Positions 1 to 64,000 of a stretch of DNA of 64,000 nucleotides are shown here, in pieces. The DNA is from Heliocidaris erythrogramma (taxonomy: Eukaryota > Echinodermata > Echinoidea > Camarodonta > Echinometridae): the NCBI GenBank assembly GCA_025617745.1, contig CM046869.1, forward strand, positions 4,302,244 through 4,366,243, read 5' to 3'. Position numbers and translations under genes: made by a program. Within the stretch, counting starts at the first letter, position 1; every line of letters begins with the position of its first letter. The notes beneath the pieces were generated by a model. That model saw nothing but the letters and a program-made list of their open reading frames with translations. It made no database searches and was not told the origin of the DNA.

Positions 1-203
1 CTAAAGAAATGCATGTGAAGCAAATCTTTGAAGGAGTACCACCTGGGACAGGAATGATTCTGGCTGGGCACTTGCATAACAATCTTCAACAGATGATTTC
101 ATCTTCCATGCGTAACAGAAGATCTCATACCAGCGTTACAAGGACATTGTCATTTTTATTTTTGCCCCACCCTCCCGGAATGACCCATATTCTATAAGCT
201 TAC

Positions 204-345
204 TCGGGTTTGGTTCCAGTACGGTTGCCATTTTGGCTACGATCTGTTCTGACCATTGCCGGGTCCTGTCCGCTCTCTGTAACAGATTCTCAAAGCGGGC
301 ATCTAGCTCTGTCTTCTCAGCATTTCCAAGCTTCTCCTCTGTGTA
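204..345 (-). CDS. SH3GLB: Endophilin-B (SH3GLB-type), coding exon 2
   Basis: On the minus strand a CAG acceptor is followed by a 142-nt exon starting YTEEKLGNAEKTELDARFEN and ending in LEPNP plus one base before a GTAAGC donor, so it is entered in phase 0 and left in phase 1. The segment matches the start of the BAR domain of endophilin-B proteins (xTEEKxGxAEKTELDAxxENLL...PNP), which bend membranes in mitochondrial, autophagic and endosomal trafficking. The exon border before TEEK is, from memory, where vertebrate SH3GLB genes also have it. The remaining BAR exons and the SH3 domain would lie left of the window. No stop or frameshift is seen. Family assignment is firm; B1 versus B2 cannot be told. 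Confidence 0.93.
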
Positions 346-2175
346 CTGTGACAATCAAAGAAAATTGTACCAATGTAATCAGCAAAATTTTGAGAAAATA
401 CTTTTTCGGATAATAGAATATCTGATTTTATACCAGATTTTTCAATAGGATATTTATCATCTTGATCAAGTGAAATTGCCAGGCTTGTTTTGCCCGGCGA
501 TCCTGCTCCTTTCCAGCACACATATGTGCTAGATATGGGAGGCAATTCTTTGCTGTACGATCGTACAGAGTACGAGGTTACATGTATATCTACAATAAAC
601 CCAGTTTTTAAAACATAAACATTCATTACTCTTGGTGTCCACCCTTTATTAGAGTAATGAATGTTAATATACCACAATGGTAAATGGGGACCAAAGAAAT
701 ACCCATGGTGATTGAAACTTTTCCAGCTTGAATTTAAATTATAACAAGACTGCAACTTAAATATTACAAATCTGTTAAAGCTGATGCCTGCTAAATTTAT
801 TCAATATTTTTGGTAGTGGCCATAGTTACATCAGTATATGTAGAGCTGCATTCTGCTAAATATTGTGTATTGGTAATAACCTACATGTAAACTAAGTCCG
901 AAACATGAAAAAAGATACACATATGAAAATACAGCAGCTACTTATGTTCAGTGTCCATCCTTGGACCTCCGAGTAATGCGTGTTATGCAAATTTGATAGA
1001 TAATTACAACATATTGCTCATGTGTGCACATAAACCATATTTTCAAAAGCGAATACCTACATGTATGTGTGATAAAATATACACCAAAAGCATCTGGCTC
1101 ACCTTGCCTCCAGAAAAAATGATATCCACAATTTCATATAACATTCATACTGTGGACAGCACACATGATGCATACAAATATCCATAGGAATGCATCCTTA
1201 ACAAGGAGTGAAGTTCAAAATTTACAGACTATCTCCAACTTGTGAGTTAAGCACAAGTAAAGCATTTAACAAGGGTTTATGGTTGATGTTAAATCTAAAT
1301 GTGTTTTCTTAGGAATTCATTTAATGTACATGTATATTGTCACGCTTTCAGTACCCAGTATTGTACAATGACTCATATGTGTGAGTGAGTCTACCACAAA
1401 AAATCTTTGATATCACGATAACAATAACGAAATATCGTGATACTGAAATGCTAATCATGCTAATGAATATTCGATATTGAAATTTGCCAATATACAATAT
1501 ATCGCCTTCAAGCGATATTCTAAATAAATATTGTCGATAATGATTAAAGGGATTCAGTAACTTTGTGGAGGCTGATTTAATAAATTGTTGAATTTTGATA
1601 TCTGTCTTGTATGTTCAGAAGGATATAATAATAATAATATGGACATTTGTATTGCGCCGGTATCCATCATGAGAGACGCTCATGGCGCATTACTATTATC
1701 CCTGGTCATTGGATTCTGGCACGACCGCACACAGTGTATGTACATTCTCCACTCCCTGGGGAGCATTCCAGCCAGGCGTCTGTTAAGCGCACACATGCTA
1801 AGCAAAGGACATTACCTTTCGCCATCCTACCGGGTACCCATTTAACACCTGGGTGGAGAGTGGCAAATGTACATGTAGATTAACGTCTTGCCAAAGGACG
1901 CTAGTGCTGCGGTGGGATTCGAACTCCGGACCTCGTGGTTCACAGTCCGGGGACTTATCCACTGATCCACAACACCTCTACATATACAAATAGCCAGGCA
2001 TAAAAAGGTTTTCAAATTATAATGCTATCATTAAAATATCTATGACTGAATACATTTACATTTACGAAAGCGTATGTATGGCCATACACTTTAGTCTAAC
2101 ACTGAGTCTATGGGGGAAAATGATTTCCGGTCACTTGCATATGTTTACTTTTGTGAAGCACATGATGGTTCTGAA
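346..2175 (-). other. Left part of endophilin-B intron 1
   Basis: AT-rich non-coding sequence, read as intron because it lies between the two endophilin-B exons. Apart from a tRNA-type SINE near 1620-1976 and an AT-rich stretch with repeated CGATATT-like words at 1400-1540, I see nothing recognisable. A minus-strand open frame at 303-755 runs out of exon 2 through the acceptor and shows no family I know. Confidence 0.6.
1620..1976 (-). mobile_element. tRNA-derived SINE, copy 1
   Basis: On the minus strand a tRNA-like head has an A-box-like TGGATCAGTGG (1959-1969) and a B-box-like GTTCGAATCCC (1914-1924). It is followed by a body of about 250 bp and an (ATT)n tail at 1624-1640. The same body occurs at 9662-10204 and, more diverged, at 17520-17825. 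Pol III-type promoter boxes plus a simple-repeat tail make it a SINE; mobilisation would depend on a LINE. It sits inside endophilin-B intron 1. Ends are approximate and I could not define a clean target duplication. Confidence 0.75.
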
Positions 2176-2950
2176 CACTCATAGCGACATGACTATACTT
2201 CATGTGTAGAATGTATACACCATACACCTAACTTTTTCAAACACCACTGCACAAAAGTCACCAACATTCACTCAAAATTGGCATTTAATTTACAAAAACC
2301 GACCACAACATATCCAAGAATTACAATAAATTCAACTCTCCGATTATGGAAAAGATCATTCCAAAAATGGGTCAAATTCGTAAATTATGCCCAACCACCA
2401 TTAAATCCGCCTGACCAAGTGAATATTTAGTCAAGTTTCTTGTGTTTTTATTATTGAAATTTCGATCATTTTCAACGGAATAAACGCTATTGTTAATTCA
2501 TAACTGAAAAAAATGTCAAGAAGAGCGGGATTTGAACCAGCAACATTGTAGAACGTGTGGTGTAGAATAAGGATACTTCGGACCATGCATATTTCTTTAC
2601 CACTAGACCACGAGCAGTTGACGGTACAGCTCGTTGCTCTTAAGGCTTTATACCTCCACTCTATAGAAATGCAGTACCTCTGTTCTGCTCACTGTTTTTT
2701 CGATATCCTAGGTAGGATTTTAGCCAATTTGAGGATTACTGGGCATATTAGCTAATATAGCCCAAAAATGAAATCCGTAATTTACTGTCAATTTTCGCGA
2801 AACGAGCTATCAGAGTCATTGTGTACATTTCCTGGTCGCCGCGGACGCTGACATCTCCCCAAAAGAATTTTGTCGTTAAAAATTCGGTCCCTATCGCGTA
2901 CACGGAAAAGTCATGATTTTCTGTCGGAGTCGGAGTCATTGTGTACATTT
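2176..2950. mobile_element. Truncated B-type element, interrupted by another element
   Basis: This starts with CACTCATAGC like the intact B copies at 5659, 7117, 49830 and 52141, and matches them on both sides of a nested insertion at 2370-2762. The match ends near 2950 before the other terminus, so the copy is truncated. A short internal segment (GAGTCATTGTGTACATTTCC) is duplicated at about 2815 and 2935. The 8 bases before the left end are GTTCTGAA; no matching right duplication is found. Confidence 0.7.
2370..2762 (-). mobile_element. TIR element with internal tRNA-like segment, copy 1
   Basis: A 393-bp insertion splits a B-type element and is flanked by the direct repeat CAAAAATG (2362-2369 and 2763-2770), an 8-bp target duplication. 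The ends are GGTCAAATT... and ...ATAGCC; the inner parts of the ends are inverted (ATTATGCCCA versus GGGCATATTA). The middle, read on the minus strand, looks like a tRNA gene: an A-box-like TGGTCTAGTGG and a degenerate B-box (GGTTCAAATCCCGC). The second copy at 20721-21142 has the same structure with a better B-box. The transposase class is unknown. Confidence 0.75.
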
Positions 2951-3368
2951 CCTGGTCGCCGTGGGGAGCCAGGATTAGCTTCGTGAATGTAAAAAAAAAA
3001 AAATTGGCTATACGCCTTTTAAATCACGAAGCCAGGCGTTTTTCCCCAGCAATCTAAATTCGCACGGGTTAGCAGGACATGAAAATGCCCTGAAATAACA
3101 CTTTTCTGATAACTCCCGTGACCGACATATGGATTTGAGCAAAAGGAACTCTTTCCAAATTATCATTCACAGGTTCCAAATTTGGCAAAATAACATTTTT
3201 TAATTATTTAATTTAAATGATTTTTATATTTTTATTCAGTGTAACTAGTCACTATATTGGTAAAAAGAAACTGAAAGTTTTAATCATCAAAAACCACGAT
3301 ATTCAGTATCAGCGTATGTCTTCTTGAACAAATAAAAAATTACAAATGCCCAATAATTAATAATGAGC

Positions 3369-4178
3369 CACTCATAGGTACACGCCATTGCCGACTGTGT
3401 AGTAACGCAGCCAACACACATCCCATACCTAAACTGCATCACTGTGCATTTTTGGCTATATTTAATTGAATCTCATATATTGCAGTTTACTTACATCCAA
3501 AGAATTATATTGAATAGTAGATGATTAAAACTTACCAGGTTGTTTTGTGACCTTTGAAGAGGGTTTCCTGAAATTTTGGGTCCTTTTTGTCGATAACTGC
3601 TATCGAGACTGTCCCGTCAGCATCCAGTTTGTATTTTTCACGATTATGATGAAGGGAGCCCTCAGCGCTCGTAGTAGTACCGGCGCGATGGGTTCGTCGA
3701 TCTCCTACGAAGACCTGGAAGGGCCAAACTGACGACGTAAAAAAATTAAAAATATTACGTACGTACGTAATAATTACTACGTACGTACGTAATATTTTTA
3801 ATTTTTTTACGTCGTCAGTTTGGCCCTTCCAGGTCTTCGTAGAATAGCTTGTGTGCGTAACATTCTGCGTACGTATCTACGGTGCGTAACCATGTAGAGC
3901 GGCCTCACTAGTGCGCAACATTATTGAGAGCAGTCGTCATCCGTATGGAGGTGTGGGTAACAAGTACCAAAAAGAGGGCTGTAAATGTAAGTTTTTATAA
4001 CTTTCTACATTTTGTATCTTAACGAACTGATAACTTAAAATCTAAAGAATGATACTTAAGTATCAGTTTGCCCACAAAAACATCAATTTCAAACAAAATT
4101 ACATCTGTATCCCCAATACCCAGTATACACACATGTATATGATTCTAATGGTCAATATGACCATTGCTTGCTGATGTG
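3369..4178. mobile_element. X element, unit 1
   Basis: An 810-bp unit starting CACTCATAGGTACACGCC and ending GCTTGCTGATGTG. It contains a minus-strand exon-like frame (about 3540-3709) and a central near-perfect palindrome (3706-3841) with three ACGT repeats in each arm. Its own ATCTTAAC word (about 4016) is uninterrupted here, which shows what X3 looked like before insertion. The plus-strand 61-codon frame at 3547 is conserved among copies, but I read it as the shadow of the minus-strand frame. Confidence 0.85.
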
Positions 4179-4186
4179 TAATGAGC

Positions 4187-4996
4187 CACTCACAGGTACA
4201 CGCCATTGCCGACTGTGTAGGAATGCAGCCAACACACATCCCATACCTAAACTGCATCACTGTGCATTTTTGGCTATATTTCAGTGAAACTCATATATTG
4301 CAGTTTACTTAAATCTAAATACTTATGTTGAATAATAGATGATTAAAACTTACCAGTTTGTTTTGTGACCTTTGAAGAGGGTTTCCTGAAATTTTGGGTA
4401 CTTTTTGTCGATAACTCCTATCGAGACTGTCCCGTCAGCATCCATTTTGTATTTTTCACGATTATGATGAAGGGAGCCCTCAGCGCTCGTAGTGGCACCG
4501 GCGCGATCGGTTCGTCGATCTCCTACGAAGACCTGAAAGGGCCAAACTGACGACGTAAAAAAATTAAAAATATTACGTACGTACGTAATAATTACTACGT
4601 ACGTACGTAATATTTTTAATTTTTTTACGTCGTCAGTTTGGCCCTTCCAGGTCTTCGTAGAATAGCTTGTGTGCGTAACATTCTGCGTACGTATCTACGG
4701 TGCGTAACCATGTAGAGCGGCCTCACTAGTGCGCAACATTATTGAGAGCAGTCGTCATCCGTATGGAGGTGTGGGTAACAAGTACCAAAAAGAGGGCTGT
4801 AAATGTAAGTTTTTATAACTTTCTACATTTTGTATCTTAACGAACTGATAACTTAAAATCTAAAGAATGATACTTAAGTATCAGTTTGCCCACAAAAACA
4901 TCAATTTCAAACAAAATTACATCTGTATCCCCAATACCCAGTATACACACATGTATATGATTCTAATGGTCAATATGACCATTGCTTGCTGATGTG
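4187..4996. mobile_element. X element, unit 2
   Basis: An 810-bp unit, same orientation as unit 1 and nearly identical except for scattered substitutions. In the minus-strand exon-like frame, unit 1 reads AVIDKKDP while units 2 and 3 read GVIDKKYP. Its palindrome is at 4524-4659. Flanked on both sides by TAATGAGC. Confidence 0.85.
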
Positions 4997-5658
4997 TAAT
5001 GAGCCACTCACAGGTACACGCCATTGCCGACTGTGTAGGAATGCAGCCAACACACATCCCATACCTAAACTGCATCACTGTGCATTTTTGGCTATATTTC
5101 AGTGAAACTCATATATTGCAGTTTACTTAAATCTAAATACTTATGTTGAATAATAGATGATTAAAACTTACCAGTTTGTTTTGTGACCTTTGAAGAGGGT
5201 TTCCTGAAATTTTGGGTACTTTTTGTCGATAACTCCTATCGAGACTGTCCCGTCAGCATCCATTTTGTATTTTTCACGATTATGATGAAGGGAGCCCTCA
5301 GCGCTCGTAGTGGCACCGGCGCGATCTGTTCGTCGATCTCCTACGAAGACCTGAAAGGGCCAAACTGACGACGTAAAAAAATTAAAAATATTACGTACGT
5401 ACGTAATAATTACTACGTACGTACGTAATATTTTTTATTTTTTTACGTCGTCAGTTTGGCCCTTCCAGGTCTTCGTAGAATAGCTTGTGTGCGTAACATT
5501 CTGCGTACGTATCTATGGTGCGTAACCATGTAGAGCGGCCTCACTAGTGCGCAACATATTGAGAGCAGTCGTCATCCGTATGGAGGTGTGGGTAACAAGT
5601 ACGAAAAACAAGGCTGTAAATGTAAGTTTTTATAACTTTCTACATTTTGTATCTTAAC

Positions 5659-6303
5659 CACTCACGGGTACATTCCTGTAAAATAGTTGGTATTTTCTGT
5701 CGCATGTACTAAAGGTATGGGGGGAAAATAAGATAAATATTTTAAATACCTTGCTTTCAAATTCAGCCCTTAAAAATCTCACTCCTACCTCAAATGGCCG
5801 TTAGGAAGAACTTTTGGTATTTTCAGCAAAATCCAAAGTCAAAATCTTGTCCAAAACCGGAGAAATCCCCGCCGATTTGTTTCGCGATCGCGTGTTGTTT
5901 ACATACTGCCGATGTCTTAGACTAAAATCGGCCAATACAATTTTTGTCCACGAAGAAACTCGGGATCGCAAGCACACATCGATCTTTACGATCGCGCACA
6001 CAGAAAATCGGGACTTTTCCGTGTACGCCATAGGGACCGAATTTTTAAGGACAAAACGCTTTTGGGGAGATGTCAGCGCCCGCGAATCAACAGTAAATTA
6101 CGGATTTGATTTTTGGAAATATCTTTTCCAACATCGGTGAGTTGAATTTATTGTATTTCTTGGATATTTTGTGGTCGGTTTTTGTAAATTAAATGCCGAT
6201 TTTGAGTGAATGTTTGTGACTTTTGTGCAGTGGTGTTTTAAAAAGTTGAGGTGTATGACTGCCTAAATTATACACACGAAGTATAGGAATGTAGCTATGA
6301 GTG
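5659..6303. mobile_element. B element, copy 1
   Basis: A 645-bp element with inverted ends: CACTCACGGGTACATTCCTG on the left and, read inward from the right, CACTCATAGCTACATTCCTA. ATCTTAAC flanks it at 5651-5658 and 6304-6311. It carries a 108-codon plus-strand frame (5814-6140) overlapping a minus-strand frame. Compared with the 691-bp copies it lacks a short stretch near 6090 that reads GGCGAACAGGAAATGTACAC in copy 2. Confidence 0.83.
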
Positions 6304-6311
6304 ATCTTAAC

Positions 6312-7108
6312 CACATCAGCAAGCAATGGTCATATTGACCATTAGGATCATATACATGTGTGTATACTGGGTATTGGGGATACAGATGTAATTTTGTTTG
6401 AAATGGACGTTTTTGTGGGCAAACTGATACTGAAGTATCATTCTTTAGATTTTAAGTTATCAGTTCGTTAAGATACAAAATGTAGAAAGTTATAAAAACT
6501 TACATTTACAGCCCTCTTTTTGGTACTTGTTACCCACACCTCCATACGGATGACGACTGCTCTCAATAATGTTGCGCACTAGTGAGGCCGCTCTACATGG
6601 TTACGCACCGTAGATACGTACGCAGAATGTTACGCACACAAGCTATTCTACGAAGATCTGAAAGGGCCAAACTGACGACGTAAAAAAAAAAAAATATTAC
6701 GTACGTACGTAGTAATTATTACGTACGTACGTAATATTTTTAATTTTTTTACGTCGTCAGTTTGGCCCTTGCAGGTCTTCGTAGGAGATCGCGCCGGTAC
6801 TACTACGAGCGCTGAGGGCTCCCTTCATCATAATCGTGAAAAATACAAACTGGATGCTGACGGGACAGTCTCGATAGCAGTTATCGACAAAAAGGACCCA
6901 AAATTTCAGGAAACCCTCTTCAAAGGTCACAAAACAACCTGGTAAGTTTTAATCATCTATTATTCAATATAATTCTTTGGATGTAAGTAAAGTGCAATAT
7001 ATGATATTCAATTAAATATAGCCAAAAATGCACAGTGATGCAGTTTAGGTATGGGATGTGTGTTGGCTGCGTTACTACACAGTCGGCAATGGCATGTACC
7101 TATGAGTG
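6312..7108. mobile_element. X element, inverted copy inside the composite
   Basis: Starts CACATCAGCAAGC and ends CCTATGAGTG, the reverse complement of the array units, with ATCTTAAC on both sides (6304-6311 and 7109-7116). Its exon-like frame lacks 12 bases (four codons) relative to other copies, near 6788, an in-frame difference. Confidence 0.83.
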
Positions 7109-7116
7109 ATCTTAAC

Positions 7117-7807
7117 CACTCCCGGGTACATTTCCGTAAAATAGTTGGTATTTTCTGTCGCATGTACTAAAGGTATGGGGGGAAAAATAAGATAAATATT
7201 TTAAATACTTGCTTTCAAATTCAGCCCTTAAAAATCTCACTCCTACCTCAAATGGCCGTTAGGAAGAACTTTTGATATTTTCAGCAAAATCCAAAGTCAA
7301 AATCTTGTCCAAAACCGGAGAAATCCCCGCCGATTTGTTTCGCGATCGCGTGTTGTTTACAAACTGCCGATGTCTTAGACTAAAATCGGCCAATATAATT
7401 TTTGTCCACGAAGAAACTCGGGATCGCAAGCGCACATCGATCTTTACGATCGCGCACACGGAAAATCGGAACTTTTCCGTGTACGCCATAGGGACCGAAT
7501 TTTTGAGGACAAAACTCTTTTGGGGAGATGTCAGCGCCCGCGGCGAACAGGAAATGTACACAATGACTCCGATAGCTCGTTTCGCGAGAATCAACAGTAA
7601 ATTACGGATTTCATTTTTGGAAATATCTTTTCCAACATTGGTGAGTTGAATTTATTGTATTTCTTGGATATTTTGGGGTCGGTTTTTGAAAATTAAATGC
7701 CGATTTTGAGTGAATATTGGTGACTTTTGTGCAGTGGTGTTTTAAAAAGATGAGGTGTATGACTGCCTACATTATACACACGAAGTATAGGAATGTAGCT
7801 ATGAGTG
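7117..7807. mobile_element. B element, copy 2
   Basis: A 691-bp B element in the same orientation as copy 1, starting CACTCCCGGG and ending CTATGAGTG, flanked by ATCTTAAC at 7109-7116 and 7808-7815. It has overlapping frames of 125 codons (plus, 7272-7649) and 111 codons (minus, 7259-7594). Copy 3 at 49830 is nearly identical and in the opposite orientation. Confidence 0.85.
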
Positions 7808-8758
7808 ATCTTAACGAACTTATAACGTAAAATCTAAAGAGTGATACTTAAGTATCAGTTTGCCCACAAAAACCTCCATTTCAAACAAAATTACATCTGT
7901 ATCCCCAATACCCAGTAAAAGGCAGTATACACACATGTATATGATCCTAATGGTCAATATGACCATTGCTTGCTGATGTGTAATGAGCCTTTAAATTTAA
8001 AGTTTCACACCCAGTTTCATCCCTTGACATGCTTGACATAATGTTCTATAAATGGGACTGAAGGTAATTCATCATTCGAAACGAGACGAGATTTCAATAT
8101 GTCCACCACGAGATGTATTCATTTTAGAAATATAATTCAAACAACACCAAAGAATTTATGCCAAATAAAAAATTGTAAGGTTTACCTGCTTAGCTCTTGA
8201 CAGAAAAGTGCCAGCTTGGCCAGCAAATTTTTTGACGTTGTCCATTGCTTGATCCATTGCCATATTGAAAAGGAAATGACCCAGATTGACCCCGCCCTCT
8301 TGTGATTATTGTAATAAAGTATTGATCAATCGATAAACACAATCCGAGATGTTACGTACTATACTAAAAATAACATGTTAGCTAAAATCGGGGCTAAAAT
8401 TAACATCGGCCTTCTGTTTGATTTAAGGAGATTATTTTTAAAGAATTTTTAAACAAGGGATTGAACTCTCGATCCAAATGGGGATTGGGGGGGGGGGGGG
8501 ATGTTTCTAGACCATCCCGTGCTTGCCCTTCAGTAGCAAGTTTTAGCAGTATCATTGTGTTGTCCCCATAGGTTGTTCCCCCCCCCCCCTGCATGCTTCA
8601 CACCCCTTTCCCTTGGACTGTTTCAAAAGCACGTAATGTGGGGTGGATAAGGTGAGTGGGGGTGAGGTGTAGGCAAGCCTCAACCTTAAATTTGTTGGCG
8701 CGCCACTAGGAAAAGGTGAGCTCACCAAAAAAATCCATACTGCTATAACAAGTATGTC

Positions 8759-9090
8759 CATTGGCGGATCCGGGGGGGGGGCACTTCCGGCCCGTGCCCC
8801 CCCCCCCCCCTTTTGGAAGAAAAGTATGCATTTTGACCATACACGATCCGCCATTTTCTCGATTGTGCTCCCCCTTTTAGAATGAAGACCTTTTTTTTTT
8901 TTTGCTTGTCAACGGAATTATGGGGGAAAAAATGTCAAAAAAATGTCAGCAACCCCCCCCCCCCCCCCCAGTGAACTTTTCGACAAGCTGGCAAGACCCC
9001 CGAAATACGGGTCTACCTTTTCCAAAAGACAAACCTGCATTTGTGTCCCCCCCCCCCCCCCCCCTTAAACTAAATCCTGGATCCTCCCCT
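8759..9090 (+). mobile_element. GGCGGATCC-type element, copy 1
   Basis: Runs from CATTGGCGGATCC to GGATCCTCCCCT. The 9-bp flanks AAGTATGTC (8750-8758) and GAGTATGCC (9091-9099) agree at 7 of 9 positions, consistent with a decayed target duplication. The interior has several long poly-C runs and no long frame of interest. Other copies are at 28263-28639 and 53852-54182. Confidence 0.75.
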
Positions 9091-9661
9091 GAGTATGCCT
9101 AATGCCTTTAGGCCACCGCACACCTTACGATCGGTCTGCGATCCGATTTCAGAAGAAAATGTAATATCATTTGACAAATCATTTAAAAACGAAAAAATAT
9201 TGTTGATTGAGGGTCTGAATAGTCACACAGATAGTTATATCGATAATACGGCCTTTGTCGAGTTTTCTAGTAGGTGGAATGGCCAAATCGGCTCCGAGTC
9301 GTAGGGACGTTACAAAAATCGTACGACTGCCTAAGATTTGAAACTAATTTTGCCCTTATTCCCTGTAGAAAGCTGGCAGCTCACCAAAATCCAATGTTTA
9401 GTATTCATATACTTTTCAGAACCTGTATAGGGTCAGTTTTGGTGCATTAAACTGTTTACGGCCCAGTTGAAGGGAGGGAGGGGCCTTTTTTGCAGCAAGT
9501 CCCCCCCCCCCCCGGAAATGTTCATATGATCAGCATAGAAGTAAAAATTGATAGACCAAGTCAATAAATGAATTATATCGCTCACTGATACTAAACATAA
9601 GCTTTGAATAAAGTAAATTTGAAGGGGGAAATGTCTTGCCACAATATGAAAGTAAACGCTA

Positions 9662-10202
9662 ATAATAATAATAATGGAGACTTATATATAGCGCACATAT
9701 CCACTCTTACGGGGTGTTGCAAGAAAGTTGCAATCAATTGCAAATTGTAAAGCAAATTAGAACAACCATTCTGAATGGTTCAGGGTCTGCCCATTCAAGA
9801 AGATGCGCTTGCAACAATGATTTTGATTGGTCAGTTCCGATCAGTTGCAACTTGCAATCAATCGCAACTTTCTTGCAACACCCCACTAGAGTGCTCAATT
9901 AAGGCGCAGAATATAAACAATCATAATTATTATTACCCCGGTCATTGGATTCTGGCACGCCCGCACACAGTGTATGCACATTCTCCACTCCCTGGGGGAG
10001 CATTCCAGCCAGTTCGCCTGTTAAGCGCACACATGCTAAGCAAATGACATTAACTTTCGCCATCCTACCGGGTACCCATTTAACACCTGGGTGGAGAGTG
10101 GCAAATGTAGATTAACGTCTTGCCAAAGGACGCTAGTGCTGCGGTGGGATTCGAACCCCGGACCTCGTGGTTCACAGTCCGGGGACTTATCCACTGATCC
10201 AC

Positions 10203-10204
<2 letters not shown>
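9662..10204 (-). mobile_element. tRNA-derived SINE, copy 2, with nested MITE
   Basis: Same SINE as at 1620-1976, with the (ATA)n tail at 9661-9675 and the B-box GGTTCGAATCCC at 10147-10158 on the minus strand. A short inverted-repeat element (9711-9884) interrupts the body. The outer end of the head gives way to a run of 30 C (10205-10234) where copy 1 continues with CACCTCTACA. Confidence 0.75.
9711..9884. mobile_element. Short TIR element (MITE) inside a SINE
   Basis: 174 bp beginning GGGGTGTTGCAAGAAAGTTG and ending with its reverse complement; about 30 bases of imperfect terminal inverted repeat. No coding capacity. The flanks do not show a clear target duplication, so the class is open. 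Confidence 0.75.
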
Positions 10205-10234
<30 letters not shown>

Positions 10235-10639
10235 ACTCGGAGGTCGAAGGGACCGCATGCGTGTTCCCAAAATCTCCGGTAAAGGGGTACTTTTTGGGCG
10301 ACACAATCCGGCTCGTGAATTGTAAAAAAAAGGGGGTGTTTTTCTTTCTCTCTCTCTCTCTCTTCGACACCTGAGAAATTAAAAAAGGGGGGTTATGAAA
10401 TATCTTGAAAAATTGATCAAATCCTCATGTGCAAGTGCCTCAGACAAATTATATTTTATCCTGTTATTGATATTATCCCATTGATATTCTGGTTACAAGT
10501 GAAAGTAACATAAGTTGAAACTGCTATTAACAGGACTTACCATTAAAAAAACTGTTATGTCATGAGATTTTCATTTTTGTTTGGTTTCTTATGACTGCAT
10601 TGAGTTCTGAGATACCATTTTGAACATTGTAATGACAGC

Positions 10640-10895
10640 TTACTTCGGAGGGGGGTTGGTGTCTGTCCTGAGATATGGGGTTGGAATGAGAGCTCACCTG
10701 AGATAGGGGGGTACATTGAGCAGTGTTCTGAATTTAGGGGGGTCTCCAAGGCAGGAAAAGCCCGCGCAAAACCCGCGATAGGGGGGTTCAGAAATGTTGG
10801 CAGGCCTGAGATAGGGGGGGGGGGGGTGCTTTCAAAGGGAGGGAACAAGCATACGCGTACCCTAAATAATACTGAGTGGGGGGGGGGGGCGGGTC
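10640..10895 (+). repeat. G-rich tract with spaced G runs
   Basis: Repeated GAGATAGGGGGG-like words, with runs of six to ten G spaced by 20-50 bases, ending with a run of about 10 G near 10880. It lies about 200 bp downstream of endophilin-B exon 1 in that gene's sense, within intron 1. Such spacing could form G-quadruplexes. The complementary frame has no protein similarity I recognise. Confidence 0.5.
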
Positions 10896-11063
10896 CACAA
10901 CACCCGTCTATAATCAAAGTATTGTGGACTATTCTGCAAGCTGCTGCTTCTCCAATTACAACAGCAAAAAAAAAATGCGCACAGATATTAACAGCAAAAT
11001 AACGATATGCGCATCAACTGAATAAATGTCTTCTTTATTTAGTAGGATAATGGTTTTAATTAC

Positions 11064-11123
11064 CTGGACCGTTCGGTTGATGAAGGTCCCGGCTCCTGAT
11101 GCCATCGACTTGAGTTTATCCAT
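11064..11123 (-). CDS. SH3GLB: Endophilin-B first coding exon (amphipathic N-terminus)
   Basis: A 20-codon minus-strand exon begins with ATG and reads MDKLKSMASGAGTFINRTVQ, then meets a GTAATT donor in phase 0. The pattern KL..xAG.F..R.VQ matches the N-terminal amphipathic helix (H0) of endophilin-B, which inserts in the membrane next to the BAR domain. It joins in frame to the exon at 204-345 across a 10.7 kb intron filled with mobile elements. The 5' UTR and promoter should lie to the right (11124 onward), facing the plus-strand amine oxidase. The gene symbol is a family name. Confidence 0.9.
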
Positions 11124-11526
11124 AGCTGTAGTTTGTCAGGCGATAATTATTATTCAGACTATTACTTATAAGAGTACAATTACAATTTCGGAAATGTACA
11201 AACGGGACCACGAAGAGAAAAGCTGTCAATGTGTATATTTCTGCACTCTCGGTTCAAAGCGGCTACAAAATAATATCCTGTGCACTCAGCATATGGGAGT
11301 ACAGGCAGGCACAACACTCATCAAGGACCAGCCACTGACAGAACAGTTCCGTGTTGACAGATATAACGAACATATCATATGTTCCTAAACCAACCAGTAC
11401 AATTTTTGCATTATAGATATTAGTTTCATAGCTGAGTGCACGATATGAAAAATTCTTCATATATAGGTGCAGATTTCATACAACGTCCACATTTTGTATT
11501 TTTCTTTCTTCATCTGTTCGTGTCGA

Positions 11527-11573
<47 letters not shown>

Positions 11574-11747
11574 CCCTCATCTCTCTCTTATTCTTTCTCT
11601 CTTTTTCATTCGATGTCTAGTGTCTCCCTCCCTCTCTCTCTCTTTCTGTTTATCTATCTACGTTTGTATTTATCCATCTTTCCACCCTCTCTCGACCCCC
11701 TTGCTCTTTAATCCTCTCTCATTCTCTCTATTTCTTTATCATTCTCT

Positions 11748-11797
<50 letters not shown>

Positions 11798-13417
11798 TCG
11801 GTCTGATGAACCCTCAGAAATATTTAAATAAGGCCTGCAAGACCGACATTTCGGTTTCGTTGCTTTGTCCTGCTCTACAAGCGGAAAGCATTCTTGAGTG
11901 GTACTATTAGCATAATAGCAGGAGGAAAGTATCAGAATAGACACTCAGATTCTTTTTCTTTCGAGGGGGTGGGGCGGCCTGTGCCCCCTTAATAGCATAA
12001 CCTAAGTAAACAAAAGCAAAATATGCCCCCACCCATTTTTAATTTTTCGACCTGAAAGGCATCAGAGAAATTTCATATTTCTGTCACTCTTGTAAGAGAT
12101 TCTTTGTGCAAATGATCATCCCCCAAATAAACAATGAATACACCCCACCCAACCTGGATCCGCCCCTGAGTATAGGAATTAGCATATCACACTATCCCTA
12201 TATAGCTTTTGAAAGCTGCATATAGTTTGTTTATCATTCGACGAAAGCTCATCGTTCCTACGACTACTGACAAATAAAATTTGACTCTTTATTTTTTTGT
12301 TCTTGTTGCAGGATGGAATTCCATAAGTACTCAATAATGTCTCTTTTAATGGTGTTTTCATTGATATTATCTTAATAAATTATCTTGATCAATTATGCAG
12401 TCTGATACTTTTCTTTGAAACAGCTCTTGGTCAAAATGTTTCATGCAATTGAAAACGAAATTGAAAAATAGTAACATGTTGACATACTGCTACACACATG
12501 TTCAAAGAAACAAACAGCTAGGCCTATAAGGTTGGTTGGGCGACTTGGTCACATTGGTGTGCACCTCCCCCCACCCCTCTCCGTTTTATATTTTTCAACA
12601 AATCCCTTATTGTTGTTGGCAAATTTGTAGAAAAAAAAGTAAGACTATTTTCACCCATTTCGTCAAACGATAAAATCTGAGGACGTCATTTATATTTCAT
12701 TTTGCTTGTTCAATTTTGATCCTTTTTTTGTGTTTTATTCTTCCTTTGTCCATCTTTTTATTTCTTTTTTTCGACATTTCCTTGCATTTTTTAGATTGGC
12801 TACGGCTCGAAATGGCGTCACATGTTGGAACATGCGTATACTGAGATAATGAGTTTCATTTTGTCTATCATTATCTCAGCAAAGTAAGGGTACCATTATA
12901 TAAAAAAAGTAAATGACCAGAACAATCAAGAATTAAAAAGATATTATGGCACTGTTCTCCCATGTCAGATAAAGTTTTACGATGAAATCAATATTTTAAT
13001 AGGCGTCCTTTATTATTGTCTGTCCTTGATAATACTAAGGGTCATCATTGTGATTTGATAGCCTTGTCACACACATTAATCTACCCGTGAAAGCAAGATG
13101 CCATCATTTTCGTCTAGATATCGGGTTAAGGTCCCTAGATTTCATAGAAACATATACTTTTTTCTTATTCCTGCTCTTGTTACATAACACTCCAAGCATG
13201 TGGACGGAACGTAAATTTCCTATAAATACATCAAGAATCAGAAGGAAACGGTCATTCATAATGTTCATGCGAGACAGATATTTCAACATAATTTCCAGAC
13301 TCAACAGTCACTTACCGTTTATTTTCATCAATATTTGTAATTGATTTGATTGACTGCAAAAACGTGATTACAGCCTACAAGGGAGGATCAATAAGCACGT
13401 ATAAGGAAGATAAGAAG
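11124..13417. promoter_or_regulatory. Divergent intergenic region between endophilin-B and amine oxidase
   Basis: 2.3 kb separate the start codons of endophilin-B (leftward) and the first candidate exon of the amine oxidase (rightward), so both promoters should lie here if that exon is real. It holds two (CT)n tracts (11526-11577 and 11751-11795), a decayed GGCGGATCC-type fragment ending near 12170, and a perfect 12-bp stem (12841-12852 with 12868-12879). I see no convincing TATA box or initiator. Confidence 0.45.
11526..11795 (+). repeat. (CT)n microsatellites
   Basis: Two pure CT tracts of about 50 bp, separated by imperfect pyrimidine-rich sequence. The open frames reading as SLSLSL or EREREK here are products of the repeat, not genes. 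Confidence 0.9.
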
Positions 13418-13471
13418 ATGGCGAAATTCTTGAAGCAACTCTCTGTCGAAAACTTGCTCGAAAACATTAAG
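13418..13471 (+). CDS. Candidate alternative first exon 1a of the amine oxidase
   Basis: ATG in a good context (AAGATGG) opens an 18-codon frame, MAKFLKQLSVENLLENIK, that ends exactly at AAG before a GTAAGA donor, in phase 0. The shared exon at 25882 needs phase 0. The peptide is a plausible amphipathic helix. The link to the amine oxidase is inferred from strand, phase and lack of any other plus-strand gene between. It could instead belong to an unrecognised small gene. Confidence 0.5.
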
Positions 13472-14901
13472 GTAAGATACCTACCTGTGACTCGACACTA
13501 AACATAATTATCTGAATACATATATAGGTTCTTTAACCAAATGCCTTTATTGTTTTCAATAATATCTCTAATTTCTCTGTAAATTCCCATATAGAAATTC
13601 AGGGATAAAAACAAAACAAAGTCACTTTACTTGTGTTGGCTCGCTTTGTTTTATTCGAAGAGAACAAGATTACAAGATTAAAGGAACTAAATTAAAGTGA
13701 AAATCCTATCAGCCAACCATACAACGCCATCTGTGCTATATGAAATCAACAGTGTAAAAATATGTCTAGCATATTATTGTAAGTATCATGTAGTTTTTAG
13801 TCATATAATTATATGCAAAACTGATCCATAATGTGTTTTCGTTTTGTAACAAAAGTTAACTGCTTTATGTCATCCACTCAATGACGGCAATTCCAATAAC
13901 AAATTTAGCCCATTTATGAAGGCAAAATCGTTGTCAAAAGTTGGCACAATTTCAGACTTTATATATCTTGCACTTGCTGATAACAATATTGAATTACTTT
14001 TCGTAGATTATGATTACTATCAACACGCAAACGTACAATGAAGAATTCCGAATTGTACATATACAAGGGATTTAAATCAAAAGAATGTAGACTAAATCAT
14101 GAATGAAAAGCATTGGATTAGTTTATGATAAGTTTCGAAAGTGATGAAAAAAATATGATTTCTATAAAATTAATCGCATAAGACATTAATGATGTAATTT
14201 GCATTACCAACAAATAACTGAGGTTTCTTTGTAAGAAATAAAAACTACTAGTACATGCATGCATCTGTGTCGTGTAAAAAAAAAAGAGACTCCATACTGA
14301 GGGCGCATGTTAATGTTTCATAATCCGCCAGTTAAAGGTTCACTAAATCTGGGCCTCGTCAGAGTTGGGACTGATTGCACCTTAATCATGTCAGTAATAA
14401 AATATTTGATATTGATATCAATCGAAACTCTGTACTTCAAAATTACCAGTAGGAGACTGTAAATTTGCGATTGATTTGATTCGAATTAATGGTAAAGACA
14501 TGACAGGGCCCTGATTCTCAAAGAAAAGGTATACCAAAGATCATTGTGGTGTAAACGATTTCAGAATGATTTAAGACAATTATACTTGTATCTGAAACAG
14601 GGTTAGGGTTTAACCGTAAATGGACGCGCCCCCTGGAAATGTTGAAGACTGTATAGCAAATAATTCTTCTCCCCTATCGCGTCCTCCCCCATGTACCCCC
14701 ACCTCACCCCCGGGCCCTGGCGAGAAATCGCCGTGCATGTCGATGATCATCTGTTAAGCGCACAACGGAATATTAATAATGCACTTAGCTTGGACCAGAT
14801 GTTTGTCATAATTCATTACTAATACTATATACCCCAAATCGATTGGGATAAACGATTGCATGGCAGTACAATAACATTTTTATTCGTAATATCATAAAAA
14901 A

Positions 14902-14961
14902 ATGGCAGACTTTTTTAAAAAACTGACGGACGACGCTGGGAAGGCATTCGACAATTTCAAA
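14902..14961 (+). CDS. Candidate alternative first exon 1b of the amine oxidase
   Basis: ATG in good context (AAAATGG) opens 20 codons, MADFFKKLTDDAGKAFDNFK, ending before a consensus GTAAGT donor in phase 0. It resembles exon 1a in start (MA.F.K.L), length and amphipathic character, which suggests duplicated alternative first exons. A TATA-like CTATATACC lies at about 14825, 76 bp upstream of the ATG. The N-terminus also loosely resembles BAR-protein H0 helices (KKL..DAG..F), but it is on the opposite strand from endophilin-B. Confidence 0.52.
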
Positions 14962-15599
14962 GTAAGTACATGTATTATCGTTTCTGTGCAAGGGCAAATA
15001 TTAAACTGTTATCTAACATAATAATCCTTCGAAATGACATTACAATATTTTGTTTTGCTTCATATCGGGTTGTTCGATGGCATCACATCAATAACATTGA
15101 CATAACACGTTCCTCGGTTACCTCAAACTTTGTCGATAATACCCACATTGAGTGATCAAACTGATAATCTTAGAGATCATTCCGATGATGGATAATAGTT
15201 TTCTTTTGATCATATTTCGGAGAGCTGAGCTAGTTGAATTCTCAGACAATAGTAATGGATAACGATTACGATACTTGTTAATGTGCGAGACAAGTTGCTC
15301 CGGTATCAAAACCCTTAACTGTAACAAAAATAAAAAGTATTGAAAATGTATTTAAACCGTTAATTTGATTATTTCATTTAGTATAATTCTTTCAGATTTA
15401 CATTGGTATAATCTACTTTATTTTATTCAGCTAACCTATCCACAGTTATATAGGAATTATCCTGTATATAGTTGTCAATTTTAACGCCATCGAAGTACGC
15501 TCTATTGATCATGCTTAGCATATGGGCCTATACCCTGGTTTCATATACACATAGAAACTTTACATCATGGACATCGGGTTACCTATCCATCTATCTGTC

Positions 15600-15800
15600 T
15601 ATGTCTCATAGCTTTTAATTGTGATAGATCTTGAGACATAGGTTCTCCTTAACCTTCTGTCTTCAGCTGTTAGCTGCTCAAAAGACATCCCTGTCGACTG
15701 CTTTATGTTATTAATCGAGGTCTTAGTCGGTCTACCCCTTTTTCTTCTGCCATTTGTTCCTCCTTGCAAGATAGCGTTTGCCAAGCTATTCTTCCATCTA
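15600..15800 (-). pseudogene. Non-LTR retrotransposon ORF2 3' fragment
   Basis: A minus-strand frame reads GGTNGRRKRGRPTKTSINNI followed by LTAEDRRLRRTYV. This is the pattern GxRxRGRP...W.....(A)xDRxxWRxxV found at the C-terminal end of many LINE reverse transcriptases; the tryptophans are lost. It is a decayed fragment in intron 1 of the amine oxidase. Confidence 0.65.
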
Positions 15801-15814
15801 TAGCCAGCACAAAA

Positions 15815-16105
15815 AGTAAGAACACTCGACTTAGATTGATTATATTTTTTAAAAATGAGAACAATAAAGATCGTATTGAGTATCATTTTAAAGCTTCGAT
15901 AATTTCCTACCACAGCATAACATATGTTATATGATTTGCTAAATGGGGCGTGTGCAGGCGGCGTTAAATATGGGGAAGGGTCAAAAAGGAAATTTGCAAA
16001 ATATTATGGTTTAGGGGATTATCCAAGCTTCAAAATGATACTCAATACGATATATATTGTTCTCATTTTAAAGAAATATAATCGATCAAAGTCGAGTTTC
16101 CTTAC
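15815..16105. repeat. Inverted repeat of about 95 bp
   Basis: Sequence at 15815-15910 recurs as its reverse complement at 16014-16105 (for example TGATACTCAATACGAT...GTTCTCATTTT), separated by about 100 bp. The left arm adjoins the LINE fragment, so this is probably a duplicated inverted LINE-associated segment. No other content recognised. Confidence 0.65.
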
Positions 16106-16109
16106 CTTT

Positions 16110-17519
16110 TTGTGCTGGGTATATATGGTTACATTATATAGTCACAATTGTGATAAGGTGATCTTTTCCCCCTATGTAACTCTACATCAACTCTCTCACT
16201 TCCTTGTTGTTTATGTGAAGAAGTGTAGTGCACTAGCCTTCTCATCGGGATTATGGGTTAAGTCTAATCAGGTTATGAATTTGTCATAGCCTTTTGCAGA
16301 ATTTAACACAGGTTTAGAAGTATCTTAATGTACATAAATTGACTTTGAATGTACATATATATCTAAGCGAACAAAAAGTGTTATTAATTAAGTAATGAAA
16401 GTACATACAAATTAATATTGTGATGATGGTCTACAGGTCTAGTATGATTAAAACTGGATATAAACCAAGTCAAAGTTTTTACATAAATATTTTACGCGGG
16501 AAAATTATAAATGGAATTTCCCTGGAATTTTTGTTTTTCCTTCCTCCCCTCCCTCTATGCCCGCAGTCACTGTGAAATTTTGATATTAATTGAATTTAAT
16601 CTTTAACTCATTTCCCTGATTTTAAGTGAAAGTCTGGCAGCATGCATGGAGATGTTAGCGATAATTTAGTTTAAGCCACACTATGAAATTACCAGCAAAA
16701 TTCATGACAAAATTATGAAAAGCAAGGTGACAGGTCACCCATAATAATTATTTACAATAATGAAGCGAGCAAGCGATGCAATATGCAATATGGTTCTCTA
16801 AACAATGTAATAAATAATGATACTCCAGAATAGACACCAGCATAGCAGTAATCATCAACATATATAAAATACTCATGATGATTATCGATTCTTATTGTGT
16901 TCCACGCTTTACAAATAAAAACGAATATTACCAAGCAATAAAAATAACATACTTGCTTCTTTCTCTTACCCATTTGATATCAGCATTTTATTTCTAGAAT
17001 TTGCTTCTCTTTTCCCCTTTAACCAAGATCTTAATTTCTTCGGTCATACTCCTCCTTTTCGAAAAAGTTTGTATGCATAACAAGACTTGGGACAGGACAG
17101 AGAGAGAGAGAGGGAGAGAGAGAGAGGGGGGGGGGTGAAGATGTCTCTTTCATCGAAGATCCAAACACAATGTGGAATGGAGATGTGATATAACAGTCTG
17201 TCCAGGAACCCGTAAAAATTAACTTTGGACTTGTCTTACCTCCTACCAGAGCTCAAATTAATGAAGGAAACTTTCTTATTCCCACAAAGGTGTCGCCCTT
17301 GTTTTATTTGATTTTCTCAAACTTCACTGATCTTTCATTTTTCCTCTTTTATTCTTCTCTTTAATTACCTCCTAATACAGGTATAGCTAGCTGTTCGTGT
17401 GGTATAATTTCAAGTCAGGATGTACAATTTATTTATGTCCTTGGGAATAGTTGCCCAGGGATAACATCTGGATTAGTTGTCTGTCTGGACGGAAGTGTTC
17501 TAGTCCTGAAGGGAAGTTG
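16110..17519. other. Non-coding stretch of intron 1
   Basis: AT-rich sequence with a (GA)n/G-run tract at about 17099-17135. I see no exon, splice-bounded frame or named repeat. Confidence 0.4.
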
Positions 17520-17825
17520 ATATTAATAATAATATTCCATTCTTGTATAGCGCATATCATATTATCATATAACGTGTCTATGCGCTTCCAAAGGACTTTG
17601 GATGTCATTAACCTGGCTTTATAGCTCCGGCAACCGTAGCGCTCAGTGCATTCAACGGTCCAGGATTAAATCCTACCAAGTAACCACCTGGTACTTCACC
17701 TGGGTCGAGTGTGGCAAATGTAGATTAAAGTTTTGCCAAAGGACGTTAGTGCTGCTGCAGGGATTCGAGCTCCATACCTCGTGATTCATAGTCCGGAGAC
17801 GTGCACTAGACCACAACACCTCTAC
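17520..17825 (-). mobile_element. tRNA-derived SINE, copy 3 (diverged)
   Basis: Shares with copies 1 and 2 the (AAT)n tail side, the segment GGCAAATGTAGATTAA and a degenerate B-box (GAGCTCGAATCCC read on the minus strand). The head ends with CACAACACCTCTACA, directly next to the 7SL-like tandem units. Confidence 0.65.
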
Positions 17826-18225
17826 AATTGTGTGTAAGTGTGTGTAATTGGGTTTTTACAGACGTGTATCAATCAGATATGATTATTTACGCCTGGGGAC
17901 CGACCTTTAACGTCACCATCCGAAAGACGTGACTCAGTCTCGAACCTGGGTCCGCCGAATCAGTTTATAACTTGCACTGTTAGCTGGATTACAGGCGCAC
18001 GCCACAACCCCAGTCCACCTCTACAAGGGTGGGTGTGTGTGTAATTGGGTTTTTACAGACGTGTATCAATCAGATATGATTATTTACGTCTGGGACCGAC
18101 CTTTAACGTCACCATCCGAAAGACGTGACTCAGTCTCGAACCTGGGTCCGCTGAATCAGTTTATAACTTCCACTGTTAGCTGGATTACAGGCGCACGCCA
18201 CAACGCCCAGTTGACACCTCTACAC
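17826..18225 (-). mobile_element. Tandem pair of 197-bp units with a 7SL/Alu-like 5' domain
   Basis: Two direct units (TAATTGGG at 17845 and again at 18042, a 197-bp period). Read on the minus strand each unit contains TGTGGCGTGCGCCTGTAATC, then CAGCTAACAG, and about 58 bases after the TGGCG a GGTTCGAGACT B-box. That order and spacing resemble the 5' Alu domain of 7SL RNA (GGTGGCGCG...CTGTAGTCCCAGCTA, then GTTCGAGAC). The words CACCTCTACA recur at each unit boundary and at the end of the adjoining tRNA-type SINE. A tRNA-like origin with chance similarity is the alternative. Confidence 0.5.
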
Positions 18226-18498
18226 GGATCAGGATCAGGGCTTTATATACCAGGGGCGAATTTTAGAATAAATTATGATCTTGAAGAATAAGATTATGAA
18301 TTAGGCAACAAATTTTCGGCACCCAACCTTTGAACATTCGCGTCCAGGGGGTAGTCGCCCCGACTTGATTTTTGATTGTGTATCAGCTAAATGGCTTTTG
18401 TAAGTCTGCCAGGAAGGACGCCATCTTTGTTGTTGGTCTTAGAATGGTCTTAGCTACGGCTTGCTATCTTGACAACGTGACCAAGGGACTCCCGAAAT

Positions 18499-18720
18499 TT
18501 AAAGTGGCATTAAACTGGTAAAACTTGTTTGGATAATAGGAACATTTTATATCTCAAACTATTATGCTTGACTTTTCAAATGTGGAAATTTGCCTAAAGA
18601 TACATTCTTAGCTTCTACAAACTAGAATGGGCATGATGGGAAAATGAGAGGGACGGACACTTTTCAAATCCTTTTGAAGGATATGGCACCGTTAGGAGTT
18701 TCAGTTTACTGTCGCTTTAA
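18499..18720. mobile_element. TTAA-bounded MITE, TTAAAGTGGCATTAAACTGG type, copy 1
   Basis: The two ends are TTAAAGTGGCATTAAACTGG and, inverted, TTAAAGCGACAGTAAACTGA; TTAA at both borders suggests a TTAA target duplication. A second copy in reverse orientation is at 41693-41987, downstream of the amine oxidase stop codon. Confidence 0.7.
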
Positions 18721-18952
18721 CACTTTGGAGCATTATGTTGGAAATGTGTTTGGGGCATCGATGTAACCCCCCCCCCCCCCCCTTGATTCTACTACCCCTT
18801 GTCTATAAAAGTATGCATGGGTATGTCACTGGTATAAGAAAAGTAAAACTATATTTATTACATTTTCGACTTCTTTATATGATAAAATAAAGATGGTTTA
18901 TCAGGATAGACATGTAACATCATTTGCATGTTGTCAATAGGCCATTCCTTGG

Positions 18953-19250
18953 TTATACAGAGCGAGCCCAAACTGTGGCCGCGGGACTCTGACCCGGCGT
19001 TGCTTGAATCAGGGAAGTGTATAAAGAGACTTCCCTGCTTGAATGACTTCAGAGAGAACCTCGTACAAAGCTGTTGTTTAGAGGCAGCGAATGAATGCAG
19101 CTACCCTGACAACAAAACGCTAGTTTATCCAGCACTTGCGTCGAGTCGTGTTTGTAAAGATATCTGTTTATATTGTTCTCGAATCTCGAGTCTCAATAAA
19201 ATTGAGATTTTGGTCCGTTGCACACATAGAAGACGGGATAAAAGGTAAGA
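18953..19250 (+). promoter_or_regulatory. Possible upstream promoter/exon for candidate exon 1c
   Basis: A TATAAAGAG word at about 19020 is followed by higher-complexity sequence with a GTAAGA donor-like site at about 19248. This could be a promoter with a non-coding exon for transcripts using the ATG at 19674. The plus-strand frame through it has no recognisable domain. Weak evidence. Confidence 0.22.
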
Positions 19251-19673
19251 CCAGGCAAGCTAAATCTCTGCTTTTAACACAAAAACTCAATGGTTTTGCT
19301 TGCATTGAAACCTATAACAGCGTGCATTATTCGTAGTTCTCCTTGCCCGGGATTCACGCTAGAGTGAACATGTTTAGCCATAAGAAACCAGTGAATATAA
19401 CAAAAATGCGATCCGCAGTCACATTCAATGCACTGTGTCACTTGAGAGAAGTCATCTGTTGAAAACGATTCTACTTCTGCAAGCAATCGGCACTCCCAGT
19501 ATTTGATTACTTATTGACAAGCATATTAGCCTGCTTTCAGTTCAGTCACAGTGAAGTTCCCTCAGTTCATAGTAAGGTTCGCCATAACGCTGTGTCATAC
19601 GAAATCCCGATAGATCTTCCATTGGATTCTAAATTCATCGTCTGCGGAAGTTTTGGGTTTTGGCGCGTTCATC

Positions 19674-19757
19674 ATGAACGGGACAACAAATGGCGATGAT
19701 GATGTTAATCGTTATGTAGCAGTGTCGTATTTGAAGATGAAGAGACCAACCTACATT
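19674..19757 (+). CDS. Candidate alternative first exon 1c of the amine oxidase
   Basis: ATG with A at -3, an in-frame stop upstream (TAG at 19611), and 28 codons starting MNGTTNGDDDVNRYVAVSYL and ending before a consensus GTAAGT donor in phase 0. It is the third candidate on this strand that fits the phase-0 acceptor at 25882. Its acidic, Asn/Asp-rich start differs from 1a and 1b, so it would give a different N-terminus. Assignment is by phase and position only. Confidence 0.42.
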
Positions 19758-19809
19758 GTAAGTTTTAATATTTTACTTTATAAATATAAATCAAATATAA
19801 TAAGCCTGT

Positions 19810-19872
19810 ATATAAAGACCACTCAAGGGAGACACGAATAGCGGTCTTTATGAACAGGTGGTCTTTATGTAA
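19810..19872. repeat. Short inverted repeat around TAAAGACCAC
   Basis: ATAAAGACCAC and GTGGTCTTTAT form an 11-bp stem, with a further GCGGTCTTTAT between them. It lies just downstream of the exon 1c donor and looks like a repeat tail. Confidence 0.45.
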
Positions 19873-20720
19873 GGTTCTATTGATATAAAATTATGTTATT
19901 CAATGAGAAACACTTTTCAACATCATGGAAAAAGAAGAAATCGGCTCCGAGTCGTAATCAGACGTCAGAACTGTCCCTCGAGTGTTTACGATTTGAAACT
20001 GATTTGGCCTTTATTCTGGATATAAGGCTGACATCACACCAACTGTCTATGTCGAGTGTTCATATTACTGTTTAACTAGAATCTGAATCAGGTAAATTTT
20101 ATTTGTTAACATGCCCATGTTTAATGATAGTTCGATTTATTCCCAAATGGGATGGTAGTCGATCGCATAGTGTGCGGTGGGCTTCAGTGTGAAGCAGGAC
20201 TGAGGGTCATCATGCATGGAGATACAAAGGAATAATGACCATACACAAAAGGATAAAGAAAGGATGATCAGTGATGATAGGATCTATAGCTTTAAATTCA
20301 TGGTATTCTGATTTCTTTCTGTCTCGCCCCTTTTGAGTGAGCCAAGTAGTGTATAGGCTGAGAAATAACCATGAGATTTCACTCGCACATATGCTAGGTT
20401 TATTTATTTTGTTTAATTATATGTTTTATTAAATCAAAAGACAAAAATCATATTTACATGCCATCAACAATGATTGGTACACAACAAAAAAGATTTAAAA
20501 AAAACTAAATAAATAAAAATAAACAAATAAAAAAGTGACAAGAAATAGAAGATATATTTAAACCAATAACATATTATAGTCATCCATACCTTCATAGCCT
20601 CCCATAGATAGGGGACACCCCTTCCTACCGTGTAAAAAGATTGGAGATTTGAAAAGTAAAATAGCCTGTTCTTAATTGGGATTAAAAACTCCTCAAACTT
20701 TAATAAATAATAGAATTAGC

Positions 20721-21142
20721 GGCCAAAGTCGTTATTATGCCCAGCCGCCATTAAATCCGCCTGACCAAGTGAATAATTAGTCAAGTTTCTTGGTTTTCAT
20801 TGTTGAAATTCAGTTATTTATAACGAAATAAACGCTATCGTTATCGATTCATAACTGAAAAAAATATCAGCAAGAAAGAGCGGGATTCGAACCCGGGACC
20901 TTAAACGCGAGTGCGGTGTAGAAAGAGAATACTCTGACAGTCTGATCAGACGGCTTTACCACTAGACCACGAGCAATTGACAGCGAATCTGATCTTGCTG
21001 CACTAGATCTATTACTTAGTTTATTAAGGCTTTATACCTCCGCTCCATACAAATCCTATCTATACCTCCGTTCTGCTGTTTTATATCCTAGGTAGGATTC
21101 TTGCCAATTCGAGGATTACTGGGCATATTAGCTATAATAGCC
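20721..21142 (-). mobile_element. TIR element with internal tRNA-like segment, copy 2
   Basis: 422 bp flanked by GAATTAGC at 20713-20720 and 21143-21150, a perfect 8-bp target duplication. Ends are GGCCAAAGTC... and ...ATAATAGCC, with inverted inner end words (ATTATGCCCAG, TAATATGCCCAG). On the minus strand the middle reads as a tRNA-like gene, with TGGTCTAGTGGTAA as A-box and GGTTCGAATCCC as exact B-box, about 75 bases apart. Same family as 2370-2762. Confidence 0.8.
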
Positions 21143-22519
21143 GAATTAGCCATCATATTTAAGGGTAAAACATATCCTCAATTCTACAATTTTTTTTATA
21201 GATTTGCAGACAAAAAAATGGGTGTCACCGCCCCCCCCCCCCTAGCGACGCCCCTGTAGAACGTAATATAGGTCAGATGATATTTAGACTGAAGCTCGCC
21301 GCCTTGCCTAAATATGGTTGCAAATCACAGGAAATACAGTACTCAAAAAGACAAGATTCATGCATCACATAATAAAGTTATTATTCAACAACGGCCCTGT
21401 GTCCAGGATAATACGAGGAGTAATGTACTATCGCACTCCCAGAGAGTGCCTAATATTTGACACTCAGATTACCAACAGATTAGCACCTTAGCTTACCAGG
21501 TGAATTGAATAGCTCAACAAAAAGGCAAAAGTTCAGTACTGTGAAGCGGACATAATTACATTTATGTGCAAAACCATTAACTTTATATAACTCACAAAAT
21601 GAAATGACTTGCAATCATTTTTTTCTGGTAGATATTTCCGCAGTCATGTTGGTAAATTGTTGTTTTTCCCCCCAGTTCCATTCAAGTTCCCAGCGATATT
21701 TCTGGAAACAAAACCGCCCAGCAACACAAATGGCAATAATCAGATCAATGTTACATTTTTTGAAACTGCTTTTCGAAACTAATTGAAAAGAAGAAGGGAA
21801 AATCGATTTCTTGAATACCTTATGTGAAAAAATGTCATAGGATTTTTGTTTATTCGTTTTATTGTTTTTTTTAATCTCACTCCTGTCGAACATACATTGA
21901 TTTACATTTTTCCTTTGAAACATTTTAAGTTGCATATGAAACAAAAATAAGAAAAAGGGCTGCAATAATCTAATTGTACCCGAACCTGAGAGAAAAATAA
22001 AGGTGTTATACAACTGTAGCATTCCCAACGGAATATGAACACACTATTAAAATCGGAGATATATGTTGCATAAGGCCAGAATGTTCTGAATATACCAAGA
22101 AATGTGATGTATTGGTATAACGCAGAATAGATTTTCTGCTGTATGCCAGCCGTGTATATGATTATACGTGTGTAATGTATACTATATACCGTTGGATCAG
22201 TCCGCCTGAACTCGTAATTCTCCCATCATGCCTGTAGAATAATAGGAAATGGCTTTAAGTTATTCATATCATTCATGACCAAAATGACAAATAACGATAT
22301 TGTTTCATGCTTGTCTGTGTTCATCCAGCTTGAACGTTTGTTCCGTATTCAGAATAATATTTTTTTTCTTTATTACCTTTATTACCGGATCTACTGGAAA
22401 AATGCAGTTACTTCTGCAGTCGTGTTTCCAGGTCTATCTTCTCTTTTCTATCTCTCTCTAGCTGTCTGTGTGCTGTACCAATGGGGTGGAATATGTCACT
22501 ATTCCCATGGGTGAGCATA

Positions 22520-22735
22520 ATGCGATGCTGACCAAAACTTGTCTAACTTTGCCTTGAAGCTATTGACCGTTGAAGCCATGACTATGTCTGCAGGCAAAGA
22601 ATTCCAGTCATTTACTACTCTGAAACTGAAGGTGTTTTGTCTCACCTTGTCTGCTCCTTACAAACAACTTGTAGGGATGGCCACGTGTTGTCTGAGTGGT
22701 ATCAGGCGTGATTCGAATTGTAGATTTTCGAGTAT
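22520..22735 (-). pseudogene. CR1/L2-like LINE ORF2 C-terminus, frameshifted
   Basis: On the minus strand one frame gives RGHPYKLFVRSRQGETKHLQ and, after a frameshift near 22618, the next gives FRVVNDWNSLPADIVMASTV then NSFKAKLDKFW. The pattern F..RVVxxWNSLP..IV.A.xVN.FKxxLDxxW is typical of the end of CR1/Jockey-type reverse transcriptases. The copy is dead. It lies in intron 1 of the amine oxidase. Confidence 0.75.
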
Positions 22736-22914
22736 AGTTAAATATTAGATGCTGCCAATCCTAGTTATACATAACTTTGATACCTTTTAGTCCCTCTTCT
22801 TTGATAATGTGTTGTAAATGCTTTGTACAATAAGCTATAGAAATCCAGGGATAGATCCAGGCAGGATATTGTCCGCGGGATGATGGCACCCCGGATTATG
22901 ACTGGTATCGGCCC

Positions 22915-24600
22915 CACCCAAAATACTGAGAGAGATAGAGAGAGAGGGAGGGGGGGGGGGATTAATCGATTTTTAAAGTGCATTATTGACCAAAGGATAT
23001 CAAGTTTCTGATAATCCCAGAATGGTTATTGCCGAGTACATTTCAACACGTTATTATTTGCGACTCTTGGAACCCCCCCCCCCCCCCCCTCTCTCTCTCC
23101 CTCTCTTTTTCTTTCTTTCTTTCTCTCGATTTCTAACTCTTTTCCCATAATGATGATATAACTTTTTCGTTTCTTAAACGTTTTGTATTCGATCCTTTCT
23201 CCAGAGCCATGTTTTATATTGGCCGACGTAAAGAGGTATAGCTACAGGCCTGCCCGTTATCATGTTCTTTCCGCACCTTCATGGTGTGTTAATAATAATC
23301 AACAATAAACTCTTTTCTTTCCATTCAATAATCCTCCCTTTGAAGCAATGCACCGTGCTTTTTCACAAAAGAGAACAAATCGCACTTTTTTCGAGCGCAG
23401 AACTCCTTTTATTCACGAGGGATCCATTCCTTTTCTGAAAACGAACTTGTTATTAGTGTAAAATATGAATACGCTGACATTGTATTTGTAATGATGACAT
23501 TCAAGTTATAATAAATAGCCCATATCCTTCCCGAAAAACCATTTTGATATCACACAAGAGGTTTTTGAAAGTTTCATTTTTAATCATAATATCGTAGAGA
23601 AAAGTTCAACTTAAAGAGGGCACCTCTCTATCGTTACTTTTTTTAATCAACAAAATATTAAAACACTTTTCAATTTATAGAAGGAGCGAGAAATTAATTG
23701 CGTCACCGTGTGTACGGATGTAGGAGAATAATACCTTGGGGAGAGAGAGAGAGGGGGGGGGGGGGCGCGGATGCAGAAAGGAGATTTCGTTATGACCCAG
23801 AAACTTTCTTGTGCTCCCGTCTCCCCCTTTGAAGGGAGAATAGGAGGCTTTACAAGATGATGATGATGATGGCTTCTTCTATAGCGCCGGTATCCGCCTC
23901 AAATGGGCGCTCATGGCGCTTGCAAGGCCCCCGCCGTCCAATTTCCATTGTACTGTGCTGTTCTTATCATTCAGCTATTTATATATAAATCAGAAAACGA
24001 GGCCATGGAGTGAAAGAAGGAGTGAAAGAAGGAGAGAGACATGCAGAGAGACAGACAGACAGACAGAGAGAGAGAGAAAAGGGGGGGGGGGTGCAGAAAG
24101 GAGATTTCGTTATGACCTATAAACTTTCTTGTGCTCCCGTCTCGCCCCCTTTGAAGGGATAATAGGAGGCTTTACAAGGCCCCCGCCGTCCAATTTCCAT
24201 TGTACTATGCTATTCTTATCATTCAAATACATGTAGAATACAGCTATTCTATATAGAAATCAGAAAACGAGGCCATGGAGTGAAATAAAGTACATAAGAC
24301 CTATAATCTTGTTCCGATGTTTCTTATCAGAATATGATCGAGCACACACAAAAGTCACTTTTGTGACAGATGTCAGTCTGGCTTTATTTTGTCTGTTTGT
24401 CTCTTTCTTTCTTTATCTATTTCTCTCTGTCATGTCTGTCTGTCTCTCTCTGTCTCTCTGTCTCTGTCTGTCTGTCTCTCTCTCTCTCTGCCTCTCTGTT
24501 TCTCTCTGTGTCTTTCTCTGTCTCTGTCTGTCTGTCCGTCTCTCTCTCTGTCGCTCTCTCTCTTCTATTTCTCCTCTTTCCAGAAATGATTGTTTTCATC
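22915..24600. repeat. Cluster of simple repeats and a duplicated segment
   Basis: Contains (GA)n plus G runs at 22928-22960, a C run and (CT)n at 23071-23105, (GA)n plus G runs at 23741-23765 and 24030-24092, and (CTGT)n/(CT)n at 24390-24570. The segment from the AGAAAGGAGATTTCGTTATG word to the CTTTACAAG word is repeated (about 23775-23855 and 24097-24180). A SINE-like fragment (ATAGCGCCGGTATCCGCC) is at 23880. Open frames here are repeat products. Confidence 0.7.
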
Positions 24601-24748
24601 CTGTCAAAGTGATGCATATCTTTTAAAAAAAGATGTCATTGCCGCCTTTTTCTTGTCCGGAGTGAAGACGCACATCAGTCTGTGCTTCCTTCGCTTTCAA
24701 ATGGATACTATAAATCAATTTCCTGCCCTGAAATAAGTTTCACAATTT

Positions 24749-25393
24749 CACAAAATAAATGGGAAGGTATTGTTTCAGAGCCCATAGTTAACTGGCGTAA
24801 AATTTATATAATTCCTTTTAAATGTACTTTATCCACAAAGCTACGGTATTTTCAGTATAAATTAATCCATAACATAATCGGTGTTAATAAGTATCTAAAG
24901 CAAGTTGGCATTTCCTCTCTGATTTATGTATTTTTTGTTCAGCAAATACTGAGACAATTGCTCACTTATTTTGGGAATGTCCTTTAACTCGTAGGTTTTT
25001 GGATGATCTTGAAAAATATACCTTAAAAATGAAATTAAGTTAACTTTTAATGATTTTGTCTTCGGCATACCAGGTGGTAATTGCTCTGCAATCAATTTTG
25101 TTATTTTGTATGCAAAATATTATATATTTTCAACTAAATATTTAAACGGCTCTTTATCATTTTCTTCATTTCAAAAGAAATTGGAATATCAATACGAGAT
25201 AGAAGAAACTATGAATATGCAACACGATAAGTTTATCTTAAACCTTGATGGAGAGAGGCATATCCAACTCATTTTAATTCTACATTTTCTTTGTATATTA
25301 TAAAGTTTTATGTATTATTGACATTTTGCATTTGTGTATATTGTTTATGGAGAAATAGTGAATAAAGACTTGATTTGAAAAAAAAAAAAAAAA
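24749..25393 (+). mobile_element. 5'-truncated LINE, copy 1, with poly(A) and target duplication
   Basis: A run of 16 A ends at 25393. GTTTCACAATTT is present just before the body (24737-24748) and just after the poly(A) (25394-25405), a 12-bp target duplication. The body encodes a C-terminal fragment reading NWRKIYIIPFKCTLSTKLRY and FQYKLIHNIIGVNKYL, then frameshifts where the zinc-binding cysteines should be. The pattern is that of the zf-RVT region at the end of LINE ORF2. Same family as 33011-33622. It ends 490 bp before the first shared exon of the amine oxidase. Confidence 0.85.
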
Positions 25394-25660
25394 GTTTCAC
25401 AATTTTTATTTTTTCCCTGTACATGATCGAAGGTTTTATCTTTGTAAACATGGCAACGGTTGGCCTAGTTAAACACCATGATTGGGTTATATTCTTATGC
25501 ACCGAAGTTAAACAAATGCTCTTTCCCAATTCTAAAAATGCAAAATATATACATGTGAAATACATACAGCTAAATGACAATATATATCTCAGATAGTGAA
25601 AAAATATTACTGTTATGAGCATGTTAATAGATATTTACATTTTCTCATCGCCCCCTGTCA

Positions 25661-25881
25661 CTCTCTCTCTCTTCCCCCCCCCCCCCCCTCTCTCTCTCTC
25701 TCGATCTCTCTCTCCCCTCTCTCTCTCCCCTCTCTTTCTCTCTCCCCTCTCTTTCTCTCTCCCTCTCTTTCTCTCCCCCTCTCTCTTTCTCCCCCTCTCT
25801 CTTTCTCCCCCTCTTTCTCTCCCCCCTCTTTCTCTCCCCCTTTCTCTCTCTGTTTCTCTGTCCTTACCTCTCCCCATACAG
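25661..25881 (+). promoter_or_regulatory. Polypyrimidine tract of about 210 nt at the shared 3' splice site
   Basis: From 25661 to the CATACAG acceptor at 25881 the plus strand is almost purely C and T. This is the acceptor every candidate first exon must use. A tract this long would bind U2AF or PTB-type proteins strongly if transcribed, so it may influence splicing. Its origin may simply be microsatellite growth. Confidence 0.6.
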
Positions 25882-40761
<14,880 letters not shown>

Positions 40762-41692
40762 ATTGATGTCTTGCCGATGAGGATGTGAATTAGAGAGACT
40801 GAATATCACCCTCTGTCTGGTTTTAATATGTCAATGCTGGTGGTCCAAACATTGGGAGTTTGCACGGTAGGAATTGGGAGTTCGCACGGTAGGAATAACG
40901 CGTTCGCTTCTTTTCGAGATTTCGACCTTAAAACGTAAATGTGTGTTTAAGATTGATTACGATAATCCCAATATATAGATGGAGAGAATTCATAATGATT
41001 TTCATCTTCCCCATTTATCTTAAGTCGTAACAAAGGAAACGTCACATAACGGTATTAATATAACAGAAGTTCAGAGAGTACGGAGAGAGATAGATATATT
41101 GGTGTTCAAAAGCGAGTTACTCAAAACTCTTTCTGAATTGATGATCTGTTATGTCACCAATTTTGTTTATGAAACACACCTTGCAGAATAAATAAATTGT
41201 AGCATCAACGAATAAAAAACTATGAAGGCTACAGATGATATCAAAGCACATGGACCCGAGTATCTACGTAATAAATTGTTACCTTTCAACTTCTTTGGGC
41301 ATTGGTCTTGCTATTATCATAATTGATATTTCATGTCAAATCCAATCTTATGTATAAATTATTCAACATTTATACAAATATTGTCTTACCAGACATTAAT
41401 TTTGAGCAATTGCAAGTTATTTATCGCGAAAATTTCTATAAACGTTATTTACCTGTTTATTGAGGCTGAGAAAGAGAATTATGAATGTTGACTTAATATT
41501 TTTATTGCAGTGGGGAAATTCTAAACATTGTTTTCAGGTTTTCTTTTGCTTGGAATGATTCCGTGAAAATGAATTTTATATATGAATGATATTGATCGTG
41601 TCGTATTAACACTTTTTGTTCTATTTTGTATAAAGACTTAGATGAAGTTATTCGGAAGGGCCCGGCATGAGGAACATGTAAATGGTATCATT

Positions 41693-41987
41693 TTAAAGTG
41701 ACAGTAAATTGAAGCTCATAATGGCACCATCTTTCAACAGGATTTGTCTGTGCCTCTAATTTTCCCATCATGCCCCATTCTAGTTTGTAGAAGCTTAGAA
41801 TGTATCTGCAGGCAATTTTCCACATGTGCAACGTCAAAAATAATACTTTGAAATATAAAATGTGCCTATTTTCCAAACAGCTGTTTGTCGAAATTCAAAA
41901 TAAAATGCCATTAATTTCCAAATCATAATCCCAATTTAGCAGTTAAAGGTGGCCCTGTTAAGTTTTGCCAGTTTAATGCCATTTTAA
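41693..41987. mobile_element. TTAA-bounded MITE, copy 2 (inverted)
   Basis: TTAA at both borders; inner ends AAGTGACAGTAAATTGAAGC and, inverted, AATGGCATTAAACTGGCAAA. It matches the element at 18499-18720 in reverse orientation, although longer. Confidence 0.7.
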
Positions 41988-42211
41988 AAGGCAGCTGTAG
42001 GAATTTTCCCACATCCTTTTGTATTCATTTTACTATAATATATACGTATTGAATGTATCATGAAATCATTTTATATACTCAAAAAAAAATTGGACAGAAT
42101 TCCTCTTTCATGATCCGGCGAACTTGCCAGAATTGACTCGAACTTTTAGACTCATTATAAACTATTACAGCTAGTAATAAATAAACTGAAAGTCGAGTCA
42201 AAGTGTAATAA

Positions 42212-42331
42212 GGGGGCGTTTCATGAAAGGACTTGAAATTTGCTCTCAGCCAATCAGATGCAAGGATTTCAGGAGCTTATAACAGTTGTCGGATATTTTA
42301 TCCGACAACTTCCTTTCATGAAACGCGCCCC
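42212..42331. mobile_element. MITE with GGGGGCGTTTCATGAAAGG ends
   Basis: 120 bp; the right end is the reverse complement of the left. The interior has the perfect stem GTTGTCGGATA/TATCCGACAAC. A related, more decayed copy is at 56691-56815 in reverse orientation. Confidence 0.75.
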
Positions 42332-43198
42332 TGATAGGGTAATGATTTTAAAATATAATCAGAATTTAAGATAATTCTTAACATGATGCTATTCTTGACT
42401 CTAGATGGCTAAAAGGAAATAATCAAAATATATCCTGAATATGTATAGCACACCAATATAGAAACAGATTATATTCCTGTTATATGAAACTCTACGACAT
42501 GGCACAAAAATATAGAGGTATAAACAGAAAGTGGCTTATTTTTCTACCCATGTTTGAGTTCTTTTTTGCGTATTGTATATAACTGTAGTCTTGTAAATAT
42601 TATTATCACTTACAAAGGAAAATACGTTATTTCGGAAATATTTATAATCTTTATAATCTGTGTCATTTATATAACGGGTATTTGTGCATTTCCGTATACA
42701 CTTGGTCTGGATTGTAATGGTGTATAAATTTTATATTATTGTCATGACATTTGTATGTAATGATATTTAAAAGAACAAGTAATAGAGACTACATAAGTAT
42801 ATCAGTATAATTATGGAGTAGTAGATTTTTTGTGCATATTGTCGACGTATTGTGTATGGGATATATTTCTGATGTAGTATTTTTTTTATAGAAAATTGAA
42901 TTTTATCAGCATGTTCGATTTTAATTTTCATTGAGAATAGTGTCTTTCTTATATTGTAGATTATTCATTCATTTCTGATATATGTTTTAAAAGATATATT
43001 TGGACATTTTTTTTAACATGATACAATAAATTGTAATAATTTCATACATTTAATTGACGTTTGAATCTCGTCACATTATTTTGTTTTGGTGTGAAGGAAT
43101 GGGAGAAGCAAGATGGATGAAAATATCATATTTTTTTTTATATAAAAAGTTAAGCCGTTGCCAGCCACCATGGCCACGCGCGTTCCCTTTTCATCCTT

Positions 43199-43560
43199 TT
43201 AAAGGGGAAGTCCCCCCTGATTACAAACTGGTTTAAAAGAAGCAGAAAAATTAAAGAAACAGATAAGTGAAGGTTTGAGCAAACGATAATAAATAGAAAG
43301 TTATGAATTTTTGAAGTTGTAATCAATCAAACACAAATTGGTAACTCCGTTAAGGTATCTTGCGAGCTCCTCTCCCATTTGCCCTGTACCCCCCAAAATC
43401 ATTAATTTCCATTTTCTCCGTAGTAAAGGAAATATTCAATCATACATGCATCTTAGATATAATCATTGCTCAGATGTTTTTTTTCACACAATACCTGTAT
43501 GAAACAAATCTACTCCTTCATCCAAAACTAAGAAAATGAAAATTTATGAAAAGTTTTGTT
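43199..43560. mobile_element. Half of a TTAA foldback element
   Basis: Starts TTAAAGGGGAAGTCCCCCC and matches both arms of the element at 57366-57885 (GTAATCAATCAAACACAAAT, GAGCTCCTCTCCCATTTG). The other terminus is missing. Confidence 0.6.
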
Positions 43561-43735
43561 GCCTAGTTATCTGTTTAGTTGCGATTGATTTCAATCGATG
43601 GCAACTGTATTGTCCATTACTATGATAGCAGAAAGAGTTGCGACAGCCACCCGTTGAATTTGCGGTTACGTGCTCAGTACCCCTATAAACCCTAACCCTC
43701 GGACTCGGGAGGCGCCTAAAAATTCTTAAATATAT

Positions 43736-43787
43736 AGAGGTCAAAAATAGGAAGCTAAATTATTTAGCTTCCTATTTTAGACCTCTC
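43736..43787. repeat. Short hairpin, about 24-bp arms
   Basis: AGAGGTC.AAAATAGGAAGCTAAA and its reverse complement are separated by four bases. The sequence just left contains AAACCCTAACCCTC. No terminator function is expected in this eukaryotic context. Confidence 0.7.
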
Positions 43788-44109
43788 TATTTTTTTTTCA
43801 TTTTGAGCGGCTGTGGCAAAAGGAAGTCTAACCATGATGGCCTAATTTGCTTTCTGAACAAACATCATTGAATGCTAAAGATATTTTATACCATACTCCC
43901 TAAACAACGGAGACTATGATTTTAATATTTTCATTCAGTTTTCATTTACGTTAATGAAAATTTTGTGCTTACGATGAAGTAAAACACTCTTCCTGGAGAG
44001 ACCTTCCCTAGAACCCTTCCCTGTTGCACTGTCAGAGAGAGAGTTCGCCCTCATTCTTTGCTGGTTCCATTCTCAATCAGAGTGCTCAGGAAGGCCATGT
44101 TAGTGATGT

Positions 44110-45798
44110 TTAAAGGAGAATTACGCTAAAAAATACAGACGATATTGTTCAAAGGTGTTATTTATTCCTACTTGTTGGACTATATGGCTTCGCGTCAAAA
44201 TATACGAGATCGATACGAATCAAGATTTTCTGAGCAAAATTTATCATCTGCTCCCAATATGTATCGTCTGCTAGCAGTACATGGAGGCTGCCATTTTTTT
44301 TTATGTGTACATGAAGATTTTCTTAATCCAAATGCCCAATTGCCTTTTTCAAAATTAAAAACCAGTTTTAGATTAAACATATTGAATAGATATGTCAATT
44401 TATTTTTAAACTGAAGATTTCTTTATATATTTCTGTTGAAAATCGATATTCGCTTAAAGGAGAATGAAACTCAACAAACATTAGCTGATAATCATGTGGA
44501 CAATTGGTAGCCTGTTAAAAATATCTTGAAAATACTCCTATTTGATTACTCAATAAGGAGAACAGTCTCTCTGAAATTTGCAGATTAATTGCTAGATGTT
44601 ATCCCATGGGGGCTGCCATTTTGAAAAACTGTGATGTCATATGAGTACATGTCCATTTACCTGTACACAATGGATATGATGTTGCATATTGTACAACTAA
44701 AGCCACCAATACAAGATTGCAGCCATTTTGGTACCTCCATTGTCTCACACAGGTGATAGCTAAGAGCAGTTGTAGGTCTTTGTCACTTCTTTGAAGAAAT
44801 GAAATACCTTTGTCGATCTGACCAAACAACGTGTGCGTGCCAAATCCTGCTTAACAAAAGAAACAGGTGAACCAAATATCTTGACACAAATAGGTTATAT
44901 AACAGGATAAAAGTATCTTCATTTGAATGTACATGACTACAAAAATGCTTTACATGAGAAAATCCAGTGTCATGCATTCCACAGGTGATCATGAGTGTTA
45001 TTGTAGCTAGTGTATAGGTCAGTAGGCTTCTCATAAATAGAACTGCTCTGACATTACTTTGTAAAGAAAATGGCAGCCCCCATGGGATAATGTCTAGCAA
45101 GGAAACTGTAACTTTTTGAGACACTGTTATCCTTCTTGAACAATCAAATAGGAGTAATTTCAAGATATTTGTAATAGGCTGACAATTATCTACATGATTG
45201 TAGGTTAATGTTTGTTACATTTCTTTCCTCTTTAATAGAAATCTATTTTCTCGATACTGTGACGTATGGGACGGAGCAAATTAATTCAAATTTATGGATG
45301 TTTCATCCCTGAGCATCTATAGCGGCAAGCTATGCATTCACCTGCTTTCGGATAATGGATTTGAAAAGTCAGAATGCATGTTGCATATATTATGTTCTGC
45401 TCTGTTTGGCAAACCCAAGAAAATAGATTTTTGTTAAGCAAAACCAGACAATTTAAAAATATCATTATAAAGATTTAATTTTTATAATACATGTAAACAC
45501 CCACTTTATATTTTTCGTCACATATGGGATTTTAGTTAATGAAGAAAAGCAATTTAGGTATTGGATTCAATATATCTTCTTGACTGGAACATTTCTCAAT
45601 GGTTCATGTACAACTCCAAATCAGCAAGAAAATGGCAGCCCCCATGGAAATGAGTAGGAGACGATACCGGCTGTTGGAATATCTTTATTTTTCCCTTTTT
45701 CTGATATCTTATTAGAAAATGATTTAGGCCAATAAGTAGGAATATATTACACCTTCCAAAATAAGTAAATTTGTAATTAAGGGTTGATTCTCCTTTAA
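44110..45798. mobile_element. TTAA foldback MITE containing a second foldback MITE
   Basis: The outer element has TTAA at 44110-44113 and 45795-45798, with inverted arms of 340-560 bp that include GGGGGCTGCCATTTT-like words. The inner element is at 44454-45235. Neither encodes a recognisable protein. Confidence 0.75.
44454..45235. mobile_element. Inner TTAA foldback MITE
   Basis: TTAA at 44454-44457 and 45232-45235. The arms are about 175 bp and inverted: both include CTCCTATTTGATT and CCCATGGGGGCTGCCATTTT when read inward. It is closely related to the outer element that contains it. Confidence 0.78.
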
Positions 45799-46892
45799 GT
45801 CACTTAATGTCCCTGATGCCAGGTCACCATTGCTTACAGTATGTATCCTTAAATGAGTACCTTACACATCCCAAATTGATCTTTACTGTGCCAATTTTCA
45901 TATTCTTGATACTATCCTTGGTATAGTGCATGGTACAAGTCTTGATATCACTGGGAACTAAATTTATACCATATTCCATCAATGGTACCAGCTGCAGAGC
46001 ACAAAATGCTACCAATTAGACGGCACACAGGAAAATAAAGAGTATACTACTTCACGGTGAAGGACCTGATGACGGGTGTCCAGGTCCAAGTGTATCAGTT
46101 TGTGTAACTGAAAAAAACTGATTAAAATGGCACCAACTAACTCAGGCAGTGCAACAGGGAAGGGCTCCGGAGAAGGTCTCTTCAGGAAGAGTGTTTTTTT
46201 TCCCCTTCGTCTTCAGAGTAAAATTTTTAACCAAAATAAGCAGAAAACTGGATGAAAATAGCTGTATCAGCATAGTCCCATAACCACTAGGTCAATAACT
46301 ACACCCCTTTTATTTAAATCCAAGGAATGTTCTGAAGACCAGGTGAAGGCATCTCTGGACAACATCCTCAAGGAAATTAAGCCATTCTGCCACTGGGTAC
46401 CAGGTATTGCTGCTATCTCAGTAGAGACCACCAGAAGCATTGTGACAGTGTACTGAAGTGTTGCAAGCTTTAATCACAAAGGTTTTGATCAGTAAAGTCA
46501 ATGAATCACCAAGGGTATGAATAATTTCGAATCACCAAATTTGGATAACTCACTGTTTCTATGCAAATGCAGTGAAACCAGAAACAGCATTCATTTGTAG
46601 ATGATAACTCAGTGTATTTAAGTGATGTGCCAGTAAATCCAGTTCCCCTTTGATTTTTTTTCCTGAAGAAGCCTTATAGGCGAAATATTGAACCTTTTTT
46701 GTCTAACGGAGTAATTTATTCCGTGTGTGTGTGTCCCTCTCTCTATATATATCAATACAATAGACTTCATTGTGTGACATAACATTACCGGCGTAAATCC
46801 ACGCCAAAAAAAAGGGGAAGGAGAACCCCCCCCCCCCCCCCCTCCCCTGCACATCTTGAAATGTCGCCGGTGCTATAGGGAGAAAGAAGCCG
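45799..46892. other. Non-coding stretch
   Basis: Includes poly-T, a short (TG)n, a TATATATA stretch near 46744 and a run of about 15 C near 46830. No gene, splice-bounded frame or named repeat recognised. Confidence 0.4.
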
Positions 46893-46896
46893 TTAA

Positions 46897-47640
46897 CACT
46901 AAAAGGGCCGGAATATTTTGGCTATGCCACAGCCGGGGGGTGAGTGGAATCCATCCGACGACCCGAGATCGCGCCGAAAATCGGCACGCACGTCGTCCAC
47001 AATGTACTTTACAAAACTGTTCCGAAAAAAATTCATATTAATTATGCGAATTTATTCATGAAATCAACATTTTGCTCTAAATCATTAAATAAAGCTCAGA
47101 AAATGCTAATTTTGGGTGTAGACACTCTTTCCAGTATTCTTAGCAAATATACTTGAAAAAAATTCGGTATCAAAATTGATTTCTTATGTATTTTATTGTA
47201 TTTGAAATTTCTTATTTATTTCTTTGTTTTTATCCCTTTTCTTTTTTATTGTTTTTTGATGAAATTTGTCAGGGACACTTTCGGGAACATAAACAGCATA
47301 AAATAAATTAATTTTAATCAGCAAATGTAAAAATATTCATAGATTTTTAAATTACGGCTGAAAACACATTTTGTATTGAAATTATACATGAAATCACGTT
47401 TTTGAGCAATTTTTGGAATATTTTTGGAATTTTTGAAAGTACGAAATGTTGAGCAACTTCGGAACCGCATGCCCGGACATCACGAATTTGGTCCTATGAT
47501 TTGGTCTCAAAAGATGCGTGAGATTCAAAAGAAAAAAAAGTCATGAAACGCCGCGGCGACTGCTTTGCGCGTTGCGGACATGTCGCGAGAAACGTCTAGG
47601 GGTGGGGGGGGGGGGTGGATTCCACCCGGCCCTTTTAGGG
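46897..47640. mobile_element. TTAA-flanked element with CCCTAAAAGGGCCGG ends (piggyBac-like MITE)
   Basis: TTAA at 46893-46896 and 47641-47644. The ends are CACTAAAAGGGCCGG and, inverted, CCCTAAAAGGGCCGG. TTAA duplication plus a CCC start is typical of piggyBac-type elements. 744 bp with CpG-rich ends and an AT-rich middle, no transposase; so non-autonomous. Confidence 0.75.
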
Positions 47641-47663
47641 TTAACAAGCACACATACATTCTT

Positions 47664-48151
47664 TTGTTTGTTTGTTTGTTTGTTTCTTGTTATTTTTTTT
47701 TTTTTTGCCGTTGCCGGGTAATGCCCAAGGTTGGTATCACGGCATAGGCGTAAGAGCTAGGCGAGAAAGGGGGGGGGGGCACTTACCTAGCTGGGGCATC
47801 CATTAAGCGGTCTTAGCATTTATATTATAGCTGGCCTCAGAACTTACTGTGCTCCTATTAAATTATTTCGGAAGTCTGCATCCCCAGTATCCCTATTCCT
47901 GAAGTTCGATGGATCGAGATTGTTTGTTTGTTTGTTTGTTTCTTGTTATTTTTTTTTTTGCCGTTGCCGGCCATGCCCAAGGTTGGTATCACGGCATAGG
48001 CGTAAGAGCTAGGCGAGAAAGGGGGGGGCACTTACCTAGCTGGGGCATCCATTAATTATAGCTGGCCTCAGAACTTACTGTGCTCCTATTAAATTATTTC
48101 GGAAGTCTGCATCCCCAGTATCCCTATTCCTGAAGTTCGATGGATCGAGAT
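47664..48151 (+). repeat. Direct duplication of about 250 bp
   Basis: The segment (TTTG)n-TTCTTGTTATTTTTTTT-GCCGTTGCCGG ... GAAGTTCGATGGATCGAGAT occurs twice in tandem (47664-47920 and 47921-48151). The second copy lacks about 22 bp of the first (the GCGGTCTTAGCATTTATATT segment near 47807). Confidence 0.85.
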
Positions 48152-48239
48152 TTCTCCGTAGCAAGGATATTTGCTGCTTATCTCTTAAAATGGAAAATAA
48201 AAGAATATGACGAAATTTGGCGGTTCAGTTACATGGGGG

Positions 48240-49176
48240 ATTTCGCATCCGCATCGCGTACGTGCACGTAGTACCTGCACATGATAAGATATTGCGTAAC
48301 TTTCAATGTTATGGAATCAGCTAGCTGTAGAAGGCCGAGCCATTCCGACTTTCAGTTTCATCTCGTTGAACGCTGCAGGTGAGTGTGGATTTTGCGAATT
48401 AATGTTTGATTTCATCTCTCGAAATAATTACACTGAAATTTGTGGATACATTGTAATGAATGTGAGTTATTCGTGTGATATTGCGATGTAAGATCGAGTG
48501 AAGATAGCTGAGCTGTGCTGCCTGCTGCTATCACTGGCCATCATCTTACTGCGGCAGCCCGAACACTACGTTCGGCAGGCATGGGCACTTATCTGAAGAT
48601 AAGTTGTACCGGTACTCTAGCCCCGGGACGCTGCCACGAAGTGGCAGCGTCCTGAGTGAAACCAGTACGATTCGGTGGGTCTCACAATTTACCAATGTTC
48701 AAATGACCATTGAAAATATAGCCATATAAGTTATTTTTTGAAATTAAAGTATCATATAGGGCCTATGCGATGCCACTTACCTAAACAGACCTTCCGCAAA
48801 TCAGCTTTTCCTAAAAAATGTGTAGAATCGATGAATGTCACTTTTTACTCTCAATTTTCGAAACCAGTCCCATTCGCCATGTTGTTGAAGCAGAAGCGAA
48901 AATAGGCACTTGCGCATGCGCCTATGAATATTTATTACAACGACGGCATAGTTTTCGTCACAGGAATAACGAATATTCATATATCCACTGTGATCCGGCG
49001 ATCTCTATTCGCTCGAGCTCCTGCCTGCCACTCGTCTTAATGAATATGCATAATGCTCCCTTTCTTGTCTGACGCATGCGCATTGCAAGTTTTTAGTACA
49101 GGCTTTTGGAGATAAATAGGCCTTTTTTGTATCATCTTCATTGAAAAGAAAGACGACAGTCAATCGTAAAGTATTG
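48240..49176 (+). promoter_or_regulatory. Promoter-like region with NRF1-type sites and donor-like exon ends
   Basis: Relatively CpG-rich. TGCGCATGCGC (48911-48921) and CGCATGCGCA (49073-49082) match the NRF1 consensus. Donor-like CAG GTGAGT follows 48378 and GTAAGT follows 49175, which would be ends of non-coding first exons. No coding exon follows that I can recognise up to 64000, so the target gene is unknown. Confidence 0.35.
48626..48652. repeat. Perfect 12-bp hairpin
   Basis: GGACGCTGCCAC, three-base loop GAA, then GTGGCAGCGTCC. GC-rich and very tight. It lies 60 bp after one arm of a 21-bp inverted pair (48546-48566 with 49310-49330). Confidence 0.85.
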
Positions 49177-49829
49177 TAAGTACCTAAAGTAGCCTAAAAT
49201 CAAATAATGTCATGTTTCATGGCTATCATTTTGACAAACGACCTTGTATTAAGAGACATCCAAGCAATCAAAGGACTGCTGATCGCAGCCCAATCACTAC
49301 GTCATGTACGTGTTCGGGCTGCCGCAGTAACCGGTACTCCAGACTAGCTTTTACGGGTGAATAGGCTTCAATACTATAGCTATTGTGTGTATCAGCAGGC
49401 CCTTTTCCAGGCTAGATCATTCATACAGGAGAGGAAAACAATGATTTAAAATTTCACTTTCAAGTCTGAATCCCTACATTTGTGGCAAAGTATAACTATA
49501 AGAGTTGAAGAGTCCCTGAATCAGGTAATCTAGCAAATTTAAGAAAATTAAATCTTGTTTAGAGCAATTTTGTTGTCTGCTTTTGACTGCTGGCAGTGCT
49601 GCAACAGTCATGACAGTGAATGTTGACCACTCCACAGTCCCACATAGGCAAGGGCCTATGAGTGGGCCATGGGCTTGCGTAGTCATGCCATGGTAGTCCC
49701 ATCTACATGTATTAATGAATAATCGGATGATCTATTAGTATTATTTGAAATTTGGATGAGCAGGTGAGCAGATACGGCAAGCAGTTGTGACGCAGCAAGA
49801 AATTTAGGCGACTTTACTATAGTCTATAC

Positions 49830-50520
49830 CACTCATAGCTACATTCCTATACTTCGTGTGTATAATGTAGGCAGTCATACACCTCATCTTTTTAAAACAC
49901 CACTGCACAAAAGTCACCAATATTCACTCAAAATCGGCATTTAATTTTCAAAAACCGACCCCAAAATATCCAAGAAATACAATAAATTCAACTCACCAAT
50001 GTTGGAAAAGATATTTCCAAAAATGAAATCCGTAATTTACTGTTGATTCTCGCGAAACAAGCTATCGGAGTCATTGTGTACATTTCCTGGTCGCCGCGGG
50101 CGCTGACATCTCCCCAAAAGAGTTTTGTCCTCAAAAATTCGGTCCCTATGGCGTACACGGAAAAGTTCCGATTTTCTGTGTGCGCGATCGTAAAGATCGA
50201 TGTGCGCTTGCGATCCCGAGTTTCTTCGTGGACAAAAATTATATTGGCCGATTTTAGTCTAAGACATCGGCAGTTTGTAAACAACACGCGATCGCGAAAC
50301 AAATCGGCGGGGATTTCTCCGGTTTTGGACAAGATTTTGACTTTGGATTTTGCTGAAAATATCAAAAGTTCTTCCTAACGGCCATTTGAGGTAGGAGTGA
50401 GATTTTTAAGGGCTGAATTTGAAAGCAAGTATTTAAAATATTTATCTTATTTTTCCCCCCATACCTTTAGTACATGCGACAGAAAATACCAACTATTTTA
50501 CAGTAATGTACCCGTGAGTG
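49830..50520. mobile_element. B element, copy 3, clean 8-bp duplication
   Basis: 691 bp, CACTCATAGC... to ...CCCGTGAGTG, opposite in orientation to copies 1 and 2. GTCTATAC flanks it at 49822-49829 and 50521-50528. It carries the same pair of overlapping frames (50043-50378 plus, 49988-50365 minus). Confidence 0.9.
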
Positions 50521-50571
50521 GTCTATACTGGCTCCTATACATGTACAAGCTTTTCTGAAGATAACCTTGTA

Positions 50572-51295
50572 TACTCATAGGTACACGCCATTGCCGACTG
50601 TGTAGTAACGCAGCCAACACACATCCCATACCTAAACTGCATCACTGTGCATTTTTGGCTATATTTAATTGAAACTCATATATTGCAGTTTACTTAAATC
50701 CAAATACTTTTGTTGAATAATAGATGATTAAAACTTACCAGGTTGTTTTGTGACCTTTGAAGAGGGTTTCCTGAAATTTTGGGTCCTTTTTGTCGATAAC
50801 TGCTATCGAGACTGTCCCGTCAGCATCCAGTTTGTATTTTTCACGATTATGATGAAGGGAGCCCTCAGCGCTCGTAGTAGTACCGGCGCGATCGGTTTGT
50901 CGATCTCCTATGAAGACCTGAAAGGGCCAAACTGACGACGTAAAAAAATAAAAAATATTACGTACGTACGTAATAATTACTACGTACGTACGTAATATTT
51001 TTTATTTTTTTACGTCGTCAGTTTGGCCCTTCCAGGTCTTCGTAGAATAGCTTGTGTGCGTAACATTCTGCGTACGTATCTACGGTGCGTAACCATGTAG
51101 AGCGGCCTCACTAGTGCGCAACATATTGAGAGCAGTCGTCATCCGTATGGAGGTGTGGGTAACAAGTACCAAAAAGAGGGCTGTAAATGTAAGTTTTTAT
51201 AACTTTCTGACAAAATTACATCTGTATCCCCAATACCCAGTATACACACATGTATATGATCCTAATGGTCAATATGACCATTGCTTGCTGATGTG
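50572..51295. mobile_element. X element with 8-bp duplication and internal deletion
   Basis: 724 bp, same orientation as X1-X3, flanked by ACCTTGTA at 50564-50571 and 51296-51303. The first base is T instead of C. About 86 bp are missing after TTATAACTTTCT (near 51210). The palindrome is at 50909-51044. Confidence 0.88.
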
Positions 51296-51314
51296 ACCTT
51301 GTAGTACTCCACAA

Positions 51315-52122
51315 CACATTAGCAAGCAATGGTCATATTGACCATTAGGATCATATACATGTGTGTATACTGGGTATTGGGGATACAGATGTAATTTTGT
51401 TTGAAATGGAGGTTTTTGTGGGCAAACTGATACTTAAGTATCACTCTTTAGATTTTACGTTATAAGTTCGTTAAGATACAAAATGTAGAAAGTTATAAAA
51501 ACTTACATTTACAGCCTTGTTTTTCGTACTTGTTACCCGCACCTCCATACGGATGACGACTGCTCTCAATATGTTGCGCACTAGTGAGGCCGCTCTACAT
51601 GGTTACGCACCATAGATACGTACGCAGAATGTTACGCACACAAGCTATTCTACGAAGACCTGGAAGGGCCAAACTGACGACGTAAAAAAATAAAAAATAT
51701 TACGTACGTACGTAGTAATTATTACGTACGTACGTAATATTTTTATTTTTTTACGTCGTCAGTTTGGCCCTTCCAGGTCTTCATAGGAGATCAACGAACC
51801 GATCGCGCCGGTACCACTACGAGCGCTGAGGGCTCCCTTCATCATAATCGTGAAAAATACAAAATGGATGCTGACGGGACAGTCTCGATAGGAGATATCG
51901 ACAAAAAGTACCCAAAATTTCAGGAAACCCTCTTCAAAGGTCACAAAACAAACTGGTAAGTTTTAATCATCTATTATTCAACATAAGTATTTAGATTTAA
52001 GTAAACTGCAATATATGAGTTTCATTTAAATATAGCCCAAAATGCACAGTGATGCAGTTTAGGTATGGGATGTGTGTGGGCTGCATTCCTACACAGTCGG
52101 CAATGGCGTGTACCTATGAGTG
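51315..52122. mobile_element. X element, inverted, with 8-bp duplication
   Basis: 808 bp from CACATTAGCAAGC to CCTATGAGTG, flanked by CTCCACAA at 51307-51314 and 52123-52130. Only 11 bp separate its left duplication start from the end of the preceding X. It carries the GDIDKKYP-type exon-like frame on the plus strand. Confidence 0.88.
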
Positions 52123-52140
52123 CTCCACAATAGCTTTTAG

Positions 52141-52980
52141 CACTCATGGCTACATTACTGTAAAATAGTTGGTATTTTCTGTCGCATGTACTAAAGGTAT
52201 GGGGGGAAAATAAGATAAATATTTTAAATACCTTGCTTTCAAATTCAGCCCTTAAAAATCTCACTCCTACATCAAATGGCAGGGTGAATGGGCGTTAGGA
52301 AGAACTTTCCATATTTCCAGCAAAATCCAAAGTCAAAATCATGCCCAAAACCGAAGAAATCCCCGCCGATTTGTTTCGCGATCGCGTGTTGTTTACACAC
52401 TGCCGATGTCTTCGACTAAAATCGACCAATAAAATTTTTGTCCACAAAGAAACTCGGGATCACAAGAGCACGTCGATCTTTACGATCGCGCACACAGAAA
52501 ATCGGGGTAGCGTTTCATCAAACGGTCATAAGTACAAGTTCGCCGACATCCCATTGAAACGCGTGTATTAAAATTAACACGCGTTTCAATGGGATGTCGG
52601 CGAACTTGTACTTATGACGGTTTGATGAAACGATGCCCAGGACTTTTCCGTGTACGCCATAGGGACCAAATTTTTAAGGACAAAAATCTTTTGGGGAGAT
52701 GTCAGCGCCCGCGGCGACCAGGAAATGTACACAATGACTCTGATAGCTCGTTTCGCGAGAATCAACAGTAAATTACGGATTTCATTTTTGGAAATATCTT
52801 TTCCAACATCGGTGAGTTGAATTTATTGTATTTCTTGGATATTTTGGGGTCGGTTTTTGTAAATTAAATGCCGATTTTGAGTGAATGTTGGTGACTTTTG
52901 TGCAGGGTGTTTTAAAAAGTTGATGTGTATTATGACTGCCTACATTCTACACATGAAGTATAGGAATGTAGCTATGAGTG
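52141..52980. mobile_element. B element, copy 4, with nested palindromic MITE
   Basis: 840 bp from CACTCATGGC to CTATGAGTG, flanked by GCTTTTAG at 52133-52140 and 52981-52988. The extra length comes from a palindromic insert at about 52505-52639. The orientation is that of copies 1 and 2. Confidence 0.88.
52505..52639. mobile_element. Near-perfect palindromic MITE inside B copy 4
   Basis: CGTTTCATCAAACGGTCATA at the left and its reverse complement (one mismatch) at the right; the arms continue for about 60 bases to a short AT-rich loop. B copies without it read ATCGGGACTTTTCC across the site. Related to 53122-53255. Confidence 0.8.
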
Positions 52981-53121
52981 GCTTTTAGTACAGGTGAATA
53001 CAGAATAGGCTTCAAATTTCAATGGGTTTTGTGTGTATTAGCGGGAATTGGTCCAGTCTAATGTTTGTTAATATTTTATAATAATTGTTATGTTAGATCA
53101 TGCATTCATACATCATGTTCA

Positions 53122-53255
53122 GGGGCCCGTTTCATGAAACCGTCATAAGTCTAAGTTCGTGGACATCCCATAGAAACGCGTGTTGATTTTACAACACACG
53201 TTTCTATGTATTGTCCAAGAAGTTAGACTTATGACGGTTTCGTGAAACGGGGCCC
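53122..53255. mobile_element. Palindromic MITE, GGGGCCCGTTTCATGAAACC type
   Basis: 134 bp; the arms share CGTCATAAGTCTAAGTTC and CGTGTT words with mismatches. Same family as the insert at 52505-52639, by the GTTTCATGAAAC..GTCATAAGT ends. Confidence 0.8.
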
Positions 53256-53851
53256 AGGAGAGCACACTAGCAACACTAGCATGACTAGCGGGTCAATATA
53301 AATGCGTATTGATCACTAGTCCACTGTATGTTTGTAACCAGAATATGATAATATTCACCCAAATTACATGTCACATGGATACACATGCAACTTCACACTA
53401 GCTATACGAGCTCCTTGGCTTATCAATCTGGTACATGCCTACAGAGCTTATACACGGGGGTCCTATTATGGCGCCTGTCGGACGATGTCAACACAAAAAT
53501 CCTATGCATCATAATCACCCATTCCCATGCACGGTGAACCTTGCAAACTACCCTCGGTATTTGCTGTGGTGGTTCTGGTCATATTTAAAATCTAAAGATA
53601 TCAATCGACACAAAATCTCAAAACTTATCTACAAAAATTTGGCAGCGGGGATAGGATTCAGCTTACCTTCCGCATGTTGCTTTTGCTTGTTGATTTGTCC
53701 TCACTTTCTGCAGAATCTCCCTGAGACAGGGATGTATCGCAGCTGGCGAACGAATGATGACGCCCACACATGCTGCATTTATGTTGCACATCTTGCTTTT
53801 GCTAGTCTCTGCATTTACATGTAGTTCCTGAGACCCGCTGTTTGTATAAAC

Positions 53852-54182
53852 AGGGGTGGATCCAGGATTGAGTATATAGAGGGGGCACACAAATGCTGCA
53901 GGTTTGTCAGCTTTTGGAAAAGGTAGACCCGTATTTTTAGGGTCTCGCCAGCTTCTCGAAAAGTCGCTCTGGGGTGGGGGGGGGGGGGGGGCGAAAATTT
54001 CCCTCCATAATTCCCTGACAAGCAAAAAAACAACAAAAACACATACAAAAAAGGTCTTCATTCTAAAAGGGGGGGGGGCACAATCGAGAAAATGGCGGAT
54101 CGTCTTTGGTCAAAATGCATACTTTTCTTCCAAAAGGAGGGGCACAGGCCGGAAGTGCCCCCCCCCCCCCGATCCGCCAATG
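53852..54182 (-). mobile_element. GGCGGATCC-type element, copy 3 (inverted)
   Basis: 331 bp from AGGGGTGGATCCAGG to GATCCGCCAATG. The 9-bp flanks TGTATAAAC and AGTATACAA agree at 6 of 9, a decayed duplication. Interior poly-C/poly-G runs as in copies 1 and 2. Confidence 0.75.
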
Positions 54183-55340
54183 AGTATACAAGCGAAAGGA
54201 AAGAAGTGCTCAGTATTGCTTATAAAAATGATACAAATAAAAAATGTGAAAATTGTACATGATATCACAAACAAGATTTAGCGTTTTTATTTCTTTTCAA
54301 TCTGAAATTATTATATTTGAATGCATGGCAGTATTACTACCGAGAATGAATGTCGGACTAATTATTGACAACCTATCGTGAACGTAAACAACTTTTCAAT
54401 GTTTATACAATCGCTAATGAAAGTGAGCCCTCTACGGAAGTGAGCCCTCTACCGCATATCCCAACAAAGTTTTTCAAAGCACTGAGAATCCGATAGGGCT
54501 TATCAGCATTTATCCCGTAAATTTTTTGGGGGAATGGCTTCAAAATTTCATCTGAGTAAATGGTAAGCCTGCATATTATTATTGTCCCCAAATTATCAGT
54601 GGGGACGGGGGTTAAGTCCTTAACTTAGAAACTTAGGACTTTCTTGGAGTCATACATGTTCACGACTCAATGTTAGTGCATGACACTTGCACTTTCTACA
54701 TTATACCGAGTATAATAAAGCAGCTATGAGTGCATGAGAGGAAAATTATTATTTAAAATTTCACTTTCAACTTTGGAACACCAAATTTGTAGCATAGTAA
54801 GAGCTGAAGTCCCTGAATCAGGTAATCTAGTAAATTAAAAAAATTAAATCTTGATAGAGCAATTTTGTTGTCTGTTTTTGACTACTGCAACAGTGAATGT
54901 TTTCACACAGTCCCACATGTAAGCATGGGCCTATGACTGATACTGACTATGTAATAACGTAACAGATACTGAGCCAACGCTGGATCATGCAGCACTGTGG
55001 ATTGGTATCTATATTTAAAAATATATGATAAAAGTATGTTTATTAAGTATGTTTGATCATAAATACAATACAATTGAAACTTACCAGTTTGTTTTGTTGG
55101 AGTGGGTTTCCTGAAATTTAGGGCAACTTCTGATGAAACCACACCAACTTGACCAAGTAAGAGTGGTCGTATTGACCACTAATGTCCAAAATACTACATA
55201 TTTTCTATCGCATATGGACATTTGTCTAACATTCCGAGTCCAAGTGGGAAAAAAAATACATTTTTTTATTACCAGAGTTCTGTTTGGAGTTTCATTGGGA
55301 AAGGGAGATTTCTACGGAGCCCAGGAGAGAACAAAAGGAA
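54183..55340. other. Non-coding stretch
   Basis: A segment at about 54735-54935 is a diverged copy of 49430-49650 (TTTAAAATTTCACTTTCAA, TGAATCAGGTAATCTAG). No gene recognised. It may be an old duplication of the sequence left of the B/X cluster. Confidence 0.5.
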
Positions 55341-55344
55341 GAAC

Positions 55345-55640
55345 AAATTTGATAAGTCATTCCCACCACTTGTAATAAATCATTCTCACTTCTTATCAAG
55401 CGGTTCCTGCCTCTTTTAAGTTCTTCCCACCAAGTCATTCCCACCACACAGTAAGTGGTTCTCACCACTTCTAAGTCATTCCCACCACTTCTCATTCTCA
55501 CCCCTTATCAAGTGGTTCCCACCTCTTTTAAGTTCTTCCCCCAACTCCCACCAAGTCATTCCCACCACATAGCAAGTTGTTCCCACCACTTATGTAAGTT
55601 ATTCTTGCCACTTCATAAGTGGTTCCCACTCCTTACTATC
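55345..55640 (+). repeat. Minisatellite, 17-20 bp unit
   Basis: Repeats of AAGTCATTCCCACCACTT-like units, variable in spacing and sequence, with higher-order repetition of a CACCTCTTTTAAGTTCTTCCC segment. Confidence 0.8.
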
Positions 55641-56525
55641 TAGTGTATGTTGATTCAACTTGTTGACTTTAAAGACCCCCACTTCTTGTGTACATGTACA
55701 CACGAATACAAACCAGGAAGGGAAAGCACAAGCTATTTTGTTTTATATCCTACATCATAAAATTCTCATGCAAAGATTGGCCAGGAATGTCTCACGTGAC
55801 ACAAAATACTTTCAACATGAAGAAAAAATGGATATCGCGTGACGTCAGACCTCCGTATATTTTTCGATATAAAAATATTATGACGTCACTTTTTTGTTTT
55901 TGTGGATATTTCGAAGCTATCGATATCGCGACAATATATCACGATAATGTTTCTTCATGAGCTGAGAGATGGCTGAGAGAGCCGCTAGCCGTATGCGCGT
56001 AGTGAAGTGCAGATGACCCTAGCTACATGCACGTTGATGTCCGCTTGTCGAGTCCAGCGCTAGCGTTAATTGGATTAGTGCCATGTAAATCTACAATGTA
56101 CCTTACGAGAAGGGGTCTATTAGCCTCTCTTGTGACTTGGGTAAAAGTTCAGGTTTCAGGTTTACATTGTTTAAATGGTTTCATCGTTGGATTTGTGCCA
56201 TGTATAGATCTAGATCTACAGTAGACTATAGACAATACTTACAAGCAATGGCCAGGCATCTTTTGTGACTTTGGGCAAATATGGTGAGTTGTATACATTT
56301 CATATAGAGTCTAGGTCTAGGTCTAGGACTAGGTCTAGATTCTTTAGTTTTATTATTGTTTATCTATCTAAGCTTACTCTGGTAGGATATAAATCAAATA
56401 TACCACGAGGGCTTTAAACCAAATTGATATTTGTCATCATTTCGCCCGGATAAATAATCTTCATATTATATCCTACTATTTGGTGTTAATAACCTGTAAT
56501 CACTGACAATTTGATGAGAAGAGTA

Positions 56526-56555
56526 CCCCCACCCCCCCCCCCCCCCCCCCCCCCC
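56526..56555 (+). repeat. Poly-C tract (24 C)
   Basis: CCCCCA followed by 24 C. One of the longest of many poly-C/poly-G tracts in the window; another is 30 C at 10205-10234. Confidence 0.9.
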
Positions 56556-56690
56556 GAATATAAAGATCGAGTATAGTATAGTTGATTTTGAGTAATTTGT
56601 TATATGCATGTACCTGCGTGATAACCTGATGAGTGCAGGTCGAAAAGCTTCGTTATCATGTCTCTTTTTCGTGCCATATATAAAGATCTC

Positions 56691-56815
56691 TGGGGAGCGT
56701 TTGTCAGTGATTTTAACTGACAACTGTTATAAGCTACTGAAATCCTTGCATCTCATTGGCTGAGAGCAAATTTGTCGGTAAAAATCACTGACAAGACACT
56801 TGATAAAATGCGCCT
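56691..56815. mobile_element. Decayed relative of the MITE at 42212
   Basis: Contains, in reverse orientation, the same internal segment (ATAAGCTACTGAAATCCTTG, CATTGGCTGAGAGCAAATTT) between TCAGTGATTTT and AAAATCACTGA arms. Confidence 0.65.
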
Positions 56816-57365
56816 GTGATCTTGTCTCTTCACACCTGCTTGTCACTCAAGTTTACAAATCAAACAAAATGATAAGGGGTAGATTACAAACTACATTATA
56901 GTTCTGAATTGTCAAATATAATATGTTGTTACCTCTCTTTTTATGCTATTTACTTTACTGATAATATATCTCGTTGAATAAACAATATGTTGCCTTGAGA
57001 GGTTAGATGAGGGCTGTCTGCCAGCTGGCACAGATGTTTCTTTATACTGGTGTTTTTCAACCCAAAACAAAGGAAAACAAGACTTGGTAGTACATGTAGG
57101 TTTCTCACTTGTTAAAAAAATTGTCAAGAGCTGTTTAAAAATCAGACATGGTGTTTTTGAACAAACATTTGTACCAACGGTGTCTAGTTAAATCCTTGAG
57201 CCCAGTGCAAAAATTATCTTTTTCTTGTTAACAAGAACTTTTATTTCTTATTTCTTTTTCTTTTCTAGGGCTTACTTAAATGTATTTCTTTCCTTTTTTT
57301 TTTAGGGAGAGGGGGTGTATACTGCTAAATAGCTCTCTGCTCTATTGCTGAATGATCAAAATGAG

Positions 57366-57885
57366 GGAAAGACCACCCTTGTGTTAAGTTGATTTAAATA
57401 AAAGAAGAAAAATGAGAGAAACATATTCGTGAAAGTTTGAGCAAAATCCGATAAGAAAATAAGGAGTTGTAATCAATCAGACACAAATTGGCAACTCCAT
57501 GAGGTGTCTTCCGAGTTCCTCTCCCATTTGCTCAGTACAGAAAATTTCATAAATTATCATTTTCTTAGTTTTAGATGAAGGAATAGATTCGTTTCATACA
57601 GGTTTTGTGTAACATATCAGCAATGATTATACATGTATCTTCTTAGGTGCATGTATGATTTAATATTTTAATAGAAAATAGAAATGAATGATTTGGGGGT
57701 GCAGGTGAAATGGGAAAGGAGCTCCTAAGATAAGTCACTGAGTTGCCAATTTGTGTTTGACTGATTACAATTTCAAAAATTCATAATTTTCTTATTGTAT
57801 TTTGCTCAAACATTCACTGTTTTGTTTCTTTAATTTTCTGCTTCTTTTAAAACAAACTTGTAATCAGGATGGACTTCGCCTTTAA
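57366..57885. mobile_element. TTAA foldback element
   Basis: About 520 bp; both halves contain inverted copies of GTAATCAATCAGACACAAAT and CTCCTCTCCCATTT-like words. The right end is CGCCTTTAA; the left TTAA is lost. Related to 43199-43560. Confidence 0.65.
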
Positions 57886-58114
57886 ACAACAGCAATGTTC
57901 ATGTTCCACTTTATTTTTTTCTCTGTCCCCCCCCCCCTTTCTCTCTCCCTCTCTCTCTTTGTGCAGTCTATGAGTGATCAAGTCAAATTTTTGGAATGTG
58001 AAATCTTGCTGATCTGACCACAAAATAACTTTAATTTATGTGAGTATATATGGTACATTTTCATTGTAATTTAGATATACATGTATAGTGCCAGTCAATA
58101 AGAAGGAAACACAT

Positions 58115-58400
58115 GATGCACCACGCGTTACCCCGGGGTAGCGTTGTACCTGAGGTACCATAGTGTCCCTGTATTAATGAGTTGCGACATGGACGTCTCA
58201 CTTTTCTGGAAACAAAATGCCATTCGAATTCTTTCTATTGAGAACACCCAGGTGCTCATCGGAATTGAATAGAAATGTTATGTAATAGTGGAAACAAAAT
58301 GGCGTTCAAATCCCCAGTTGTCGCAACTCTTTAATTAATACAGGGACACTATGGTACCCCGGGGTACAACGCTATACCCCGGGGTAACGCGTGGTGCATC
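58115..58400. mobile_element. MITE with about 75-bp TIRs and ACAT duplication
   Basis: 286 bp; the ends are GATGCACCACGCGTTACCCC and its reverse complement, and the inverted match continues with mismatches to GTTGCGAC/GTCGCAAC. ACAT lies on both sides (58111-58114, 58401-58404). Confidence 0.85.
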
Positions 58401-58720
58401 ACATATTCAAATCCAAATATCTTCAAAACTAAGTGAAATCGCTGAAATGTATTATAATGGTATGATAGTTGATAATATTTTCTTTAATTTGATATGCTGT
58501 TCATCAATATGTGATCATGAATGACTAATCACTTGCCAAGTTACTTTCATTACTAGTAGTATTTTGTGAGTGCATTCAACCGGAATGGTGGCCATTCAAC
58601 CAACCTTGGGTTGATTGTCCATTTTACTCAAAACTTGGGCAGAGGCAAATTTGACATGAATCAGAAAAAATGTTACTGTTTAGGTGTCAGTGGTCAGATT
58701 TTATTGGTCAAGGTGTCAAA

Positions 58721-59304
58721 TTAAAGGGCAATCCAACCTTGGTAATACATGTAAGTTGACTTGTGTGAAAGCAGAAATATAAGAAACACAGGATGGTGAA
58801 AGTTCGAAAGAAATCGGACAAGTATGTTTGAAAAATGAGATCACTACATCTATGCGAATCTCAAAGTGGCAATTTGGTGAGTCGATTGTGACATACTTGT
58901 GGACAACTCTCCCATTTGTCGTACACAAATTTATCATTAATTTGCAGTTTTCTCCGAAGCGCCTTTACCCTCGGGGCAGTACTCGAAATATATTGGACAT
59001 AGCATATTGTTATAGGTCCTCATGAAAGATAGAGAGCCTACTAAGTAATACATTGGAAAGAAATGACAGTTTAGTCATTTTGTGTGTTGTACAAAAGTAG
59101 CAAATGGGAGAGTTGCCCACAACTACATCACAGGGAAATTCGGCCAATTTGAAATTCCCATATGGATAGTGATTACAAATTTCAAAAAATCATAACTTTC
59201 TTATTGCTTGTCCGATTTTGTTCAAACTTTCACCAATCTGCTTCTCAGATTTTTCCTCTTTCTTTCAGAGCAACTTGCCATTATTAGGTTGGATTTCCCT
59301 TTAA
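58721..59304. mobile_element. TTAA foldback element, AAAGGGCAATCCAACC type
   Basis: TTAA at 58721-58724 and 59301-59304; the ends are AAAGGGCAATCCAACCTTGG and, inverted, AAAGGGAAATCCAACCTAAT. Both halves contain GGGAGAGTTG/CAACTCTCCC words. No coding. Confidence 0.75.
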
Positions 59305-60294
59305 ATTTAACATACATGTAATAAGCTTCATTGTGAGTATCTTGAATTATAGTACAGTACATGTACTGGATGCAACGATACTTAGGGTTGAATCTGGGTT
59401 TCATTTTTATTGACTCACTCTGTACATCACTTGAAATTGTTATTAATATCCATACTATATTGTACATGGCACAAGTACATGTAATGATTATTCAACTCTC
59501 CATTATCAAAATCTCCAATTCCCTTTCACGTGGGTTGAGAAATATATCTTTCGTATTCCTTCAATAAGCCAATTAATTACAATTTGTGCATGTGCAGATA
59601 AAGTGGCCATTCCACATAGGGCAAGATCTCTGGAAGACCACTGAAAGACCGTAAAAATTGACATTTCATAAAGTGCTTTTGTACTTTGATCATGTTTTTT
59701 TTAAATCTCATAGTCAACCTGCATCGTTACCTGTCATTGTCCTGTTTTATCTGACTTACTAAACCAGATAGATGTCTATTCACATTGTCAACATCGCAGA
59801 AAACGCAGCAGATCAGAACCTGATAAGATCACTGTTGCTTCCTCCATTGTCCTGGAAGTTTTCCTGATTAAGGTAGGACATGCACGGCACAGAAGTCAAT
59901 AGCTATGTTCATACAGGACTTGTATGTAGTTTCAGAACTTTAAGTTAACGAAACAACAGCTCACTAACAACGAAGAGGGTTCACACAGACCCGAAACAAC
60001 AACGCTCATCGTTCTAAGACTACAAGTTGAGGGTTGGTCATTTAGCATGAGCAGAGAGGTCATTAACGAGATCAGTAAACTTAAAGTTTATTCTGTCCAT
60101 ACGGTTCTGGAACTACAAGTAAACTTAAAATTTTGAAACTACAAGATAATAATGATGAAAACTTACATGTATAGAGTGCACACACCGTCCAAGGACGCTC
60201 ATGGTGTTAGCCCAGCAACAGTTCCCTTTAAATTTAAGCTAAGTATAAAAGATAACTACATGATAACTTAAAGTTTTAAAACTACAAGCGAAAC

Positions 60295-60947
60295 TTAAAG
60301 GACAATTAACCCCACGTGATATTCTAGATGCACCTATTGTCTGCTACGTCTTTCCATGGAGGCTGCCATTTTGTGCATGACACGGATCATTAGTACCATA
60401 TGCATTGATAATAGCCTACCTTTACAACAGATACGTCGCTTTGTTCTGATTGTATTACGATTGTTATTGGCCATGGGCCTAGATAATTGACGACCCATGA
60501 GTTCTAATAGCCATCCTGTAAAGCAGATTCCTCGCTTTGTTTTGGTATTGTTACGATTGTCTCCGTCCTTGACGTCAATTCTCCGTCCTTGACGTATATT
60601 TTTTATGAAGTATATTTTTTATGAACAAATTAAGACCTTTTAAAAAATATATAAAACTAAACTTACATTTCAGAATATGTGACTTTATCTAATATATATT
60701 TGTCCTCTAAAAATCAATTACAAGTTAACGATGAAGGAAATTTTACTTGGGATGAAAAATATGTTCGTGTACACATAAAGTAATGGCAGCCCCCTTATTA
60801 TTGGTAGCAGACGATAACTTGGCTGGAAAATAGTGATTTATATCTATATCCTGTGTTTTTACATGAAATTGCATGTATCAAATAAGAGGCATATACTACA
60901 CCATTCAAAATAAGCTAATTCATACGCTGAGGTTAATTTCCCTTTAA
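60295..60947. mobile_element. TTAA foldback element, AAAGGACAATTAACC type
   Basis: TTAA at 60295-60298 and 60944-60947; inverted ends with AATTAACC. Shares the GGGGGCTGCCATTTT-like word with the nested pair at 44110-45798, so it is the same broad family. Confidence 0.72.
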
Positions 60948-61254
60948 ACTTTAGCTCCCTTTGTGTGAACTTGATTAATAATAGGTGCATTACCTCCTTT
61001 TGGTGGTCCCATTTAATTTTTGTCAGAGTTGCTGTCGTATATTTGCAAAATATGAACGAGTTTTGAACCAAAAATGAAACCAAAATAAATGGGAAGTAAG
61101 AAATACATCCTACAATGATGAAAGTGGGAGAGAATTAGAGTGTGTTTAGTTTAGCCTCATTTAAAGCATTTTGAGGTGCATAATAAAGCGATTGGATAGA
61201 TACTGGTACACAGTACTTACATGTAAGTAAAATTAGTTAGTAAAATTTTCAAAA

Positions 61255-61480
61255 AATGAAATAGGGTCGTGTTTCCGAAAGTGAAAAGGGGTTCATATTT
61301 CTGAAAATGAAATGGGGTTCGTTATTCTGAAGATTCATAATTCCGAAAAATGGTGAAGGGTTCTATTACATTTTTTTGAATTATGAACTCTTATCTCATT
61401 TTCAGAATTACGTACCATTTTGCATTTTCGGAATTATGAACCCTTTTTTATTTTCAGATTTACGAACCTTAGGAATTATG
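61255..61480. repeat. Inverted short-unit repeat (CCGAAAATGAAAAGGGTTCA-like)
   Basis: Units of about 30 bp in one orientation (61262-61345) followed by the same units inverted (61370-61480), forming a degenerate foldback. No coding. Confidence 0.65.
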
Positions 61481-61699
61481 AAATTTTGGAGTAAAGGAAC
61501 CTTGGGAAGTACAAACTTTCGGGAAAACGACATGTAATCACTTAGAAACATGAAAGGCAAGATATGAAAGAGTGATGTCATATTGTTTTTTTAAATACTT
61601 TAGAAGAGGCTTCTAATCCTATTATTTCAAACAGGAATTATTCTCTTCAGTCTGAGGATGAATTGCCTTTTTAGAGGGCACCGCTTTTTTTCAACCTGC

Positions 61700-62530
61700 C
61701 GGAGGATACATTGGATTCAACAGAGTTACGCCGCCGCATCATATTCTTGTGTGCACTCTAACTGCCACATTCCTTGACGTATTTCTTTCAAATTTCTATG
61801 GAAGTGTATCTTGGTTAAATCTACACATCTACAATTTCTGGTGATGCTGGCCCCAGTGTTCTGTCTTTTATAGGGTGAAAGGCCAAATTTGTGGATGGTT
61901 TGTGTGCGCTCTAAAGGCCACATTTCTCAATGGATTTCATTAAAATTTTGAATAAATGTGTACCTTGGTATAATCTAAGCACCTATAGTTTTTGGTGATG
62001 CTGCCACCAGTGTAGGGTCAAAGGTCATACTTTGGAGGATGGCATGAGTGCACTCTGCAGGCCACAATTTTGATGGATTTCTTTCAAATATTGGATGGAG
62101 ATATATCTTGGTACAATCTACACATCTTTATTTTTTTGGTGATGCTGCCCTCATTGATCCATCCTTTATAGGGTCAAAAGTCATTAGTATTTTTTGTGCA
62201 TTCTTACTGCCACATTTCTTGACGGATTTCTTTCAAAAGTCTTGTATGCGCTCTGCAGGCCATATTTCTTGACAGATTCCTTTCAAATTTTGTAAGATGT
62301 ATCTTGGTACAGGTACAATCTACAAATTTTACTTTTTGATAATGCTGCCCTCATTGTTCCGTCCTTTATAGGGTCAAAGGTCATATTTTTTTGCACACTT
62401 TAACTGCCACATTTCTTTCAAATTTTGTATGGAGGTGTGTATTAGTAAAATCTACAAATCTTTAGTGTTTTCTGATGCTGGCCCCAGTGTTTGCTTTTTA
62501 TAGGGTCAAATGGTCATATTTTTGTTGCTG
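61700..62530 (+). repeat. Tandem repeat, about 140-150 bp unit, part 1
   Basis: Units share GCCACATTTCTTGAC, GGATTTCTTTCAAATTT, TCTTGGTACAATCTACACATC, GGTGATGCTGCC and TATAGGGTCAAAGGTCAT in fixed order, at about 61745, 61900, 62045, 62200, 62250 and 62395, some truncated. The family resumes at 63740 to the window end. Confidence 0.8.
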
Positions 62531-62673
62531 TCTTACATGGCGGTCTCCTGCGTTCTAAATTACTTCTCTAGTTTATTGGAAAAAGTATTTACATAGGTCT
62601 ATTATATTCCTTAATCTTGTTTGTATGCTTTGTCTTATGCTTATTATTGTATACTATTATTGTACATGATTTT

Positions 62674-63640
62674 TATGCCTCCGCCCACCGTAGGTGGTAC
62701 CGGAGGCATTATGTTTTCGGGTCGTCCGTCTGTCCGTCCATCCGTCCGTCCGTTCGTCCCCTTTTCATTCTCGCGATAACTTCAAAACCGTTTTTTTTTT
62801 ATCAGTTTGTAACTTGGCCCATGTATGCATATGGGAGGGACGATGAACTGATTAGATTTTGGGGTCAAAGGTCATAGAGGTCATTGAGGTCATTATATAC
62901 ATAAAAATGGTTCGTTCTTGTGATAACTTAGGAACCGTTGGGCGGATCAACTTCTAACTTGGCCCATGTATTCTTATGGGAGGGACGATGAACTGATTAG
63001 ATTTGAGGGTATCAAGGTCAAAGGTCAAAGGTCAGAGGCGTCATTATGTATATAGATATGGTTCGTTCTTGCAATAACTTCAGTTTGATAGATCAACCTC
63101 TAACTTGGCCCATGTATGCATATGTGAGGGACGATGAACTGATTACACTTTCGGGGATCTCAAGGTCAAAGTTCAAAGGTCATAGAGGTCATTATATACA
63201 TAAAAATGGTTCGTGATGTATGGAGTTTAGGCCTACTTATTTTAGAAATTTCAAGGGGACAGTGGTCTATTTGCTATAAAATATCTATTTCCTTGGTGTA
63301 TTTGATGATTGTAAGTCATCAATGGTAATTAAGTTTTTTATTTGAAAATAAAATGAAATAAATTTTCTGTCTCCTGTACTTTTGAAGTGAAAAGATTTGT
63401 AATTTTGATGGACCAATGCTTTTTAAAGTGTACATGTGTAATGCTTTTTTAAGTGTACATTTAAGGACCCCATTGGAAATAAGCCATTTCGGCTTTCATG
63501 GGCTATCCTGTCATGGTACCTGGTTATGTTTGTATTGCAATATACCTGACGAATAAAATCAAACCAAATCATGTATGCCATACATTGCCAATCTGGTGAT
63601 AGCGGAGGCATATTTTCCGACCGCGCGTGGTCGGAGATTC
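62674..63640. mobile_element. GCCTCCG-type element with internal tandem repeats
   Basis: The left end is a hairpin ATGCCTCCG...CGGAGGCAT followed by (GTCC)n; the right end has GCGGAGGCATATTTTCCGAC near 63602. Inside, three units of about 150 bp (62768-63215) share AACTTGGCCCATGTATGC, GGGACGATGAACTGATTA and GGTCAAAGGTCA. A LINE-like 3' tail (about 63440-63575, ending AATAAAATCAAACCAAATC) interrupts it. Confidence 0.65.
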
Positions 63641-63739
63641 ATCTAGTTTACTTATATATATATACTTATGTCAACATTCGATTTATTGTATGTTATTAGA
63701 ACGCAGAAATAAAAGCAAACAAACAAACAAACATGCACT

Positions 63740-64000
63740 CCGGTGGTCACATTCTCGACTGATTTCAGTTTCAGATTTTTTTATGGAAGTCCATCATAGT
63801 TTACTCTAGACCTCTACAGTGTTTTTGGTGATGCTTCCCCCAGTGTTCTGTCTTTTATATTGTCACAGGTCATATTTTAGTGGATATCTTGTGTATGCTC
63901 TGCAGGTCACATTTCTTGATAGATTTCTTTCGAATTTTCTATAGAGATGCATTTTGCTCTAATCTACACACATATTGTTTTGTTGATGCTGCTCCTAGTG
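63740..64000 (+). repeat. Tandem repeat, about 140-150 bp unit, part 2
   Basis: Continuation of the family at 61700-62530 (GGTGATGCTTCCCCCAGTG, CAGGTCACATTTCTTGATAG), cut by the window edge. The element at 62674-63640 therefore appears to lie inside one long repeat array. Confidence 0.75.

Follow-up and report, generated by a model that had tools for sequence, protein, structure and literature searches.

The locus examined here raises the question of how isolated transposons turn into a tandem repeat. In the window, which is the whole analysed stretch of 64,000 nucleotides of Heliocidaris erythrogramma DNA, three X elements (X1, X2 and X3) stand head to tail in a common orientation with one 8-bp word, TAATGAGC, at both edges and both joints. 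The original prediction of this four-boundary layout was confirmed, with each copy of the word directly abutting an X boundary, as shown in Table 1. The step from one unit to the next is 818 bp, for X1/X2 as for X2/X3. The predicted length of 810 bp for each X holds for X1 and X2 only; X3 spans 2976 bp (5005–7980) because three more elements lie inside it, and it measures 819 bp after these elements and one 8-bp word each are removed. As a word, TAATGAGC is not rare: the window has 5 matches where 2.26 are expected, and 11 of 100 shuffles yielded 5 or more; the spare copy at 33869 carries no element. The signal is the register of four copies lying precisely at element ends, and not the word count.

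Table 1. Positions of the elements, target words and palindromic segments in the window (TSD, target-site duplication).
Feature	Position	Strand	Description
Y5	2176..2965	-	decayed, rearranged Y copy with a single retained end, 0.4 kb to the left of array A; TSD not established
TAATGAGC copy 1	3361..3368	+	TSD word, left edge of array A
X1	3369..4178	+	810 bp, A type
Palindromic core of X1	3705..3842	.	138 bp, 98.6% self-complementary
TAATGAGC copy 2	4179..4186	+	TSD word, X1/X2 joint
X2	4187..4996	+	810 bp, recombinant: 5' part X3-type, 3' part X1-type
Exchange interval in X2	4537..4617	+	X positions 351-431, no X1/X3 substitution; within palindromic core
TAATGAGC copy 3	4997..5004	+	TSD word, X2/X3 joint
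X3 left part	5005..5658	+	B type; last word is the native X word ATCTTAAC
ATCTTAAC copy 1	5651..5658	+	array B, inside X3
Y1	5659..6303	+	645 bp, imperfect terminal inverted repeat of ~20 bp (CACTCACGGGTACATTCCT / CACTCATAGCTACATTCCT)
ATCTTAAC copy 2	6304..6311	+	Y1/X4 joint
X4	6312..7108	-	797 bp, opposite in orientation to X1-X3, mostly A type
ATCTTAAC copy 3	7109..7116	+	X4/Y2 joint
Y2	7117..7807	+	691 bp
ATCTTAAC copy 4	7808..7815	+	right edge of array B
X3 right part	7808..7980	+	last ATCTTAAC copy through GATGTG
TAATGAGC copy 4	7981..7988	+	TSD word, right edge of array A
Y3 (49830-50520)	49822..50528	-	cluster 2, TSD GTCTATAC on both sides
X5 (50572-51295)	50564..51303	+	cluster 2, flanked by TSD ACCTTGTA on each side; begins with T and has an internal deletion
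X6 (51315-52122)	51307..52130	-	cluster 2, TSD CTCCACAA on both sides
Y4 (52141-52980)	52133..52988	+	cluster 2, nested hairpin insert, TSD GCTTTTAG on both sides
Palindromic core, other X copies	4523-4660, 5341-5478, 6648-6784, 50908-51045, 51650-51786	.	

Perfect 8-bp flanking repeats were found for all ten X and Y elements that have both ends, with six distinct words among them. X4, X5, X6, Y3 and Y4 bear five words other than TAATGAGC. Because X4, X5 and X6 have TSDs of their own (ATCTTAAC, ACCTTGTA and CTCCACAA, respectively), TAATGAGC is a TSD that lies outside X. The possibility raised beforehand, that TAATGAGC is always attached to X and is part of the element, is thus ruled out within the window. 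When the six target words are read with the element (with Y1/Y2 in the case of ATCTTAAC), all of them have T at position 4, which is to be taken as a lead only, and 7 of the 12 half-sites fit nTnnnnAn (P = 0.047, n = 6). A scan for the terminal inverted repeat with at most three mismatches gave 38 matches against 18.2 expected, where 14 are X or Y ends, one is the retained end of Y5 (2176), two lie in the hairpin of Y4, and 21 lie elsewhere, including 49651, 54719 and 54926.

A second shared-TSD array, absent from the original prediction, lies inside X3, where Y1 (+), X4 (−) and Y2 (+) are joined by four copies of ATCTTAAC. In both arrays, every joint is one exact copy of the 8-bp word that flanks the array, TAATGAGC and ATCTTAAC each occurring four times. 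ATCTTAAC is a native word in five of the six X copies; its near flank is unchanged in X1, X2, X4 and X6, and a further copy lies at 31852, but all three insertions are found in X3 only. Array B mixes two families and both strands, which requires that elements entered the TSD repeatedly and not that a unit was amplified. A ready-made composite transposing as a block is ruled out, because its inner joints should differ from the outer TSD and they are identical to it. Y2 differs from its array neighbour Y1 at 19 of 644 sites and from Y3, 42 kb away, at 6 of 691, and Y1 is also nearer to Y3 (16/644) than to Y2. In array A, 32 of 809 sites distinguish X1 from X3. When the chimeric X2 described below is left out, the closest copy of X1 is X4 (12/797), which is mostly A type like X1 at the sites diagnostic for X1 and X3, and the closest copy of X3 is X6 (13/808); X1 and X3 therefore come from different source copies. 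These divergences and the mixture of families and strands in array B indicate independent insertions, with the recombinant X2 as the exception.

X2 differs from X3 by substitutions at 12 of 809 aligned sites, of which one falls within the first 400 alignment columns and 11 fall within the other 409, and differs from X1 at 20 of 400 sites on the left and at 0 of 410 on the right. At the first 19 of the 32 X1/X3 substitution sites X2 carries the X3 base; it then matches X1 at position 323, X3 again at position 350, and X1 at the final 11 sites. The X3 base at position 323 is private: G is common to X1, X2, X5 and X6 there, and X4 is gapped. A single switch, after 20 sites and before 11, has P = 2.4e-8 when this position is left out; when it is kept, the occurrence of at most four runs has P = 2e-6. 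Two length differences right of the switch, of 1 bp and 10 bp, also group X2 with X1. Judged from this pattern, X2 is a chimera of an X3-like left part and an X1-like right part, resembling its right neighbour on the left and its left neighbour on the right, as unequal crossing-over in an X1–X3 dimer predicts; an assembly loop could mimic it. The earlier argument that the near identity of units 2 and 3 favours amplification holds for the left half, which is X3-like. It does not hold for the right half, where X2 is X1-type, and a recent duplication of X2/X3 as a whole unit is thereby ruled out.

If the middle unit were an assembly artefact, the true locus would be an X1–X3 dimer with one common TSD, and a loop consisting of the 3' part of X1, TAATGAGC and the 5' part of X3 would have been traversed twice via a palindromic stretch. 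The switch indeed falls where X1 and X3 are identical over 81 bp, inside a near-perfect palindrome that is poorly resolved by short reads, and X2 has no substitution relative to X1 to the right of it. With one substitution between X2 and X3 on the left and none between X1 and X2 on the right, a recent real duplication and an artefact therefore look almost alike. However, a pure loop gives no difference from X3 left of the switch, and position 323 is such a difference. We consider the artefact improbable and infer that the chimera exists in the genome and is no product of assembly; the dimer, array B and cluster 2 would be untouched in either case. It is very unlikely that the whole of array A is an amplified X-plus-8-mer unit, produced by rolling circle, a circular intermediate or replication slippage with no second insertion. 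The constant 818-bp step and the common orientation fit such a process, but X1 and X3 are each nearer to another copy than to one another, X2 is a chimera of the two, and array B has this layout although it combines two families and both orientations. The divergence of X1 and X3, together with array B, speaks strongly against unit amplification for all joints.

Sequential TSD re-use together with one unequal crossing-over would account for the whole locus, and we assign this reading a probability of about 0.78. An A-type X and a B-type X would have inserted successively at the same 8-mer, TAATGAGC, where the second X landed precisely in the TSD copy left by the first to form the head-to-tail dimer X1–X3. 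Between misaligned chromatids, unequal crossing-over of X1 and X3 within the palindromic core would have produced X2 and the fourth 8-mer. Y1, the inverted X4 and Y2 would have accumulated by TSD re-use at the native ATCTTAAC inside X3; the order of events is presumptive. Repeated insertion and amplification by unequal crossing-over had been proposed as alternatives. Both appear to be right but act at different steps, insertion for X1–X3 and array B and crossing-over for X2, and the rolling circle proposed with them is not needed.

The TSD re-use in the mixed array crosses family and orientation, and it therefore points to the transposase or a resident end, and not to homology. The 8-mers may be strong transposase hot spots, in which case independent insertions would pick the same word without the help of a resident; this concerns why the TSD was re-used and is compatible with sequential re-use. 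The shared T at position 4 and the half-site pattern agree with hot spots, and one review, in its available part, reports that McGurk & Barbash concluded insertion-site preference for the fly dimers. However, the spare TAATGAGC is empty, the equivalent ATCTTAAC sites outside X3 received no insertion, and X4 enters its word in the opposite orientation, against the rule of T at position 4, so that we hold this explanation to be possible but somewhat doubtful. An unlikely explanation is that a resident X or Y end directs the next insertion, where a transposase bound there would target the adjacent TSD (offset 0) or, in a variant, a site on the same face of the helix at a distance of a few turns, for any family or orientation, and mixed arrays would arise by design and not from word preference. 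It is suggested by the five presumably independent insertions (X1 and X3; Y1, X4 and Y2) at two 8-mers, with the other copies in the window empty, and by four further insertions whose target words, in the host sequence as rebuilt, begin at spacings of 43, 11 and 10 bp. The helical phasing of those four words has P of about 0.01 at 10.5 bp and is weak at 10.0 bp, which with 4 sites is a lead only.

X and Y are small, non-coding elements and, as part of the favoured reading of sequential re-use, likely represent two non-autonomous families of cut-and-paste DNA transposons. Their shared ends and shared target words suggest that both were probably moved by one transposase making 8-bp TSDs, although a match of just 3 bp between the two ends of X (CAC/GTG) would be unusual for an element that shares its transposase with Y. 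An autonomous relative would be expected to carry a transposase gene flanked by ends of the CACTCAYRGSTACA type and to show TSDs of 8 bp. Of the 69 ORFs of 90 aa or longer listed for the window, 10 were scanned, and none of these 10 matched a transposase family, the KDZ transposase (PF18758) included. In Pfam, at E ≤ 1, no family was obtained for the X ORF or the plus-strand ORF of Y, and the minus-strand ORF of Y gave a single weak match, to Tektin bundle interacting protein 1 (E = 0.28), attributable to chance; the X ORF has no homologous protein at E ≤ 0.001. The sole PDB sequence match of the exon-like piece is the chain SAKe6DEtal (E = 0.0012, 23 residues, no stretch passing alone), which we take to be a designed protein, and the match is read as chance. 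In the exon-like frame of X (43 codons), 4 or 5 codon differences, all nonsynonymous, separate X1-like copies from X2, X3 and X6; this comparison gives no sign of purifying selection, five sites being few. Neither a tRNA nor an Rfam family reaching the gathering score was detected. The exact 24-base end pattern of X matched 0 viral contigs, and the end pattern of Y hit 10 contigs from bacterial records, fewer than the roughly 30 estimated to arise by chance.

The end rules are YARNG for hAT and CANRG for P. The termini of X (CACTC; TACTC in X5) and Y (CACAT/CACTC) misfit the first, and CACTC ends misfit the second as well; the 8-bp TSDs of 10/10 elements agree with hAT in length. For the P superfamily, where TSDs of 7–8 bp lie within a palindromic target motif, the TSDs here measure 8 bp and six target words are too few to assess a motif. 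The 8-bp TSDs of 10/10 elements likewise agree with KDZ/Zisupton by the rule given in the available part of PMC12730594. TSDs of length 8 are reported for hobo, the P element and Zisupton, and two Kyakuja (KDZ) families have CA..TG ends, no terminal inverted repeat and 7-bp TSDs, according to the accessible text of PMC3276498 and PMC12730594. X and Y end in CA..TG, except that X5 begins with TA, and in that text the CA..TG rule is stated only for the two Kyakuja families.

The locus is a worked example of isolated transposons turning into tandem repeats, legible with unusual clarity from one DNA stretch, where the seed would be independent insertions into one TSD and the third unit one unequal exchange, readable as a chimera. 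If confirmed genome-wide, it would serve as natural data on what makes a recently used target receive another insertion.

The suggestion that this layout is something undescribed is not supported. "Double insertion" tandems that re-use a TSD are known from the P and hobo elements of Drosophila (McGurk & Barbash 2018, as related in the available parts of PMC12628747, PMC9659126 and PMC12368964), and the locus therefore represents a known kind of process. According to the same excerpts, P-element tandem junctions have the size and motif of the TSD, fly tandems form by repeated insertion at one site, and hobo expands to 16 tandem copies. No report of a mixed-family shared-TSD array was found in the literature surveyed, to the extent of its accessible text, which is weak evidence of absence, and the excerpts of the Galileo papers PMC4168063 and PMC3573991, and of PMC10299278, PMC4744444, PMC4079207 and PMC9297572, hold no closer parallel. 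The SaTar arrays of non-autonomous MULEs in guayule and rice, as described in the available part of PMC5907723, are likewise linear and consist of intact elements from several families that adjoin one another without nesting. However, microsatellites form their joints, and those members found outside microsatellites have TSDs of 10 bp, whereas the joints here are exact copies of an 8-bp TSD. KolobokP forms DNA transposon multimers that are usually flanked by TSDs, as here, but the neighbours share a long terminal direct repeat and not a TSD word, as far as the accessible part of PMC9587614 describes them. The Drosophila P and hobo tandems, in the excerpts cited above, resemble the present arrays in their TSD-sized joints from repeated insertion at one site; in contrast to them, the sea urchin locus has two families in both orientations on one word (array B) and a readable recombinant unit.

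The 8-bp word TAATGAGC occurs on the plus strand at 3361, 4179, 4997 and 7981, and all four copies lie exactly at an X boundary in the head-to-tail series X1, X2 and X3 (array A), which bears out the original observation of four in-register 8-mers. Perfect 8-bp repeats flank all ten elements with both ends (X1–X6 and Y1–Y4) of the two non-autonomous transposon families, X and Y. Since these ten elements carry six distinct words (TAATGAGC, ATCTTAAC, GTCTATAC, ACCTTGTA, CTCCACAA and GCTTTTAG), TAATGAGC is a target-site duplication (TSD) outside X proper, and the alternative raised beforehand, that the 8-mer is part of the element, fails within the window. A fifth TAATGAGC at 33869 has no adjoining X or Y match, and the frequency of the word in the 64 kb is unremarkable (5 observed against 2.26 expected; at least 5 in 11 of 100 shuffles).

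Positions of the elements and other features in the window
Feature	Position	Strand	Remarks
Y5, rearranged Y relic	2176-2965		one end kept; no established TSD
Array A: X1, X2, X3	3361-7988		head-to-tail
Array B: Y1, X4, Y2	inside X3	+, -, +	at word ATCTTAAC
FAD/NAD-binding exon-like frame	25600-26310		Thi4 and NAD_binding_8 above Pfam cut-offs
Retroelement relic, zf-RVT (zinc-binding in reverse transcriptase)	32884-33507		PF13966, E=3.6e-9
Cluster 2: Y3, X5, X6, Y4	49822-52988	-, +, -, +	each with its own TSD

The elements were inventoried with a script matching X1 and Y against the window, together with a reading of both clusters. The Y ends are imperfect terminal inverted repeats of ~20 bp; the left end, CACTCA..GGTACA, is common to X and Y, and the X right end matches only as CAC/GTG. 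No recognisable protein is encoded by X or Y, where the homologous-protein search covered the X ORF alone, and none of the 10 ORFs scanned, of the 69 listed in the window, gave a transposase. On the minus strand of X (3535-3720 in X1, and the equivalent place in all six copies), there is an exon-like frame, ...KYKLDADGTVSIAVIDKKDPKFQETLFKGHKTTW in X1, which terminates at a donor-like GTAAGT and gave no family match. Over the 43 codons compared, 4 or 5 differ between the X1-like form and X2/X3/X6; because all these differences are nonsynonymous, the frame resembles a captured or leftover piece that is not under selection, five sites being few, and may be either a captured exon of the host or a transposase-gene remnant.

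Substitutions separate X1 from X3 at 32 aligned sites, where X2, from left to right, is X3-type at 19, X1-type at one (323), X3-type at one (350) and X1-type at 11 (432-776). At position 323, T is private to X3, with G in X1, X2, X5 and X6 and a gap in X4, so the most likely source of this difference is a change that X3 acquired later. Without position 323, 20 sites are followed by 11 with one switch (P=2.4e-8); with it kept, the runs test gives P=2e-6. The differences in the left and right parts of the alignment are 20/400 and 0/410 for X1/X2, 1/400 and 11/409 for X2/X3, and 21/400 and 11/409 for X1/X3, and length differences of 1 bp and 10 bp in the right part also group X2 with X1. This pattern indicates that X2 is a recombinant of X1 and X3; X3 on one chromatid recombining unequally with X1 on the other would give exactly X1, an X3-left/X1-right unit and X3. 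An assembly graph in which X1 and X3 are collapsed over the identical 81 bp and walked twice could also print such a chimera, and the lone X2/X3 difference left of the switch is mildly against this origin. The switch interval, 81 bp without a diagnostic site, lies within a 138-bp near-perfect palindrome. Palindromes are break-prone; however, the location was given no weight because the chance of the switch falling there is about one in six (138 of 810 bp).

X2 lies at distances of 12/809 from X3 and 20/810 from X1. When this chimera is left out, the nearest copy to X1 is X4 (12/797) and that to X3 is X6 (13/808), compared with 32/809 between X1 and X3; X4 largely carries the X1 bases at the diagnostic sites, X6 largely those of X3, and X5 a mixture of the two. 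Because X1 and X3 are each nearer to another copy, unit duplication is disfavoured for this pair, and the comparison argues for TSD re-use, with independent insertions of two different source copies at one 8-mer. Each of the two explanations originally offered thus covers one part of the array: repeated insertion at an existing duplication applies to X1 and X3 and not to X2, whereas amplification by unequal crossing-over applies to the single-switch chimera X2 and not to the X1–X3 pair.

In array B, ATCTTAAC is found at 5651, 6304, 7109 and 7808; the word is native to five of the six X copies, X5 having lost it through deletion. Unit amplification is excluded here because the array contains two families in both orientations, and arrival of the trio as one composite element is rejected because its inner joints are the same as the outer word. 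The nearest copy to Y2 is Y3 of the other cluster (6/691, versus 19/644 for Y1), and Y1 is also slightly nearer to Y3 (16/644).

The best reading is that X and Y would insert by ordinary cut-and-paste with 8-bp TSDs, and that further copies from the same or the sister family would then insert into a freshly made TSD; in array A, one unequal crossing-over would have come afterwards. As the cause of re-use, a preference of insertion for particular words is one candidate, supported by a weak common pattern: T at position 4 in 6/6 words, read with the element, and half-sites nTnnnnAn in 7/12 (P=0.047). X4, inserted backwards in ATCTTAAC, breaks the T-at-position-4 pattern. Targeting directed by element ends is supported by the empty spare TAATGAGC and by the empty ATCTTAAC of X1, X2, X4, X6 and at 31852. 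The window data fit both causes and favour neither.

In the host stretch of cluster 2, rebuilt by removing each of the four elements with one copy of its word, the target words begin at 22, 65, 76 and 86. Random placement over ~56 kb was evaluated for the insertions at host level that have TSDs, six in all (two at TAATGAGC and the four of cluster 2), leaving out the Y5 relic and the three insertions inside X3. Both results, a bound of 9e-8 for four insertions within 65 bp and 2.7e-4 for two at one base pair, are post hoc and take no account of chromatin or target preference. The spacings of 43, 11 and 10 come close to integral numbers of helical turns (at 10.5 bp/turn, P about 0.01), with a phase resultant falling from 0.95 to 0.58 at 10.0 bp/turn; helical phasing may be taken only as a lead. 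A long hairpin (inverted-repeat) element is nested in Y4 (52508-52640), and a diverged copy is seen by eye at about 53120-53260, just beyond the cluster.

The window as a whole looks eukaryotic, with the FAD/NAD-binding exon-like frame and the zf-RVT relic; neither a tRNA nor an Rfam family reaching the gathering score was detected. The FAD/NAD-binding frame is presumably monoamine-oxidase-like by motif. The stretches 49426-49664 and 54733-54939 are 75% identical, with ends GGGCCTATGAGTG and GGGCCTATGACTG comparable to the X/Y end, which suggests a third, older relative of these families; the latter stretch comes immediately after a Y-like relic end (54719-54732). A 74%-identical repeat (2370-2765 and 20721-21145) splits the decayed Y5 copy and is possibly another mobile family.

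The ends of X and Y do not fit the end rules of hAT and P. The TSD length of 8 bp agrees with those of hobo, the P element and Zisupton, and hAT, P and KDZ may all be considered candidates for the superfamily. According to PMC12628747, McGurk and Barbash found dimers to be common among Drosophila transposons, mainly ascribed to insertion-site preference; the paper also describes how a TSD permits repeated insertion at one site, and reports that hobo has grown to 16 tandem copies. Two further papers describe P-element tandem junctions that are TSD-sized with a similar motif (PMC9659126) and head-to-tail double insertions as common for class II elements (PMC12368964). Since such double insertions are on record in Drosophila and for class II elements, the shared-TSD tandem can be regarded as an already known kind, and the expectation of something undescribed is not borne out. 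Guayule SaTar arrays are mixed and unnested as here, but their joints are microsatellites (PMC5907723), and in KolobokP multimers neighbours share a long repeat (PMC9587614). To these the present case adds the mixed-family, mixed-orientation array together with a readable exchange product.
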